Positions 1-64,000 of a stretch of DNA of 64,000 bases are shown here, piece after piece (position 1 is the stretch's first letter; every line of letters begins with the position of its first letter). Under the pieces are notes generated by a model, which did no database searches, had not been told where the DNA came from, and saw only the letters and a list, made by a program, of their open reading frames with translations. Where the stretch lies: assembly GCF_900188255.1 (NCBI RefSeq), contig NZ_FZNS01000001.1, positions 186,001 through 250,000 on the forward strand, written 5' to 3'. A program made the translations under genes and the position numbers. The DNA comes from Hymenobacter mucosus. Its GTDB lineage: Bacteria > Bacteroidota > Bacteroidia > Cytophagales > Hymenobacteraceae.

Positions 1-19
1 TTAACCTGTATTTCGTGTC

Positions 20-336
20 ATGTCCGAAGCGAAGGTTCTGATTTGCGGCCCCATTGTCGGTAACTCGGCGGAAGCTGGGGATACTTGGCCCTTTACAACG
101 TTGGAAGATGTGCTCTCCCAGTTGGAATGGCAGAAGCCATATGACTCTGTACGGGTAACGATTAACTCTCCTGGTGGCCGTCTTGATAAAGGCTTCGGCA
201 TCTATGATAAGCTCCACAGCTTGGGGCCTGATATCACAGTTACTACCCCTGCACAGGTAGCTCAGCTACCCTGCGCGGTGCAACGCTAGTACTGCAAGAA
301 CCTGCGGGGCCAGCCGCGCACGGTGGGCGGTCGTAG
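20..336 (+). pseudogene. Phage-type ClpP-like protease, frameshifted fragment
   Basis: The frame opening at ATG 20 reads like a phage head-maturation protease of the ClpP fold: a 'VTINSPGGRLDKGFGIYDKL' stretch matches the INSPGG...aIYD core of the family. The frame ends at 289, soon after the position where the catalytic-serine segment should start. From about 256 the -1 frame continues with 'GSSATLRGATLVLQEPAG', which resembles the (A)S(A)AT-LVL-AG serine region, and stops at 334-336. So the gene seems to carry a frameshift near 256 and to lack its C-terminal half. I read it as a dead prophage gene; no other head gene is present in the window. Confidence 0.6.
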
Positions 337-473
337 CTGCGGCTGGCAATATTGCGGCATCTGTACAAGCAAGCTACAAGCCTCAGGCTCCCATCGTACA
401 GGCTACGGATAGCGCGAACGTGCAGGTAGTCAGTACCAAGAAAGCGCTAGCCGTAGCGGGTGAAGACAACTAA
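324..473 (+). pseudogene. Membrane-peptide fragment, probable prophage remnant
   Basis: An open frame without a credible start codon begins around 324. It encodes a hydrophobic alanine-rich helix (WAVVAAAGNIAASV) followed by a short polar tail (ASYKPQAPIVQ ... KKALAVAGEDN) and a TAA at 471. The composition is that of a small single-pass protein whose N-terminus is missing. It directly abuts the broken ClpP-like gene, so a deletion fusing two phage fragments is the simplest reading. No function can be assigned. Confidence 0.35.
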
Positions 474-794
474 ATACCCATCACCAACACGGAAGAAAAC
501 TGGATGCGCCCCCTGCTGCCCTATGCCGCTGGACTGGCAGGCCTAGGGCAGCTCTATTCGCTACTGCCCTTACCTTTCGCTGGAGCTAGCTGATTGCTGT
601 TGCGTCGTCGTAACCCTGTATGAAAGCCACAAGTGGAGACGGATCCGGTAGCTCTACGTAGCGAAATGCCCCAATCGAAGAGCGTAGTATAGTGAAAGCC
701 AAATGTCACAAGTTCAGGTTTTTCTTCCTTGAGTTGCGCTGAGGAAGCAAATAGCTTGCTTTTATTCATCCATTTTTCTTATCTGTTACCGTCT
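474..794. other. Gene-poor stretch after the phage remnant
   Basis: This stretch has no convincing gene. A 29-codon frame at 504-593 (starting MRPLLPYAAGLAG) follows the membrane fragment on the plus strand and may be another phage scrap. The last 60 bases should hold the promoter of the secreted protein starting at 795; a TAGCTTGC near 754 is a weak -7 candidate. Confidence 0.3.
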
Positions 795-1097
795 ATGAAA
801 AAGGTACTCAAGCTTCTATCGTTTACGCTGGTCGTACTCTGTGGTGCAGCGACGACACCCGTTACAGCCAACAACACGGCACCCATTGCTTCGCAACAGG
901 TCGACTGTTATGGTACCTATGAAGAAGGCCTTGCGGAAGGGCGAGTTATCCGCACGCAGCTTATTAACGAATATGGCGAGAATACCCCAGCATTTACCGA
1001 TGCGTTAGCTATAGAGCGAGCTCGTGCCAGTGAACAGTGGCAAACGGTTAGCCGGGAATGCAGGCCCTATTGGCGTGGTATCCTGGATGGCTTATAA
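795..1097 (+). CDS. Small secreted hypothetical protein
   Basis: This is a 100-residue protein with a clear N-terminal signal sequence (MKKVLKLLSFTLVVLCGAAT..., cleavage probably near residue 26). The mature part has two cysteines (DCYGTYEEG and RECRPYW) that could form a disulfide after export. The frame is open further upstream, but the Lys-Lys plus hydrophobic core starts at the ATG at 795, so I chose that start. I do not recognise the family. It sits between phage debris and tRNA-Thr, so it may be cargo of the former element, and it is followed by a strong terminator. Confidence 0.6.
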   Translation: MKKVLKLLSFTLVVLCGAATTPVTANNTAPIASQQVDCYGTYEEGLAEGRVIRTQLINEYGENTPAFTDALAIERARASEQWQTVSRECRPYWRGILDGL

Positions 1098-1130
1098 GCC
1101 GCTCGGATGCATTAACCCAATAGCATAATG

Positions 1131-1162
1131 AAGAAAGCCCCGGCCTACACCGGGGCTTTCTT
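1131..1162 (+). terminator. Rho-independent terminator, 13-bp stem
   Basis: AAGAAAGCCCCGG (1131-1143) and CCGGGGCTTTCTT (1150-1162) form a perfect stem with a 6-base loop. It lies 33 bases after the stop of the small secreted protein, and the pyrimidine-rich arm on the plus strand suits termination of that gene. Confidence 0.85.
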
Positions 1163-1238
1163 CTTAGAGCAGGGGCGTATAGAGCCCGGCAGATAGTTCG
1201 AAAATAAGACCTTGGAATAATAAATGGGTGCACCACGA

Positions 1239-1275
1239 AAAACCCCTTGTAAATCAAGGATTTACAAGGGGTTTT
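1239..1275 (-). terminator. Terminator downstream of tRNA-Thr
   Basis: AAAACCCCTTGTAAATC (1239-1255) pairs perfectly with GATTTACAAGGGGTTTT (1259-1275) across a 3-base loop. On the minus strand it starts about 10 bases past the tRNA 3' end and finishes in TTTT, so it is the likely terminator of the tRNA transcript. Confidence 0.8.
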
Positions 1276-1285
1276 ACTGATCAAG

Positions 1286-1358
<73 letters not shown>

Positions 1359-1440
1359 CTTTTTGATATGACAAAACTAGTAGGTGAGTGGGAGTTTGCC
1401 AACTCTTGGGCAATAAAATATTATGAAAATATGGCAACTA

Positions 1441-1512
1441 CCTGACAATCTACCTACTAAAAAAGGGTCCTGGCGTACGCCAGGACCCTTTTTTAGTAGG
1501 TAGATTGTCAGG
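1441..1512. repeat. Perfect 72-bp palindrome, probable bidirectional terminator
   Basis: The 36 bases 1441-1476 are the exact reverse complement of 1477-1512, with no spacer. The palindrome begins two bases past the stop codon of the DUF349 gene. Its centre holds a GC-rich core (GGGTCCTGGCG/CGCCAGGACCC) flanked by A6 and T6 runs, the composition of an intrinsic terminator working both ways, but the symmetry continues a further 15 bases outward on each side. It separates the DUF349 gene from the tRNA. Confidence 0.9.
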
Positions 1513-1514
1513 CA

Positions 1515-3959
1515 CTAGCTGCGAACTGCTTTTAGCTGCTTCTTAAGGGCATCAATACGGTGTTGCGCTTCATCGATTCGGCCCTGGTATTCCTCCCGCA
1601 ATTGGCTTGCGTTCTTAGAGCGGGCAAAAAACTCAAGGTTTGTTTTGAGCGTGGAGATATCATTCTCCAGTTCGTTGATTTCTCGCCGTAAGGATTGCTC
1701 CTTCTTGTAAAGCTGTTGTTGGGCATCGGGCGCTGATTTCAGCCGTTCGACTTGGAGATTGAACAACAGGTCAGTTCGCTCCGCATAGGACAAGCTGGGA
1801 ACAGCATCCAAGTACTTGCCCATTAGAGCTTGAAATTTGTCCTCGGCGCGCTCATTACTCCGGGTGGTACCATCAAAAGCGCGCCATTCACTTACGTGCT
1901 GGCGGAAACCCTCAACGGTACCAGGAGTATCGGCCGAAACGGCAGCTACTATCTCCGACAGTCGGTCGAGGTACTGGTTTTGCTCCTGATTTACTTGCTG
2001 CACGTGGTGTTCACGCTGGCGAGTTTCCTCTTTTTTGCGGTCAAAGAACGAGTCGCAAGCGGTGCGGAAACGATTCCATACTTTATCCGACTGTTTTTCT
2101 GGCACCCGGCCCACCAACTTCCACTCTTTTTGCAGCCGAATGACGGTCTCGCGTGCTTCTTCCCAGTTGGTATTCTGCAAAGCTGCTTCCGCCTGCTCAC
2201 ACAACTCCAGCTTCCGCTTTAAGTTGGTATTCTTTTCTTCGTCGAGAGCCTTGAAAAACTGATTTTTGCGCTGAAAAAAGCCTTTGTATGCGCCCCAGAA
2301 CTGCTTGTTCATCTGCTCCGCCTTGTCGCGAGGAACCAGCCCGGCAGCATCCCACTCTTCTTTCAGTTTCTGCAGCTCATCCGTCTTGGCTCGCCACTCG
2401 TTTACGCGCTCGGTTTGGAAATCACCGAAAGGCTTGAGCTGGTTTAATAGAGCTGTTTTGCGCTCCAAGTTGGCGGTTTCTTGGGTATTACGAGCCGATA
2501 AAAAGTCTTTCTTACGGTCGTGTACTTTTTCGGATGCCTGGAGGAAACGCTGCCATAAGGCCTCACGTTGTTCGTTTGGTACGGGACCTACGTGTTTCCA
2601 CTCTTCGTGTAACTGGCGGAGTTCCTGCAGGGCTTTGTTGATGCTGGACTGCTGCTGCAGCGCTTCGGCTCGCGTAATCAGCGCTTCTTTAGCCTCTTGG
2701 TTCCGGCGACGGTCTAACTCCTTCATTTCGAAGAACAGACCACGGTTGTTATAAAAAATATCTAGGAGGGCGTGGTAGCTATTCCACAGTTCCTGGGCCT
2801 CTTTCTGCGGAACTGGGCCGGTAGCTTTCCAGTCGCTCTGCAAGGCTTTGATGCGTGCCGAGCTGTCTTTCGTCTCAGCCGACTCTACTAGCTGGCGCAA
2901 TTGGGAAAGCAAGTATTGCTTGTGCGCCAGGTTTTTAGCCCGTTGCTCATCTTCTGCTTTGGCGTCGCGTACGCGGCTGTCACGAAATTCCTGAAATGCC
3001 TTGGTTAGCTCCTGGTGGCTAGCGGGACCCGCATAGGTGAAATCATCAGTAGCGTTGCCCGCATCTGTAAAGTGCTGGCGTGCGGTGTTCCGATCTGCCT
3101 GAATGGCCGCGTCGTATTGGCGGTAGAGGTCAAAGATTTGCTTGCGGTTTTGGCTGGCATCAGGACGACGGAGTAAGCCCAGAAGGTGGGTGCTTTGCGT
3201 GACCAAGTCCATTGAAGCAAAATCTACGGTCGGCGCATCCGGTACGTACTCTTCCTCGTCATCCGTAGCGGCCGCATCCGACGACGTGTGCAGAGAAGCC
3301 ACGGTTGGAGCGGCTTCAAGGGCCGCTTCTGCTGCCTCTTTTGAAGACAACTCTACTACGGGCTTTACGTGCGGAGCTTCGGACTCCGTAGCTGCGGAAG
3401 TCTCACCAGTTAGGCTTTCAGGCTCGGGCGTGACCAGGGAAACTGAAGGCGTAGCAGGAGACCCGAACAAGGCGTCGGGCGTTGGGCTAGGAGTACTTGA
3501 GGAGGCCGCTTCCGTTGAAGCAGTGGGGTGCGTTGTGCCGTAGTGCGCCAGGGCTCGATCTTCGGCGGCCGAATGATCAGGCGTAGCAATACCAGTTGGC
3601 AGGTGCGTAGCAGACTCTGCGGCAGCACTAGCTTCTGGAGTGCCCGGGGTGGGAGTTTCTGCGGCTTCCGTAGCGGCTGCGTTTGGCTCGGCGGTGCCAG
3701 CCCCAGCGGGTTCTATGGGAGCTGGCTGGGTGCCTTGGGCTGGGCGTTCCGTGATGTCATCGGCAGCACCCGGCGCTACGGGAGCAGCGGGGGCATTGTT
3801 AGCTGGGGCCGCTGCAGATGCGGCAGGCGGAGTGACATCAGTGCCCGCTGGATCTTGCTGAGCGCGAATTTCGGCCAAGCGACGTTCCAAAATGCTCATG
3901 GGCGACTCTGAGGCATTATCAGAGTGGGAGGGGGCAGTGTTTTCGTTTTCGGGTAGCAT
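1515..3959 (-). CDS. DUF349 repeat protein
   Basis: This 814-residue protein has two parts. The first 230 or so residues are low-complexity Ala/Pro/Thr/Glu sequence and probably disordered. The rest is helical and contains at least four consecutive DUF349 repeats, recognisable by the W...G.VP......W..F....D.F/Y pattern (for example DWKATGPVP, EWKHVGPVP, EWDAAGLVP, EWKLVGRVP). A charged coiled-coil tail (ELENDISTLKTNLEFFARS) ends the protein. DUF349 proteins are widespread in Bacteroidota and their role is not settled. The ATG at 3959 is preferred over an upstream TTG; the ATG at 3899 (MSILERRLAEI) is also possible. The gene is followed by the 72-bp palindrome. Confidence 0.85.
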   Translation of the reverse strand: MLPENENTAPSHSDNASESPMSILERRLAEIRAQQDPAGTDVTPPAASAAAPANNAPAAPVAPGAADDITERPAQGTQPAPIEPAGAGTAEPNAAATEAAETPTPGTPEASAAAESATHLPTGIATPDHSAAEDRALAHYGTTHPTASTEAASSSTPSPTPDALFGSPATPSVSLVTPEPESLTGETSAATESEAPHVKPVVELSSKEAAEAALEAAPTVASLHTSSDAAATDDEEEYVPDAPTVDFASMDLVTQSTHLLGLLRRPDASQNRKQIFDLYRQYDAAIQADRNTARQHFTDAGNATDDFTYAGPASHQELTKAFQEFRDSRVRDAKAEDEQRAKNLAHKQYLLSQLRQLVESAETKDSSARIKALQSDWKATGPVPQKEAQELWNSYHALLDIFYNNRGLFFEMKELDRRRNQEAKEALITRAEALQQQSSINKALQELRQLHEEWKHVGPVPNEQREALWQRFLQASEKVHDRKKDFLSARNTQETANLERKTALLNQLKPFGDFQTERVNEWRAKTDELQKLKEEWDAAGLVPRDKAEQMNKQFWGAYKGFFQRKNQFFKALDEEKNTNLKRKLELCEQAEAALQNTNWEEARETVIRLQKEWKLVGRVPEKQSDKVWNRFRTACDSFFDRKKEETRQREHHVQQVNQEQNQYLDRLSEIVAAVSADTPGTVEGFRQHVSEWRAFDGTTRSNERAEDKFQALMGKYLDAVPSLSYAERTDLLFNLQVERLKSAPDAQQQLYKKEQSLRREINELENDISTLKTNLEFFARSKNASQLREEYQGRIDEAQHRIDALKKQLKAVRS

Positions 3960-4008
3960 ACAGTTCAGGAGCAAGGGCCCAACCAAAGATGGGCAGTGGG
4001 TGGCGCGG

Positions 4009-4575
4009 CTAATTCAGACGAGGGTCTGTGGGGTAGTTGGACAGCATTCGGTAGCGGCCGCCTTTTTCGCGCAAAATTGATTGCCAAAAGGCATCATTAT
4101 CCAAAGTAAATACTTTCCCGGCAGCATTGGGGTGCACTATCCAAACATTTTCCCGTACCTCTTCAGCTAGCTGGCCGGCCGTCCAGCCAGAATAGCCTAC
4201 GTACAAACGTACCTCTTCGGGTGAGAGGTCACCGGTTTGTAACTCAGCGAGTAGCTGGCGGAAATCACCACCCCAAAAGACGTCCTGGCCCAGATCAACG
4301 GCGTGCTCTAGGCCGGGGCGGCGGTGCAGGTAGTGAAGCGTATCGGGCTGCACGGGCCCACCCAGCCCCAGCGGTAGGGTAGCCGGGGGGGTGGCGTCTG
4401 AGCCGGGTAGTTCCAGTACGTCGCCGAGTTGTAAGGTGGCCGGGCGATTTAGCACCAGGCCAAAGGAGCCTTCCTCCTCGGAGTGGTTGCAGAGCAGCAC
4501 TACGGTGCGCTCAAAGTTGGGGTCACCCAGGAAGGGCTGTGATATCAGAAGACTACCAGAACGAAGACGTGGCAT
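4009..4575 (-). CDS. YqgE/AlgH family protein
   Basis: This 188-residue protein belongs to the YqgE/AlgH (DUF179) family: it opens with GSLLISQPFLGDPNFERTVV, continues with a HSEEEGSFGLVLNRP segment, and holds the typical GGPVQPD and YVGYSGWTAGQLAEEV motifs in the right order. Length matches the family. The biochemical function is unknown; AlgH was linked to alginate control in Pseudomonas. It lies just upstream of the DUF349 gene on the same strand, with about 50 bases between them, and is divergent from pdxH. Confidence 0.9.
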   Translation of the reverse strand: MPRLRSGSLLISQPFLGDPNFERTVVLLCNHSEEEGSFGLVLNRPATLQLGDVLELPGSDATPPATLPLGLGGPVQPDTLHYLHRRPGLEHAVDLGQDVFWGGDFRQLLAELQTGDLSPEEVRLYVGYSGWTAGQLAEEVRENVWIVHPNAAGKVFTLDNDAFWQSILREKGGRYRMLSNYPTDPRLN

Positions 4576-4745
4576 CGGAGGAAGTACATTTAGTGAGAAA
4601 GGATGGGAGAGGGTGGAGAGAACAGGGCGGGAGTGGTAATAGGTCCATCTGGGCGGGCGGGCATATCGGTGCCCGTGAAAGCAGAGAGCCTGTGGGCAGT
4701 ACGTCTAGCAGGGGGGGGCGGGTTCCGCTGCCGACCGCATTATGC

Positions 4746-4753
4746 TACCTTGC
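4746..4753 (+). promoter_or_regulatory. Candidate -7 promoter element for pdxH
   Basis: TACCTTGC lies about 80 bases before the pdxH start and matches the Bacteroidota -7 consensus TAnnTTTG except for one position. The assignment rests on the motif alone. Confidence 0.3.
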
Positions 4754-4834
4754 ACCCGATTTGGGTACGTTTCCCAAACTGGAACACTGCTCCGGGTGCC
4801 GGGCAGGCCTAGTTTTCCTTTTAGCTTTTTTTCT

Positions 4835-5485
4835 ATGACAGATCAGCAACTGGCCGACCTGCGCCAGACGTACGCGCAACGCACCCTCACCGAGGCCGAC
4901 GTGCACCCGGATGCTGTGCGACAGTTTCGAGCCTGGCTTGATGAGGCGCTGGCTGCGCATTTAGACGAGCCGACGGCCATGACGCTGGCTACCGTGAACG
5001 AGGCCGGTCAGCCTTCGGCCCGGGTGGTACTGCTGAAGGGCTTGCCCGACGACCAGGGCTTTCTCTTTTTCACGAACTACGATTCACGCAAGGGGCAGGA
5101 ACTGGCTACTAGCCCCCTGGCGGCCATTACCTTCTTCTGGCCCGGGCTGGAGCGGCAAGTGCGCATAGAAGGCCGGGTAGAAAAAGCGGCGGAAGCCGTG
5201 TCGACGCAATATTTCCAGAGCCGCCCCCGCGGAAGTCAGATCGGTGCGTGGGCCTCGCCCCAGAGCCAGCCTATCCAGAGCCGGGAGGAGCTAGAGCAGC
5301 GCGAACAGGAAGTGGAAAGCCGCTTTGCTGGTCAAGAGCCGCTGCCCCGCCCCGAGCACTGGGGGGGCTACGTGCTGCGACCCCAGCGCGTGGAGTTTTG
5401 GCAGGGGCGCCCCTCCCGCCTGCACGACCGTATTGTGTACGAGCGCCACACCGATGGCTGGAAGCTAAGCCGCCTCGCTCCCTGA
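4835..5485 (+). CDS. pdxH: Pyridoxamine 5'-phosphate oxidase
   Basis: PdxH is an FMN-dependent cytosolic enzyme that oxidises pyridoxine 5'-phosphate or pyridoxamine 5'-phosphate to pyridoxal 5'-phosphate. The 216-residue product shows the family signatures in order: an N-terminal [17 protein letters not shown] helix, [24 protein letters not shown], the FMN-contacting [33 protein letters not shown], the [13 protein letters not shown] loop, and the C-terminal [16 protein letters not shown]...LHDR motif. The ATG at 4835 gives the standard length; the frame stays open upstream but that part has no family similarity. Transcription is divergent from algH. Confidence 0.95.
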
Positions 5486-5584
5486 TCTAACCAAGCCTGC
5501 TACGGCCCGGGCTGGCGTACGGTGCTAGCTGCCGGGAAAATTGCCTGTGCAGTTGGTCTCACTCCATCATCTCATTTTCAAAAA

Positions 5585-6907
5585 TTGGCTGAAATTCAAC
5601 CTGTCCGGGGCTGGCGCTACAACGCGGAGCTAAGTGCGCGCATCGACGACTACGTTTCGCCTCTGTTTGATGTCGTGTCAGCAAAGCAGCGGGAAGCACT
5701 CTACCGCAACCCGCTGAATAGTATTCACTTGTCGGTGCCGCGGGGCGAAGATGCGGCGGGTGAAGCCTTGCGGCGGCTCATGCAGTGGCAGGAGCAGGGC
5801 ATTCTCCAACAGGATGCGTTGCCTGGCATTTACGTCTACTATCAGTATTTCCGGTTGCCCGGCAGCTCGCGCGAGTATTGCCGCAAGGGGTTTATGTGCC
5901 ACATCCGGGCCTACGACTGGGCCGAGGAGGTAATACTGCGGCACGAAAATACGCTGCCGGCAGCTGTCAACGACCGGGCCGAGTTACTGAGCCGGACTCG
6001 TTTCCAGACTAGTGCCACCCATGGCCTCTACCGCGACGATGCGTTTGAGTTGGAGCGCTACCTCGACGAGGCCATGCTGGACCCGCTGTACCAAACAGAA
6101 GAGGACTACCAGGGCGCGCGCGACGTGTTGGCCGTAATTCAGGATGCCCACGTCATCCGGCGGTTTCAGCATGTGCTGGCGGCTCGCCAAATCATCTTAG
6201 CCGACGGCCACCACCGCTACGAGGGCTCGTTGGCCTACCGGCTGGCGCGGCGCCAAGCAGCGGGGGCGGCTTATACCGGCCAGGAGGCGTGGAACTACCA
6301 CCTGATGTACCTGACCAATGCCGCCGCCGATGACCTTCGCATTTTGCCTACCCATCGGCTGTTGCTAGACCTGCCCGAGGGCGTAAGCCAGGCAGAACTG
6401 TTGACGCGCTTGCAGCCCTACTTTACGGTGCTGCCCCTCGATGACCCTTACGATTTGCCCGAGCGCATTGCCGGTAAGCCGTGGGCGTTTGGCTTGTATT
6501 TGGGCGACGGGCAGGCCTACAAGCTACGCCTGCGGCCCGAGGTGCACGCCCAGCTAGATTGGGATACCACGCCCGAGGTGAAGGCCCTAGATTTGACCGT
6601 GCTGCACTTTTTTGTGTTAGAGAAGGCCCTTGGCGTGGTCGGACCAGAAGCCCAGCGTCAGTGGTCAGGGGTAGCCTACGTGCGCAATTTTTCGGAGTGC
6701 CTGACTCGCGTAGATCGGGGGGAAGCCCGCGCCGCCTTTATTACCAACGAAGTAACCATGGATGAAGTGGAGCGAGTATGCCACTCGGGCGCAGTAATGC
6801 CGCCTAAGTCCACATTTTTCTACCCCAAAACCATTGGGGGCTTTCTGTTTACGAGTATTCGCGACGAAGAAACCACGTCTCCCTTTTATGCCGCTTTCCG
6901 CTCCTGA
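5585..6907 (+). CDS. DUF1015 family protein
   Basis: This protein of about 440 residues belongs to the DUF1015 family, beginning AEIQPVRGWRYNAEL...ISPLFDVVS-like and containing the conserved LADGHHRYEGSLAYR stretch and a C-terminal TNEVTMDEVERVCHSGAVMPPKSTFFYPK block. The function of the family is not established. The start is uncertain: homologous proteins usually begin right at 'AEIQP', which here follows a TTG at 5585, whereas a GTG at 5522 would add 21 residues of unlikely sequence. The 3' end overlaps maf by 20 bases, so the two genes are probably co-transcribed. Confidence 0.85.
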   Translation: MAEIQPVRGWRYNAELSARIDDYVSPLFDVVSAKQREALYRNPLNSIHLSVPRGEDAAGEALRRLMQWQEQGILQQDALPGIYVYYQYFRLPGSSREYCRKGFMCHIRAYDWAEEVILRHENTLPAAVNDRAELLSRTRFQTSATHGLYRDDAFELERYLDEAMLDPLYQTEEDYQGARDVLAVIQDAHVIRRFQHVLAARQIILADGHHRYEGSLAYRLARRQAAGAAYTGQEAWNYHLMYLTNAAADDLRILPTHRLLLDLPEGVSQAELLTRLQPYFTVLPLDDPYDLPERIAGKPWAFGLYLGDGQAYKLRLRPEVHAQLDWDTTPEVKALDLTVLHFFVLEKALGVVGPEAQRQWSGVAYVRNFSECLTRVDRGEARAAFITNEVTMDEVERVCHSGAVMPPKSTFFYPKTIGGFLFTSIRDEETTSPFYAAFRS

Positions 6908-7499
6908 TTCCCTTGCTGCGCGCCCCCGGCTGGTGCTGGCATCTAATTCTCCCCGCCGCCGCCAGCTTCTCACTGAACTAGGCCTGGCGTATGAGGTGCG
7001 CCTACGCGAGGTGGAAGAAGACTTTCCGGCCTCCCTGCACCGCCACGAGGTAGCCGAGTACCTCGCCGCCCACAAAGCCGCCGCCTACGCGCCCGACCTA
7101 GCCCCGGACGAACTGCTCATCACCGCCGATACTATTGTGTGCCTGGATGATGACGTGCTCAACAAGCCCGCTGATGCGGCCGAGGCGCGCCAGATGCTCC
7201 AGCGCCTGCAGGGCCGCGCCCACGACGTATACACGGGAGTATGCCTGTTGCACGGCGACGGCCGGCAGGTGGTCTTTTCCGACCGGACTCAGGTAGTGTT
7301 TCGAGCCCTGAGCCCGGCCGAAATAGCGTACTACGTGGAGCACTACCAGCCGCTGGATAAAGCCGGCGCCTATGGTGCCCAGGATTGGATTGGGATGGTG
7401 GCCGTCACTCGCCTAGAAGGGTCCTACTTCAACGTGATGGGGCTGCCCGTACATCGCGTGTGGGAAGAACTGGTGAAGCTAGGCGCGGTAGGCGTATAG
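6888..7499 (+). CDS. maf: Maf family nucleotide pyrophosphatase
   Basis: Maf proteins hydrolyse dTTP, UTP and modified nucleoside triphosphates to monophosphates and help keep the nucleotide pool clean. The 203-residue product shows the N-terminal LVLASNSPRRRQLLTELGL signature with the substrate-binding S-x-R-R-x-L, then TADTIVCLDDDVLNKP with the metal-binding Asp, and KAGAYGAQDWIGM near the end, typical of the YhdE (dTTP/UTPase) subgroup. The ATG at 6888 lies inside the 3' end of the DUF1015 gene and fits the family N-terminus. Convergent with the DUF4259 gene 8 bases downstream. Confidence 0.93.
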   Translation: MPLSAPDSLAARPRLVLASNSPRRRQLLTELGLAYEVRLREVEEDFPASLHRHEVAEYLAAHKAAAYAPDLAPDELLITADTIVCLDDDVLNKPADAAEARQMLQRLQGRAHDVYTGVCLLHGDGRQVVFSDRTQVVFRALSPAEIAYYVEHYQPLDKAGAYGAQDWIGMVAVTRLEGSYFNVMGLPVHRVWEELVKLGAVGV

Positions 7500-7507
7500 C
7501 TCTCCTG

Positions 7508-7903
7508 TTAAGCAAGCCGCTCCAATAAGTTGGCTTGAGCGGCCTGCCACTGGGTAAACTCCGCGCTTTCTTCCCATAAGTCGCGCATTTCCGACTTCTG
7601 CAACACGGCCCGCGTGGCTTGCTGGGCGAGTTCTACTAATTCGTCCTCGTCGCTGACGTCCAGGTTATCGGCCCGGGGCAGCAGGTCATCGGGGAAGTCG
7701 GGCGAGGGCTGCCCGAGCCAGGCGGCTACCACCTCGGCGGCGGCCAGGGCCGCGCCGGCCGCGTCTACTTCTAGGTAGCCTTCTTCCTCCACGGCCGTCA
7801 CAAGGGCTTCTAGCAGTAGTACCTCGCTGGGGTCTTCCCGAAATTCGGCTAAGAAATCGGCCGCGTCGTCGTTGTCAAAGTTATTGTAGCCCCAAGCACC
7901 CAT
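7508..7903 (-). CDS. DUF4259 family protein
   Basis: This 131-residue acidic protein starts MGAWGYNNFDNDDAADFLAEF, the signature opening of DUF4259, in which the first residues MGxWGxxxFxNDxAxDW are nearly invariant. The rest is Ala/Glu/Leu-rich and helical. The function is unknown. The frame extends upstream, but the family N-terminus places the start at ATG 7903. A perfect TATCTTTG promoter element lies 28 bases upstream. The gene is convergent with maf, with no room for a separate terminator. Confidence 0.85.
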   Translation of the reverse strand: MGAWGYNNFDNDDAADFLAEFREDPSEVLLLEALVTAVEEEGYLEVDAAGAALAAAEVVAAWLGQPSPDFPDDLLPRADNLDVSDEDELVELAQQATRAVLQKSEMRDLWEESAEFTQWQAAQANLLERLA

Positions 7904-7930
7904 AGTAACGGTTGGTAAGTTGTGAAAGCG

Positions 7931-7938
7931 CAAAGATA
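7931..7938 (-). promoter_or_regulatory. -7 promoter element of the DUF4259 gene
   Basis: On the minus strand this reads TATCTTTG, a full match to the Bacteroidota -7 consensus TAnnTTTG, 28 bases before the ATG. The -33 element is not obvious. Confidence 0.5.
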
Positions 7939-7976
7939 GGTGTCCCCGCCGGGCAGATGAGGTACTAGCCCTGGGT

Positions 7977-8612
7977 TTAGTCGAGGCGCTGGGGGCCCTG
8001 GCCAGCGCGGGCGTAGCCGTAGCGCACGGGAGCTTGCACAGCGTGGTAGCCATCGAGCCCTGATACGCACACCGTACCGGCGGCTACTAGGTCCAGGGAG
8101 CCGTCGGGGCGGAGAACTTCTTCGGGCAGGTAGATGTGCTCAACCCGGCCAATCAGTAGCACGGTGCCGTTGGCCTCAATGGGCATTTCCTGCAACAGCT
8201 CCAGCCCAATCTTGATGCGGCTTTCCTGCACGTACGGGGCCGAGAACCCATCTACGTATTCGGGCGTGAAGCCGCACGCGTCAAACTCCGATTCTTCCCG
8301 CGCAAAGTTGGCCGAGGTATAGTGGGCGGCGCCTTCTTGGCCGGTGGGCACGTGGTTGAAGGTGTAGCGGCCCGTCGCCCGGATGTTTTCGTAGGTGTGA
8401 CGGGCCACGGTGGTGGGGCGCATAACAAAGCCCAGCAGGGCCGGGTTGGAGCCCAGGTGCAGCACCGAGCTGACAATAGCTAAGTTGGTGGCTCCATGGG
8501 CGTCGGCGGTGCCTACCAAGTTGGCCGGTTTATAGCCCGTAATAGAATTTACGAGGTTCAGGCGAAATACTTTTTCCAGTCCGGGGAGGTCGGCGGCGGG
8601 GATGTGGCGCAT
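7977..8612 (-). CDS. Flavin reductase-like FMN-binding protein
   Basis: This 211-residue protein has the flavin reductase-like fold (split barrel). Visible signatures are the N-terminal region RLNLVNSITGYKPANLVGTAD, the FMN-contact segment TNLAIVSSVLHLGSNPALLGFVMRP, the helix HTYENIRATGRYTFNHVP, and SANFAREESEFDACGFT. Such proteins reduce or bind flavin using NAD(P)H, often as partners of oxygenases. No oxygenase lies next to it, so the physiological partner is unknown. It is transcribed alone, upstream of DUF4259 on the same strand. Confidence 0.85.
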   Translation of the reverse strand: MRHIPAADLPGLEKVFRLNLVNSITGYKPANLVGTADAHGATNLAIVSSVLHLGSNPALLGFVMRPTTVARHTYENIRATGRYTFNHVPTGQEGAAHYTSANFAREESEFDACGFTPEYVDGFSAPYVQESRIKIGLELLQEMPIEANGTVLLIGRVEHIYLPEEVLRPDGSLDLVAAGTVCVSGLDGYHAVQAPVRYGYARAGQGPQRLD

Positions 8613-8693
8613 GCAGGCAGGGGTAAGAAGGGCAGTTGATGATTGCCACCTCCTCTACGCAGGAGCGGCGCAAAAGTCAGCCGTAGGGTTGCG

Positions 8694-10484
8694 TTAGGTG
8701 CTGAGGGGAAGCGAAAATGAGAAAGTGCTGCCCGTACCCAGTTCACTTTCCACCCAGAGCTGCCCACCCTGGCTTGTGATAAACTCCCGGGCAATGCTCA
8801 GACCCAGGCCCGAACCGCCTTTGTAGCCGCTTTTGTCAGGAATCTGCACAAAGCGCTGAAATATTTTCTCCTGGTACTGGGGCGCAATGCCGGGGCCGTG
8901 GTCGTGCACGCTGATCTGCACCTGGGGCGGCGCGTCCGGGGTGAGGGCGGCGCGAATATGCAGCGCGCCCTGCTCCGGAGAGTAGCGAATGCCGTTGGCC
9001 AGCAGGTTGAGTAGTACCCAGGTGGTTTTCTCCACATCGGCGCGCACTGTGGGCAGGTAGTCGGGCAGTTGCACATCCAAGGTCAGCTGCTTGGGCTGCA
9101 ATTGCAGGTGAATGGTAGCGGCGGCAAACTGCACGATGTCGTGGATGCGGGTGGGCTGGAAGTTGAGCTGAATGTTGCCCGACTCCAGGCGCGACACGTC
9201 AATGAGCTCACCCACCAGTTTCAGCAGCCGCTGGTTTTCCTGCTTGATGGTAGCCAGAATTTTCTGCTGCTCCTCGTTCACAACGCCCACCTTGCCGTTT
9301 TGCAGTAGCTTCAGGCTAAAGTTGATGCTGGACAGGGGCGTTTTCAGCTCGTGCGACACGGTAGCCAGGAAGTTGGATTTGGCCTGGTCCAGCTTCTTGT
9401 ATTCTGACACGTTATGCAGCGTCAGGATTGAGCCCACGAACTCCGTTTTTTCCAGGGCCTGGTTGAAGCTCACCACGTCGTTTACGGCTACGCGGTAGTA
9501 CGCTTCCTCGCCGTTTTGCGCCAGCGTGAGCACCGGCGCCGCCTCGGTGGAGCGGCGGGCGGCGGGCGTGTCGAGGTGGCGCAACAGCTCCCGGAACAAG
9601 TCGTTTTCCTGGGCTACGTCGTCGGCGGAGCGATGAAGCAGCTGTTCCGCGGGGAGGGTCAGCAAGTTCAGGGCAGCCGGGTTAGCCAGAATGATCCGTC
9701 GGGTTTCATCGACCAGCAGCAGGCCCTCGTCTAGGTTATTAACCATGCTGGCCATGCGGTTGCGCTCGGTCAGGATTTGGGCCAGGGTAGAGGTGCGGTA
9801 GTCCTGCAACTGCACTAGTAGGCGGTTGAAGGCCCGCGCCACCGTGCCAAACTCGTCGTGGGTTTCTACGGGAATAGAGTTGGAGTAGTCCTGGTGGGTA
9901 GCGTTTTCGATGCTGGCCGATAGTTTGCGCAACCCGCTCACGGCAGCTTCGGGCACGCTCAGCACAAACAGCAGGCAGGTTAGGACTGCAAACGTGAGCA
10001 GGGCCAGCACGTAGCCGCTCTGCTGGGTAGCCAGACGGTTGGCGGCTTCATTTTTGCGCGTCAGGGCCTGGGTATTCACGTTCACCATGCGGTAAGTCAG
10101 CTGCCGCAACTGGCCCATGTGCGCACGCCAAATCTGCGGCGCAGTAGTGTCAGAAGCCAGATACCGCTCCGTACTAGCCAGCTCACTAAACAAGGAATCG
10201 ACCACCTCCTGCTCGCCGGGCTCGGTGACGTTGCCAGCCTCGCGGGCTAGCAGCTGCTCAAACTGTTGCTTGGCTTGCGTGTCCAGCGGTGCCTCCTGCA
10301 CCTGAAGCTGGTCGAGGGCCCGCAACATGTGCTGGCCCAGTTCCACGGAGTATAGGTTGTCCTGCAACACGTTGCGGGCGCTGCGGTCCAGGCGGTTAAG
10401 TGAGTACAGGGTAAACGCGCTGACGCCCAGCAGCAGGAGCAGCATGGTCAGGAACGCCAGCGTGATTTTAGTTTTAAGGTTCAT
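8694..10484 (-). CDS. Membrane histidine kinase of the kdp locus
   Basis: This 596-residue sensor kinase has an N-terminal membrane segment (residues about 7-27), an extracytoplasmic helical region, a second membrane segment (about 158-178), a HAMP linker, a PAS domain around 245-360, a HisKA domain with phospho-acceptor His378 in ATVSHELKTPLSS, and a C-terminal ATPase with the N, G1 and G2 boxes (LLNLLANGIRYS, HDHGPGIA, GGSGLGLSIARE). It is the last gene of the kdp operon, 43 bases after the KdpD module. That module lacks a kinase domain, so the pair probably does the work of a one-piece KdpD. The sigma-54 regulator upstream of the operon is the likely phosphorylation target (inference). Confidence 0.9.
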   Translation of the reverse strand: MNLKTKITLAFLTMLLLLLGVSAFTLYSLNRLDRSARNVLQDNLYSVELGQHMLRALDQLQVQEAPLDTQAKQQFEQLLAREAGNVTEPGEQEVVDSLFSELASTERYLASDTTAPQIWRAHMGQLRQLTYRMVNVNTQALTRKNEAANRLATQQSGYVLALLTFAVLTCLLFVLSVPEAAVSGLRKLSASIENATHQDYSNSIPVETHDEFGTVARAFNRLLVQLQDYRTSTLAQILTERNRMASMVNNLDEGLLLVDETRRIILANPAALNLLTLPAEQLLHRSADDVAQENDLFRELLRHLDTPAARRSTEAAPVLTLAQNGEEAYYRVAVNDVVSFNQALEKTEFVGSILTLHNVSEYKKLDQAKSNFLATVSHELKTPLSSINFSLKLLQNGKVGVVNEEQQKILATIKQENQRLLKLVGELIDVSRLESGNIQLNFQPTRIHDIVQFAAATIHLQLQPKQLTLDVQLPDYLPTVRADVEKTTWVLLNLLANGIRYSPEQGALHIRAALTPDAPPQVQISVHDHGPGIAPQYQEKIFQRFVQIPDKSGYKGGSGLGLSIAREFITSQGGQLWVESELGTGSTFSFSLPLST

Positions 10485-10527
10485 GAGCGAAGGAGGGGTA
10501 GGAAGCCAGCGGCACCGGAGGGCAGCA

Positions 10528-11694
10528 TTAGTAGGTCACCAGGAAAAGGTCCAGGTCGGTATCGGTGCGGGCTACCGCCCGGATCAGGGCGGCCGTGGTG
10601 CTCGGCCGGGATAGGCGCTGCCACCAGTCTTTCTCCCGCGTGACGCCGCAAATAAGCAGGGTAGCGCGTTTTTCCTGGGCCACGCGCAGTATCTCCGTCA
10701 CCACCTCGTCCGACTTTATCCGCAGAATCTGGCCGCCCAGCTCGGTCACCAATTGCAAGTTGCGCAGCAGGTGTCGTTGGGTAGCCAGCCCGACGCGGTC
10801 GGCCGATTCGCGGGCGGTTTGCACGTACAGCACGTACCAAGTGGTAGTGCCCAAGCGGTCGGCGAGGCGGGACGTTTTGCGAATGATTTCGCGGGCTGCC
10901 GGAGCATTGGAGTTAATGCAGGCCAGTAAACGGTCGTGGTTGCGGCGCGTGGCGGGCACGGCGGCCACGCCCGCATCAATCTGCCGACTAAGCTGGCCGG
11001 CTACTTCCCGCAACGCCAGCTCGCGCAGTTGTAGCAAATTTTCGGGCTGAAAGAAGTTGCGTAGGGCTGTGGGTACCTTCTGCGGGTCGTAGATTTTGCC
11101 TTCCTCCAGCCGCGCCCGCAGCTCGGGCACGGTCAGGTCCACGTTCACTACCTCATCGGCCAGTTTGAGGAGCTGGTCGGGCACCCGCTCGGTCACGTCT
11201 TGGCCCGTGATGCGCAGCACTTGATCGTGCAGGCTTTCCAGGTGCTGAACATTAACGGCGGTGATGACGGAAATGCCCGCTCGCACTAGCTGTTCCACAT
11301 CCTGCCAGCGCTTTTCGTTGCCGGCTCCCGGCACATTCGTATGGGCTAGTTCGTCTACCACCACCACCGAGGGGCGCCGCTGTAAAATGGCTGGCACGTC
11401 CATTTCTTCCAGCATTCGCCCCTTATAAAAAATACGTTTGCGCTTTACTAAAGGTAGGTTTCTAAGTTGTGCTACCGTGCCAGCGCGGCCGTGGGTTTCC
11501 ACGTAGCCGAGCACGGCGTCTACCCCGTGCTGGCGCAGCTCCTGGGCCTCCTGCAGCATGCGGTAGGTTTTTCCTACCCCCGCGGCCAGCCCAATGTACA
11601 CCTTCAGCCGACCGCGCCGCGGCTCCTGTACCAGCCGCAAGAACCGCTCCGCCGATTGGTCGCGCAGCTGGGAGTCATCGTTGGAAGGCGTCAT
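10528..11694 (-). CDS. kdpD: KdpD-type sensor module (KdpD domain plus USP domain)
   Basis: The 388-residue product contains only the cytoplasmic N-terminal half of a classical KdpD. Residues about 28-235 form the KdpD nucleotide-binding domain with Walker A GLAAGVGKT (35-43) and Walker B VVVVDELAHTNVPG (Asp114). The remainder is a UspA-like domain, which in E. coli KdpD senses ligands such as cyclic-di-AMP or potassium. There are no membrane helices and no kinase core. The separate kinase encoded next door presumably receives the signal. The ATG at 11694 is chosen because the upstream in-frame extension (MPFLFRKKVAARN) overlaps the porin gene. Confidence 0.9.
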   Translation of the reverse strand: MTPSNDDSQLRDQSAERFLRLVQEPRRGRLKVYIGLAAGVGKTYRMLQEAQELRQHGVDAVLGYVETHGRAGTVAQLRNLPLVKRKRIFYKGRMLEEMDVPAILQRRPSVVVVDELAHTNVPGAGNEKRWQDVEQLVRAGISVITAVNVQHLESLHDQVLRITGQDVTERVPDQLLKLADEVVNVDLTVPELRARLEEGKIYDPQKVPTALRNFFQPENLLQLRELALREVAGQLSRQIDAGVAAVPATRRNHDRLLACINSNAPAAREIIRKTSRLADRLGTTTWYVLYVQTARESADRVGLATQRHLLRNLQLVTELGGQILRIKSDEVVTEILRVAQEKRATLLICGVTREKDWWQRLSRPSTTAALIRAVARTDTDLDLFLVTY

Positions 11695-11740
11695 AGGGGG
11701 TAGGCGTTGCGGGGGGGTGTTTCTTGCCGCTACTTTCTTC

Positions 11741-12871
11741 CTAAAAAGAAAGGGCAATGCTGCTGGTCAGGTTGCCGTAAGAGTTGGTAGGTTGGCCGTT
11801 GCGGTCGGTGAGGAAATCCTGGCCGGAGTGGAACACGCGGCCTTCGACCCGAAAGGCCACGTTGCTTGTCGGTAGGTAGTCCAGGTTGAGGGAAGCGGCT
11901 TTCACTTGAAAGTCGGCATCGGTAGCGACGGGCGAAATCGAGGAAATGATGACGCCGTGGTCGGCATGGTAGTACTCCGCGCGGGCTGTGGCCGACCATT
12001 TCTCGGCCAGCTTATAGCGTACGAAGGCGGCGCCGGTGTGCCAGGTATCGGCCTTACTGCCGCGGGCGGCCTGCTCCTGCTTGCCCACGTCGAATACGCC
12101 GGCCACGCTCAGGCGCTCAGTGGCGGCGTAGCTCACGTAGAAATCGTGGAAGTAGCGGCGGCGTTTTGCTAGGTCCTGAGGCTGCTCGTTGCCGTAGAAC
12201 GTGCTGCTGTTGATGAGGAGCTTCTCGGTGGGCTTCCACTGAAGTTGAGTTCCCACGGCCTTCTTCTGGTTGTTTTCCCGAATGTTCTGCCAGCCGTTGA
12301 GCACCAGGGCCGTGAGCGTCAGCTTGGGGTCAACCTCGTAGGTGAACCGGGCCCCGGCCTCGTAGTAGGGCGAGTTTTCGGCCATCAGGGAGCGGGTCAG
12401 GGTCCAGTTGTCCTTACTAATGGCCGACTCAAAGCCGATGTGCGAACCAAAAACACCCACGTCCAGCCATGCCTTCTGGAAAGGCCGGAAGCCGGCATAG
12501 GCTTCGTAGAGATGCTTAAGTACCTGGTCTTCGGCGGCGTAGTTGGCCGATACATAGGTGCCGGCGTGCAGGCCTAATGCTCCGCGCACCTGCCCGTTGT
12601 CGTAGCGTAAGCCCAGGACGGCATTGTTCACCGTAAACTCGTTCTGGCGGTCGTGGGAGTACAGAAAGCTTGGCCGGTCGTTGGTGGCGGCGTGCTTGAT
12701 GTCGTAACCATAGTAGCCGTCCACAAAGCCATAGGGGGTAAGCGGGTTGGCAGCAGGCGTGGCCGGAGCCTCGGCGGGCGTTACTACCGTATCGGCCGCC
12801 ACAGGCCGGGTTTGAGCCACCGCAGTGGAAGCAGCGAGTAAGCCGAGGGCAAGCAGAGAAATAGATTTCAT
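11741..12871 (-). CDS. Outer-membrane beta-barrel porin of the kdp locus
   Basis: This 376-residue protein starts with a signal peptide (MKSISLLALGLLAASTAVAQ) and a short Ala/Pro linker. Next come 'PYGFVDGYYGYDI' and about fourteen alternating amphipathic strands, ending in a terminal Phe (SSIALSF), the usual signal for outer-membrane insertion. It looks like the BBP2/OmpL-like putative porin family. Its position between kdpC and the kdpD module, on the same strand, suggests that it lets K+ or counter-ions cross the outer membrane for the Kdp pump; this link is inferred from gene order only. Confidence 0.85.
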   Translation of the reverse strand: MKSISLLALGLLAASTAVAQTRPVAADTVVTPAEAPATPAANPLTPYGFVDGYYGYDIKHAATNDRPSFLYSHDRQNEFTVNNAVLGLRYDNGQVRGALGLHAGTYVSANYAAEDQVLKHLYEAYAGFRPFQKAWLDVGVFGSHIGFESAISKDNWTLTRSLMAENSPYYEAGARFTYEVDPKLTLTALVLNGWQNIRENNQKKAVGTQLQWKPTEKLLINSSTFYGNEQPQDLAKRRRYFHDFYVSYAATERLSVAGVFDVGKQEQAARGSKADTWHTGAAFVRYKLAEKWSATARAEYYHADHGVIISSISPVATDADFQVKAASLNLDYLPTSNVAFRVEGRVFHSGQDFLTDRNGQPTNSYGNLTSSIALSF

Positions 12872-13008
12872 GGGGAGAGGAGCGCCGCAAAGCGGTAAGG
12901 TGGCTCAGAAATGGGTAAAGAAAGGCATTATGATGGGAAGCCGAAGCCTCCCAGGAGGTCATCACTAGGCTGCTAAACAGCGGCGTAAACTGTGGTAAAA
13001 CCGGTCGA

Positions 13009-13569
13009 TTAGTGGCCGCTTCGTTCATCAAGGGCCACGTTCAGGCGCAGCACGTTTACTCGATCAGGTCCCAGAAGGCTATGTTGGGTATGCTGGGCTA
13101 CCAGGGCCTGCACTCTGGCGGCGTCGAGTTGGCGGGCGCGGGCCACGCGGGCTACCTGCACGGCGGCGCCCGCAGGCGAGAGGTGTGGGTCGAGGCCGGA
13201 GCCCGAGGCAGTAAGTAGCTCGGCGGGCACCTGGGCTTTGCTTACGCCGGGGTTCTGGAGCAGAAACGTATCGAGGCAGGCTTGCACCGTGGCTTGGTAC
13301 TCGGGGTTGCTGGGACCTTTGTTGGAGCCCGCCGAGCCGGCCGAGTTGTAATCTACCGCCGAGGGGCGCGACCAGAAGTACTCCGGCCGGGTGAATTTTT
13401 GGCCCACATTATCATAGCCCACCACGCGGCCCCGGTGACTGATGGTTTCGCCCTGGCCGCTATTTGGGGCCAACTGCGCGCCGGCCCATACCAGCGCTGG
13501 GTAAATCAGGCAGCACACTACTAGGAGCACTAGGGTTAAGCGGAAAGCGGGAAGCAGGTGTTGTTTCAT
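13009..13569 (-). CDS. kdpC: Potassium-transporting ATPase subunit C
   Basis: KdpC is the single-pass subunit that stabilises the KdpFABC complex at the inner membrane. The 186-residue product has one N-terminal helix (LLPAFRLTLVLLVVCCLIYPALVW) and a periplasmic domain with the family motifs RPEYFWSRPSA, NSAGSAGSNKGPSNP, SGSGLDPHLSPAGAAVQVARVARAR and DRVNVLRLNVALD. The in-frame sequence upstream of ATG 13569 runs into an inverted-repeat element and is unlike KdpC, so it is not part of the gene. It is separated from kdpB by about 220 bases, unusually wide for this operon. Confidence 0.95.
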   Translation of the reverse strand: MKQHLLPAFRLTLVLLVVCCLIYPALVWAGAQLAPNSGQGETISHRGRVVGYDNVGQKFTRPEYFWSRPSAVDYNSAGSAGSNKGPSNPEYQATVQACLDTFLLQNPGVSKAQVPAELLTASGSGLDPHLSPAGAAVQVARVARARQLDAARVQALVAQHTQHSLLGPDRVNVLRLNVALDERSGH

Positions 13570-13611
13570 GGAAGTAGAAGCTAGAAAGCTCAGACTAGAG
13601 TTAGTACTAGT

Positions 13612-13778
13612 TCCCCTCCTCAGATGAGGAGGGGCTAGGGGTGGTTGATTACTCGCTGAACGATTCGGAGTTGGGTCGTTCATGTAAACAACATCAGCAC
13701 GCGGGGCAACCACCCCAGCGTCGGCTGCGCCGCCGCGTCCCCTCACCGCTTGATGCGCGGAATCATCTGAGGAGGGGA
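13612..13778. repeat. 167-bp element with perfect 16-bp terminal inverted repeats
   Basis: TCCCCTCCTCAGATGA (13612-13627) and TCATCTGAGGAGGGGA (13763-13778) are exact inverted copies. A second inner pair, GGGGTGGTTG (13638-13647) and CAACCACCCC (13707-13716), is nested inside, and the left end also folds locally (CCCCTCCT/AGGAGGGG). The element fills the gap between kdpB and kdpC and encodes nothing. It resembles a MITE or REP-type palindromic unit. No second copy was seen elsewhere in the window, and no obvious target-site duplication flanks it. Confidence 0.6.
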
Positions 13779-13787
13779 GTTTCGTTC

Positions 13788-15833
13788 TTACAAAAACAGT
13801 CCTACCAGCAAATCAATGGCTTTGATGCCGATGAAGGGGACGATAATGCCACCCAGGCCATACACCAGCAGGTTGCGGCGCAACAGGGCCGAGGCACCGA
13901 TGGGCTTGTAGGCTACCCCGCGCAATGCCAGCGGCACCAGCAGCGGAATGATAATGGCATTGAAAATGACCGCCGAAAGAATGGCCGACTGCGGCGACTT
14001 CAGGCCCATGATGTTTAGCGCACCCAGGCTCGGAATGGCCACCATGAACAGGGCTGGCACGATGGCAAAGTACTTGGCTACGTCGTTGGCGATGCTGAAC
14101 GTGGTGAGCGTGCCGCGGGTCATAAGCAGCTGCTTCCCAATTTCCACTACCTCAATGAGCTTGGTGGGGTCGTTGTCGAGGTCCACCATGTTGCCGGCTT
14201 CCTTGGCGGCCTGGGTGCCCGAGTTCATGGCTACTCCCACGTCGGCCTGGGCCAGGGCGGGCGCATCATTGGTGCCGTCGCCCATCATGGCTACTAGCTT
14301 GCCTTCCTGCTGCTCGCGCCGTATGTAGGTCATCTTGTCCTCGGGCTTAGCCTCGGCAATGAAGTCATCGACGCCTGCTTTTTCGGCAATGAAGCGGGCC
14401 GTAAGCGGGTTGTCGCCGGTGACCATCACCGTTTTGATGCCCATTTTGCGCAGGCGCTCAAACCGCTCCTGAATGCCGGGCTTGATGATATCCTGCAGCT
14501 CTACCACGCCCAGCACCCGGTCGTTTTCACTGACTACCAGCGGGGTGCCGCCGTTGCTGGCAATGGCCTCCACGCGCTGAGTGGTTTCCTGGGGGAAGGG
14601 CTGGTTGGCCTTGTTGGCTAGCTGGCGGATGGCATCGGAAGCGCCCTTGCGGATGCGGGTGCCGCCGGCTAGCGTAACGCCGGAGCTGCGGGTTTCGGCC
14701 GTAAACTTAATCAGCTCGGCGCCTTGTAGGCGGACTTGCAACTGATCGGGGTTTACGTGCTTTTCGCGGGCCAGCTCCACGATGCTCTTGCCCTCGGGGG
14801 TTTCGTCGGTGAGGGAGGACAGGGTAGCAAATTCAATGAACTGTTGCTCGTCGACCCCCGGTGCGGGCCAGAAGTAGGTGGCTTTGCGGTTGCCGATGGT
14901 GATTGTGCCGGTTTTGTCTAGGAGTAGCACATCAATGTCGCCGGCGGTTTCCACGGCTTTGCCGCTTTTGGTGATGACGTTGGCGCGCAGGGCGCGGTCC
15001 ATGCCCGCAATGCCAATGGCCGAGAGCAGCCCGCCGATGGTGGTCGGAATCAGACACACGAACAGGGCAATAAAGGAAGCAATGGCAATGGGCGTGTTGG
15101 CGTAGGCCGCGAAGGGCTGCAAGGTCACGCACACAATGATGAACACCAGCGTAAAGCCCGCCAGCAGAATGGTAAGAGCAATTTCGTTGGGCGTTTTCTG
15201 CCGCGAAGCGCCTTCCACCAAGGCAATCATCTTATCCAGAAACGACTCGCCGGGGGCCGTGGTTACCACCACCTTAATGCGGTCCGACAGCACTTTGGTA
15301 CCGCCCGTAACCGACGACTTGTCCCCGCCAGCTTCCCGAATTACCGGGGCCGATTCGCCCGTAATAGCCGACTCATCGATGGTAGCCAAGCCCTCGATAA
15401 TTTCCCCATCGGTGGGAATGATTTCACCGGCCTCCACCAGAAATACCTGGCCTTTCTGAAGCTGAGAAGAAGACACCGAGGAGATGTTGCCTTTTTCGTC
15501 GATGACACGAGCTGGGGTTTCCTCGCGGGTTTTGCGCAGGCTTTCGGCCTGGGCCTTGCCGCGGGCCTCAGCAATGGCCTCGGCAAAGTTGGCGAACAGC
15601 AAGGTCAGAAACAGGACCACAAACACGGTGAAGTTGTAGGGAAAGGAGCCCTGGGCCGCATCGGGCTTGACGAGTAGCCCCAGCGTCACGAGCAGCATCA
15701 CCACCGTCCCAATTTCCACGGTGAACATCACCGGGTTGCGGAACATCACGCGCGGGTCGAGCTTGACGAAGGCCTGTTTGATAGCCTCCTGCACCAGCGC
15801 GGGTTGAAACAAAGATTGTTCTTTCGAAGACAT
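13788..15833 (-). CDS. kdpB: Potassium-transporting P-type ATPase subunit B
   Basis: KdpB is the ATP-hydrolysing catalytic subunit of the high-affinity KdpFABC potassium pump. The 681-residue product has the normal length and all P-type ATPase marks: TGES (158-161) in the actuator domain, the phosphorylation site DKTGT with Asp306, KGAS in the nucleotide-binding domain, and [10 protein letters not shown] plus [10 protein letters not shown] in the P domain. Seven hydrophobic segments surround these. It follows kdpA by about 85 bases and precedes kdpC. Confidence 0.97.
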
Positions 15834-15918
15834 GAGAGTGTAAAACTCAGAGGGTAGAACCTAGAGCTGAGAGAGGGTGCGTTAGAGCTAAGCCCTAGTC
15901 TCTCAACTCCCAAGCATG

Positions 15919-17619
15919 CTAATACAAGGAGAAGTGCTCGGCTAGGGGGCCCAGGGCCAGGGCGGGGAAGAAGGCCAGGGCGGCAATGATGACGATGACG
16001 GCCATAACCATCACGCCGAAGGTGGCCGTGTCGGCGGGCAGAGTGCCAGCGCTTTCGGGTACGTACTTCTTGCGGGCCAGCAGGCCGGCAATAGCCACCG
16101 GACCGATGATGGGCAGGAAGCGGGACAACAGCAGCACTACCCCCGTGCTGATGTTCCACCAGGGCGTGTTGTCGCCGAGGCCCTCGAAGCCGGAACCGTT
16201 GTTGGCCGAGGCGGAGGTAAACTCATACAGCATCTCGGAGAAACCGTGGTAGCCGGGGTTGGCCAGCCAGCCAGCGTACTCCTGGGGGTTGCTGGCGTAG
16301 AGGTGGGCCGTGAGGGCCGTGCCCGCCAGAATCAGCAGCGGGTGCAGCAGCGTCACGAGGATGGCAATTTTCATCTCGCGGGCCTCAATCTTCTTGCCCA
16401 GTAGCTCGGGCGTGCGGCCTACCATCAGGCCGGCAATAAACACGGCAATGATAAGGTAGGCGAAGAAGTTGAGTAGCCCTACCCCGCAGCCCCCGTAAAA
16501 GGCGTTGGTCATCATGCCCAGCATCTGCGTCAGTCCGGAAAGCGGCATGAACGAGTCGTGCATGGAGTTCACCGAGCCACAGCTGATCACCGTGTTGGTA
16601 ATGCTCCAGTAGGCCGAAGCGGCCGCGCCAAACCGCATTTCCTTGCCTTCCAGCGCCCCCAGCTCCTGGTTCACGCCCAGGTGGCTGATAGCAGGGTTGC
16701 CCTGCAGCTCATAGTACACCGTAGGGGCCAGCAGCACCACGAAGCCCACCGTCATGACTCCAAAAATCATCAGGGCCAGCTTGCGGCGATTCAGGTAGAA
16801 GCCCAGGGCAAATACCATGGCCATGGGAATGATAACCAGGGCGATGTTCTCGACGGCGTTGGTGAGGTAGTTGGGGTTTTCGAGGGGGTGAGCCGAGTTG
16901 GCTCCGTAGAAACCGCCCCCGTTGGTACCCAGCTCTTTAATAGCCACCATAGCCGCCACCGGCCCGCGCGACACGGCCACGGAATCGCCCTGTAAGGTCA
17001 CTAGCTCCTGCTTGCCTTGCAAGGTCATGGGGGTGCCGTTGAAGGCCAGCAGCAAGGCTACCAGCAGGGAGCCGGGCAGCAGCAGGCGCGTGAGGCTCTT
17101 CAGGAAGTAGTTGTAAAAGTTGCCCAGCTTGTCGGTGGCGCGGGTTTGCAGGGCGTTGAATACCACCACCGCCGCCGCAATGCCGGTAGCGGCACTCACA
17201 AATTGCAGGAAGGTAATCACCACAAGCTGGGAGAGGTAGCTCAGGCCCGACTCGCCAGAGTAGTGCTGCAGGTTGCAGTTTACCAGAAAGGAAATGGCCG
17301 TGTTAAACGCCAGGTCCGGCGACATGCTGGGGTTTTGGTCGGGATTGAGGGGTAGGCTGCCTTGAGTAGAGAGAACCAGCATAGCCAGCAGAAACCACAC
17401 GAGGTTGATGGTAAGCAAGGCCACCAGGTGCTGCTGCCAGCTCATTTCGCGGCGGGCATCAATGCCGGAGAGGCGGAAAATGCCGTTTTCTACGGGCTGC
17501 AGGAAATCCAGCAGGTTCTTCTCGCCCTTAAACACCCGGGCCAGGTAGTGGCCCAGCGGCAGGGCCAGCACCAGCGTCAGGAAATAAATGGCGCTGATGC
17601 CGAGTAGTTCGTTGATCAT
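15919..17619 (-). CDS. kdpA: Potassium-transporting ATPase subunit A
   Basis: KdpA is the channel-like subunit that binds and selects K+. The 566-residue, highly hydrophobic product shows the four selectivity-filter regions of the family: NTAISFLVNCNLQHYSGE, GTNGGGFYGANSAHP, CGSVNSMHDSFMP and SANNGSGFEGLGDN. It ends in a hydrophobic helix (GVMVMAVIVIIAALAFFPALAL). It starts 12 bases after the kdpF stop, so kdpF and kdpA are surely co-transcribed. Confidence 0.97.
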   Translation of the reverse strand: MINELLGISAIYFLTLVLALPLGHYLARVFKGEKNLLDFLQPVENGIFRLSGIDARREMSWQQHLVALLTINLVWFLLAMLVLSTQGSLPLNPDQNPSMSPDLAFNTAISFLVNCNLQHYSGESGLSYLSQLVVITFLQFVSAATGIAAAVVVFNALQTRATDKLGNFYNYFLKSLTRLLLPGSLLVALLLAFNGTPMTLQGKQELVTLQGDSVAVSRGPVAAMVAIKELGTNGGGFYGANSAHPLENPNYLTNAVENIALVIIPMAMVFALGFYLNRRKLALMIFGVMTVGFVVLLAPTVYYELQGNPAISHLGVNQELGALEGKEMRFGAAASAYWSITNTVISCGSVNSMHDSFMPLSGLTQMLGMMTNAFYGGCGVGLLNFFAYLIIAVFIAGLMVGRTPELLGKKIEAREMKIAILVTLLHPLLILAGTALTAHLYASNPQEYAGWLANPGYHGFSEMLYEFTSASANNGSGFEGLGDNTPWWNISTGVVLLLSRFLPIIGPVAIAGLLARKKYVPESAGTLPADTATFGVMVMAVIVIIAALAFFPALALGPLAEHFSLY

Positions 17620-17631
17620 GACAAAAGGAGA

Positions 17632-17712
17632 CTAGAATCGTTCGGGGCGCAGCAGCACGTAGCAGAGGTAGCCGAACGTGGCGAGGGACAGGAAAAATAG
17701 GGCGACCATCAT
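17632..17712 (-). CDS. kdpF: Potassium-transporting ATPase subunit F
   Basis: This 26-residue hydrophobic peptide begins MMVALFFLSL and ends GYLCYVLLRPERF. The closing GYL.Y.L..PE.F pattern and the position right before kdpA are diagnostic of KdpF, the lipid-like stabilising peptide of the Kdp complex. Either of two adjacent ATG codons (17712 or 17709) may be used. It lies 14 bases after a second tiny membrane-protein gene and 12 bases before kdpA. Confidence 0.9.
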   Translation of the reverse strand: MMVALFFLSLATFGYLCYVLLRPERF

Positions 17713-17726
17713 GGCAGGAGACAGCG

Positions 17727-17822
17727 TTAGATGTGGTCAAAGAAGTCGACCGACTTGTAGAAGAGCCCGAACCCGGCGAGGCCCGCGGCGGTGAGAACTA
17801 GAATCAGGAAAGCAGGAGGCAT
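17727..17822 (-). CDS. 31-residue membrane peptide heading the kdp operon
   Basis: This short frame encodes MPPAFLILVLTAAGLAGFGL followed by FYKSVDFFDHI, that is one transmembrane helix and a short amphipathic tail. It is the first gene after the candidate sigma-54 promoter and is 14 bases from kdpF, so it belongs to the kdp operon. The closing 'FYKxxDxFDxI' looks deliberate rather than random, and I recall similar small peptides in other Bacteroidota kdp operons, but I cannot name a family. A role as an additional Kdp accessory subunit is an inference. Confidence 0.7.
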   Translation of the reverse strand: MPPAFLILVLTAAGLAGFGLFYKSVDFFDHI

Positions 17823-17854
17823 AAGCGTTGGAATTGACGTGTGTTGTCCCTCAT

Positions 17855-17871
17855 TGCCAATCCGAGCCCAA
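17855..17871 (-). promoter_or_regulatory. Candidate sigma-54 (-24/-12) promoter of the kdp operon
   Basis: The minus strand reads TTGG-GCTCGGATTG-GCA: a GG dinucleotide, 10 bases, then GC, the spacing that defines sigma-54 promoters (consensus TTGGCACG-N4-TTGCA). Start of transcription would fall near 17843, leaving a leader of about 20 bases before the first kdp gene. The match to consensus outside the invariant GG/GC is modest. Support comes from the sigma-54-dependent activator encoded upstream on the same strand. Confidence 0.5.
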
Positions 17872-17965
17872 GCCGCTTTGTGTAGCATGCTGCTTGCTGT
17901 AGTCTTCTCGTAGTCAGTTAAATAATTTTTGCGGCGGCCTTTTACTGCTTGGCCTAGTAGCAAAA

Positions 17966-18010
17966 AACCGGGTCATTCTGACCCGGTGCGGCGGTCAGAA
18001 TAACCCGGTA
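17966..18010 (-). terminator. Hairpin after the thioredoxin gene
   Basis: ACCGGGTCATTCTGACC and GGTCAGAATAACCCGGT form a 17-bp stem with one mismatch. It lies about 50 bases past the stop of the thioredoxin-family gene and before the kdp promoter, so it should insulate the kdp operon from read-through. Confidence 0.7.
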
Positions 18011-18057
18011 TATGATCTTCAGCAACGCAGGAATGGTATCCGGCGCCAGTTATCGGC

Positions 18058-19188
18058 CTACTTGATGTATTTGGCCAGGGTAGCTTCCAGTTCGTTGCCT
18101 TTAAGGTTCGCGGCCACAATTTTGCCCGTGGGGTCAATCAGGTAGTTCTGCGGAATACCGCTCACGTAGTAGCTGCGTGCGGCCGCGTTTTCGAAGCCCT
18201 TCAGGTCCGATACCTGGGTCCAGGGTAGTTTGTCGTCTTGGATGGCTTGGACCCACTTGGCGCGGTCTTTCTCGCTGTCTAGCGACACACCTACTACCTC
18301 GAAGTTGTGGCCCTTGTACCGGCTATAGGCCTTGACAACGGTCGGATTTTCCTCGCGGCAGGGACCGCACCAAGAGGCCCAGAAGTCAACCAGCACGTAC
18401 TTGCCGCGGTAGTCGTGCAACGATACCGTTTTGCCCTCGGGAGTTTGCTGGGAGAAATCCGGGGCCTGGGCCCCAATGGCCACGGCTTTCAGGCCGCGTA
18501 CCAGCTCCCCGTATGTTCGGCCTTGGGGGCTGTTTTTAAGCGTAGGGCTCAAGGCCTCGTACAGCGGACCCACCACGGTATACTGCGGCAGGTCTCGCAT
18601 TTGCATATCTAGTAGTGCATGCAGGCTAACCCAAGAGGTAGGGTTGGCTTTGATAAAGGCATAATTGGCGGTGACATATTGCGTGGTCAACCCATCAAAT
18701 TGACGTTTTACTTGCTCGTTGAAAGCCGGGTCCTGCCGCTGCTGTACCGTCGCTTTCTGCACGTCGGCCCCAAGGGCCTGAATGTGGGCAAGAATTGGCT
18801 TTGTCGACTCATTCAGCCGCGCATAATCCGTGTTGACAGGGCCGCCTTTTATGGTAGCGTGGGCCAGTGAGTCGGGGCTGACAATTGATAGTGTGCCGGG
18901 CTCCAAAAATAGGTGGGCACGGTCTTTCATGGGATCAGATAAGCTCCCTAGACGACCCTTGGGCCGGAATATCAGGTCCGCCATGATAGGCGCGACGGTG
19001 GTCCCCTTCAGTTCAAACGTGCCATTTTTCAGCGTGGCCGAATCGGCTACTGCATTGTCCCGCAGCAGGTACACCTTGGCCGGGGCGTCGTGCTTGCCTA
19101 GGGTGCCTTTGACGGTAAAGTGCGTTGTTGTTTGGGCGTTGGCTAGCCACGGTGTTATTAACAGGAAGCCAAGTAGGTGCTTGTGCAT
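18058..19188 (-). CDS. TlpA/ResA-like thioredoxin-fold protein with DUF4369-type N-terminus
   Basis: The 376-residue product starts with a signal peptide (MHKHLLGFLLITPWLANAQ). The N-terminal 120 residues look like the DUF4369 beta-domain (GTLGKHDAPAKVYLLRDN). The C-terminal 140 residues form an AhpC/TlpA thioredoxin fold with active site WASWCGPCREENP and the cis-Pro region SGIPQNYLIDPTGKI. Such proteins act as periplasmic disulfide reductases and are abundant in Bacteroidota. The ATG at 19188 gives the signal peptide. It sits between the sigma-54 regulator and the kdp operon but has its own terminator; no direct link to potassium uptake is visible. Confidence 0.9.
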   Translation of the reverse strand: MHKHLLGFLLITPWLANAQTTTHFTVKGTLGKHDAPAKVYLLRDNAVADSATLKNGTFELKGTTVAPIMADLIFRPKGRLGSLSDPMKDRAHLFLEPGTLSIVSPDSLAHATIKGGPVNTDYARLNESTKPILAHIQALGADVQKATVQQRQDPAFNEQVKRQFDGLTTQYVTANYAFIKANPTSWVSLHALLDMQMRDLPQYTVVGPLYEALSPTLKNSPQGRTYGELVRGLKAVAIGAQAPDFSQQTPEGKTVSLHDYRGKYVLVDFWASWCGPCREENPTVVKAYSRYKGHNFEVVGVSLDSEKDRAKWVQAIQDDKLPWTQVSDLKGFENAAARSYYVSGIPQNYLIDPTGKIVAANLKGNELEATLAKYIK

Positions 19189-19323
19189 AGATAAGGGGCT
19201 AGTAGATATATTTCTCGGGCTTCCGTTTCCAGAAGCCGGCTTACGCAAGTAACAGATAATATCGTCTCTTTCAGCCGATAGTGCCCACTACACAAGAAAG
19301 TCCCTACTAGCACTCTTCCTCGC

Positions 19324-20676
19324 CTATAAGCCGTACTCTTGAATCTTGCGGTATAGAGTTTTGGTACCGATACCAAGCTGGCGGGCCGCTTCCATCTTGT
19401 TGCCGCCGGTTTCGTGGAGCACCTGCCGGATCTGTTGTTTCTCTAGCGTGCGGAGGCTGCGGTCAGAAGCTGCATCGGTGGCCGGGGTAGCGGATAAATA
19501 GTGAAACTCCGCGGGTAGGTCATCCACAGTCAGTAGGTCGCTATCAGCCAGGATAGCGGCGCGCTCCAACACGTTCTTCAGCTCGCGCACGTTGCCCCGC
19601 CAGTCGTAGCGTTGGAGCTGGTGCAGTGCTTCCGGCTCCAGCCCGCGCAGGCGCTTGCGCAGGCGGGCCGCAAAGTACTGCAAGAAGTAGTCGGCCAGCG
19701 GAGCAATGTCTTCGCGCCGTTCATTGAGGCCCGGTACCAGCACCGTAAACACGGAAAGGCGGTAGTAGAGGTCGGGGCGGAAGTGGTGGGAGGCGGCTTC
19801 GAGCTTGAGGTTGCGGTTGGTGGCGGCCACGATGCGCAGGTTGACGCTGGTGGGCTTAGTGTCGCCGAGCTTGGTAAACTGGCGGGTTTCGAGCACGCGC
19901 AGGAACTTGGCCTGCACGTTGAGTTCGAGCTCGCCGATTTCATCCAGGAACAGGGTGCCGCCGGTGGCTTCTTCCAGCAGGCCCTTCTTGTCGGCGAGGG
20001 CGCCGGTGAAGGCGCCTTTCTTGTAGCCGAAGAGTTCGGATTCGAGCAGGTCTTTGGGAAAGGCGGAGCAGTTGAGGGCCACGAAGGGCTTGTGCTGGCG
20101 GGCGCTGGCGTGGTGGATGGCCTGGGCGAAGAGTTCCTTGCCGGCGCCGGTGGGCCCTTCCAGCAGCACCGTGCTATCCGTTGGCGCTACTCGCTGAGCA
20201 AGCTTCTTGGCTTGGGCTAGCGCCGCTGAGTGCCCAATCATGCTCTCGAAGCTGTACTGGGCTCCAATCTTTTTTTCCAGGTCCGCTACCCGCTGTTGCA
20301 GGCGGGCCTTTTCGGCGGCGCGCTCCACCACTACCAGCAGCTGGTCATCGGAGTCGCCCTTGGTGAGGTAATCAAAGGCGCCGTCTTTCATGGCCCGTAC
20401 CCCATCAGGGATGGTGCCGTAGGCCGTCATCAGAATGACTTCGGCCAGGGGGGCAGCTTGTTTGTAGCGGGGAAGCAGGTCGAGGCCGTACCCATCGGGT
20501 AGCTTCACATCCGAGAGCAGCACCAGGACCTCCGCGGCGTGCTGACGCAGTAGTTCCAGGCCGCGGCTGGCATCGGGGGCTTGCAGCACGGCGTAGCCTT
20601 CGAGTTCTAGCACCCGCGCTAGTAGTTGCCGGAGGCTGGTTTCGTCATCAATAAGGAGGAGGGTTCCGGAAGGCAT
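19324..20676 (-). CDS. Sigma-54-dependent response regulator (NtrC family)
   Basis: This 450-residue protein has an N-terminal receiver domain with acidic pocket IDDE and phospho-acceptor Asp56 (LSDVKLPDG). It is followed by an AAA+ domain with Walker A GPTGAGKE (174-181), the sigma-54 contact loop GAFTGA (221-226) and Walker B LFLDEIGEL, and ends in a C-terminal Fis-type helix-turn-helix (MEAARQLGIGTKTLYRKI). It activates transcription only from -24/-12 promoters. Its position upstream of kdp, the absence of an OmpR-type kdpE, and the -24/-12 candidate at 17855-17871 suggest that it controls kdp together with the split KdpD system. That pairing is an inference. Confidence 0.92.
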   Translation of the reverse strand: MPSGTLLLIDDETSLRQLLARVLELEGYAVLQAPDASRGLELLRQHAAEVLVLLSDVKLPDGYGLDLLPRYKQAAPLAEVILMTAYGTIPDGVRAMKDGAFDYLTKGDSDDQLLVVVERAAEKARLQQRVADLEKKIGAQYSFESMIGHSAALAQAKKLAQRVAPTDSTVLLEGPTGAGKELFAQAIHHASARQHKPFVALNCSAFPKDLLESELFGYKKGAFTGALADKKGLLEEATGGTLFLDEIGELELNVQAKFLRVLETRQFTKLGDTKPTSVNLRIVAATNRNLKLEAASHHFRPDLYYRLSVFTVLVPGLNERREDIAPLADYFLQYFAARLRKRLRGLEPEALHQLQRYDWRGNVRELKNVLERAAILADSDLLTVDDLPAEFHYLSATPATDAASDRSLRTLEKQQIRQVLHETGGNKMEAARQLGIGTKTLYRKIQEYGL

Positions 20677-20740
20677 GGCGCAGCAGGGGAGTAGGAGCCG
20701 CAAAAGTCGCGGTTTTTCGCTGGCGTAGGGCGTGGGCCGG

Positions 20741-21196
20741 CTAGCTGGCTTTCAGCCGCGCGTCAAAGGGGTGGGGTTCAAGGCTTACCGTGCGCAACTG
20801 CTGATGATCGGGGTGGAGTGGGTTGAGCAGGTAGTTCCACTCGTTGGGGGCGTGGGCCGAGGGTACGCGCAATATCCAGAACTTGGCTTCATCAAGCCAG
20901 GCCCGGGCAATGGTTGCCAGTTCCGAAGGGTAGGGAATTTGCTGCCAGTTAGCGGGCAGGTCGGAGGCTAGAACCTGCTGGAAGGGAGTCGTGTCGGGTA
21001 CTTCTAGGGTGAGGGCGAAGTAGTTGCGTGGCAGCGTGGGCGAGTTGGCCAGCACCTCCAGCTTGGCTAGGGATAAATGCTCGGCAGTATACAGAATCTG
21101 GGTGCCCACTTTGTGCCAGCGTCCACCGTAGTACAGGCCACCTTGCCCGGAAGTATCAGAAATGTAGGGTGCCTTGCCCAAACGGTACAGCAGCAT
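20741..21196 (-). CDS. RES-domain toxin
   Basis: RES toxins degrade cellular NAD+ and are held in check by a partner Xre-type antitoxin. The 151-residue product begins MLLYRLGKAPYISDTSGQGG and continues LYYGGRWHKVG...ILYTAEHLSLAKLEVLAN, the conserved RES core with candidate active-site residues Arg5, Arg26, Tyr36 and Glu47; NEWNYLLNPLHPD closes the domain. The ATG at 21196 matches the usual N-terminus. The antitoxin gene ends 82 bases upstream, a wider gap than usual for this pair, but orientation and order (antitoxin first) are standard. Confidence 0.88.
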   Translation of the reverse strand: MLLYRLGKAPYISDTSGQGGLYYGGRWHKVGTQILYTAEHLSLAKLEVLANSPTLPRNYFALTLEVPDTTPFQQVLASDLPANWQQIPYPSELATIARAWLDEAKFWILRVPSAHAPNEWNYLLNPLHPDHQQLRTVSLEPHPFDARLKAS

Positions 21197-21278
21197 ACCA
21201 GCAGATAGGGAAAAAGAGGGCACAACGGCCCGGGCCCCGAAGTCCCCCCTGGCCTGTGCGCCCTGGCTTTCGTGCGTA

Positions 21279-21731
21279 TTATGAGAAGTGGCCGTACTGA
21301 ATGCGACCCAGTACGTCGTGCACTTGGTCGCGGCCAATGACGGAGTGGAGCAAGTGTTTGGGCTTTTGTCCACCCAAGGCCGGGATGGGCGAATTAAGCC
21401 AGAAGTGCAAATCCTCCTCGTCCTCGAACACTTCCATTCCTTTGGCTAACACGGCCGACAATTGAATTGCCTTTTCGCCCTCGTCGAGGGTGAGGGGGCG
21501 CTTGGTTTGCTCGCGCCGGGCCAAGGTGCTTTCCGACACGCCCAGTACTGCGCTCATTTCCTTGTTGGAAAAGCCAAGGTGGCGCTGTAGTACCCGCACC
21601 GATTGCACCGAAATCCCCTTAATGGCCACGGCCAGCAAGTCTAATTCATTGCTGACCATCTGGGGAATTACCGCTGAACCACCCATGAGGGCTACCATAC
21701 TGGCAACGGAAGTTTTGCGAACGACTGTCAT
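21279..21731 (-). CDS. Xre/MbcA/ParS-type antitoxin
   Basis: This 150-residue protein has a helix-turn-helix-like region (LQRHLGFSNKEMSAVLGVSESTLARREQ) followed by LTLDEGEKAIQLSAVLAKGMEVFEDEEDLHFWLNSPIPALGGQKP, the DUF2384-type toxin-binding domain in which xNxPxxALGGxxP is the family signature. The C-terminal tail (VHDVLGRIQYGHFS) is the part that normally enters the toxin active site. It precedes the RES gene and probably represses its own promoter through the dyad just upstream. Confidence 0.92.
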   Translation of the reverse strand: MTVVRKTSVASMVALMGGSAVIPQMVSNELDLLAVAIKGISVQSVRVLQRHLGFSNKEMSAVLGVSESTLARREQTKRPLTLDEGEKAIQLSAVLAKGMEVFEDEEDLHFWLNSPIPALGGQKPKHLLHSVIGRDQVHDVLGRIQYGHFS

Positions 21732-21732
21732 T

Positions 21733-21771
21733 TGCGTATTTTTAAACCGTCATTTGACGGCAATATACGCA
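21733..21771. promoter_or_regulatory. Nested inverted repeats, likely antitoxin operator
   Basis: CCGTCA (21747-21752) and TGACGG (21755-21760) form a tight dyad, flanked by TGCGTAT (21733-21739) and ATACGCA (21765-21771). The dyads begin right at the antitoxin start codon and lie in the 110-base gap shared with the divergent kptA gene. Antitoxins of this class bind such sites to autoregulate; binding here is inferred. Confidence 0.55.
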
Positions 21772-21841
21772 CGAACGGAAAATTCATTCCAAAAGATTCC
21801 TTTCTGCCTTCTTGCGGGGGGAACTTTCCTTGCCTTTACCC

Positions 21842-22402
21842 ATGGCCTACCTCGATCAAACACGCCTTAGTAAGTTTCTAAGCTTGCACTTGCGGCACAA
21901 CCCCAGCGGGCTAGGCCTGACGCTGGAAGAAGGGGGCTGGGTAGGAGTGGAGGCCCTGCTGGCCGGGTGCGCCACCCGCGGGGTGCATCTCACACGTGCC
22001 GAGTTGGAGCAACTGGTAGCGGCAGATGCCAAGCAACGCTACGCCTTTGATCCTACCGGAACTCGCATTCGGGCCCAGCAGGGGCATAGTGTGCCGGTAG
22101 CGTTGGGGCTGGCGCCCCTGGTGCCACCCGCCCTGCTATACCATGGTACCGTTGCCGCGGCGCTACCCGCTATTCAGCGCGAGGGCTTGCAAAAAATGCA
22201 GCGGCACCATGTGCATCTTTCATCTGATGCCGAAACCGCCCGCCGCGTGGGAAGTCGCCGGGGCAAGCCTGTTCTACTAACCATTGACGCCGCCCGGCTG
22301 CACGCGGCAGGGGGCATCTTTTATCAGTCGGGCAACGGGGTGTGGCTGACCGACCACGTGCCCTCAGCATACGTGGTCCTGCAACGTGAGGCCCCAGAGT
22401 AG
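21842..22402 (+). CDS. kptA: RNA 2'-phosphotransferase (KptA/Tpt1)
   Basis: KptA transfers an RNA 2'-phosphate to NAD+, giving ADP-ribose 1'',2''-cyclic phosphate and nicotinamide. The 186-residue product has the N-terminal winged-helix part with LSKFLSLHLRHNP (Arg18), then YHGT (His101), QRHHVHLSSD (Arg121) and GSRRGKPVLLTIDA, which together supply the Arg-His-Arg-Arg active site, plus VWLTDHVPSAYV at the end. Its role in bacteria without intron-splicing 2'-phosphates is unclear. It is divergent from the RES/Xre pair, another NAD+-consuming module. An upstream in-frame start exists, but MAYLDQTRLSKFLS is the family N-terminus. Confidence 0.92.
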   Translation: MAYLDQTRLSKFLSLHLRHNPSGLGLTLEEGGWVGVEALLAGCATRGVHLTRAELEQLVAADAKQRYAFDPTGTRIRAQQGHSVPVALGLAPLVPPALLYHGTVAAALPAIQREGLQKMQRHHVHLSSDAETARRVGSRRGKPVLLTIDAARLHAAGGIFYQSGNGVWLTDHVPSAYVVLQREAPE

Positions 22403-22425
22403 GCGTGCGGGTACGGGGGAGCTGT

Positions 22426-22433
22426 TACCTTTG
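22426..22433 (+). promoter_or_regulatory. -7 promoter element of the HD hydrolase gene
   Basis: TACCTTTG is a perfect TAnnTTTG match, 30 bases before the ATG at 22464. It implies that the HD gene has its own promoter and does not depend only on read-through from kptA. Confidence 0.5.
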
Positions 22434-22463
22434 CCAGTTCACCCATTTTCCGTGTTGCTACCT

Positions 22464-23132
22464 ATGCCTGACGCTCAACTCCTGATTGACCATACGGTCG
22501 AATTTGTTCGCGCAAAGTTTCTCCACGAAGGTTCCGGCCACGACTGGGAGCACATTCGGCGGGTGTGGCAGGTAGCGCGCGCCCTAGCCCAGCAAACGCC
22601 CCAGGCTGATCCGCTGGTAACGGAACTGGGCGCCTTACTACACGACGTGGCCGACTGGAAGTTTCATGGGGGAGACGAAGAAGCCGGCCCCCGGGCCGCC
22701 CGCCAGTGGCTGCAGGCGCAGCACGCCCCGGAGGCCGTCATTCAGCGGGTTGAAGCCATCATCCGCGAAATTAGCTTTAAGGGACTGGGAGTGGCCACGC
22801 CCATGAGCACCGTCGAAGGAGAACTGGTGCAGGATGCCGACCGTCTTGATGCTATTGGGGCCATTGGGGTGGCCCGCGCCTTTGCCTACGGCGGCCACAA
22901 GGGACGCCCCCTGCACGATCCTAACGTAGCGCCCATTGAGCACGCTTCTTTTGAAAGCTACAAGCAGAACACGGCTCCTACCATCAACCACTTCTACGAG
23001 AAGCTGCTGCACCTGCGGGAGCGGCTGAACACGCCCGCTGCCCGCCGGGTGGCCGAGGAGCGCCACCATTTTATGGAACGCTTCCTGGCCCAGTTCCTGC
23101 GCGAGTGGGACAGCCAGGATGTATCAGCGTAA
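22464..23132 (+). CDS. HD-domain phosphohydrolase
   Basis: This 222-residue protein belongs to the YpgQ/YedJ-like HD hydrolases. It shows the metal-binding residues in order: HDWEHIRRVWQVA, the doublet LLHDVADWKFHGGDEEAG, and VQDADRLDAIGAIGVARAFAYGG. Family members hydrolyse nucleotides or pyrophosphate-type substrates; the substrate here cannot be read from sequence. The ATG at 22464 gives the conserved N-terminus. It lies 61 bases after kptA on the same strand. Confidence 0.88.
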   Translation: MPDAQLLIDHTVEFVRAKFLHEGSGHDWEHIRRVWQVARALAQQTPQADPLVTELGALLHDVADWKFHGGDEEAGPRAARQWLQAQHAPEAVIQRVEAIIREISFKGLGVATPMSTVEGELVQDADRLDAIGAIGVARAFAYGGHKGRPLHDPNVAPIEHASFESYKQNTAPTINHFYEKLLHLRERLNTPAARRVAEERHHFMERFLAQFLREWDSQDVSA

Positions 23133-23222
23133 TTGGGTCACCTCGTACTAAGCAGCCAGGGGCGGGGTGACCCAACGAGCCGACCCCGTACCCCCTCATT
23201 CCCCCTCTATCTTTCTACTTGC

Positions 23223-23465
23223 ATGAAAAGTTATTACCCGTTTTTGCGGTTGCTCACCCCGTTGGTTGTGCTGTTGCTCGTGGCCTCCTGCCGTTCCTGT
23301 CCCATGGAATCTTGCCACACCCGGAAGGTGCATTTTCACAACGGCACCAAGTACCGCGGCCAGCCTTTATTCAAGAAGCAAAACCCGGCCATCGGCGAAA
23401 AAATCAAGGTGCATAAGCAGGGCTCCGGCAAGCACAAAAACGACCGAAAGAAGACGCTGAAATAG
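23223..23465 (+). CDS. Small basic lipoprotein
   Basis: This 80-residue protein has a hydrophobic N-terminal segment ending in the lipobox VASC (LVVLLLVASCRSCP), so it should be lipidated and membrane-anchored. The mature part is short, rich in Lys/His/Cys (SCPMESCHTRKVHFHNG) and strongly basic at the C-terminus (GKHKNDRKKTLK). I do not recognise the family. It sits between the HD hydrolase and gyrA, all on the plus strand. Confidence 0.6.
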   Translation: MKSYYPFLRLLTPLVVLLLVASCRSCPMESCHTRKVHFHNGTKYRGQPLFKKQNPAIGEKIKVHKQGSGKHKNDRKKTLK

Positions 23466-23592
23466 GTCCCAAAGATGGCGCTAGATTAGGTAAAACGGCC
23501 TTTTTTGCCTATCTTGCAGTCTTAACGAAGTTCACTCTCACGGGCCCTTATGCCCCCGTTTTTTAGGGGGCCACGGCCACTTAGTTCTCCCT

Positions 23593-26172
<2,580 letters not shown>

Positions 26173-26178
26173 CTTGCG

Positions 26179-26207
26179 ACGGCAGAACTCCTCTTCGAGT
26201 TCTGCCG
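26179..26207 (+). terminator. gyrA terminator
   Basis: CGGCAGAACTC and GAGTTCTGCCG pair perfectly around a 6-base loop, directly after the gyrA stop codon, followed by TTTGCTTT. Confidence 0.75.
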
Positions 26208-26260
26208 TTTGCTTTACAATTCCTTTCACTCAACCTGCATAATTCTTCAGCAAACCTCCC

Positions 26261-27391
26261 ATGAAGAAGACCTTATTGACGCTCGTGGCTGCGGCCGCCC
26301 TACACACCGCTTCGGCCCAGAACTCAGCGGTAACCAACGCTGTTCTCTTTCAGCGCCAGGGTACGCTAGACAAAGCCCGTACGGAAATTGACAAGGCCAT
26401 TACGAACGAGAAAACCTCGGGTAAGGCAAAAACTTGGTACACGCGCGGCGAAATCTATGACGCCATGGTATCAAGCCCCATCTATAGCAAAGGCCTGACC
26501 GCCGGCGAGGGCACTACTACGGCCTTCCAATCTTACCAGAAAGCCATTGAGCTCGACGGTAAGGACGGCGAATTTGGCAAGCAAGCCGTGCAGAAGCTCG
26601 ATGGCCTGTATGGGTTGGCTCTGAACGCCGGCGTTGAAAGCTACAACGGCAAGAATTACGACGAAGCAATTAAGTCGTATAAAATGGCGCAGCAGATCCG
26701 CCCGCAGGATACGACTGCCTTGTTGTACGCAGCGTATGCTGCTGAAGCCAAGCAGGACTTTTCAACGGCCAAGGAAATGTATGGCAAGCTGCAGACCAAC
26801 AACTATAAGTCGCCGCAGATGTACACGCGACTGTTGCAAATGGCTCGGCAGGACAAGAATGATGCGGAGGCTATGAAAGTGTTGCAGCAGGCTCTGCAGG
26901 CGTACCCAACTAACAAAGGGTTTATGCTGGAGGAACTGAACATGTACATCAGCGCCGGCCGGGGCAAAGAAGCACTCGACAAGATTGACCGTGCAATTGC
27001 AGCAGATCCTACGAACTCCAACCTGTACGCAGTTAAGGGCTCTATCTTGGATCAGGACAAGCAGCCTGCCAAGGCGTTGGAAGCCTACAAGAAGGCGGTT
27101 GAAGTAGATCCGAACAACTTCGACGCGAACTTCAACTTAGGTGTATACAACTACAACAAGGCGGCTGACCTATATACCAAAGCGAGCAAGATGAGCTTGG
27201 CCGAATACAACAAGTCGGGCAAGAAGTATGAGGCTGATGGCAAGAAGTTCTTCCAGGAGTCGATTCCGTACTTCGAGAAGGCGCTACAGGCCCAGCCAGA
27301 TGACCGTGCTACCATTGCTTCCCTGCAGAAGGCTTACCTGCGGGTTGGTCGTGCTGCGGATTCAGAGCGGATGTCAGCCAAGATGAAGTAA
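26261..27391 (+). CDS. Secreted/periplasmic tetratricopeptide-repeat protein
   Basis: The 376-residue product has a signal peptide (MKKTLLTLVAAAALHTASAQ) and then is almost entirely TPR helices. Repeats such as GVESYNGKNYDEAIKSYKMAQQIRPQD, YAVKGSILDQDKQPAKALEAYKKAVEVDPNNFDANFNLG and SIPYFEKALQAQPDDRATIASLQKAYLRVGR can be picked out. TPR proteins serve as scaffolds for protein complexes, often at the envelope in this phylum. The partner is unknown. It follows gyrA after a terminator and is itself followed by a strong terminator. Confidence 0.85.
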   Translation: MKKTLLTLVAAAALHTASAQNSAVTNAVLFQRQGTLDKARTEIDKAITNEKTSGKAKTWYTRGEIYDAMVSSPIYSKGLTAGEGTTTAFQSYQKAIELDGKDGEFGKQAVQKLDGLYGLALNAGVESYNGKNYDEAIKSYKMAQQIRPQDTTALLYAAYAAEAKQDFSTAKEMYGKLQTNNYKSPQMYTRLLQMARQDKNDAEAMKVLQQALQAYPTNKGFMLEELNMYISAGRGKEALDKIDRAIAADPTNSNLYAVKGSILDQDKQPAKALEAYKKAVEVDPNNFDANFNLGVYNYNKAADLYTKASKMSLAEYNKSGKKYEADGKKFFQESIPYFEKALQAQPDDRATIASLQKAYLRVGRAADSERMSAKMK

Positions 27392-27427
27392 GCAGTTGCG
27401 AGCCTGCCACAAGGTAGGGGAGCTATA

Positions 27428-27472
27428 AAAAAGCAGCCCGGAAGATCTTATTGTTCTTTCGGGCTGCTTTTT
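27428..27472 (+). terminator. Terminator of the TPR gene
   Basis: AAAAAGCAGCCCG (27428-27440) and CGGGCTGCTTTTT (27460-27472) form a perfect 13-bp stem ending in a T run, 37 bases after the stop codon. Confidence 0.9.
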
Positions 27473-28108
27473 AAAAACGCTACTTAACATAATATAAATT
27501 ATAAGACAAAAGGGCATCTGCTAGTGCAGGCACTTTGCCAGTGATATCTTAGGCTCGCTCACTACTTAAAGGATATCAACTATTCAACTATTGCTAGTTC
27601 GCGCATGTAGTTAATCTCCTATCAAAACTGGGACCTTATAACTTGGACTCCATATCGGTTTGTTGACAACACCTTAGCTGATCTATACAAGTGGCCCATG
27701 CAATAAGTCGTGTGGCGGATTTTAGAGCAAGTACTTAATCGGGTAGAAAAATGAGACTAGTAAAGAGACGTAACTCTAACGCCATCGTACCTAACGTCAC
27801 CATACATCCGGATACAATGATAAAACCAAGAGTTGGTTACGTGACTGATTGTTGAGCCACTCCACTCCTCTTCAATTTAAAAGAACTGAGACGCCCCTTA
27901 AAAAGCTTTTACAGTCCTTCTGAGCATAGCGCTTTGATTCGAAGCAATGAGATGTAGAAAATATTCCTAAGCTACTAGAGCGTAAAATTCGGTGGATGTA
28001 TATGCCTGCTAACATACCCTACCGGGCAAGCCCAGACGATGAAGGGTAAATAGTATATGGATAGGCAGTATAAAGGATAAATACAGGGTTAACACACATG
28101 AACATATT
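27473..28108. other. AT-rich intergenic stretch without recognisable genes
   Basis: About 640 bases with visibly lower GC than the flanking genes. I find no credible coding frame; the longest plus-strand candidate starting with ATG (27751-27855) has no recognisable features. No tRNA or known riboswitch could be seen. The compositional break starts immediately after the TPR terminator and continues into the repeat-bearing leader of the orphan gene at 28253. Confidence 0.6.
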
Positions 28109-28182
28109 AAAAGTAATAAAAAGCACAAAAAAGTTAGAGAAAGTAATACTTATTTATACTTTATACTACTTTTTATTACTTT
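28109..28182. repeat. AAAGTAATA repeat cluster upstream of the orphan gene
   Basis: AAAGTAATA occurs twice in direct orientation (28110-28118 and 28140-28148, 30 bases apart) and once inverted as TATTACTTT (28174-28182). The outer copies extend to a 14-bp perfect inverted repeat, AAAGTAATAAAAAG (28110-28123) and CTTTTTATTACTTT (28169-28182). A tandem TTATACT (28154-28160, 28161-28167) lies inside. Spacing close to three helical turns suggests regulator binding sites; a role as iterons is less likely without a replication gene. Confidence 0.5.
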
Positions 28183-28252
28183 AATAGTTGAATTTATTAC
28201 ATCTTTGTTTTTGTACCCACGTGTCACTTTATAATAACAAGCTCTTACCCTC

Positions 28253-29290
28253 ATGCCTAAAACCATAGACTACCCACGTACTAGTTACACAAGTGCTTGG
28301 GAAGTAGCAGAAGTAGTAGATGATACAGGTGGCAAATGCGCCATCGAGACGGCAGCTCGTAAACTAAGCCGAAAAGTCAGTGGCTCTTTCAAAGCCATTA
28401 TTGGTTCTGCGGTGAAGTTTGGCTTACTAACTAGCAAGCGCGAGTTTCTGACTACAACCAATTTGTTTCGGCGTATCAAACATGCGTACGACAAGCAAGA
28501 AGAGAAAATATATCACCGGGAGGCTTTCCTTCATCCCCCGCTGTTCACGCAGATCTGTCGGAAATTCCGCAATAGAGAGCTTCCCGTGCATATGCTGGAT
28601 GTGATGCTAATCCGGGAATTTGCCGTTGAAGAGATCAACGCACAGAGCGTAGCCAAAGCATTTGTTGACGGGGCCCGCATGGTTGATATTCTGGACGAGC
28701 GGAATGTCATAGCAGACATCGACCAATTAGCAGCCCAGCAGACTCCTAGAAGAGACTTGGCAAGCTCTGAGATGCCACTTAACCTCTTTAAAGGAGGTGT
28801 TGCTACTCCTGGGCCATCTGCTCCCCCAGAAACAGTACGTGCCGGTGGTATAACACTCCCACAGGATATTGTACCAACAGGACGGCAACAAGACGCTGTA
28901 TCAAGTTTATTTGGCCTTGATACAGATGACTTAGAGGCAGACAATGATGATACCTCTGAGGATGGTATATCCTCTTCCGACACCTTGTACTCTACGCCGC
29001 CAGCGCCAGCAGGACCAGATGCGGTATTTACGCCGCCTTCAGCAGCCACCCCTATAGTAGAGCCTCGTATAACTGCTTCGCCACCGGTACTGCCGCTAAA
29101 TCCCCCCGTAGCGGCAAACACCGCTCGTCCTATGGGGAATACTGCGGCTAACCACCACACAGGCGAGCGAGTCTATACTATTCAGATCAGCGGCCCAGGA
29201 GTTGATACACAACTATCGGTACAGGACGTGGATGATTTAGCCATTGTCGGCGCGTTACTAGAAAAAATTCGCCGGCAGCTTACGCGATAA
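28253..29290 (+). CDS. Orphan protein with winged-helix-like N-terminus
   Basis: The 345-residue product has three parts. Residues about 8-150 read as a helical DNA-binding-like domain (YPRTSYTSAWEVAEVVDDTGG...CAIETAARKLSRKVSGSFK...SAVKFGLL), followed by a helical block (HPPLFTQICRKFRNRELP...VMLIREF...QSVAKAFVDGARM). A long Pro/Ala/Thr/Asp-rich linker fills 175-300. The last 40 residues form a strand-helix unit (VYTIQISGPGVDTQLSVQDVDDLAIVGALLEKIRRQL). This architecture recurs in uncharacterised bacterial proteins; I cannot assign a function. Codons such as ATA and AGA are more frequent than in neighbouring genes. The gene stands alone, with repeats upstream and a strong terminator downstream. 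Confidence 0.75.
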   Translation: MPKTIDYPRTSYTSAWEVAEVVDDTGGKCAIETAARKLSRKVSGSFKAIIGSAVKFGLLTSKREFLTTTNLFRRIKHAYDKQEEKIYHREAFLHPPLFTQICRKFRNRELPVHMLDVMLIREFAVEEINAQSVAKAFVDGARMVDILDERNVIADIDQLAAQQTPRRDLASSEMPLNLFKGGVATPGPSAPPETVRAGGITLPQDIVPTGRQQDAVSSLFGLDTDDLEADNDDTSEDGISSSDTLYSTPPAPAGPDAVFTPPSAATPIVEPRITASPPVLPLNPPVAANTARPMGNTAANHHTGERVYTIQISGPGVDTQLSVQDVDDLAIVGALLEKIRRQLTR

Positions 29291-29326
29291 AAAAAAGAGG
29301 GGGGACTAGCGTCCCCCCTCTTTTTT
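29291..29326. terminator. Terminator with perfect 16-bp stem
   Basis: AAAAAAGAGGGGGGAC (29291-29306) and GTCCCCCCTCTTTTTT (29311-29326) pair without mismatch across a 4-base loop, directly at the stop codon of the orphan gene. A6 and T6 flanks make it bidirectional, so it can also serve the GT39 gene converging from the right. Confidence 0.92.
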
Positions 29327-29378
29327 GCTATGAACAAGGCTGTTTTTCTTACTATTTATTTATTATGTTAATAACAAA

Positions 29379-31076
29379 CTACTTCATCCGTTGACTTAGC
29401 GTCGCAACGTACCAGTATCCGTTTTCTGGCTTTCCACCCAAATAGAAGCTATCAAGCTGACTAAGTTGAATCCTCTGCCGCCAGGCGCGGGGAATACGAG
29501 CGGCTATTGGCGAAGCAGAAAATACCACAACAGGTAATTGTGGTGGGGCTACGGCAGTTGCGCTAGTATCGGGAAGGTGCCAAATAGGAACGGCGCGCCC
29601 AGCTGACCACACTTGTTTTACATGGAGGGTATCGAGACTACGCCAGGTCAGACCCCGCAAATTGGGGCGAGTCCGAATGTCGGTAATGTGGGGCAACCCA
29701 ACCGTATCCTTACGACGCTCCCAGAGCGGGTAAATCGGCATAAGTAGGGTAAGTACCCCTCCTACTACTAGCAGCGAGGCCGTGGTGAGTACTACTGGAT
29801 TGGCAGCCGGCAGTCCCCGCCGCAGAATCCACCACCCCACCCCGGCAAATACCACTACGGCCACTACGAATCGGACAGAGCCAACCCCAAAACCAGGAAA
29901 CCCCACTACCCCCATTGCCACCGGTAAGGCCACACACACGAGTAGCAGCAAGCTACCCCACCCCCGAATAAGCCATTGATCAGCTCGGCTGCGCTGAACA
30001 GTACGCTCCTCCCAATAACGAAGCAAGCCTGCGACCAGCAGAGCTAAGGGCGGCATTAACGGCAACATGTACCGCTCTTTCTTCTCCGGCACTAAGCTCA
30101 GCAGCACTACTCCTCCCAGCACCCACCCCAGAGCCAGCAGATACGGCATATACCGCTGAATACGGGGGCGGGCGTAGGGCCACACCAACGAAGCAATGGC
30201 GACCAATGCCCACACGCCCGTGAAGGCCGCAAAAGGCCAGTAAAACCAGGCCGGCTGGACGTGCCGCTCCCCCCAGGAATTGATTTCAGTGCGGGCGACT
30301 GCCCGCGCCGTGGGCGCAACGTGCTGCCATATATACAGTGGCCAACTCAGCCCCACGCCCAGCATCAGCCCGGCGGCAAGCACAGTACCACGCCAGCGGG
30401 CGCGGGCCTGTTGCCGGTGCACAGGTGAGTATACCAGGTAGGAAACGACAAAAGGCACAAGCATAGCAAATAAGGCCACCGGCCCTTTGCTCAGGATGGA
30501 TAAGCCACCCAACACGCCCGCCGCCGCTAGCCAGCCAGTACCATTCTCGGCCCGGTGCCACCCACGCACAAGCAGCCACAGCCCCCCCAGCATTAGGCTA
30601 TTGGCGAAGATATCCCACTGCCCTTCGCGCCCGGTGGTAATCACCAGTAAGCTACTGGCCGCTACAAGTGCGCCCACCCACGCCGTGCGCCCCGGCTGGT
30701 GTTCCTCCCCGGGTAAGCCGCGGGTAAGTTCCCGGGCAAGCCCCCATAGGAAGAGCACCAGCAAGGTAGCGGCCAGAGCGGCCGGCAACCGCAGTAGCCC
30801 CAAGTTATCGGTCGGGCCGGTGAGGGCCTGCACTCCGGCTACGGCCCAGGTGGGTAAGGGCGGTTTGGCCAGGCGCAGTTCGCCGTTCATGGTCGGAATC
30901 AGCCAAGAGCCTCCCGCAACCATTTCCCGCGCGGCCACAAAGTTGCGCGACTCCATTAAGCTAACGCCGGGGGCGCCGCCGTGCAGAAAAAAACTCACTC
31001 CACACATGCCGAGCACGGCCGCCAAGCGCCGCCACCGGCGGGTTGATCCCGCCGGCTGTACGTGTTGTTCTCTCAT
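29379..31076 (-). CDS. Family 39 glycosyltransferase (ArnT/PMT-like)
   Basis: This 565-residue polytopic membrane protein begins with a hydrophobic segment and then 'SLMESRNFVAAREMVAGGSWLIPTMNGELRLAKPPLPTWA', the GT39 signature in which an acidic pair, G.W..P and KPPL..W occur. About a dozen hydrophobic helices follow. The C-terminal 140 residues are soluble and probably periplasmic. Family members use undecaprenyl-phosphate-linked sugars to glycosylate lipid A or proteins. It starts 15 bases after the GDPD-like gene and is near a GT2 and a LAB_N protein, which fits a lipid-linked sugar pathway. Confidence 0.88.
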   Translation of the reverse strand: MREQHVQPAGSTRRWRRLAAVLGMCGVSFFLHGGAPGVSLMESRNFVAAREMVAGGSWLIPTMNGELRLAKPPLPTWAVAGVQALTGPTDNLGLLRLPAALAATLLVLFLWGLARELTRGLPGEEHQPGRTAWVGALVAASSLLVITTGREGQWDIFANSLMLGGLWLLVRGWHRAENGTGWLAAAGVLGGLSILSKGPVALFAMLVPFVVSYLVYSPVHRQQARARWRGTVLAAGLMLGVGLSWPLYIWQHVAPTARAVARTEINSWGERHVQPAWFYWPFAAFTGVWALVAIASLVWPYARPRIQRYMPYLLALGWVLGGVVLLSLVPEKKERYMLPLMPPLALLVAGLLRYWEERTVQRSRADQWLIRGWGSLLLLVCVALPVAMGVVGFPGFGVGSVRFVVAVVVFAGVGWWILRRGLPAANPVVLTTASLLVVGGVLTLLMPIYPLWERRKDTVGLPHITDIRTRPNLRGLTWRSLDTLHVKQVWSAGRAVPIWHLPDTSATAVAPPQLPVVVFSASPIAARIPRAWRQRIQLSQLDSFYLGGKPENGYWYVATLSQRMK

Positions 31077-31091
31077 TCGAATAAGGTCAAA

Positions 31092-32012
31092 CTAATTAGC
31101 AGACTGCTGCCGCCGCAAGGTAGCGCGGAGTTGGCGCACGTTATCGACTTCGTAAGCATCGGGGCGGCAGGCTACGACGCGCGCCACGGCCCGGGCCGAG
31201 CGTCCCCCAAACACCACTACCTGCTGCCCATTGGCGTGCACCTCGGCCACTCGGGCGGGCGATACGTCGCTTTTACGCAGTACCACGGCCTGTACCGGCG
31301 CCAGTCGGGCCTGGGGGTATTCGGCGTCGAATCCGCCCGTAAGTTCCAGCCCGCGGGGTAATGCCGGGCGTAGGGCCTGTACATACCGCAGGGTAGCCGC
31401 TCGGTTGGTGATAACGAGAACACGCGCGGCCGGCACCTGGTAGCGCTCCAGCACCTGCACCAGCCCACGAATGAGAGCATGACTACGGACCACATTGTTC
31501 GTAGCGGCCGCATCATCTTCGTGCAAATCTAGGTGCAGATACGGCATCTCCCCTCGTTTGGCCAACACGGCTAGCAATGTTTCAAACGTAATTAGGTGCT
31601 CATGTTGAAACCAGTCGTAGGGCCACCCACCCCGGTAGCGCAGTTGCTGCAGCACCGCCGCCGGCGTTTGACTGACGTAGCCGGTACCCGTACTCATGGA
31701 CTCCAGCGTTTCATTGTGGTAAAGCACCACAACACTGTCTTGACTTAGGCGCAGATCAACCTCTACGCCTTCCGCCCCGCGGTCTAAGGCCCGGGTAAGG
31801 GACCGTAGACTGCTAGGCGGCAATGGGTTGAAAGGACGAAGTAGGGTAAAAAAGCCCGACCCAGCATGGCCAATCAGTACGGGCCGGCCCAATGCGGGTG
31901 CCGTACCCGACACGGAGGCCTTCTGGGGAGCGGCAGCCGGGGGTGCCTGCCCCGAAGCGGTTACCACTGCGGCAAGGACCCCTGGTAGCCAACGAGGTAA
32001 AAATGAAAACAT
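31092..32012 (-). CDS. Glycerophosphodiester phosphodiesterase-like protein
   Basis: The 306-residue product has an N-terminal signal-like helix (MFSFLPRWLPGVLAAVVTASG) and a TIM-barrel GDPD domain with LIGHAGSGFF, then GAEGVEVDLRLSQDSVVVLYHNETLESMS, supplying the Glu and Asp that bind metal and the second catalytic His. The first motif reads HAG where most family members have HRG, so activity on ordinary glycerophosphodiesters should be tested. The barrel finishes with PDAYEVDNVRQL. It is the first gene of a two-gene unit with the GT39 and is divergent from the epimerase gene. Confidence 0.85.
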   Translation of the reverse strand: MFSFLPRWLPGVLAAVVTASGQAPPAAAPQKASVSGTAPALGRPVLIGHAGSGFFTLLRPFNPLPPSSLRSLTRALDRGAEGVEVDLRLSQDSVVVLYHNETLESMSTGTGYVSQTPAAVLQQLRYRGGWPYDWFQHEHLITFETLLAVLAKRGEMPYLHLDLHEDDAAATNNVVRSHALIRGLVQVLERYQVPAARVLVITNRAATLRYVQALRPALPRGLELTGGFDAEYPQARLAPVQAVVLRKSDVSPARVAEVHANGQQVVVFGGRSARAVARVVACRPDAYEVDNVRQLRATLRRQQSAN

Positions 32013-32090
32013 AGAAGCAAGGCCACGCCCGCCTGTTCGGGGTTCGGCAGGGCAACTATACGCGAAAAACCGCCGGGTGGTCAATTCCGT

Positions 32091-32098
32091 TACCTTTG
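32091..32098 (+). promoter_or_regulatory. -7 promoter element of the epimerase gene
   Basis: TACCTTTG is a perfect TAnnTTTG match in the divergent gap, 56 bases before ATG 32154. Confidence 0.5.
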
Positions 32099-32153
32099 CG
32101 CCCCCGGCTCAACAAAGAAGCCTTTAATTTCCCTTTCTCCCTGCACCTCACGC

Positions 32154-33134
32154 ATGGCATCCATACTGGTTACCGGCTGCGCGGGCTTCATTGGCTCGCA
32201 CCTGGCCGAGCGGCTGCTCCACGACGGACACCGCGTAGTAGGCCTCGATAATTTCGACCCCTTTTACGACCGGGCCCACAAGCTCGCCAACGTGGCCGCC
32301 TGCCTGGCCCACCCCCGCTTCAGCTTTCATGAAGCCGACCTGCGCCACGGGCTGGATGCTTTAGTGGATGCCCTGCCCGCCGACCCCATTGACGTCGTAG
32401 TGCACCTGGCCGCCAAGGCGGGCGTGGGTCCATCAGTGCGCGAGCCCATAGCGTATCTGGAGAATAACGTTATCGGTACTACCCACTTGCTGGAATGGAT
32501 GCGGCAGCGCCAGATTGGTAAGCTCTTCTTTGCCTCCTCCTCTTCGGTATACGGCAACACCAAGGAGCAGCCGTTCCGAGAGGAGATGAACCTCGTGGCG
32601 GCCTGCATCTCCCCCTACGCCGCCTCTAAGCTCGCCGGAGAGCAACTCACCTACACCTACCACCACCTCTACGGGTTGGATGTGCTGAATGCCCGGTTTT
32701 TTACCGTGTACGGCCCCCGCCAGCGCCCCGACCTCGCCATTCATAAGTTTGTGCGCCTGATGCGGGCTGGCGAAGCCATTCCCGTATTCGGCGACGGCAC
32801 CACCGCCCGCGACTACACGTTCGTGCTCGATACCGTTGACGGCATTGCGCGAGGCGTCGACTACTTGCTTACCCACACGGGGGTATACGATACCCTGAAC
32901 CTGGGCAACAACCGCCCCGTGGCACTGCTAGAATTGATTCACGCTATTGGTGAAGCCGTGGAGCAAGAACCCCGCCTGGCGTTCCAGCCCATGCAGGCCG
33001 GCGACGTAGACGTCACCTACGCCGATATTCAGAAGGCACAACAGCTACTAGGCTACGCCCCCCAAACAACCCTGGCCGAAGGCTTACGCCAGTTTGTACA
33101 GTGGCTGGACCAGGACTTAATGCGCCATAGCTAG
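32154..33134 (+). CDS. NAD-dependent epimerase, UDP-glucuronate 4-epimerase type
   Basis: This 326-residue extended short-chain dehydrogenase has the NAD-binding VTGCAGFIGSHLAERLL, the active-site region FFASSSSVYGNTKEQPF, and the YAASK motif (Tyr and Lys of catalysis), followed by RFFTVYGPRQRPDLAIHKF and GDGTTARDYTFVLDTVDGI. The VYGPRQRPDLA and DNFDPFYD segments are typical of UDP-glucuronate or related UDP-sugar 4-epimerases making precursors for surface polysaccharide. The exact sugar cannot be fixed from sequence. It is convergent with the LAB_N gene, with a strong shared terminator between them. Confidence 0.88.
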   Translation: MASILVTGCAGFIGSHLAERLLHDGHRVVGLDNFDPFYDRAHKLANVAACLAHPRFSFHEADLRHGLDALVDALPADPIDVVVHLAAKAGVGPSVREPIAYLENNVIGTTHLLEWMRQRQIGKLFFASSSSVYGNTKEQPFREEMNLVAACISPYAASKLAGEQLTYTYHHLYGLDVLNARFFTVYGPRQRPDLAIHKFVRLMRAGEAIPVFGDGTTARDYTFVLDTVDGIARGVDYLLTHTGVYDTLNLGNNRPVALLELIHAIGEAVEQEPRLAFQPMQAGDVDVTYADIQKAQQLLGYAPQTTLAEGLRQFVQWLDQDLMRHS

Positions 33135-33150
33135 GCAGTTTGGTGTGCCG

Positions 33151-33203
33151 GGAAAGGCGAAGGGGCGCGGGGCAGTAAGTGCCCCGCGCCCCTTCGCCTT
33201 TCC
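33151..33203. terminator. Bidirectional terminator, perfect 24-bp stem
   Basis: The 24 bases 33151-33174 are exactly complementary to 33180-33203 with a 5-base loop (GTAAG). It sits between the convergent epimerase and LAB_N genes and contains GGGGCGCGGGGC/GCCCCGCGCCCC at its core. The stem is about twice as long as a typical intrinsic terminator. Confidence 0.88.
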
Positions 33204-33224
33204 TGGTGTATGCTGGTGCGCCTG

Positions 33225-33878
33225 CTACGCGGCCGCGCGGGTTTGCCCTTGGCGGCGCTGCTCCCGCCGCAGGAGCACTATGTTGCGGGCATATACCACC
33301 GTCCCAAACATGTTGCCAATAAGTAGGACTGCATCACGCCGCAGGGCGGCATACACAAGAATCAGCACGGACCCTACGAAACTAATCACCCAGAAGCTCA
33401 GGGGCAGCGACGACTCCCCTTTGCGCTCCGAGTAAATCCACTGGTACACGAATCGAAGCAAAAAGATAGCCTGCCCGACGGCACCCAAGAGTAGCACCCC
33501 CTGCGGAATCTGATTGTCGAGCATGCTACGCAGGCTGAAGTGCTGGTTGCCGTTCACAAACCAGCCGAGCATGGCTACGGGAAACACGTAGGCTGCAGCC
33601 CGCGACCAGGGGTTGAGCTTACGCCACTCGCCCAGCAACTGCAGGTTGCGAATGTAGATGGCGTAGCTGATGAGTTGGGCCGCCAGAATTACCGGGTCGT
33701 GGCGCAGGATGCCGTACACAATCATCAGAAATGACGAGACGAGGCTAATCTGCCAGAACAAAGTGGGCACCAGCACGCGCTTGGCCCGCTCGCTCTGAAT
33801 CCACTGCAAGACAATGCGACTCGAAAATAAAAGCTGCGACACCAGTCCGATGCCCAGCGCAATAGTTTGGGTGCTCAT
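33225..33878 (-). CDS. Lipid-A-disaccharide synthase N-terminal (LAB_N) membrane protein
   Basis: This 217-residue integral membrane protein carries two LAB_N units in tandem: GLVSQLLFSSRIVLQWIQSER...LFWQISLVSSFLMIVYGIL and AVGQAIFLLRFVYQWIYSERK...SFWVISFVGSVLILVYAAL. In other proteins this domain is fused to LpxB; as a stand-alone unit it usually accompanies GT2/GT39 genes and is thought to help lipid-linked sugar handling or flipping (inference from context, and from its PQ-loop/SWEET-like look). It begins 11 bases upstream of the neighbouring minus-strand GT2 stop, so the two genes form an operon with the GT2 first. Confidence 0.85.
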   Translation of the reverse strand: MSTQTIALGIGLVSQLLFSSRIVLQWIQSERAKRVLVPTLFWQISLVSSFLMIVYGILRHDPVILAAQLISYAIYIRNLQLLGEWRKLNPWSRAAAYVFPVAMLGWFVNGNQHFSLRSMLDNQIPQGVLLLGAVGQAIFLLRFVYQWIYSERKGESSLPLSFWVISFVGSVLILVYAALRRDAVLLIGNMFGTVVYARNIVLLRREQRRQGQTRAAA

Positions 33879-33889
33879 GCTGCGCGCCC

Positions 33890-34666
33890 TTACTTACCGG
33901 TCGCCGAGGCTACCCCACGTTCCTCCCCGCGGTGCAGCTCACCGATTTCGTAGTTTTTCCAGCGCGAGCGTATCCAGCGGAAGCCGAAGGTATCTACCAG
34001 GGGCTTCCAGGCCCGGTTCCATAGGTTGTACTTGGCCGTACCGGCAAAGCGGGGAAAGTGCTGCACCGGCATTTGGTGCACCTTGCCACCCTGCAGCTGC
34101 ACCAGTGCCCCCAGGAAGCGGTGCATCCCATGAAACAGCGGAAGGCGGCGGGCATAGTCGATTTTCATGATCTTCAGCGGGCAGCCTGTATCCTGAATTC
34201 CATCGTTGATAAGGGTGCGCCGCACGCCATTGGCAATCTTGGAAGAAAGCTTCTTTACTACCGTATCCTGGCGCTTGGCCCGGATACCGTTCACCATATC
34301 ATACTGGGGGAAGAATTCGAAGAACTTAAGGAAGTCCAGCGGGGAGGTTTGAATATCGGAGTCAATGTAGCCCAGCAAGGTAGTCCGGCAATGGTCAATC
34401 CCTGCTTTGATGGCCGTGCTCAGGCCCCGGTTCTGGCTGAGGCTAATAAACTCGTAGTGGGCGTCCTGGCGGCAGATGTCGCGCAAAATAGCCAAGGAGC
34501 CATCGGTCGAGCCATCGTTGACGAAGAGCACCGTCGTCGCAACCGGGGTTACGGCTAAAAATTTATTCATCTCCACCACAAACTGCCGCAGGCTTTCTTC
34601 TTCGTTGTAGACGGGTACCAGCACGGTGAGACTTTGCTGGGCAAGGTAGGAGGCGTTATCGGGCAT
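33890..34666 (-). CDS. Family 2 glycosyltransferase (dolichyl/undecaprenyl-phosphate sugar synthase type)
   Basis: The 258-residue product starts 'LTVLVPVYNEEESLRQFVVEMN' and carries the GT-A fold landmarks FVNDGSTDGS, SLSQNRGLSTAIKAGIDHC, LGYIDSDIQTSPLDFLKF and NGIRAKRQD. It has no C-terminal membrane helices, unlike ArnC, so the lipid acceptor side and flipping may rely on the adjacent LAB_N protein. Such enzymes load a sugar from a nucleotide donor on to polyprenyl phosphate. The ATG at 34666 gives the family N-terminus. It leads a two-gene operon. Confidence 0.88.
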   Translation of the reverse strand: MPDNASYLAQQSLTVLVPVYNEEESLRQFVVEMNKFLAVTPVATTVLFVNDGSTDGSLAILRDICRQDAHYEFISLSQNRGLSTAIKAGIDHCRTTLLGYIDSDIQTSPLDFLKFFEFFPQYDMVNGIRAKRQDTVVKKLSSKIANGVRRTLINDGIQDTGCPLKIMKIDYARRLPLFHGMHRFLGALVQLQGGKVHQMPVQHFPRFAGTAKYNLWNRAWKPLVDTFGFRWIRSRWKNYEIGELHRGEERGVASATGK

Positions 34667-34805
34667 AAGGGGAGTAAGGATGGAAATGGGATGCAAGGTA
34701 CGCAGGATTCGGCGTGTGCCCTCCCCTACGTAAAAGCGCCCAGTCGGGGTAGACTAGGCGCTATCTATTCGCTACCTCACGTAGCCATCCATTCGGCCCA
34801 CAGGC

Positions 34806-35084
34806 TCAGTTCATTCCCATCTGTTGCAGGGGCACAGCATGCCACTTCGTGAAGGCCTGCCACTGCCGACGCCAGTAGGTGTAGTCGCCCAACACGCAAA
34901 TAACTTTGTCGCCCTTGAAATAGATACGGGTCTTGATTTGCTGGTTTTTCCAGGCAATGGGCCCCGCCTCATCCGGCTCCATATCCTCCACATTTTGCCA
35001 GAGAAAAGAGCGGGGAGTTTCGTGTTCTTGGCCTAGCATGTCTTGCCAAAGCCGCATAGCGTGTGCAACGGGAGAAGGGAACAT
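34806..35084 (-). CDS. Small hypothetical protein
   Basis: This 92-residue protein has no signal sequence and no recognised domain. It is rich in Trp (seven visible, e.g. LWQDM, FLWQN, IAWKN, YTYWRRQWQ, TKWH), with an acidic middle (NVEDMEPDEAGP) and a beta-rich centre (TRIYFKGDKVICVLGDY). Internal ATG codons at 35057 and 35039 are alternative starts. It stands alone between the GT2 gene and a gene-free gap. Confidence 0.5.
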   Translation of the reverse strand: MFPSPVAHAMRLWQDMLGQEHETPRSFLWQNVEDMEPDEAGPIAWKNQQIKTRIYFKGDKVICVLGDYTYWRRQWQAFTKWHAVPLQQMGMN

Positions 35085-35113
35085 AAAGACTGGTAATTAC
35101 CCAACAAACGAAA

Positions 35114-35145
35114 AAAGCCAACCATCTGCTTACGGAGCAGTTAGG
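35114..35145 (-). terminator. Minus-strand terminator without an annotated upstream gene
   Basis: On the minus strand AGCCTAACTGCT and AGCAGATGGTTGGCT pair imperfectly around a 5-base loop and are followed by six T. It would end a minus-strand transcript coming from the 35150-35380 gap, where no clear gene lies. Confidence 0.4.
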
Positions 35146-35389
35146 CTAATATAGTTATAAATAGAATGCACAACTACTTACCTCTACTTAATTGAGCAAA
35201 CAATTACTTTAAAGCCAATACAGGCCGTAGCAAGGCATAGAACCCGTAGGAAACAGGACAGCAAGGATGCCACGGAACCAATAGCGGTGTTTTGCAATCA
35301 GCACCTCAGCTTCGTATTATTATATATTTAACAAGTACTACTTCGAACAAAAACGGCTACCCTTACAATTGCTGGCCTGGGCAGGAGGT
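35146..35389. other. Gap between two terminators, possible small transcript
   Basis: This AT-rich gap holds no clear gene. On the minus strand a TTG-started frame of 37 codons (35184-35297) encodes a hydrophobic stretch (SVASLLSCFLRVLCLATACI), resembling a small membrane peptide, and a minus-strand terminator follows at 35114-35145. An untranslated small RNA is equally possible. Evidence is weak. Confidence 0.25.
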
Positions 35390-35457
35390 AGCTTAAAAAC
35401 GAAAAAGCGCTCCGCTGCCGTACTTAGGGCAGCGGAGCGCTTTTTCGTTTTTAAGCT
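35390..35457 (-). terminator. his operon terminator, perfect 30-bp stem
   Basis: The 30 bases 35390-35419 are exactly complementary to 35428-35457, with an 8-base loop GTACTTAG. The stem contains a GC-rich centre (GCGCTCCGCTGCC) and A/T-rich outer arms. It starts 5 bases past the hisIE stop codon and must end the his operon transcript. Confidence 0.9.
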
Positions 35458-35462
35458 GCTAT

Positions 35463-36110
35463 TTATTCTTCCCGGCGCACGCCCTGGGAAATCGTGCTGT
35501 GACGTTGGCGGAGTACGTCTACCACGTCTTCCAGGCCTAAGCCCGCGGCGGTCAGTAGCACCAGCAAATGGTAAAGCAAGTCGGCCGCCTCCCCTTTCAG
35601 CCCGTCAATGTTGCCGCCTACGGCATCAATAACCGTTTCTACGGCCTCCTCACCCACTTTCTGCGCTATTTTGGGCATGCCCTTGCGAAACAACGAAGCC
35701 GTGTACGATTTGGCATCTTCCTCCGGAAACTGATGCCGACGCTGCACTAGGCGCTCCAGCTCGGCAATAAAGCTTACCGCCGGGGCGGGGTAGGCAGTTT
35801 GCCCCACCTGCTCGAAGCAGCTAGTAGTGCCCCGGTGGCAGGTTGACCCGTCGGGAATGGCCCGGATCAGCAGCGCATCCTGGTCGCAGTCTTCGTGCAG
35901 GCTCACCACGGTCAGGAAGTGGCCGCTGGTTTCGCCCTTGGTCCAGAGGCGCTGCTTAGAACGGGAAAAGAAGGTTACGCGTCCCTCCTGCTCCGTTTTA
36001 GTTAGCGCTTCCTGGTTCATGTACCCCAGCATGAGCACCTGCCCCGTGTGAGCGTCCTGCACAATTACCGGCACGAGGCCATCGGGCATTTTCTGAAAAT
36101 CGAGTTGCAT
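35463..36110 (-). CDS. hisIE: Phosphoribosyl-AMP cyclohydrolase / phosphoribosyl-ATP pyrophosphatase
   Basis: HisIE performs steps 2 and 3 of histidine synthesis. The 215-residue product has the HisI half with GYMNQEALTKT, RSKQRLWTKGETSGH and the zinc-binding DCDQDALL...STCHRGTTSCF, followed by the all-helical HisE half with LERLVQRR, SYTASLFRKGMPKIAQKVGEEAVETVIDA and EAADLLYHLLVLLTAAGL. It is the last gene of the operon, directly before a 30-bp-stem terminator. Confidence 0.96.
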   Translation of the reverse strand: MQLDFQKMPDGLVPVIVQDAHTGQVLMLGYMNQEALTKTEQEGRVTFFSRSKQRLWTKGETSGHFLTVVSLHEDCDQDALLIRAIPDGSTCHRGTTSCFEQVGQTAYPAPAVSFIAELERLVQRRHQFPEEDAKSYTASLFRKGMPKIAQKVGEEAVETVIDAVGGNIDGLKGEAADLLYHLLVLLTAAGLGLEDVVDVLRQRHSTISQGVRREE

Positions 36111-36139
36111 AAACGAAACGGCACAACGCCGAGAAAATA

Positions 36140-36163
36140 GAAACCGGGCTCATGCCCGGTTTC
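36140..36163. terminator. Short hairpin between hisF and hisIE
   Basis: GAAACCGGGC and GCCCGGTTTC pair perfectly around a 4-base loop in the 70-base gap between hisF and hisIE. No T run follows on the minus strand, so it may tune expression or mRNA stability rather than stop transcription. Confidence 0.45.
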
Positions 36164-36180
36164 GCAGGAAATGAAAGTCG

Positions 36181-36939
36181 TTAGAGGCGTACGGGAATGC
36201 CATCGGCCCGCAGGTGTTCTTTCAGCTCCCGGATGCCGATTTCACCAAAGTGGAAGATACTAGCGGCCAGACCTGCATCGGCGTGGGCCTGCTGAAATAC
36301 GCGGGTGAAATCCTGCATGGAGCCCGCCCCCCCAGAAGCTACCACCGGCACCGACACGGCCCGGCTTACGGCCCCCGTAATATCAAGCGCGAAGCCATCC
36401 TTAGTACCATCGTTGCTCATAGACGTGAGCAGGATTTCACCCGCGCCCCGGTCGGCGGCCTCGCGGCACCACTGCACGGCATCAAACCCGGTATTGTGGG
36501 TGCCGGCGCGGGTGTAAATCTGCCACCCTTCGGGCTCGTGGTAGCGCGCATCGGCGGCCACTACAATACACTGGGACCCGAAGCGCGCCGCCAGCTCGTC
36601 AATCAGTTCCGGGCGGGCCAAGGCGGCGGAGTTGATACTGACCTTGTCGGCGCCATTCAGCAACAGTGCTTCCACATCGGCCACCGTGCCAATGCCGCCG
36701 CCCACGGTGAAGGGAATATCCAGTTCCCGGGCCACATCGCGCACCAGCGCTACCAGCGTTGCGCGCTTCTGGTTGGTGGCCGTAATGTCAAGAAATACTA
36801 GCTCGTCGGCGCCCTCACGGGCGTAGCGGGAAGCCAACGCCACGGGGTCGCCCGCGTCGCGCAGGCCCTCAAAGCGCACGCCCTTCACGGTGCGGCCGTC
36901 CTTCACGTCGAGGCAGGGAATAATACGTTTCGTTAGCAT
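36181..36939 (-). CDS. hisF: Imidazole glycerol phosphate synthase, cyclase subunit
   Basis: HisF is the TIM-barrel half of the glutamine-amidotransferase enzyme that makes IGP and AICAR. The 252-residue product begins [21 protein letters not shown] with catalytic Asp11 and contains [27 protein letters not shown], the ammonia-gate region, [14 protein letters not shown] with the second catalytic Asp, and VVASGGAG. The ATG at 36939 is the standard start. The gap after hisA is 13 bases. Confidence 0.97.
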
Positions 36940-36952
36940 AGGGCGATGGTGC

Positions 36953-37669
36953 TTACAGCCAGGGTTGCAGTTGAGCCAAGGTAATGGTGCCTTCGTAGAT
37001 GGCCTTGCCAATGATGGCCCCGTGCATGCCACTAGCTGCCAGGGCTTCTACATCGGCAATGGTGGTAACTCCGCCGCTGGCTACCAGCCGCGCGGCCGGG
37101 GCCTGCTGCCGCAGATGCTGATACGTGTCCAGGGCGGGGCCTTGCAGCTTGCCATCCTTACTCACATCGGTGCATATAAAAGTAGTGGCGCCAGCCTCCA
37201 GGTAGTCCATAAGAAACTCCTGCAGGGTCCGCTCACTCTGCTCGGCCCAGGCGTTGATGGCAATGCGGTTGTCGCGGAAGTCGGCCCCCACAATAACGCG
37301 GTCAGCCCCGAAGGTCTGAAGCCAGCCGCGTACGGTTTCGGGCTCCCGTACGGCAATGCTACCGGCCGTGATTTGGTGGGCGCCCGCGTCGAACGCCTGG
37401 CGCAGGGCTTGCTCACTTTGCAGCCCGCCGCCGAAGTCAATGGTGAGACGGGTATGGCGCGCAATACGCTCCAGCACCGGCAAATTAACGGGCTGCTTGG
37501 CCCGGGCTCCATCCAGGTCTACCAAATGCAGGCGCCGCACCCCGTGCTGCTCAAAGCGCTGGGCCACGGCCAGCGGATCGTTGTCGTAGGTAGTTTGCTG
37601 GGCGAAGTCGCCCTCGGTAAGGCGCACGCACTGGCCGTTGATGAGGTCAATGGCGGGAATGATTTCCAT
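36953..37669 (-). CDS. hisA: ProFAR isomerase
   Basis: HisA catalyses the Amadori isomerisation of ProFAR to PRFAR. The 238-residue TIM barrel begins [22 protein letters not shown] with catalytic Asp8 and has [39 protein letters not shown], and the second acid in [13 protein letters not shown]. It shares the half-barrel duplication pattern with hisF, its neighbour. Position in the operon: sixth of eight. Confidence 0.97.
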
Positions 37670-37721
37670 GGGTTAGGAACACGACCCACGAACCGGTACT
37701 AAAAGCAGCCGGGTCGTAGCA

Positions 37722-38312
37722 TTAAAGTTTCAGAAAGTTTTCCAGGATGCGCGTGCCCACCGGGCCGCTCTTCTCAGTGTGAAATTGCACGGCCGCAAAG
37801 TTACGATGCTGCACGGCGGCACTGAACGGGGCGGGGTACGTAGCCTGGGCAATGGTATACTCTCCCACCGGCGCATAGTAGCTGTGCACAAAATACACGT
37901 AGTCTTCCTCGCGCAGGCCTTCGAACAGCGGTGACCGAAGTTCTTGCAGCGTATTCCATCCCATGTGGGGTACTTTGTACTCCGCGGCGGCTGAAAAACG
38001 TACCACATCAAACGGCAGGATGCCGAGCATCTGGGTTCCGCCACCCTCCTCGCTGTGACGGCCCAGTAGTTGCATGCCCAAGCAAATTCCGAGGAAGGGT
38101 TGCGTCAGGGTGGGCAGCAACTCGTGAAGGCCTTGGGCCCGCAACTCCCGCATAGCTGAGGCGGCTTCTCCTTCCCCCGGAAAGAGAATCTTGTCGGCGC
38201 TTCGGATGAGCTCATGGTCGGCCGTAAGGGTGGCCCGGACTCCCAAGCGCTCCAAGGCAAAAAGCACCGACTGCACATTGCCACCTTTGTAGTTAATGAC
38301 TGCTATTTCCAT
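37722..38312 (-). CDS. hisH: Imidazole glycerol phosphate synthase, glutaminase subunit
   Basis: HisH is the class I glutamine amidotransferase subunit that feeds ammonia to HisF. The 196-residue product has the oxyanion-strand region LFPGEGEAASAMREL, the nucleophile elbow PFLGICLGMQLLG (Cys), and the C-terminal His/Glu pair in NFAAVQFHTEKSG. Upstream lies a 177-base gap separating it from hisB and containing a perfect palindrome. Confidence 0.97.
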   Translation of the reverse strand: MEIAVINYKGGNVQSVLFALERLGVRATLTADHELIRSADKILFPGEGEAASAMRELRAQGLHELLPTLTQPFLGICLGMQLLGRHSEEGGGTQMLGILPFDVVRFSAAAEYKVPHMGWNTLQELRSPLFEGLREEDYVYFVHSYYAPVGEYTIAQATYPAPFSAAVQHRNFAAVQFHTEKSGPVGTRILENFLKL

Positions 38313-38459
38313 TTGAGAATACCTAGGTCAGATTGGTGTTTATTCATTTGTTTTACCATTTGTATAAACGCTGACTTGGATTTGTTAGATCGAACATTCC
38401 CTCTTACTGGCTAGAGCGCCCTGCTGCTGGCCGTAGTCGCAACTCCTTGGCTACTACCC

Positions 38460-38489
38460 TTTACTCATTTGTATATACAAATGAGTAAA
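38460..38489. promoter_or_regulatory. Perfect 30-bp AT-rich palindrome between hisB and hisH
   Basis: TTTACTCATTTGTAT (38460-38474) and its exact reverse complement (38475-38489) abut directly after the hisB stop codon. A half-site copy, CATTTGTATA, recurs at 38357-38366 in the same gap. It lacks the GC core of a terminator, so an operator or an mRNA-processing element is as likely as termination. Confidence 0.5.
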
Positions 38490-39602
38490 CTATAAAATCC
38501 CCTTGGTGCTCGGTATTTCCATCTTCCCTGCATCACGTACCAGCGCCATCTTAATGGCTTTGGCTACGGCTTTAAAGATGGCTTCTATCTTGTGATGCTC
38601 GTTCTGCCCCTCCGCCTTAATATTGAGGTTGCAACGGGCGGCATCGGAAAAGCTTTTAAAGAAATGGTAAAACATTTCAGTGGGCATATCGCCTACTTTT
38701 TCCCGCTTGAATTCAGCATCCCACACAATCCAAGGACGCCCGGAGAAGTCGATAGCCGCCTGGGCTAGTACGTCGTCCATGGGAAGGAGGAATCCATAGC
38801 GCGCCAGTCCGCGCTTGTCACCGAGGGCGTGTGTGAAGGCTTCGCCCAAAGCAATAGCCGTGTCCTCAATGGTGTGATGCTCGTCGATGTGGAGGTCACC
38901 TTGCACCGTAATTTTCAGGTCTACCCCCGAGTGCTTGCTGAGCTGATCCAGCATATGGTCAAAGAAGCCCAGGCCAGTATGCATCTGCGGACGGCCATTG
39001 CCGTCGAGGTTTAATTCGATGCTGATTTTGGTTTCGTTGGTGTCGCGTTGTACTACGGCAGTACGAGCGGGCAGCCGCAAAAACTGGTATATTTTTTCCC
39101 AGCTCATCGTAGTAAGTGCGGCACGCTCGTCCTCCTCCCCTGCCGGTTTTAATAAAATAGACTGGCAGCCTATATTTTGGGCTAGCTCCACATCCGTAAG
39201 TCGGTCGCCAATGACAAAGGAGTTCGGCAGGTCATACCCATGAGTTTGGTCAAAGTAGCGGGCCAGCATACCGATCCCAGGTTTACGGGTCGGCAGGTTT
39301 TCGTGGGGAAAGCTCCGGTCGATATGCTCCCGCACAAACTCGACTCCTTCTGAACGAAGAATGTCAAGCATCATCGTATGAGCCGGCCAGAACGTCTCCT
39401 CGGGGAAGCTGTCGGTGCCCAGACCATCTTGGTTGCTCACCAGCACCAGTTCGTAATCCAGCTCGCGGGCAATACGTGCCAACCCGCTGATGGCCCCCGG
39501 CACAAACTGAAATTTCTCTCGGGTCAACGAGTCAACCTGAAAATCCGTCGACGGCTCAATAAGGATGGTGCCGTCGCGGTCAATGAAGAGTACCTTTTTC
39601 AT
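38490..39602 (-). CDS. hisB: Histidinol-phosphatase / imidazoleglycerol-phosphate dehydratase
   Basis: This is the bifunctional HisB (370 residues). The N-terminal HAD phosphatase half has [13 protein letters not shown] (Asp8, Asp10), the metal-site region and [13 protein letters not shown]. The C-terminal dehydratase half, from about residue 175, has the metal-binding motifs [37 protein letters not shown] and the duplicate [16 protein letters not shown]...[16 protein letters not shown]. It supplies steps 7 and 9 of the pathway. Confidence 0.97.
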
Positions 39603-39737
39603 AAAGCGTGCGCGGAGCTATTAGTCCGCGAATCGTTGAGCGTAAAATACCACGTGCTTGCGGGAATAGGCAAACACGGCTCGGCGGCAGCGGGGGCCAG
39701 CTTCCGAGGAAGGCCCCACTGCCGCTGAAGCGTTCTA

Positions 39738-40787
39738 TTACTTGTATTCCTGCAGGGCCACTAACAGCTGTTCGTTTTCCTGGGGCGTACCGACGGTCAG
39801 TCGCAGGGTGCCGGCGCAGCCCGGCTGCGTAGTGCGGTTGCGGACAATGATGCCCCGCGCCACAAGGTAGTCATAGACAGCAGTAGCGTCAGGGCGGAAG
39901 CGGGCGAGCAGGAAGTTGGCATCGGAGGGAAAAACGTGCTCCACAATTTCCAGCTTTGGCAACGCAGCCGCTAGCTCATCGCGGCCGCGCAGCAGCGCCT
40001 CACGCATCTGTTCAAAATGCGGAGCGTCGCGCAGAGCCGCCAGGGCGTGCTGCTGCGTCGCCTCCGACACGTTGTAAGGCGGCTTGATTTTGTTGAGGTA
40101 GCCAATTACATCCGGCGAGGCAAAGGCCATGCCTAGGCGCAGCCCCGCCAAACCCCACGCCTTGGAAAAGGTTTGCAGCACCACCAGATTCGGAAACTCC
40201 GCCAGACGCGTGGTCCAACTCGGCGCCGCGGCAAAATCCGCATAGGCTTCGTCTACAACTACTAGGCCGCGGAAGCCGCGCAAAATTTCCTCGATAGCGG
40301 CGGCATGGAGCAGGTTGCCCGTGGGATTGTTGGGCGAGCAGAGAAAAACAATTTTAGCATCCGAAGCCACTACCTGCTGCACCGTTTCGGGGGACAGCTG
40401 GAAGTCGGCAGTCAGCGGCAAGCGCTCCAGGGCCACGTCGTTTAGGTTGGCGGCTACCTCGTACATGCCGTAAGTAGGCGGCAAAATTAGAATCTTGTCT
40501 TGCCCGGGCACGCACACCAAGCGCACTAGCAGGTCAATGGCCTCGTCGGAACCGTTGCCCAGAAAAATCTGATTTTCGGCTACCTTCTTTACCTGAGCCA
40601 ATTCTGCCTTCACGGCGCGCTGCAGCGGATCGGGGTAGCGGTTGAACAGCTCGGGACCGGCGCTACCCAGGCTGTTCTCGTTGGCATCGAGCATGACATG
40701 GGCCTCGCCCTGAAATTCATCGCGGGCAGAAGAATACGGTTTCATTGCCCGGATGTTGGGGCGAACGAGGCTAGTTAAATCAAACAT
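39738..40787 (-). CDS. hisC: Histidinol-phosphate aminotransferase
   Basis: HisC is the PLP-dependent aminotransferase of step 8. The 349-residue product has the fold-type I landmarks: LDANENSLG and NRYPDP near the N-terminus, GNGSDEAIDLLVR, SPNNPTGNLL, VVDEAYADFA, and the PLP-lysine region QTFSKAWGLAGLRLG. The ATG at 40787 (MFDLTSLVRPNI) is the standard start. It lies between hisD and hisB in the operon. Confidence 0.96.
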   Translation of the reverse strand: MFDLTSLVRPNIRAMKPYSSARDEFQGEAHVMLDANENSLGSAGPELFNRYPDPLQRAVKAELAQVKKVAENQIFLGNGSDEAIDLLVRLVCVPGQDKILILPPTYGMYEVAANLNDVALERLPLTADFQLSPETVQQVVASDAKIVFLCSPNNPTGNLLHAAAIEEILRGFRGLVVVDEAYADFAAAPSWTTRLAEFPNLVVLQTFSKAWGLAGLRLGMAFASPDVIGYLNKIKPPYNVSEATQQHALAALRDAPHFEQMREALLRGRDELAAALPKLEIVEHVFPSDANFLLARFRPDATAVYDYLVARGIIVRNRTTQPGCAGTLRLTVGTPQENEQLLVALQEYK

Positions 40788-40883
40788 GGAAACACTAGAG
40801 TTACTGATGGCGCGCACGTGGCGCGGGTCCGATTTTTCGTTTGGCCGACCTGAGGCGGGCCGCCGCTGGTTTACACCAACGTG

Positions 40884-42188
40884 TCACTTGTTCTGCTCCG
40901 GGGCCGCTAATGACTCCAGCCGTAGCGTGACGGCGCGGGCGTGGGCACGTAAGCCTTCGGCTTCGGCCATTGTTTCCACTACCGGCCCCACCTGCAGTAG
41001 CCCTTCGGCGGTGATGCGCTGGAAAGTTATCTTCTTAAAGAAAGAATCGAGCGACACGCCGCTGTAGTTGCGGGCATAGCCATTGGTAGGCAGCGTATGG
41101 TTTGTACCCGAGGCATAGTCGCCAGCCGCTTCCGGGGTCAGATGCCCCAGGAATACGGACCCCGCGCTGGTCACTCCTTCGGCAAGTTGCTCGGGGTTCC
41201 GCACGGCCAGAATCAGGTGCTCAGGGGCGTACTGGTTGGAGAAGTACAGCATTTCTTCCGGCGTACGCAGCAAAATGGACCGGCTTTCCGTCAGGGCTTG
41301 CGTGGCCACAGCGGCCCGGGGCAGCTCGGCCAGTTGGCGCGCTACTTCGGCCTGAGTAGCTTCCAAAATCGGCATTGAGTCGGACAGCAGAATTACCTGG
41401 GAGTCGGGACCATGCTCGGCCTGGCTCAGCAAGTCGGCCGCCACGAAAGCCGGGTTGGCCGACGCATCAGCAATGACAAGAACTTCCGACGGACCCGCGG
41501 GCATGTCGATGGCTACCCCATAGCGGGACGCTAGCTGCTTGGCCGCCGTCACGTAGCGGTTGCCGGGACCAAAAATTTTGTCCACGGCCGGCACCGAGTC
41601 GGTGCCGCCAGTGAGGGCCGCCACGGCCTGGGCTCCGCCTGCCTTGATAATGGTAGTGATACCCAGCAAGTGAGCCGTAAACAAGATAACGGCGTTTACG
41701 GAGCCGTCTTGCTGAGGTGGCGTGGTCAGCACTATCTCGGGGCAGCCCGCCAAACGGGCCGGCACGCCCAGCATCAGCAGGGTACTAAACAACGGCGCCG
41801 TGCCGCCGGGGATATATAGGCCTACCCGCTGCACGGGCACCGAGCGGCGCCAGCACGACACGCCGGGCATGGTTTCTACCCGCTTTTCCTCTTCGCGCTG
41901 GGTTGCGTGAAACTTCCAGATGTTGGCGTGCGCCTGACGGATGGCCGTCTGGAGTTCGGCGGGTACCTGGACTACGGCCGCGGCCAGCTCCTCGGGGCTC
42001 ACGCGCAGGTCGTGCAGCTCCGCCCGATCAAACTGACGGGCGTAGTCGCGCAGGGCTACATCGCCCCGCTGGCGCACATCCTCGAAGATTTGCTGCACAC
42101 GTTGTTCCACATCGTGGGCCTGCTGGGCAGCAGCGCGTTGCTGCAGGGCAGCCCAATCGGCTTGTGGGGGATATTGAATGAGTTGCAT
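40884..42188 (-). CDS. hisD: Histidinol dehydrogenase
   Basis: HisD performs the last two oxidations to histidine with Zn2+ and NAD+. The 434-residue product has GLYIPGGTAPLFSTLLMLGVPA, GGAQAVAALTGGTDSVPAVDKIFGPGNRYVTAAK, DMPAGPSEVLVIAD, LLSQAEHGPDSQVIL with the metal-binding Gln/His, and SGTNHTLPTNGYARNYSGVS. The ATG at 42188 is chosen over longer in-frame options with no family similarity. Confidence 0.97.
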   Translation of the reverse strand: MQLIQYPPQADWAALQQRAAAQQAHDVEQRVQQIFEDVRQRGDVALRDYARQFDRAELHDLRVSPEELAAAVVQVPAELQTAIRQAHANIWKFHATQREEEKRVETMPGVSCWRRSVPVQRVGLYIPGGTAPLFSTLLMLGVPARLAGCPEIVLTTPPQQDGSVNAVILFTAHLLGITTIIKAGGAQAVAALTGGTDSVPAVDKIFGPGNRYVTAAKQLASRYGVAIDMPAGPSEVLVIADASANPAFVAADLLSQAEHGPDSQVILLSDSMPILEATQAEVARQLAELPRAAVATQALTESRSILLRTPEEMLYFSNQYAPEHLILAVRNPEQLAEGVTSAGSVFLGHLTPEAAGDYASGTNHTLPTNGYARNYSGVSLDSFFKKITFQRITAEGLLQVGPVVETMAEAEGLRAHARAVTLRLESLAAPEQNK

Positions 42189-42322
42189 GCTGTCGAAACG
42201 AGAGGCAAGAAGTGAGATTCTGCACACCTTATATATAAGGAGTACGGGTAGCATGGTGGAAGCTCGCGGCGGCAGGGCCAAACTCGTCCCGTATCACGCC
42301 TGCTTTCCTAATCCTGCTTCGG

Positions 42323-43174
42323 TTAGCTAATCATCTTCTCAATGGGTAGCACCAGAATGCCTTCGGCGCCGACGGCTTTGAGTTGGCCGGTGATGTGCCA
42401 AAAGTCGTCCTCATTTATAACCGACTGCACCGACACCCAGCCCTCTTCCGCCAGCGGAGTTACCGTGGGCGACTTGATACCGGGCAACAGGGCCTTCACC
42501 GCGTCAAGCGCCGCGGTGGGTGCATTGAGCAGAATGTATTTGTTGCGGCGGGCGCGGCGCACGGCCTGCATCCGGAACTGTAGCTGTTCCAGAATCTCTT
42601 TTTTCTCGGCGCTCATCTTCTGGTGGGCGATGAGAACGGCTTCCGAGCGAAACACGGTTTCTACTTCCCGCAGGCCATTACCGAGCAAGGTAGAGCCGCT
42701 GCTCACGATGTCGCAAATGGCCTCGGCCAACCCAATGCTGGGGGCAATTTCTACCGACCCGCTAATGGTATGCAAGTTGGCTTCTACTCCCCGCTCCCGC
42801 AGGTAGGCACCCAGGATTTCCGGGTACGAAGTCGCAATATTTTTCCCCTGCAGGTCTGCCACCGAGTCATACGCGGCAGCCCGGGGCACGGCCAAACTCA
42901 GGCGGCACTTGCTAAAGCCCAGGCCTTCAATTTCCAGGTGGGGCAAGCCCGCTTCCACGAGTACGTTTTGCCCAACGATGCCCAAGTCGGCCACCCCATC
43001 CTGCACGTAGCCGGGGATGTCGTCGTCGCGCAGGTAGAGAATTTCGAGGGGAAAGTTGGTGGCTTCGGTTTTGAGCTTGTAGCTGCTGCTCAGAAAGCTG
43101 ATGCCGCACTCCCGGATCAGGTTGAGGGAGTCTTCGCTAAGGCGGCCCGACTTCTGGATGGCAAGACGAATCAT
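42323..43174 (-). CDS. hisG: ATP phosphoribosyltransferase, long form
   Basis: HisG starts histidine synthesis by joining ATP and PRPP. The 283-residue product is the long form with its own C-terminal ACT-like regulatory domain (KSPTVTPLAEEGWVSVQSVINEDDFW), so no HisZ is needed and feedback by histidine is expected. Visible motifs are the N-terminal LAIQKSGRLSEDSLNLI, DLGIVGQNVLVE, and the PRPP loop ICDIVSSGSTLLGNGL. It is the first structural gene of the his operon and lies about 210 bases downstream of a histidine-rich leader peptide. Confidence 0.97.
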   Translation of the reverse strand: MIRLAIQKSGRLSEDSLNLIRECGISFLSSSYKLKTEATNFPLEILYLRDDDIPGYVQDGVADLGIVGQNVLVEAGLPHLEIEGLGFSKCRLSLAVPRAAAYDSVADLQGKNIATSYPEILGAYLRERGVEANLHTISGSVEIAPSIGLAEAICDIVSSGSTLLGNGLREVETVFRSEAVLIAHQKMSAEKKEILEQLQFRMQAVRRARRNKYILLNAPTAALDAVKALLPGIKSPTVTPLAEEGWVSVQSVINEDDFWHITGQLKAVGAEGILVLPIEKMIS

Positions 43175-43302
43175 GGGGTAGTAAGAAAGTAGCGAGTAAA
43201 AGACAGCTAGCGGCCACCCAACGGGGCACTCACTAGAAATTTGCTCAGGGGAAATAGTAGGAAGCGGTACGGCAAGCAGGACCCGAACGTTGGAACTGGG
43301 CC

Positions 43303-43357
43303 ATAAAAGGCCGGGGCCACCTGAGTGCGGGGGCCGGCGAACCTAGTGCGGCTCGCC
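43303..43357 (-). promoter_or_regulatory. his attenuator: antiterminator and terminator
   Basis: On the minus strand GGCGAGCC (43350-43357) can pair with GGTTCGCC (43336-43343), a 7-of-8 match. The second arm overlaps the 5' arm GCCGGCC (43332-43338) of a GC-rich hairpin whose other arm GGCC-cc-GGC (43310-43318) is followed by TTTTAT (43303-43308). The two structures exclude each other, the arrangement of a transcription attenuator, and they sit about 30-80 bases after the leader-peptide stop. Confidence 0.6.
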
Positions 43358-43387
43358 CAACGGGGTCAATATGATGCGTATATTCCT

Positions 43388-43426
43388 CTAGAAAGAGGAA
43401 TGATGCCCGCGATGATGGTGATGCAA
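43388..43426 (-). CDS. Histidine-rich his operon leader peptide
   Basis: A TTG-started frame of 12 residues reads (M)HHHHRGHHSSF and stops with TAG. Six of the eleven residues after the start are His, including a run of four. It lies between a promoter candidate (43525-43532) and hisG, which is exactly where ribosome stalling on His codons would sense charged tRNA-His. The stop codon falls inside a small hairpin ATTCCTC/GAGGAAT. No ATG is present in the frame and no ribosome-binding site is evident, so the TTG start is an assumption; upstream sense codons in the frame could belong to a longer peptide. Confidence 0.7.
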   Translation of the reverse strand: MHHHHRGHHSSF

Positions 43427-43699
43427 TACGCGCAGCCCGGCCGGGGCGCCACTACGAGGGGCAGCCAGCTGGCAGAGGGGGCTAAGGACTAATGCGGCGT
43501 AAAGCATACAGGCAGATTGCGAGGCAAATGTACGCGCCGGGCCGTAGGATGGAAACTTTTCAGGGAAAAATTTACCACAAAGGCAGACCTTTACGTTGTT
43601 CTAGTTCTCCAACCAGAAGTTGGCACCATTGTTTCAGGATGGCGGGAGACCCGTTTCTTGGCCTTGCTCACCTTCTGCTCACCACTTGTTGCGCTGCGT
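43427..43699. other. Divergent regulatory gap between his leader and the DUF2911 gene
   Basis: Besides the his promoter this gap contains the plus-strand promoter region of the DUF2911 gene: a TTTACGTTG near 43590 resembles the TAnnTTTG type with one mismatch. No other gene is supported here. Confidence 0.4.
43525..43532 (-). promoter_or_regulatory. his operon promoter (-7 element)
   Basis: The minus strand reads TACATTTG, a perfect TAnnTTTG, with GTTTCC about 18 bases upstream as a possible -33 element. Transcription would start near 43518, giving a leader of about 345 bases before hisG that contains the leader peptide and attenuator. Confidence 0.55.
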
Positions 43700-44716
43700 A
43701 TGTTTTCTATTGCCCGGTTTTCGGCTCGTCTGGGCCTGGGTCTGAGTATGGCTTTTGCATCAACGGCTGCCTGGGCCCAAACCACCCCTGCGCTACCAAC
43801 TGACACGGCCTTTGTCAAGCGTCCGGTGGCTACGCCGCCCGCCGCCCCCGTGCAGCCGGCTAGCCCCGGCGCGGGGGTACCCACGGCGCCCGCGTCCATG
43901 GCTAGTGCTCAGCCCGTTCAGCTGCCTCTACCCCAAGCAAGCCCCCACGCGGTGGTTACCCAAACGATAGGGTTGACGGAGGTAACGGTAGATTACCACG
44001 CCCCTGCCGTACGCAACCGTACCGTATGGGGTGGTTTGGTGCCCTACGACCAATTATGGCGGGCCGGCGCGAATGAGAACACCCTAATTCGCTTTTCAAC
44101 TCCAGTGGTATTACACGGGCAAATGATTCCGGGCGGGCAGTACTCCTTCTACGTGTTTCCCCACGCCGATAAGGAATGGGAACTGGTACTAAACCGCGTC
44201 ATCAACCACTGGGGCACCGAGAACTACGACCCTAAGGCCGACGTCATTCGCATTCCAGTAATGGCCGAGACGGCCCCATTTCACGAAACCTTGCTCTACT
44301 GGTTTTCCGAAATAAAGCCCACGGGAGCCCACTTAAACCTGACGTGGGAAAAGCGCACGTTGGTGCTACCCATCGAAACTGAAGTGCACAAGCAGGTTAT
44401 CAGCGGCATTGAGCAGGTACTACAGCAGAAGCCCGGCGACTGGCAGCTTCTTGCCCAGGCCGCCGACTACATGGTGCAAAACAATATCCAGCCCGAGCGC
44501 GCCCTCACGCTCATCAACGAGTCGCTGAAGCTACAGGACGCCGCCACCAACAACTGGATTAAGGCGTGCTTGCTGGCGCAGCAGCAAGATTTCGGGACGG
44601 CTGTGGTGTATGCTCGCAAAGCTATTAAGCTGGTAGATAAGGAAGATTCGACCGTAAAGAACCAGCTCCCTACCATGCGCATAGCCCTCACGGAGTGGCA
44701 GGCGAAGGCCTACTAA
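43700..44716 (+). CDS. DUF2911 secreted protein
   Basis: The 338-residue product has a signal peptide (MFSIARFSARLGLGLSMAFASTAAWAQ), a Pro/Ala-rich linker, and then the DUF2911 domain: SPHAVVTQTIGLTEVTVDYHAPAVRNRTVWGGLVPYDQLWRAGANENTLIRF, GGQYSFYVFP, WGTENYDPKADVIRI. The C-terminal 110 residues are helical TPR-like repeats (AADYMVQNNIQPERALTLINESLKLQD). DUF2911 proteins are common in Bacteroidota and have no assigned function. Divergent from the his operon; convergent with the TonB-dependent receptor gene. Confidence 0.88.
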   Translation: MFSIARFSARLGLGLSMAFASTAAWAQTTPALPTDTAFVKRPVATPPAAPVQPASPGAGVPTAPASMASAQPVQLPLPQASPHAVVTQTIGLTEVTVDYHAPAVRNRTVWGGLVPYDQLWRAGANENTLIRFSTPVVLHGQMIPGGQYSFYVFPHADKEWELVLNRVINHWGTENYDPKADVIRIPVMAETAPFHETLLYWFSEIKPTGAHLNLTWEKRTLVLPIETEVHKQVISGIEQVLQQKPGDWQLLAQAADYMVQNNIQPERALTLINESLKLQDAATNNWIKACLLAQQQDFGTAVVYARKAIKLVDKEDSTVKNQLPTMRIALTEWQAKAY

Positions 44717-44739
44717 CACGACCATTACCTCCCAACGAC

Positions 44740-44794
44740 AGCGGGGAGCTGCCGCCGCGTTTGCCAGATGGCTGCACGGCGGTAGCTCCCCGCT
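44740..44794. terminator. Bidirectional terminator
   Basis: AGCGGGGAGCTGCCGCCG (44740-44757) and CGGCGGTAGCTCCCCGCT (44777-44794) form an 18-bp stem with one mismatch, between the convergent DUF2911 and TonB-receptor genes. Confidence 0.8.
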
Positions 44795-44832
44795 GTTCTA
44801 TTCTACCCTGCCTATCCTATTGAGTGGCCGCC

Positions 44833-47382
44833 CTAGAACCGGGCAATGACGCGCAGGTTCACAACCCGGCGCGAGAGGAAATTGGGGATGGCGTAGATGC
44901 GACCATTCAAATCCTGTAGGTAGCTATAGCCCGCTACATTATCGGCACCGAGGATGTTGAGAATCTCGAGGCTGGCCCACAAGCTTTGCAGTTGCATTGC
45001 TTTACCACCGAACTGTGGCGCGGTCGTCCGTAAACTCAGCACTTTGGAAAAGCCCATATCTACTCGCTTATAGCTGCGGGTGAGCTTGTCAGTTCCGCGC
45101 AAATCAAGCAGGCCGGGTGGGCTAAAGGGCAGGCCCGTGCCGAATACCAAGTTCACGTAGCCTTTCACGGAAGGGTTGCCCGGCAGATTATCCTGAAAAA
45201 AGACGCCTAAGTTAAGGCGCTGGTCAGAAGGCCGCCGCAAATAGCCTTTGGGCACCCGACCCGTACTATTGCCGTTCGCGTCGTAGGTAGTGATGGAGTC
45301 GCCATCAATGTTTTCGCGGGTAGTGAGTATTCCGAGGCTAAACCAAGACTCAATTCCCTTCACAAATTCTCCGCTTACCCGGGCGTCAAGACCCGCGGCG
45401 TAGGCTTTGGCGTTGTTCTGAGCAAAGTACCGCAGCCGGACGTTGTCGATATCGTAGGGTACTACGTCGGTGAGGTACTTGTAGTAGGCTTCGCCCGTGA
45501 AGCGAAACGGCCGCCCCCACTGGGTAAAGCGCCGCTCGTTGCCCACAATAAAGTGCAAGGACCGTTGGGCCTTCAGGTCGAGGTTGAGTTGTCCCTGCTG
45601 GCGCTGGGGCGGGCCAATCTGGGCCCGCAACTCCCGGTAGAATGGGGGCTGATAGTACACGCCTGCAGCCGCCTTCCAGGATACGCGCGGATTGCGCCGG
45701 GATGTGAAGGCGTATTGCACGCGCGGACTCACGGTGGTCTGTCCATTCACCGTCCAGTAGTTTACCCGGGCACCGTAGGTTAGGGTGCGCAAGGAATCCA
45801 GGGCGTAGGTGTGCTGCACATAGCCCTGGTAGCGGCTGCTTTCCAGGGTTAGGTCAGACTGCAGGCGCGTGCGCCGGGCCGCGGGCACAAAGTCGGCCGA
45901 GTCCACGAAGCTATACTCATTCAGCTCATCCACTATTCTCTCCCGTCCGGCCTTGAGGCCCCAGCGCACCGTGTGGGCCGTGCCCGGCGTCCAGGTGCCG
46001 CGTGTTTCGAGGGTCGCAATCCGGGCTGTAAGGTAGTTCCGCGAGTGGTCAAAGCGGGAACCAATGTCGCGTTGCCGCACGGCTTGGTTGAAATCCGGAT
46101 CATCCGGGTCGGTATTGATTTCCCCGAGACGGTAGGCGGCTTCCACATCGCGGTACTCAAACTCCCGCGAGTACAGCAGCCCCGCTAGCAGCTCCGCTTG
46201 CAAATTGGAGCGAAAGTTATGACGCAGGCTGAGCCCACCCTGATAGGTGTCGTACTGCATCCGTTCCCGGCCGCCGTAGCTAATAAACAGGCGCGTAAAC
46301 TGGTTGGTGTTTGTGCTGAACGTGCTTTGGCCACTTTCCGGGTTAAAGCGGTAGTCGTTGTGGGCGAAGGTAGTTAGCAACCCCAGCGAAGTTTTGTTTT
46401 CGTCGCCTTTCGGTCCCAGGGCGGCCTTTATATAGGATTGACCGTCGTAGAAAGTAGGGTTGTAGCCCCCTTGCTGCTGCTGTAAGGAGTTGAGAACGTA
46501 GGTGGCATTCTTGTACCGTACGCCCGCCAAGTAGCTGATGCGCTTGTTCGGTGAAGTTGCTTCTACGTGCACCGAGCCGCCCACCAAACTAGCCGTTACG
46601 GATGCCCCAAACCTAGTCGGTTCCTTGTACTCTATACTCAGCACCGAGGACAGCTTGTCGCCGTACTTGGGTTGCCAGCCTCCAGTAGAAAACTCTACCC
46701 GGTTTACTAAATCGGGGTTGATGAAGCTGAGGCCTTCCTGCGCCGCGGCCGTAACCAAGAACGGCCGGTACACTTCGAAGCCGTTCACGTACACCAGATT
46801 TTCCTCGTAATTGCCCCCGCGCACGGAGTAGGTACTGCTCAGCTCGTTGTTGCTCACTACCCCTGGCAGCGTTTTGAGCACGGCATTAAAGTCGCCGAAG
46901 GGCGAAGGAATTTCCTTAGCCGTGCGCGGGTCCAGCGGAATAATGCTGACTTGCTCACGCGTATCTGTTTCAGTGGACCGCCCACGCACCGTCACGTTGC
47001 CCAACGCCCGCGAGTCTTCCGCCAGCGTGAGGGTAAGCTCCAGTGGATTCGAGAGATTCAAGGTGATGCGCTGGGTTTGATACCCCAAACGGCGCACCAC
47101 CAGCACGGGTGGGTTTCCCCCTGCAGGAGATATCACGCCCAAGGTAAAGCGGCCCTGACTGTCGGTAGTAGCCCCGCCGCCGGGTTGCCCCTCCACTCCC
47201 ACACTTACTTGCTCCAAAGGCTGCCCCGCGGCGTCGCGAATGATACCCTTGAGCAACACGCGGCTATTTTGCTGGGCTACCCCGGCGGGAGCCACCAGCA
47301 CAAGGAGTGCACCGACTCCCGTTACTGGTCTTAGCGCTAACCGTAGCACAAGTGCCGAACGAGACAGGAAAGGGTGTGGCAT
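44833..47382 (-). CDS. TonB-dependent receptor with carboxypeptidase-regulatory domain
   Basis: This 849-residue outer-membrane protein has a signal peptide, a beta-sandwich CarboxypepD_reg domain (LLKGIIRDAAGQPLEQVSVGVEGQPGGGATTDSQGRFTL), a plug domain (SPFGDFNAVLKTLPGVVSNNELSSTYSVRGGNYEENLVYVNGFEVY) and a 22-strand-type barrel ending in VVNLRVIARF with terminal Phe. It imports a ligand using TonB energy. No SusD partner follows, so it is not a typical polysaccharide-utilisation pair; the substrate is unknown. It begins 10 bases after the rpe stop codon, so the two are likely co-transcribed. Confidence 0.9.
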   Translation of the reverse strand: MPHPFLSRSALVLRLALRPVTGVGALLVLVAPAGVAQQNSRVLLKGIIRDAAGQPLEQVSVGVEGQPGGGATTDSQGRFTLGVISPAGGNPPVLVVRRLGYQTQRITLNLSNPLELTLTLAEDSRALGNVTVRGRSTETDTREQVSIIPLDPRTAKEIPSPFGDFNAVLKTLPGVVSNNELSSTYSVRGGNYEENLVYVNGFEVYRPFLVTAAAQEGLSFINPDLVNRVEFSTGGWQPKYGDKLSSVLSIEYKEPTRFGASVTASLVGGSVHVEATSPNKRISYLAGVRYKNATYVLNSLQQQQGGYNPTFYDGQSYIKAALGPKGDENKTSLGLLTTFAHNDYRFNPESGQSTFSTNTNQFTRLFISYGGRERMQYDTYQGGLSLRHNFRSNLQAELLAGLLYSREFEYRDVEAAYRLGEINTDPDDPDFNQAVRQRDIGSRFDHSRNYLTARIATLETRGTWTPGTAHTVRWGLKAGRERIVDELNEYSFVDSADFVPAARRTRLQSDLTLESSRYQGYVQHTYALDSLRTLTYGARVNYWTVNGQTTVSPRVQYAFTSRRNPRVSWKAAAGVYYQPPFYRELRAQIGPPQRQQGQLNLDLKAQRSLHFIVGNERRFTQWGRPFRFTGEAYYKYLTDVVPYDIDNVRLRYFAQNNAKAYAAGLDARVSGEFVKGIESWFSLGILTTRENIDGDSITTYDANGNSTGRVPKGYLRRPSDQRLNLGVFFQDNLPGNPSVKGYVNLVFGTGLPFSPPGLLDLRGTDKLTRSYKRVDMGFSKVLSLRTTAPQFGGKAMQLQSLWASLEILNILGADNVAGYSYLQDLNGRIYAIPNFLSRRVVNLRVIARF

Positions 47383-47392
47383 GCAAGTACGC

Positions 47393-48088
47393 TTAATCTT
47401 CGGAGCTTACTATCGTTTCCAGCTCGCGGCGCATAGTAGCCAGGGTAGCCACGGGGTCGGGCGAGTTAAAGACAAACGACCCAGCTACCAGCGCATCTGC
47501 CCCGGCCTCCACCAAAGCGGCGGCGTTATCCATGGTCACGCCCCCGTCAATTTCAATCAGGGCTGCCGAACCGCTATCTACCAGCAGCTCTTTGAGGGCA
47601 GCTACTTTGCGTAGCGTGTTCGGAATAAACGACTGCCCTCCGAAGCCGGGGTTCACGGACATAATCAGCACTAGGTCCAAGTCGGCAGCCACATCTTCTA
47701 GCACCCAAATGGGCGTATGCGGATTCAGGGCCACGCCGGCCCGGCATCCGAGCTGCTTGATTTGCTGAATAACGCGGTGTAAATGCGTACATGCCTCGTA
47801 GTGCACGGTAATGTTGGCAGCACCAGCGTCGCGAAAGGCACTAAGGTAGTGCTGAGGCTCCTCAATCATGAGGTGCACATCAATGGGTTGCTGGGCGTGG
47901 CGTTGCACGGCCTGCAGCACGGGTAGGCCAAACGAAATATTGGGCACGAAGCGGCCGTCCATCACGTCGAAGTGCAGCCAATCGGCGGCACTGTCGGCTA
48001 GGCGTTCCAATTCGGATTGCAGATTGCCAAAATCGGCCGCGAGCAAAGAAGGCGCCAGCAGCGGAGCCATACGACGGGTAGAGTTCAT
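47393..48088 (-). CDS. rpe: Ribulose-phosphate 3-epimerase
   Basis: Rpe interconverts ribulose 5-phosphate and xylulose 5-phosphate in the pentose phosphate pathway. The 231-residue TIM barrel shows APSLLAADFGNLQSEL, the metal-binding WLHFDVMDGRFVPNISFG and DVHLMIEEP, VALNPHTP, LIMSVNPGFGGQSFIP, and IEIDGGV near the end, with ALVAGSFVF as phosphate site. Starts at 48088 (MNSTRRMAPLL) or 48070 (MAPLLAPS) are both possible. It heads a two-gene unit with the TonB-dependent receptor, a coupling without an obvious metabolic reason. Confidence 0.95.
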   Translation of the reverse strand: MNSTRRMAPLLAPSLLAADFGNLQSELERLADSAADWLHFDVMDGRFVPNISFGLPVLQAVQRHAQQPIDVHLMIEEPQHYLSAFRDAGAANITVHYEACTHLHRVIQQIKQLGCRAGVALNPHTPIWVLEDVAADLDLVLIMSVNPGFGGQSFIPNTLRKVAALKELLVDSGSAALIEIDGGVTMDNAAALVEAGADALVAGSFVFNSPDPVATLATMRRELETIVSSED

Positions 48089-48206
48089 ACCACGAAAGTA
48101 GCAGTTTGGCGTGAGGTGCACATAAACAAGCCGAGCGGATGTAGCCAAGAAACGACGTGGCTAGTTGCTACTCTAGTTGAGACTTACTAAGCGCTATAAA
48201 AACAAC

Positions 48207-48239
48207 GAGGCGCCCGAACCAATAGTGTTCAGGCGCCTC
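48207..48239 (-). terminator. Terminator of the zinc-ribbon gene
   Basis: GAGGCGCCCGAAC and GTTCAGGCGCCTC form a 13-bp stem with one mismatch and a 7-base loop, about 45 bases past the stop of the zinc-ribbon gene. Confidence 0.7.
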
Positions 48240-48282
48240 TGTTTCTACAAACCAATATGGACGAGGCAACAGCCGCAGGCTA

Positions 48283-48603
48283 TTAGCTGGGTTTTTCCCA
48301 CGCGCGCCAATCAAGTTTGCCGTCTTCCGTTTTGCGCAGGAATACCGTCTGATCATCGTCCTGACGCTTACCAAACGTAACGTCGCCGCGGCAGTCCAGG
48401 CATTTAAGCGAGGTGTATTTAAATTTATCCTGCGCTACCCGGGCCGTGAGGTCCAGATTATCGGAGCCACAGAGGCCACACTTGGGCACATCGGGGAAAC
48501 TCAGCCGGTCGTATTCGGCAACCACTTCGTGGAAATTGGCGCCTTGCACCGTGAAGTGAAACTGTCGGCGCCCGATGCGCTTGGAGACCATCATTTGTAA
48601 CAT
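48283..48603 (-). CDS. Zinc-ribbon protein of unknown function
   Basis: This 106-residue protein has a beta-rich N-terminal part (KRIGRRQFHFTVQGANFHEVVAEYDRL) followed by a zinc ribbon with CGLCGSDNL and LKCLDCRGDVTFG, i.e. two CxxC pairs 24 residues apart, and a polar tail (GKRQDDDQTVFLRKTEDGKLDWRAWEKP). The overall plan resembles small zinc-ribbon proteins of phages and plasmids, but here it stands alone in the chromosome with its own terminator. Internal ATG codons at 48594 and 48591 are alternative starts. Function unknown. Confidence 0.65.
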   Translation of the reverse strand: MLQMMVSKRIGRRQFHFTVQGANFHEVVAEYDRLSFPDVPKCGLCGSDNLDLTARVAQDKFKYTSLKCLDCRGDVTFGKRQDDDQTVFLRKTEDGKLDWRAWEKPS

Positions 48604-48809
48604 CTTGAAAAAGAATTGGGAGTAAGAAAAACAGCGTTTCCGCTGTCAGAATCAACAAAGACGAACGACGAATAATTGCGCTTTGACTAATTAAATTTGC
48701 AACAATCTAACCAAAATAGCAAACACAAGAACTGAACTTACTTCCCAAAACCGCCACATCTACAGCCTGTAGGCTACTTAGCGTCGGCATTTCACTGGCT
48801 ATGAGGCAG

Positions 48810-51800
48810 CTATTGACTAGTAGCGGTGGCCGTTACCTGCAAGAGTAAGCGGTACAAGTCATCTTCCTCAAAAGGCTTGGTCAGACACGCGTTCATTCCG
48901 GCCGCCAAATACGCTTCCTGGTCCGCGTCAAAGGCGTTTGCGGTAAGCGCAATTAACGGAACGGAGGCGCGGGCAGCATCTGGGTGCTGCCGGACGGCAC
49001 GGGTCACATCTACCCCACTCAGCCCCGGCATCTGAATGTCGAGTAGCGCGGCATCGTAGGACTTGGTTTCCAACTGGGCAAGCGCCTCCGTGCCCGTACC
49101 CACGGCATACACTAGCACGCCCCGCTGCTCCAGCAGCACCGTCGTAATCCATTGGTTTACCACATTATCTTCTGCCAGCAGCACCCGCAACCCTTCCAAG
49201 CCCTCGTAGTTAATAGGCACCGGAACAGCCGCCTCTGTGGTAGCATGTACCCGAGGCAAGGTAAGGGTAAAGGAAAAGGTAGTGCCTTCGCCCGGCGTGC
49301 TGCACAGCAGCAGCGAACCGCCCATGTGATGCACTAGTTGCTCACTGATGGCAAGCCCCAATCCCGTTCCGCCAAAACGATAACTAGTTGCCGCACTAGC
49401 CTGCGTAAAGGCATCAAAAATGCGTTCCTGGTGCTCCGGCTCAATGCCAATGCCAGTGTCTTGCACCCAAAACCGCACCGTCAGGGACTCAGCCACATCG
49501 ACCAGTACGCTTGCCCCGAGTTGAACGCTACCCTGGGTAGTAAACTTCAACGCGTTGCTAAGCAAATTCAACAGGACTTGATGCAAGCGGTAGGCATCGC
49601 CCAGCACACGGGGCATTGCCGCGGTGGGTGGCTCTACCAGCAGCGTCAAGCCTTTCTGGGTAGCCAAGGCTGCTACCGTTTGCCCGGCACTTTGCAAAGC
49701 CATTACCAAGTCAAACTCAGCCTGATCAATTTGCAAGTGGTGGGTAGTGATTTTGGCCATATCCAGCACATCGTTCACCAGGGCCAACAGGTGCTGCCCC
49801 GCCTGCTGCATGGTGGTCAGGTATTCCTGCTGCTGCGGGGTAAGCGTTGTTTTCTCCAGGAGCACGGCCATCCCCAACACGCCATTGAGAGGAGTCCGGA
49901 TTTCGTGGCTCATGCGGGACAAAAAGGATTCCTTAGCGTGAGCGTTGGCCTCGGCCTCCTGCTTAGCTTGAAGTAAAGCTCTTTCAGCGCGGATACCCTG
50001 AGTTACATCGTAGCCGGAGGCGACCACGTAAGGCGCGGCGTCTGCTTCCCGTACTTGATACGTGTAGTAATGGAGGTAGCGCCTCTCCCCAGTCGACGTC
50101 ATAATGGTCATCAGGCGGGGTTCCGTAGTGGGCTGATTTGTACTAGCCAGGTAGTCAGCTACGGCAGACTGGTGTTCGGGCGGAATGGCTTCGCGAATGT
50201 TGCGGCCAATGAGGCGGGCAGCGGGCAGGTTCACCAACCGTTCAATGGCGGGATTCACCGTCAGCAGGGTACCCTCTAGATCGTGGGTGCAAATCAGCGC
50301 CTGGGAATAGCGTACTAAGTCGTGGTACTGTTTTTCCCGTTGCTCGAGGGCAAGGCGCGCCAGCTTTAGGTTGGTGATATCAGTACTTACCGTGAGTATT
50401 CCCGGGCTGCCATCGGCCGAGGCCATGGGACACATATACACCTGCAAGTGGCACGGCTCGCCTCGGCTCATGGTAAGCGACATCTCCGTTTTCAGCGGGC
50501 GGCTGGTAGCCATCACTTGTTTGTTCAACACCCGAATCTGCCAAAGCTCCTCTTGCACGGCAATGCTCTGCTCCTCCGTGGGTTGCCAGTGCTGCTTACT
50601 CCGTGACGCCAGCGCATCAAAGGCAGCATTACGAAACACCACTTGTCCGTTGGCATCCTTCACGTACACCACATCGGGCAGGGCGTCCACAATAAGCCGG
50701 ACAAACGTTTGTTGCTCCCGCAGTTGCCTTTCTACCTGGCGCTGGCCTTCCTCTGCCGCGTAGCGCGCCGTAATATCAATACCGGAGCCTACTACTAGCT
50801 GCAAGGCACCACTCGCATCAAAAATGGGACGGAAGTTGCGTAAAATGTGCTTAACCCCTTTAGGCCCCGTCAACGTCTCCTCCCACGACACATCAGTCTT
50901 GGTGCGCACGGCCGACTCGAAGTGTTCTTGGCGCTGATCCGCCAAGGACATAGGCCGCCGCCGGGCCGCCATGTACTCATAATTGGTTTTGCCAATTACC
51001 TGTTGCCGGATGGAAGGATCAGAAATAGAGGATGGATTGACGAATAGGAAGCGGTGCTCGGCATCAAACACGGCAATATCAACAGGTAGCAGATTCAGAA
51101 TTGCCTCGTAGAACTGCTGCTGCTGCGCCATTTGCTGCTCAGTACGCTTACGCTCCGTAATATCAATTCCGGAGCTAATTAGCAGTTGTGAGGACCCATC
51201 TGGGCCCACTGCGGAACTCAAACGACGCAGAAAAAAGCGCTGCTCCTGGCCCTTTTCTATTGTCTCCTCCCAAGTCATTTCCGACTTTCCACTCAGCACT
51301 TCCCGGAAGGCACGGCGGCGTTGCTGGGCAATGGCGGCGGGGCGCTGCCGGTGCTGGCACGACTCCTCGTTTGTTTTGCCAATCATCCAGCGCCGGATTT
51401 CCGGGTCGGGCTCAACGGAGGGATTTACGAACAGATAGCGTGAGTCAGCATCAATAACCGCTACGGCAATGGGTACTTGCTCCAGAATAGTTTCGTAGAA
51501 CTTGCGCTGCTCAACTACTTACTGCTCGGCTTGCCGACGAGCTGTAATGTCGGTGAAGTACAGCACGGCACACTCCTCATTGGGCACGGCCATAGCCGTC
51601 AGGAGATAGTACTGGCCCTGCACGTCTAGTTCTGCCTGTATGGGGTCCGCCATCGTCAGCGCCTGTTGTACGAGCGCAGTGAGCTGTTGCTGGGCATGGC
51701 CTTGCGCATCAGCTGCCAGTGCTTGTAGCAGCGGCGCAGCCGCGGGGTTTGCATACAGCAGCTCTCCCGCGGCCGTCAGCCGCAGAATAGGACTGGGGCT

Positions 51801-52364
51801 TTGCTTGGGGATGTACGAAATCGTCCGCAACTGCGCGTCGCGCTGATGGCGTTCCGTCACGTCGCGGTAGCAGATAAGACGACCCGCTTGCACCTTATCC
51901 AACACTAAATAGTCTAGCTCTACCACCCGGCCATTAGCCAGCCGAAACTCTTCGCTGAGAACCGTCTCCCCCGCCGCATGGATGGCCTGGGCGCGCGCAC
52001 CAAATTCCGCTGGGTTTTGAAAAGCCTGGTCAATAGCAATTGTATTGGCCGGGATGGGAGGATGGGTCTCGGCAATAGGCACCTCAGGGGGCAAGCTGAA
52101 CAGCTCGCGGAAGTAGCTATTTACTAGCTGAATTGTACCCTCATGATCGACCAGGAGCAATCCTACCCGCATATTTTCCACCAGCGCCGATAACTGCTGC
52201 TGACAAAACTGGCTGTGCGTGGCGTTTTTGGCAATCTGCTCTTCCAGTGCTGCAATGCGTGCTTCAGCGGCGGCCAATGCTTCTTCCGCCTGCTGGCGGC
52301 GGCTCCGCTCCACTTCTACTTGGGCAGCCCAGGCATCGGGTGAGGATGACGGTGTTGGAGTCAT
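48810..52364 (-). pseudogene. PAS hybrid histidine kinase interrupted by one in-frame TAA
   Basis: A single frame from ATG 52364 to the stop at 48810 would encode about 1184 residues but contains one TAA at 51519-51521 (codon 282). Before it lie a coiled coil and two PAS-like sensor regions (VGLLLVDHEGTIQLVNSYF; VLYFTDITARRQAEQ). After it the homology continues at once (VEQRKFYETILEQVPIAVAVIDA), then several more PAS domains, HisKA (FLSRMSHEIRTPLNGVLGMA), the ATPase (GLGLAISEQLVHHMGG) and a receiver (YDAALLDIQMPGLSG). The sequence on either side of TAA matches the repeated PAS-linker pattern where Gln is usual, so a CAA-to-TAA change is likely. The downstream part could still start internally at ATG 51386. 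Confidence 0.8.
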
Positions 52365-52533
52365 AGCCTGTAGGATGGTCGTAAGCAATTCACTAGATAT
52401 CGAAACCACCTTCGGTAAGGGTGGCTCTAACCAAATAACGTAGTTTCACCGTACTTGGTCGCATTCTGTTCCCCGCTGCAGTTGTTGAGCGGGTAGTAAG
52501 TTCACTGCCAAGCTGCGTGGTAGAGGCTATATT

Positions 52534-54234
52534 CTATAGCTTTACGAAGCGAAGGGTACGCTGTTCTTTTCCTGTACTCACTGTGCAAGTATACACCCCT
52601 TTGGTGAGCACGCCCGGATGCAAGCGCACCTCCGCCGCCGTAGTTGCCGCTACCTGCTGCTCCGTAACCAAGGCCCCACGGGCATCGAAGATGCGCACGC
52701 GAAGGGCTCTAGCTTGAAACGCAGGCGCCAGCTGCAAGTACAGCTCATCATCTTTCGCCGGATTGGGATAAATAATCAATTCCTGCCGGCCAGCAGGTGC
52801 CCCCGCCGCTAAAGGAGTGCCTGGGTTAGCCAGGTTATACGCCCGCACGAAGCTAGGAATGCCATAGCCCACTTGGTCGTCGGGAGTAGTTGCGCGGGTT
52901 CCGGAGCGTTGTAAGTAGCCGAGCACTTGCTGGGCGGTAAGCATAGGATTGGCCTGCCAGAAGCCCGCCGCCATACCCGCCAGCACCGGACACGAAAAGG
53001 AAGTACCACTACCACGCGTAGCAGCCCCCGAGGGACTGATAATGGCCGTTTGTAGTCCCATTGCCGACAAGTTCGGCTTGATACGCCCATCGGCCGTGGG
53101 ACCCATTGAGCTAAAGTAAGCGCGATTCAGCAGGGAGTCGACCGCACCAACAGTTAGGATAGAGTCGGCGTCGGCGGGGGCTGTAATGTAGCGCCAGGTA
53201 TTCCCGCCCTCGTTGCCAGCGCTGTTTACAACCAGCATCCCTACGCGGGCCGCCACGGTAGCAGCCCGCGTAGAAAGGGCCGTGCGCCCGTTCAGGTCGT
53301 TGTAGGTATAGTCGATAGAAGGATAATCAAAGGTGTTGTACCCTAGCGAGGAGCTAATAATATCGACGCCTGCGGAGTCGGCGTATTCAGCGGCCACCAG
53401 CCAGTTGGCTTCCTCTACCGGATGCTCCGAGTAAATATCTTCCGTAACGAAAAGACGGTAGGTAGCTTGGGGCGCCGTGCCAATGTAAAAACCAGGCGAG
53501 TTAGCGGCCATGGTAGAAAGGCAGTTGGTACCGTGGCTGTTTCGCCCGTACACTGCATTGTTTTTTTCTACCACGTTAAACGTACTGGCCAGCCGCTGCT
53601 CCTGAAACAACGGCGCAAAGGCGGCCGCGGTATTCACTCCCGTAAAGCCGGCATCAAATACGGCAATCTGCATGCCTTCGCCTCGGTAGCCCGCATCGTG
53701 CATAGCTACTGCGCCAATCATGTTGGCCTGGGTGTAGGCCGGCCCATACTGCGCGCGGGTTCCCCGCTGCTCAGCCGGCAGTTGTTCGCCAACCTCGCGT
53801 TTGCGAGAACCCGGAAGCCCACGGTTAAGCGTTTTGGCCGTACGCACGCACGGCAAAGCCTGCAACTGCAGCAGCGTGGCCGAATCACAGGCTACTATAG
53901 CGGCGTTGAACCAACGCGAGGTGTACCAGAGTTGTGCACCAGCCACCGCCTTCACCTGCTGCACGTAGCTGGGGTTGACCGGCAAATCGCGGGGTTGCAC
54001 GGCAATATTCTGGCGCTGCCGGCGCTGAACAGCCCGCGCCGAAAGGAAGGCTAGCGGCTGCGTTGTGCTATAGGGCGAACCCGCCTTATCACGAAAGTAG
54101 ATAAGGTGCTTGCGCACGGTGCCCGTAGTTTGCGTGGGGGCAACTGGCGTATTATGCGAAATAGGTGCTGTGGACGGAGTTGGCTCCGAGTTCGTCCATA
54201 ATCCCGCAAGTAACAATAGGTGGGAGAGTTGCAT
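52534..54234 (-). CDS. Secreted S8 subtilisin-like peptidase with T9SS sorting tail
   Basis: The 566-residue product has an N-terminal signal-like segment, a pro-region (HLIYFRDKAGSPYSTTQPLAFLSARAVQRR), and an S8 catalytic domain with Asp194 (AVFDAGFTG), His234 (RNSHGTNCLS), the oxyanion Asn in VVNSAGNEGG, and Ser412 (GTSFSCPVLAGMAAGF). The final 80 residues (LIIYPNPAKDDELYLQL...GVYTCTVSTGKEQRTLRFVKL) are a type A Por sorting domain, so the enzyme should leave the cell by the type IX system. It lies between the interrupted kinase and a lipoprotein gene, each apparently with its own promoter. Confidence 0.93.
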   Translation of the reverse strand: MQLSHLLLLAGLWTNSEPTPSTAPISHNTPVAPTQTTGTVRKHLIYFRDKAGSPYSTTQPLAFLSARAVQRRQRQNIAVQPRDLPVNPSYVQQVKAVAGAQLWYTSRWFNAAIVACDSATLLQLQALPCVRTAKTLNRGLPGSRKREVGEQLPAEQRGTRAQYGPAYTQANMIGAVAMHDAGYRGEGMQIAVFDAGFTGVNTAAAFAPLFQEQRLASTFNVVEKNNAVYGRNSHGTNCLSTMAANSPGFYIGTAPQATYRLFVTEDIYSEHPVEEANWLVAAEYADSAGVDIISSSLGYNTFDYPSIDYTYNDLNGRTALSTRAATVAARVGMLVVNSAGNEGGNTWRYITAPADADSILTVGAVDSLLNRAYFSSMGPTADGRIKPNLSAMGLQTAIISPSGAATRGSGTSFSCPVLAGMAAGFWQANPMLTAQQVLGYLQRSGTRATTPDDQVGYGIPSFVRAYNLANPGTPLAAGAPAGRQELIIYPNPAKDDELYLQLAPAFQARALRVRIFDARGALVTEQQVAATTAAEVRLHPGVLTKGVYTCTVSTGKEQRTLRFVKL

Positions 54235-54513
54235 TCAGATCAGAAAGTAGCGTACCGGAAGATACGAAGTAAAAGCCGGTTGGGCTTTTATACCTAGTTT
54301 ATTTGCTATCCTAGAGAGGCAAATCTGGCTATAGAGAGGGTCGAATCTTAGCGCACTATATTGGTCCTTGGTCCTATAATAGAGCGCTGTCACTTGCAGA
54401 ATCTGGCAACAGAGTGGGTATGGGAGTTGTTCACTATTGAACCGCTACCCTGCTCCAGCTAGCAGCAACTGTGCAATCCGCCTCCGTAGAATCCTACGGG
54501 CAACGATATGGAG

Positions 54514-55263
54514 TTATTTGCCAGATTCCACTAGCACCTCCCACCGCGACCGACCACTGTTAGGCCGGCTAGCATTTGGTATGCACCCCGGACTATTGTC
54601 GCAGAATGCGAAGTCCCGACGCACCCGGTACACCAGGCCCACCCCCTTGGCGTATACGGCACGGCGCACCGTAGCGTAGAAGAGGTTGACCTCGCCCCGG
54701 CCAAACAGGTTGCTGGTAGTTACCGTTTCGTTGTAGCTAAACTGGCGGCTCCCATTGCTGTAAGTAAAGGGCTGGTTTACGCGGTTATAGAAGCGGGTCT
54801 CGGCCGTAATCGAGTCTCGACTGTTGAAAGCATTCTGATTCCAGGTGCGCCCTTCCCGCACCGGGAACACCAGTTCCACCGTGCGCAGGTTGCTACGCTG
54901 CACTTGCAGGGCTTGGGCCGTGGGAGTTACTAAGAGCACACTATCAAAGCGCCAGGGCTCATTACGGGCGGCCCGGCGGTAGCGCACTACCTGGTAGGCC
55001 GGCAGGCCGGCCGCATCCGTTACCAGGGTAGAATCTTTTTCCTTGTACTGGTAGCGCTGGATAGTAGCCGTAAAATTGGAATAGGATGTATCGGCTACGT
55101 CATAAATGCGGTAGGCGCCCACGGCAAGGGGGTAATACTCGCGCCCTAACTCCGGACCCGCATCAGTAGTGTTTTCGCAGCCAGCAAGGGTTGCCGCCGT
55201 AACCGACAGCGCCAGTAGGGTCCGTAGCGTACGTTTCAACTCGAAGAAGTAAGGGTTGTGCAT
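54514..55263 (-). CDS. Lipoprotein of unknown function
   Basis: The 249-residue product has a hydrophobic signal ending in the lipobox LAGC (LLALSVTAATLAGCEN), so it should be an anchored lipoprotein. The mature part is beta-rich (EYYPLAVGAYRIYDVADTSYSNFTATIQRYQYKEKD...) and ends with two nearby cysteines (DFAFCDNSPGCIPN). I do not recognise the family. The ATG at 55263 is preferred since it gives a normal signal peptide. Its upstream TATCTTCC motif is shared with the subtilase gene. Confidence 0.7.
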   Translation of the reverse strand: MHNPYFFELKRTLRTLLALSVTAATLAGCENTTDAGPELGREYYPLAVGAYRIYDVADTSYSNFTATIQRYQYKEKDSTLVTDAAGLPAYQVVRYRRAARNEPWRFDSVLLVTPTAQALQVQRSNLRTVELVFPVREGRTWNQNAFNSRDSITAETRFYNRVNQPFTYSNGSRQFSYNETVTTSNLFGRGEVNLFYATVRRAVYAKGVGLVYRVRRDFAFCDNSPGCIPNASRPNSGRSRWEVLVESGK

Positions 55264-55316
55264 AAAGTATAAACTCGACCGGAAGATACGGCAAACGAAG
55301 GAGTGGGCGCACAAAA

Positions 55317-55363
55317 GAACGGCCCGGCACCTGCTTTCCACGTAGCAGATTGCCGAGCCGTTC
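55317..55363 (-). terminator. mnmA terminator
   Basis: GAACGGCCCGGCACCTGCT and AGCAGATTGCCGAGCCGTTC form a long, slightly imperfect stem around a 9-base loop, about 40 bases after the mnmA stop codon on the minus strand. Confidence 0.7.
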
Positions 55364-55404
55364 AAAAATCGGGCCTATGCCCACGTTTGGGAGGCGCTTT
55401 CTAG

Positions 55405-56553
55405 TTATTCGGCAGCCAAGGCTACCTCCGCTGGTTCGGTTGCTTCACCAATGGTATGACGCTCAATCCAGCCACCGCCCAGCACATCTTGGCCGTCATA
55501 GAATACGGCAGCTTGCCCAGGCGTGACGGCGTGCACGGCCTGCTCAAAATACACGTAAATCTTGTCGCCCTTTTGCTCCAGAAACGCCGGAGAACCATCG
55601 TGGTTATAGCGAATCTTGGTAGTACTGGGCACAAGGCCTCGCCCCTCTAAAGAAGCAAACTTGCCCATATTGAGCTTGCCTACTACCGTTCGGGTACTGG
55701 CCAAGTCATCGAAATTGCCGAGCACCACCCGGTTCGTGTCGGGGTCAATAGCCGTGACGTAGGCCGGAAAGCCCAAAGCCACGCCCAAGCCTTTCCGCTG
55801 GCCAATGGTGTAGAAGGGGTAGCCTTCGTGTTTGCCTACCACCGTACCATCGCGCAGTACAAACTCACCACCGGCTACGCGCTCTTCCAGCCCTGGCACC
55901 CGGCGCCGCAGGAAACCACGGTAGTCGTTGTCGGGGATAAAGCAGATTTCGTAGCTCTCGGGCTTGTTCACAAGCTCGGTAAAGCCTCGCTCGCGGGCGA
56001 AATCGTAGATAGCCGTTTTGCGCAGCTGCCCCAGCGGAAACAGCGTGCGGCTCAGGCTCTCCTGGGTTACTCCCCACAGGGCATAGCTTTGGTCCTTGTT
56101 CTCATCTAGCCCCTTGCTGATGACGTAGCGGCCATTTTCCTGGCGTACTTGCGCGTAGTGGCCGGTAGCAATAAACTCGCACCCAAGCTGGTCGGCCCGG
56201 CGTAGTAGAGCATCCCACTTGATGTGCGTGTTGCACAATACGCAAGGGTTCGGCGTACGACCCGCCAAGTATTCCTCCGTAAAGTTGCTGATGACAAAGT
56301 CCCCGAACTCGTCGCGGATGTCAATGATGTAATGGGGAAAACCCAGCTCCACCGCAATCTGGCGGGCATCGTTGATACTATCGAGGGAACAGCAGCCCGT
56401 TTCCTTCTTGCTGCCGCCCGCCGAGGCGTAATCCCAGGTTTTCATGGTCATCCCAACCACTTCGTAGCCTTGCTCGTGCAGAAGCACGGCTGCTACGGAG
56501 CTGTCGATGCCGCCGCTCATAGCGACAAGCACCCGTCCTTTCGTTGTATTCAT
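55405..56553 (-). CDS. mnmA: tRNA 2-thiouridylase
   Basis: MnmA thiolates U34 of tRNA-Lys, -Glu and -Gln. The 382-residue product has the PP-loop VLVAMSGGIDSSVAAVLL, the catalytic Cys pair in TPNPCVLCNTHIK and SYEICFIPDNDYRGFL, the tRNA-recognition stretch HYAQV, DQSYALWGV, and the C-terminal beta-barrel domain with IGQRKGLGV and AVHAVTPGQAAVFYDGQDVLGGGWI. The ATG at 56553 gives the normal start. A perfect TACCTTTG promoter element lies about 50 bases upstream. Confidence 0.97.
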   Translation of the reverse strand: MNTTKGRVLVAMSGGIDSSVAAVLLHEQGYEVVGMTMKTWDYASAGGSKKETGCCSLDSINDARQIAVELGFPHYIIDIRDEFGDFVISNFTEEYLAGRTPNPCVLCNTHIKWDALLRRADQLGCEFIATGHYAQVRQENGRYVISKGLDENKDQSYALWGVTQESLSRTLFPLGQLRKTAIYDFARERGFTELVNKPESYEICFIPDNDYRGFLRRRVPGLEERVAGGEFVLRDGTVVGKHEGYPFYTIGQRKGLGVALGFPAYVTAIDPDTNRVVLGNFDDLASTRTVVGKLNMGKFASLEGRGLVPSTTKIRYNHDGSPAFLEQKGDKIYVYFEQAVHAVTPGQAAVFYDGQDVLGGGWIERHTIGEATEPAEVALAAE

Positions 56554-56601
56554 ACGTGAATAAAATTGCGCCCGAAGCGTGAAAGGTTCCGGCCGAAGCA
56601 G

Positions 56602-56609
56602 CAAAGGTA
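56602..56609 (-). promoter_or_regulatory. -7 promoter element of mnmA
   Basis: The minus strand reads TACCTTTG, a perfect TAnnTTTG match, 49 bases before the ATG at 56553. Confidence 0.5.
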
Positions 56610-56824
56610 CGGGAATTGAAAAATAGAAGGTAGCAACACAGCAAATAGGTGCCCTTCAGGAAGAAGTTAGAAACGCTGATGCACCTCTGCCCCGCCAACC
56701 GAGTCGTAGTAAATTGCCGAAAGCAGCCGCGCAACCAAAATTTCCCCGAATATTGCACCCGCTACGCCGGGCTACCATGGCCGGGCGGCGTCTTCTCTCC
56801 TGCTCATCTTTTAGTTTTGCCTCT

Positions 56825-57448
56825 ATGGCCCTCATCATACCCGTCATGGTGCGTGGCATCAACAACCTATCCGACGCCCGCTATTGCGCGGGCATGGGAG
56901 CTGATTGCTTAACGTTCCGCCTCGACCCCTCCTGGCCCGACCACCTTACCCCAGATGCCGTGCGCGAGCTTAGCGGGTGGGTGTCGGGCGTACAACTCAT
57001 GGGGGAGTTTGATGGGCTGCCCATTGAAGAAATAAACGCGCTGGCTCAGGCCTGCGGGTTGCACGCGGTGCTCCTGCACCAGCGCCGCCCGGCCGAGGAA
57101 CTGGCTCGCCTTACGGTGCCCGCCCTCAAGCTCATGCGCTGGATTCCGGATATGCTCCCCGAGGATGTAGACCTGCGCTTTCGGGAGCAGGCCTCGCTCT
57201 ACCAAGGATTTGTGCTGGCGGCGGCGCCCGCCCAGTTGCCCAACTCGGCCGAGCTTACTCGTCTTACCGAGCAGGCTCGGACCTATCCTATTTGGCTGGG
57301 CGCGGGCTACGCACCTACTACCATCCGCAACTTCGCGGAGAGCGTGCGGCCAGCAGGCATTGTGCTCGACGGTGGCGATGAGATAAAGCCTGGCCTGCGC
57401 GATTTTGAGGAGATGGAAGCCGTATTCGAAGCCCTAGAATTAGATTAG
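56825..57448 (+). CDS. TrpF-like (phosphoribosylanthranilate isomerase family) protein lacking the catalytic Cys
   Basis: The 207-residue TIM-barrel protein aligns by eye with TrpF: VRGINNLSDARYCAGMGADCLTF corresponds to KICGITxxxDAxxAxxxGADxLGF, and GIVLDGGDEIKPGLRDFEEM to the phosphate-site GVDVSSGVExxPGxKDxxK. The conserved catalytic Cys is Arg10 here, and the strand that normally carries the catalytic Asp reads FVLAAAPA. Canonical isomerase activity is therefore doubtful. No other trp gene is near. The ATG at 56825 fits the family start; the upstream in-frame extension is unrelated sequence. Confidence 0.75.
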   Translation: MALIIPVMVRGINNLSDARYCAGMGADCLTFRLDPSWPDHLTPDAVRELSGWVSGVQLMGEFDGLPIEEINALAQACGLHAVLLHQRRPAEELARLTVPALKLMRWIPDMLPEDVDLRFREQASLYQGFVLAAAPAQLPNSAELTRLTEQARTYPIWLGAGYAPTTIRNFAESVRPAGIVLDGGDEIKPGLRDFEEMEAVFEALELD

Positions 57449-57459
57449 CGTCTCCTCGC

Positions 57460-58299
57460 TTACGCCATGATGGCTAGCAAGGAGAATACGGGGTTAGTAA
57501 GACTTTCTGGCCCCTGGCAGGCAAGGTAGGCAGCGGCTTCGGCCGGGGGCAGGCTTTTGGTAAACAGCCGCCATGCTGCCGCTTCCGGTAGGTCAATGGT
57601 GGCCTGCACACTGCCCACGTATTCGCAGCCTACTTCCCAGCGGCTGGAGCTTCGGTGGAGAAACCACGTGCCGCCCGCCGGCCCACTTATGGTAAACTGC
57701 ACCGTGGTGCCAGGCGCAGCCTCCACCGCCCGATAGTGGTGGGGCAGTGCGTGCACGCAAGTAGCAAGAAACGGATGGTACAGTGTGGGCAGTAGTAGCG
57801 CAGCTTCCTGCCCCACCGCTTGGCGGATTTGTTGCTGATGGTGCCATTTCTCCGTGTACTCCCGCGCTATATGAAAACGGTTGGTAGACTCGGCCTCGCC
57901 CGCCCAGGCTACTGCAAATTGGGCGGGCGAGGCCGGATCCAACGAATGCAGGAAGCTCGTGTAAGCAGGGCCGCTCACTTCCAGCAGCCATGCCAGCACG
58001 GCGGGACTAAGCCGTTGCCCTGCGGCTACCCAGGTTTGGTTAAGTGTGTTTAGGTACTCTACCACGTCGGCATAGGCGGACGTTGCGGGGCCCGGACCGC
58101 CAAAGTGCCCGTCGCGCAGCATGGACATACTGCGCAAATTACCATCCAGCAGGTGCAGGGCTACATCGCGCACCCGCCAGCCGGGCACCACCGTGGGCTG
58201 CTCCCACTCTGCTAGCGTTAGACGGCGCAACAGCTCCGACAGCAGCCGGTCAAGCTCCGCGAATAAGGGCAACGTGTTGGGCACTACGGCAGGTACCAT
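57460..58299 (-). CDS. DinB/MDMPI-like protein (maleylpyruvate isomerase N-terminal domain)
   Basis: The 279-residue product has an N-terminal four-helix domain with LLRRLTLAEWEQPTVVPGWRVRDVALHLLDGNLRS, the MDMPI_N signature whose His residues bind a metal, and a central HIAREYTEKWHHQQQIR. The C-terminal half resembles a sterol-carrier-like module (FTISGPAGGTWFLHR...QATIDLPEAAAWRLFTK). In Actinobacteria such enzymes use mycothiol, which Bacteroidota are not known to make, so another thiol or another reaction should be considered. Convergent with the TrpF-like gene, 11 bases apart. Confidence 0.8.
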   Translation of the reverse strand: MVPAVVPNTLPLFAELDRLLSELLRRLTLAEWEQPTVVPGWRVRDVALHLLDGNLRSMSMLRDGHFGGPGPATSAYADVVEYLNTLNQTWVAAGQRLSPAVLAWLLEVSGPAYTSFLHSLDPASPAQFAVAWAGEAESTNRFHIAREYTEKWHHQQQIRQAVGQEAALLLPTLYHPFLATCVHALPHHYRAVEAAPGTTVQFTISGPAGGTWFLHRSSSRWEVGCEYVGSVQATIDLPEAAAWRLFTKSLPPAEAAAYLACQGPESLTNPVFSLLAIMA

Positions 58300-58356
58300 A
58301 CGCCAGGACGGTAGTAGAAGTGAAGAATGGGCCTACCACCGCGGCAGGCCCCCTAC

Positions 58357-59019
58357 TCAGCTTAGTTGAAACTGCAGGTATTTGATAGGTACGCCCTGGG
58401 CCCGGTACTTGCTCTCGAAGTTGGTGACGATGTCCTCCGCGTGAGGCAGCAGGTCAGGCGTAGCGTATAAGTCTTTGGTGTGGGCCAGAATCGTAACTCC
58501 TGGGCGCGCTTGCACCGTTTCCAGGGAGTAGTCGAACAGCCCTTCATTATCGGTTTTTAGGTGCACGAGGCCACCCGGCCGGAGGAGTTGCTGGTACAGA
58601 TCCAGAAAGCGTGGCGCGGTTAGACGGCGCTTAATATCTCGGTCGCGGGGCCTTGGGTCGGGAAACGTGATCCAAATTTCGTGAAGCTCACCCGGGGCAA
58701 AATGCGTCAGCAGATCGTGGGCGCGGGTTCGCACAAAGCCCACGTTGGTCAGGCCCAGTTCTTCGGCCCGCTGACTACCCCGCCAGATTCGGTCCCCTTT
58801 GATATCGAGCCCGAGGAAGTTGCGCTCGGGGTAACGAGCTGCTAACCCAACGGTGTACTCTCCCTTCCCACACCCTACTTCTAAGGTAATTGGGTTAGGG
58901 TTATGGAAGAAGTTCTCGTGCCAGTGCCCGCCCAGCTGTTGGTAATTGTCTTTGCCCGGCTCGACGATGTCATTGCGCCCAGCGTTGTCAGCAAAGCGCT
59001 TTAGTTTGATGCGACTCAC
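58357..59019 (-). CDS. trmB: tRNA (guanine-N7-)-methyltransferase
   Basis: TrmB methylates G46 in the tRNA variable loop using SAM. The 220-residue product has the SAM-binding LEVGCGKGEYTVGLAARYP, GLDIKGDRIWRG, and the signature EIWITFPDPRPRDRDIKRRLTAPRFLDLY, followed by LVHLKTDNEGLFDYSLE. A GTG at 59019 (VSRIKLKRFADN) gives the family N-terminus; the open frame upstream adds 32 unrelated residues. It overlaps no neighbour and ends just upstream of the MDMPI gene. Confidence 0.95.
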   Translation of the reverse strand: MSRIKLKRFADNAGRNDIVEPGKDNYQQLGGHWHENFFHNPNPITLEVGCGKGEYTVGLAARYPERNFLGLDIKGDRIWRGSQRAEELGLTNVGFVRTRAHDLLTHFAPGELHEIWITFPDPRPRDRDIKRRLTAPRFLDLYQQLLRPGGLVHLKTDNEGLFDYSLETVQARPGVTILAHTKDLYATPDLLPHAEDIVTNFESKYRAQGVPIKYLQFQLS

Positions 59020-59245
59020 GAAAAGTGAAATTGTGCGGTGATGAAGAGAGTTGTTTACTGGGCTAACATGCGCGTTAAGCTTGCCAGTGCATGCTAAGCA
59101 CAGCACGTAGCGCACAATATCATGCAGTAAATCATCAGCAAAAGTACGGTACCCTCCCCACTATCTGCTAGTGCACCACCCGGGGTCAGGAGAAAGACCA
59201 ATGGTAGCAAGCTCAGCGCCTGATCATGCGCCAAGAATCAGGCTG

Positions 59246-60547
59246 TTATAGCTCTTCGATTTCAGCCACTACGAACGTGCTGCCCCCAATAAATACTACA
59301 TCATCGGCTCCGGCAGCGGCCCGGGCGGCGGCTACGGCTACCGGCACCGGGCCGTATGCTATACCCTGGAGGCCTTCTGCCCCTGCACGCTCGGCCAACT
59401 CAGTTGCGGGTAGCGCCCGCGGAATAGTAGCTTGGCAGAAATAGTACGTTGCGTCCCGTGGCAGCAGCTTCAGCATATTCGACACATCTTTATCGTTGAC
59501 TACTCCGAGTACAAAATGAAGTTTCTGGTAGGTCAGCCGCGCCAATTGCGCCGTCACGAAACGCAGGCCGGCTTCGTTATGGCCCGTGTCGCAAACAACT
59601 AGCGGACGACGGCCCAGGATGGTCCACCGACCCCGGAACCCGGTAAGGCGGCTGACTTCGCGGAGCCCTTCCCGGACGGCACTTTCTGGCAGTATAAAGC
59701 CTTGCTGCTGCAACTCGTCCAGCGCGGCCAATACACCGGGCAGGTTTAGGCGCTGGTAGTCCCCGGCCAGCGCTAGCTCCACATTGTCGAGGTAAGGCAT
59801 CCCCTCCCGAGTGATGCGCAGCAGCTGGGCGTCGGCATCGGGGGCGGGCGGGGCAACCAGTTCTACGTGGTAACGCTGGTCGGCGAAAAGAAGCGTAGTA
59901 CTCTCGGCAGCGGCTTTCTGCACAAACACGGCTTCTACTTCCGGCTGGGTTTGGCTAACGATGGCAGGCACTCCGCCCTTGATGATGCCCGCCTTTTCTG
60001 CCGCAATCTGCGGTAGCGTGTTGCCGAGCAAGTGCTGGTGGTCGAGGCTGATATTGGTGATGAGAGAAACGAGAGGGCGAATGATATTGGTGGAATCTAG
60101 CCGTCCGCCCAACCCAACTTCAATTACAGCTACGTCTACTTGCTGCTCAGCAAAGTAGCAGAAGCACAAGGCCACGCACATTTCGAAGAATGAGGGCTGT
60201 ACCTGCGCAAACGACGGCCACCACCTCTCTACCCACTCCACTAAGTACTCCGGTGCCACGTCTTGTCCGTTCACCTTGATGCGCTCCGTAAACTCACGCA
60301 AATGAGGAGAAGTGTAAAGCCCCACTTTATAGCCCGCCGCCTGTAGCACCGCCGCTAGCAAATTGCTACTGCTTCCCTTGCCATTGGTGCCCGCTACGTG
60401 CACGCTCTGAAACTGCTGCTCAGGGTGACCAGTCAATTCAGCCAGGGCTTCCGTGTTGCCTAGCCCTGGTTTGTAGCCAGCTTCTCCTACCCGCTGGAAC
60501 ATGGGTAACTGGGCGTACAGAAAATCGAGGGTCTCGCGGTAGGTCAT
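59246..60547 (-). CDS. folC: Folylpolyglutamate synthase / dihydrofolate synthase
   Basis: FolC joins glutamate to dihydropteroate and extends the polyglutamate tail of folates. The 433-residue product shows the Mur-ligase-type ATP loop VHVAGTNGKGSSSNLLAAVL, YTSPHLREFTERIKVNG, EVGLGGRLDSTNII, SLDHQHLLGNTLPQIAAEKAGII, and CDTGHNEAGLRF. The ATG at 60547 begins MTYRETLDFLYAQLPMF, the usual start. It follows the tonB gene on the same strand, after a terminator. Confidence 0.95.
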   Translation of the reverse strand: MTYRETLDFLYAQLPMFQRVGEAGYKPGLGNTEALAELTGHPEQQFQSVHVAGTNGKGSSSNLLAAVLQAAGYKVGLYTSPHLREFTERIKVNGQDVAPEYLVEWVERWWPSFAQVQPSFFEMCVALCFCYFAEQQVDVAVIEVGLGGRLDSTNIIRPLVSLITNISLDHQHLLGNTLPQIAAEKAGIIKGGVPAIVSQTQPEVEAVFVQKAAAESTTLLFADQRYHVELVAPPAPDADAQLLRITREGMPYLDNVELALAGDYQRLNLPGVLAALDELQQQGFILPESAVREGLREVSRLTGFRGRWTILGRRPLVVCDTGHNEAGLRFVTAQLARLTYQKLHFVLGVVNDKDVSNMLKLLPRDATYYFCQATIPRALPATELAERAGAEGLQGIAYGPVPVAVAAARAAAGADDVVFIGGSTFVVAEIEEL

Positions 60548-60665
60548 GGCGGTGATAGTAGGAACGTGCACACATGGCGCACAGAACGGAAGGCTACCGA
60601 TGGGAACTAGGCTACTTGCCTACCTCCGTCGGTCATGCAAAGGTCGCGTTCGAACTGGAAAAGCA

Positions 60666-60699
60666 AAGCCGCCAGCCGGAATCCTCCAACTGACGGCTT
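60666..60699 (-). terminator. tonB terminator
   Basis: AAGCCGCCAG and CTGACGGCTT form a 10-bp stem with one mismatch, about 20 bases after the tonB stop codon on the minus strand. Confidence 0.6.
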
Positions 60700-60721
60700 C
60701 GCATGTAGTTTTTCGGGGTGC

Positions 60722-61609
60722 TTACTGCACGGTAAAACGAAACGTGTAATAGCCCGTGGCGCCGCCTTCTGCATCGCTAGTACGGCGAAACTCCACGTTT
60801 GCCAGCGCATCGCGGCACACCTTATCCTGAGCTGGTGACACGTTGCCCGAAACTTTGGTGACGGCTTCTACCTCACCGTCGGCGTTGATCTTGATTCGGT
60901 AGCGCACAAAGCCCGAGTTATTGTCCAAGGCCGGAACGCTGGGTTTGCTGACGACGGCCCAACCTGCCATTTCGAGGCCGCCACTACCGGGGCTAGTGCC
61001 CCGCCCACCCTTACCCGGCTCACCGGAATAAGCACTGCCACCATAGGTGCCCCGGGGGTCCCCCTTGTCGCCCACGGTGCCAGGGTTGTCGCCGTTGTTG
61101 TTGCCAGTGGGGGCATTGCTGGTGCCATTCACCCCATTGCCGCCGCCTGCACTGCTGGAAGCGCGCGGCGTAAATACGGCTCGTTGGTCTACCTTAGGCT
61201 TGGGTGCCTCCCGAACGACTACCTCTTCTTTGCGGGGCGCAGGCTTCTCCACGGGCGGAACCGTTACGGGACTTTCTTCCGCTTCACTTGTCACAACGCG
61301 TTCCTCAGTCGGCGGAGTTGGGTCGGGCTGAGCTACGGGTTGCGGAGGCGTAGGGTCAGGCTGGGCAGCTGGTGGGCGGCTGTCCTCGCGGTTTTGCGAT
61401 TCATTGGCCGGGGCCTGGCTTTGAATGTCACCGGAGCCTACTTCGTCAACCCCGTAGTTCAGCTCTACTCCATCGCCCCCCAGTGCCTCTAAGGGTGGGT
61501 CGGGGCCTTTAAAGACGGTAAAGAAGAACAAAGCTGCCAGCGCCGCGTGAAAAATCACGGTACCTAGCAGTGCTTCTTTGCGGTGCTCTTCGCGGTATTC
61601 AGTAGCCAT
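60722..61609 (-). CDS. tonB: TonB-like energy transducer
   Basis: The 295-residue protein has a short cytoplasmic N-terminus, one membrane helix (LLGTVIFHAALAALFFFTVF), a long Pro/Glu/Asp- and then Gly/Asn-rich periplasmic spacer, and a C-terminal TonB-type domain (WAVVSKPSVPALDNNSGFVRYRIKINADGEVEAVTKVSG...CRDALANVEFRRT). It sits downstream of exbB and exbD, so together they form the proton-motive-force module that drives TonB-dependent receptors such as the one at 44833-47382. Confidence 0.88.
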   Translation of the reverse strand: MATEYREEHRKEALLGTVIFHAALAALFFFTVFKGPDPPLEALGGDGVELNYGVDEVGSGDIQSQAPANESQNREDSRPPAAQPDPTPPQPVAQPDPTPPTEERVVTSEAEESPVTVPPVEKPAPRKEEVVVREAPKPKVDQRAVFTPRASSSAGGGNGVNGTSNAPTGNNNGDNPGTVGDKGDPRGTYGGSAYSGEPGKGGRGTSPGSGGLEMAGWAVVSKPSVPALDNNSGFVRYRIKINADGEVEAVTKVSGNVSPAQDKVCRDALANVEFRRTSDAEGGATGYYTFRFTVQ

Positions 61610-61678
61610 GAGGCGGAGGCATTAAGTTGCGCTACCCAGCCAAGAAAGGCCAATCGGCAGCAATGGCATTCAAACAAT

Positions 61679-61710
61679 ACGCCCCGTTCCGGAAACGGCA
61701 AACGGGGCGT
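61679..61710 (-). terminator. Hairpin between exbD and tonB
   Basis: ACGCCCCGTT (61679-61688) and AACGGGGCGT (61701-61710) pair perfectly, and the loop itself holds CCG/CGG complementarity. No T run follows, so partial attenuation or mRNA protection between exbD and tonB is plausible. Confidence 0.5.
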
Positions 61711-61768
61711 TGGGTGCTTCTCTATAACGACAAATCCGAGTAATCCGGTTCAGCTAGTGACGACCGAG

Positions 61769-62179
61769 CTATTTCGCGGAGGACTGCTGGGCCTGGGTAG
61801 CCATTACCATTTTTATTTTGAGTCGGTTGCCAATTTCCAGGATATCTACCAGTTTCTGCACATTCAGGGAAGCATCCACACGCAGCACTGCTGTTGGGCT
61901 TTCCAAACCTTGCACGCGGCTAGCGAGCTGCGTTTCCAGCTCCGATGCAGTGGTAGCTTGCCGGTCGATAAAATATTGACCGGTAGCATCCACGGAAATA
62001 GTAATGGGTTGCTTCATGGCTTGCTTGCCTGAGCGGGCATTGGGCAGCATGAGCTTAATTACATTGGGGTTTACCATCGTCGACACAATCAAGAAGAACA
62101 ACATCAGAAAGAACATGATGTCGTTCATCGAGCTGGTCTCGACGTGGGAAGATACCTTACGGCGCCGGCTGAGGTCCAT
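61769..62179 (-). CDS. exbD: ExbD/TolR-type biopolymer transport protein
   Basis: The 136-residue protein has the ExbD plan: a short basic N-terminus, a helix with the proton-relay Asp (SSMNDIMFFLMLFFLIVSTM), and a periplasmic domain (VIKLMLPNARSGKQAMKQPITISVDATGQYFIDRQ...AVLRVDASLNVQKLVDILEIGNRLKI). It works with ExbB to energise TonB. It follows exbB by about 90 bases. Confidence 0.93.
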   Translation of the reverse strand: MDLSRRRKVSSHVETSSMNDIMFFLMLFFLIVSTMVNPNVIKLMLPNARSGKQAMKQPITISVDATGQYFIDRQATTASELETQLASRVQGLESPTAVLRVDASLNVQKLVDILEIGNRLKIKMVMATQAQQSSAK

Positions 62180-62266
62180 GGGGTGAAGTGGTGTACAGCA
62201 AACTCGTGAGCCTAGATGCGAGGAAAATCTGGATTCTACTTCGCCCCCAGCAGCACGGGTTCCGCT

Positions 62267-62998
62267 TTAGTTGTCCTGCAGAATATCCATGAACTCAATG
62301 GCAGAGTTTTCCATGCGGAATACCATGCGCTCGACCATAATGCTCAACCAGTGGTAGCCAATGTGCGCAATGATACCCACAATAAGCCCCGCAGCCGAGG
62401 TCACCATTTTGGTATACAGACCGCCAGAAATCTGGGCGATACCAAAGTCACCGGTGGAGCTGATGGCGTAGAAGATTTTGATAACCCCGATGATGGTACC
62501 TACGAAGCCTAGCATGGGTGCAATACCCGCCACAATGCCTAGCACGTTGATATTCTTTTCGAGACGGGCAATTTCAATCTTGCCCACGTTTTCTACGCTT
62601 GTTTCGATTTCTTTCAGGGGTAGCCCAATGCGGCGAATACCTTTCTCAATCATGCGCGCCAGCGGAGTTGGGTTCTGGGCGCAGAGCATCTTGGCACCTT
62701 GCAAGTCGCCTTTGACCATGAGGCCCCGAATACCAGGCATAAAAGACTCCGGCACTGAGCCAGCCTTCCGGATGGTGATGTAGCGCTCCAAGATAATGTA
62801 GACGGAGACGAACAGCAGCAGAAAGAGCGGTACCATAATCCATCCCCCGGCCAACACTAGGTCGATCAGTGAGAGGCCGCCCGCCGCGTTAGCGGCAGCG
62901 TTGGCAGCAGTAGCGGCCGAGTCAGCGGCGGCCGGCGAGGCAGTGGGAACGGCTTCTGTGGTGGGAGTCTGCAGCAGCAGAGAGAGCAAAAAGGTCAT
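62267..62998 (-). CDS. exbB: ExbB/TolQ/MotA family proton channel
   Basis: The 243-residue product has an N-terminal hydrophobic segment, an Ala-rich linker, and three core membrane helices typical of ExbB: LIDLVLAGGWIMVPLFLLLFVSVYIILERYITI, VLGIVAGIAPMLGFVGTIIGVIKIF and MVTSAAGLIVGIIAHIGYHWLS. The conserved GxAPxLGxxGTxxG motif between helices 2 and 3 is present. It is the first gene of the exbB-exbD-tonB module. Confidence 0.93.
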   Translation of the reverse strand: MTFLLSLLLQTPTTEAVPTASPAAADSAATAANAAANAAGGLSLIDLVLAGGWIMVPLFLLLFVSVYIILERYITIRKAGSVPESFMPGIRGLMVKGDLQGAKMLCAQNPTPLARMIEKGIRRIGLPLKEIETSVENVGKIEIARLEKNINVLGIVAGIAPMLGFVGTIIGVIKIFYAISSTGDFGIAQISGGLYTKMVTSAAGLIVGIIAHIGYHWLSIMVERMVFRMENSAIEFMDILQDN

Positions 62999-63041
62999 TC
63001 GAAGAAAGGAGTACCTGGAATATTCACATGTGCGTACGCTG

Positions 63042-63049
63042 CGAAGGTA
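63042..63049 (-). promoter_or_regulatory. Candidate -7 element of the exbB operon
   Basis: The minus strand reads TACCTTCG, one mismatch from TAnnTTTG, 44 bases before the exbB start codon. Confidence 0.35.
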
Positions 63050-63102
63050 CGGCCCTCTACCAAAGGCCGGTTTGCTTCCTGCGTACCCCTCCGGTTTCGG
63101 AG

Positions 63103-64000
63103 TTAGTAGTTTTTAATCCACAAGCTGTTACCCATCCGCTTGCGCAGGATGCTGATTTGCCGATCAGCCGAAGCCCGGTCAGCATAATCACCAGCCGACA
63201 GCATGTACTGACGGCTACCGGGCTGGGGCAGAATCACCCGGGCCGGACGGTTCAGGCGAAGCAGCGCCTGCCGGCCTTTCTCGGCATTGGCGAGGCTAGT
63301 ATAGCTGCCAGCAATGATATAGTAACGGCCTGTGCGGTTTTTAATGGTCGCACTTTCAGCCACGGTAGTTGCATTGGTAGCACGAGCTTTTTCCCAGCCC
63401 GGTGCTTTTGGCTTGGCCGCCGCCTTCTTTGGTGCTTTCTGGGTACCCAGGGCAGCAGCTACTACTGGCTTCGCAACGGACACGGGCTTTGAAGCTCCGG
63501 CTTCTACTGTAGGCACTATATTAGTTTCTAGCGGCTTAGCAACAGGTGCTTCAACTGGCACTTCCACTACTGGGCGAGGCGAAGAAGAAGTCATTTCTGC
63601 GGCCAGAGCGGCTTGCTGACGCGTTACGACGGGCTGAGTATTCGTGGAAGACGCCGGTGCGGCTTCGTTCCAGGTAATGCGCCAGCTATCGGGCAGGTAG
63701 CCGTTGTGGTCAGCAAACAAATAATTGGCCGACAAGCCGAGGCCGACAATAACGGCTCCGGCTAGTACCTGCAAGGCACGTACGGCCCGCTTGGAGCGGG
63801 ATGCTGCCAGAATGGGGGCAGCCGTGGGCCGCTCCCGGGCTAGCAAGGCATCGGTAGCCCGGATGGGGCGCGAGACTAGTTCGGGCAGTCCGAAGCTAGC
63901 TGCTAGCAGATTTTCCTTACCAGTGTACTCAAACTCTAAGCCGCGGCCCGGAGCGTGCCGGAACAAACCTACTCCGCGCAACTCCGTGCGCTGACCTGTT
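63103..64000 (-). CDS. SPOR-domain protein, HU-CCDC81 type, N-terminus outside the window
   Basis: The frame is open to the right edge of the window, so the protein is incomplete. What is visible is a segment typical of bacterial HU-CCDC81 proteins (GVGLFRHAPGRGLEFEYTGKENLLAASFGLPELVSRPI), one membrane helix (ALQVLAGAVIVGLGLSANYLF), a long Pro/Ala/Lys-rich linker, and a C-terminal SPOR domain (GRYYIIAGSYTSLANAEKGRQALLRLNRPARVI...SADRQISILRKRMGNSLWIKNY). SPOR domains bind denuded peptidoglycan at division sites, so this is probably a cell-division or envelope protein. It lies upstream of exbB on the same strand. Confidence 0.88.
   Translation of the reverse strand, partial: TGQRTELRGVGLFRHAPGRGLEFEYTGKENLLAASFGLPELVSRPIRATDALLARERPTAAPILAASRSKRAVRALQVLAGAVIVGLGLSANYLFADHNGYLPDSWRITWNEAAPASSTNTQPVVTRQQAALAAEMTSSSPRPVVEVPVEAPVAKPLETNIVPTVEAGASKPVSVAKPVVAAALGTQKAPKKAAAKPKAPGWEKARATNATTVAESATIKNRTGRYYIIAGSYTSLANAEKGRQALLRLNRPARVILPQPGSRQYMLSAGDYADRASADRQISILRKRMGNSLWIKNY

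Follow-up and report, generated by a model that had tools for sequence, protein, structure and literature searches.

A conserved histidine-rich leader upstream of hisG in Hymenobacter mucosus and its relatives that may work without an ordinary intrinsic terminator

The his operon of Hymenobacter mucosus is preceded by a 39-codon leader frame rich in histidine codons. This leader probably ties expression of the operon to histidine supply through the progress of the ribosome that reads it, with the output set without an ordinary intrinsic terminator; judged from sequence comparison, we give this reading a probability of roughly 0.55. Histidine sensing through the leader His codons is its secure part and is strongly supported by conservation. 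Beyond this, we infer the response to histidine, the pause of RNA polymerase, the involvement of Rho, the direction of the switch and the roles of hairpins P2 and P3. The window, by which we mean the whole 64,000-nt stretch of DNA that was analysed, carries the operon on its minus strand. Pfam matches and operon order place hisG (42323..43174, minus strand) as the first of eight genes, hisG, hisD, hisC, hisB, hisH, hisA, hisF and hisIE, and the operon ends at 35463. HisC, HisH, HisA and HisF belong to general families in Pfam and take their names from operon order. The divergent neighbour (43517-44716, plus strand) encodes a DUF2911 protein.

The leader frame (43388..43507, minus strand) opens with ATG at 43507 and closes with TAG at 43390-43388, and when re-read and translated its 39 codons give MLYAALVLSPLCQLAAPRSGAPAGLRVLHHHHRGHHSSF. 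Six His codons are found near the 3′ end, four of them consecutive, in the cluster HHHHRGHH at 43423-43400 (minus strand), as the first-pass annotation had described. HHHH occurs only once across the six frames of the whole 64-kb window and a His-rich leader is present in 80 of 80 relatives, so chance is ruled out as the origin of this cluster upstream of hisG. Substitutions in the leader fall 43, 27 and 69 times at codon positions 1, 2 and 3, respectively, in 15 close pairs that are mutually non-independent. Together with the conservation, this bias makes the frame look translated. The first-pass annotation had started the leader at TTG 43426. This codon is rejected as the start; it is codon 28 of the frame from ATG 43507, and just two of the 28 loci, the window among them, have a start-like codon at this place before the His cluster. 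The proposed promoter box TACATTTG is indeed there, at 43532-43525 on the minus strand (43525..43532), with the leader ATG 17 nt downstream, and it fits the Bacteroidota −7 consensus TAnnTTTG as given in the part of PMC7366714 consulted. Of 96 loci, 81 have TAnnTTTG 0-60 nt upstream of an in-frame leader ATG, against 3.2% of shuffled 68-nt upstream stretches, a control that is not identical in form to the criterion for real loci. The lack of a visible Shine-Dalgarno sequence, which had been pointed out, is to be expected in the phylum, as PMC9723704 mentions. A second TAnnTTTG promoter just before hisG was found in 0 of 28 loci in the window's group. Elsewhere the last 75 nt before hisG hold TAnnTTTG in four of five Rufibacter loci (L059, L064, L066 and L071) and in all three Adhaeribacter loci (L050, L058 and L075), and GTAnnTTG in 23 of 40 stretches from a second family, f19.

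The relatives are the best 80 of 506 hisG loci and come from named genomes of Hymenobacter, Solirubrum, Pontibacter, Rufibacter and Adhaeribacter. Every one of these best 80 has a His-rich leader starting with ATG, at a distance of 92-252 nt from hisG, and the expectation that His runs would recur in related leaders is borne out. The His filter (HHH, or 4 His in 12 codons) is passed by 79 of the 80, and L036 has HHRH. Other Hymenobacter lineages (L028-L038, L040 and L041-L047) carry a different His leader, with HHHHHLWGAGLCAGC or HHHHHL, in which the His codons are directly followed by a GC-rich stretch that could fold into a long hairpin. The stop codon has changed place between these two leader forms of Hymenobacter.

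The subtype of the window, for which we coin the name type II his leader, is conserved in two families as far as sequence searches can tell. It is defined by a hairpin (H1) over the stop codon, a spacer of 13-15 nt, the motif CATATnG and a single copy upstream of hisG, and the window leader shows all of these features. The H1 pattern and the CATATTG stretch are each found in one place only in their own genome. Of 66 candidate sequences, 54 went into R1, a covariance model of the core. Among 390 genomes from the order, 101 gave a single R1 match; 50 of these belong to the window's family and 51 to f19. Across the phylum, R1 matches 5 of 296 genomes, all from the same two families; as R1 was built from these families and used with strict search filters, absence elsewhere means absence of the type II form. 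Among 73 loci from 72 genomes, 72 have hisG downstream in the same orientation; the stretch of the exception, L230, is 317 bases long and probably too short to reach hisG. A His leader is present in all 40 f19 stretches taken around R1 matches. With a filter of 3 His in 8 codons, which 14 of 15 f19 stretches pass, His leaders are rare in the order outside the window's family and f19 (6 of 58 stretches, 2/12 and 4/46; rates without shuffle control). Outside the order, a His leader is held by 32 of 40 stretches upstream of hisG, a non-random set drawn from the better-scoring of 122 hisG matches, with more divergent HisG left out.

Two alignments describe the core, A1 with 28 window-like Hymenobacter loci including the window, and A2 with 29 Pontibacter and Rufibacter loci. 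The order of elements is common to both: His codons, H1, a spacer ending in CATATnG, a C-run, a G-run, P2 and P3. H1 (ATTCCTC/GAGGAAT, 43382..43401, minus strand) spans the last codons and the stop and is seen in both alignments. It is kept even where the frame changes: L020, L025, L049, L058, L060 and L075 read through the 3′ arm and have the leader stop overlapping the end of this arm. Three f19 loci (L115, L116 and L119) have H1 with different, mostly matching stem letters. Covariation in H1 is thin, because the hairpin is nearly invariant in Hymenobacteraceae and HSS is encoded by its 5′ arm as well; both-sided changes amount to 5 cells in 2 pairs in the 54-sequence set, a pair count that 32 of 500 shuffles attain too. 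A switch between H1 and a terminator is possible in Adhaeribacter L050 and L058, where the 3′ arm of H1 can instead pair with a downstream copy, ATTATTCCTC, that has T's after it.

CATATTG (43367..43373, minus strand) follows H1 with 14 nt from the hairpin to its G, and this spacing is kept across loci. Among 78 type II loci with the motif, the distance is 14 nt in 66, 13 nt in 6, 15 nt in 3 and 18 nt in 3. The motif is missing in 19 of 97 type II loci, all of them from f19 (19 of the 40 f19 stretches). The letters between H1 and the G of CATATnG are variable despite the near-fixed length, and such a combination looks like polymerase geometry. CATATTG is our predicted pause position of RNA polymerase.

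Next comes CCCCGTTGGG (43356..43365, minus strand), whose C, G and C runs are kept in both aligned clades. Its G-run could pair with the preceding C-run or with the 3′ arm of P2. The same 10-mer, at 43365-43356, is found again at 43226-43217 (minus strand), near hisG and inside a weak terminator-like hairpin. P2 (GGCGAGCC/GGTTCGCC, 43336..43357, minus strand) shows both-sided changes in 6 of its 8 pairs in A1, with 80.4% of cells paired over the 28 loci. The GC-rich P3 (43315..43335, minus strand) has 92.3% of cells paired over the same loci and no U-tract after it. The named structure as a whole pairs 89.9% of cells in A1, with at most 57.9% in slid controls, and has both-sided changes in 8 pairs, a number that 0 of 500 shuffles reach. 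In A2, 87.1% of cells are paired and both-sided changes occur in 6 pairs and 17 cells. Here 59 of 500 shuffles also reach 6 both-sided pairs, and 6 pairs and 17 cells likewise result when the structure is slid by 2 columns, though with 40% of cells paired; paired cells and covariation score are above all 500 shuffles. The covariation comes mostly from P2 in A1 and from P3 in A2. Column-pair statistics without a structure gave mostly noise beyond P2. The P2 loop of f19 subset b (L215-L243), GATGAYAGGGATTC, is strongly conserved in about 13 of 14 aligned loci, L238 being different, and might be a candidate binding site.

The first-pass annotation had read P2 as an antiterminator and an overlapping GC-rich hairpin, of which P3 is the core, as the terminator. 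Both hairpins exist, and the mutual exclusion does not stand: P2 and P3 occupy adjacent alignment columns and form together in the minimum-energy fold (−34.3 kcal/mol). The extended 'terminator' register, when forced on the window, gives −29.1 kcal/mol, about 5 kcal/mol worse, and the GG it needs 2-5 nt after P3 is present in 20 of 28 loci. TTTTAT is where it was said to be (43308-43303), and its role as the U-tract of a P3 terminator is rejected; in the window fold it is the loop of a further hairpin, P4 (GGCC/GGCC, 43299..43312, minus strand), and the sequence after P3 is T-poor. A long-range partner for 43367-43357 was also considered, CCAACG..GGGTC at 43280..43293 (minus strand), with p 0.065 in the window. 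As a general antiterminator, the pairing GACCCcGTTGG:CCAACG..GGGTC was rejected, as it reaches p≤0.05 in only 10 of 28 loci and L027 and L029 pair differently.

From this anatomy we tentatively suggest that the two families have swapped the terminator for a ribosome-gated pause, in which H1 would arrest the polymerase and Rho or another factor would take the transcript unless a starved ribosome blocks H1. Transcription would start just after TACATTTG, and ribosome loading would take place very close to the 5′ end. Ample His-tRNA would let the ribosome clear the His codons and leave at the stop codon; H1 would then form behind RNA polymerase and hold it 14 nt further along, near CATATnG, and the transcript, now unprotected, would be lost, perhaps via Rho. 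When His-tRNA is scarce, the ribosome would sit on the last His codons. Since the last of these is at the base of the 5′ arm of H1, the starved ribosome would cover this arm, H1 would be blocked and the polymerase would continue into hisG. In the his pause of E. coli the spacer is roughly 11 nt, shorter than the 14 nt of type II, which counts against the pause model.

The main competing explanation is classical attenuation through a terminator that is weak, or shifted by lineage, and that our criteria miss in GC-rich sequence. Here the stalled ribosome would favour an antiterminator, and a downstream hairpin would terminate transcription when histidine is plentiful. We consider it rather unlikely for type II, although textbook His attenuators are common in Bacteroidota. 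Among the His leaders outside the order, 26 of 32 have a canonical terminator and 22 of the 29 tested have an antiterminator duplex with p≤0.05, so the classical design is not unusual for this phylum. It is also found in f19, where the type I loci L120-L124 have a hairpin of −12.0 to −16.3 kcal/mol followed by six to nine T, and a possible antiterminator encoded in the leader; its energies come without shuffle control, unlike those of the antiterminator duplexes outside the order. L120 has two adjacent His only, does not pass the His filter and was left out of the terminator counts. Further support for this rival comes from Hymenobacter. In group A, which is GC-rich and makes for a weak test, a terminator-like site is found in 12 of 28 loci against 25% in shuffles, five of these 12 sites lie 109-120 nt after the stop codon, and the mean terminator score is 13.8 against 6.6 shuffled. 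In group A, T is also more frequent at about +85 to +95 than in the preceding GC-rich stretch, and at 112-116 nt beyond the stop six loci (L006, L010, L015, L019, L022 and L039) show a hairpin carrying T3 to T5. Part of the genus may thus have a weak terminator. The other groups are not separable from shuffles (B, 5/11 with 49% in shuffles; C, 5/7 with 57%; D, 2/3 with 27%), and 4 of the 11 group B loci show, 60-62 nt after the first base of the stop, a hairpin whose tail is rich in U and C. The window has a weak terminator-like site of −13.6 kcal/mol with tail TGTCTTTTA, about 30 nt before hisG, which may not be a conserved one.

Against classical attenuation, the AT-richer type II loci are nearly all without a canonical terminator. 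It is found in 1 of 40 f19 leaders, 2 of 24 in Pontibacter and 0 of 5 in Rufibacter, where shuffled sequences give 1.5%, 2.5% and 8%, respectively. Adhaeribacter has 0 of 3, but L050 has a longer hairpin with six T, which the scan misses because it was limited to hairpins of 46 nt. T's do not follow P3 either, as at least four T in the 8 nt after it are found in 1 of 28 loci, and the window is not that one. The genome does have strong terminators, at 5 of the 20 gene ends examined; these include the 3′ end of the his operon (−29.3 kcal/mol, TTTTTCGTTTTT, with TTTTT), while the remaining 15 ends have a weaker terminator, no T-tract or none. Masking the 5′ arm of H1 in the consensus folds of two f19 clades brings out little as an alternative partner for the 3′ arm: one clade gains a weak helix of four pairs with the C-run, and the other gains no helix. 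The 'complete' classical attenuator of the first-pass annotation is not supported, as neither a U-tract terminator nor the exclusive pair it described was found, and a His leader with output set in another way remains our preferred reading.

Control at the level of hisG translation or mRNA stability is an improbable form for that output. The leader ribosome would reshape the RNA such that initiation, or survival of the message, occurs only under histidine shortage. This would agree with the short distance of about 100-130 nt between leader stop and hisG in Pontibacter and many f19 loci, and with the f19-b consensus fold, where TTCCAT of the leader pairs with ATGGAA at the hisG start. That pairing is absent in the f19-a consensus fold, however, CAT codons complement ATG by nature, and the element of the window ends about 125 nt before hisG. 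Least credible of all is a real leader that is a degenerate, non-regulatory relic in this strain, with expression set by the promoter alone; it would fit the fact that no canonical terminator is recognised beside the leader, but H1, its spacing and the His codons are conserved over two families and the codon-position bias is retained.

Some leaders from outside the order (L270-L273 in family f23, and L278 and L281 in f42) are likewise His-rich and without a canonical terminator. Terminator-poor forms of the his leader may have more than one origin; the phylum-wide matches of R1 all fall in the window's family and f19. In the two type II families, the sensing half of the attenuator is kept and the terminator half is unrecognisable in most loci examined. 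The classical version survives in one of them, f19, so a side-by-side comparison of the replacement is possible. If our reading is true, attenuation through a leader peptide would here do without a terminator, and a terminator-bearing counterpart still exists in one family. It would test ribosome-polymerase coupling in Bacteroidota, with their unusual promoters and no Shine-Dalgarno sequence. R1 provides a searchable model for an RNA element absent from Rfam, whose cis-regulatory families include His_leader, T-box and Bacteroid-trp; at the gathering score only a tRNA matched in the window, and at E≤1 nothing matched at the leader in 11 related loci.

Leader-peptide attenuation is a textbook case of transcription-translation coupling and has been studied mostly in Proteobacteria. 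The proteobacterial his attenuator (Rfam His_leader, which we take to be RF00514) has a short frame with a His run just before the first his gene and a hairpin at the end of the leader. Type II is alike in its His-run frame before the first his gene and in the hairpin at the leader end, and differs in having no Rfam match, no U-tract terminator beside its hairpins and no exclusion between the proposed antiterminator and terminator. Type I His leaders of Bacteroidota (L120-L124 and 26 loci outside the order) are alike in place and codons, and probably in the sensing step. They have a hairpin with a T-tract and, in most of those tested, a matching antiterminator, whereas the window type has H1, the 14-nt spacer, CATATnG and P2/P3.

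Within the phylum, PMC9723704 describes hints of leader peptides for amino-acid operons, and a structured 5′ element of hisG, in Flavobacterium psychrophilum and other Flavobacteriaceae. This element shares with ours the phylum, the gene and the lack of an Rfam match; its anatomy is not given in the section consulted, and we presume it to be of the classical type. Short leader frames are described for Bacteroides thetaiotaomicron in part of PMC7366714. Bacteroid-trp RNA (RF01692), in the relevant part of PMC2864571, is likewise a candidate cis-regulatory RNA of Bacteroidetes; by name it belongs to the trp and not the his operon, and our leader does not match it. A hisG element is named in PMC9723704 and was not found in the parts consulted of PMC4833913, PMC7366714 and PMC2864571. 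The terminator-poor type II form was found neither in Rfam nor in the papers searched for his attenuation in Bacteroidota. As far as these sources extend, classical His attenuation has been published in part for Bacteroidota, and the terminator-poor type II form appears to be new. A comparable case is the topAI upstream frame of E. coli, whose control reportedly includes a Rho step. Ribosomes that stall in this short frame determine how strongly the genes behind it are expressed (PMC12121999). The stalling gate would be alike if the pause model is true; His-tRNA, not antibiotics, would be the signal, and Rho would be a presumed partner here.
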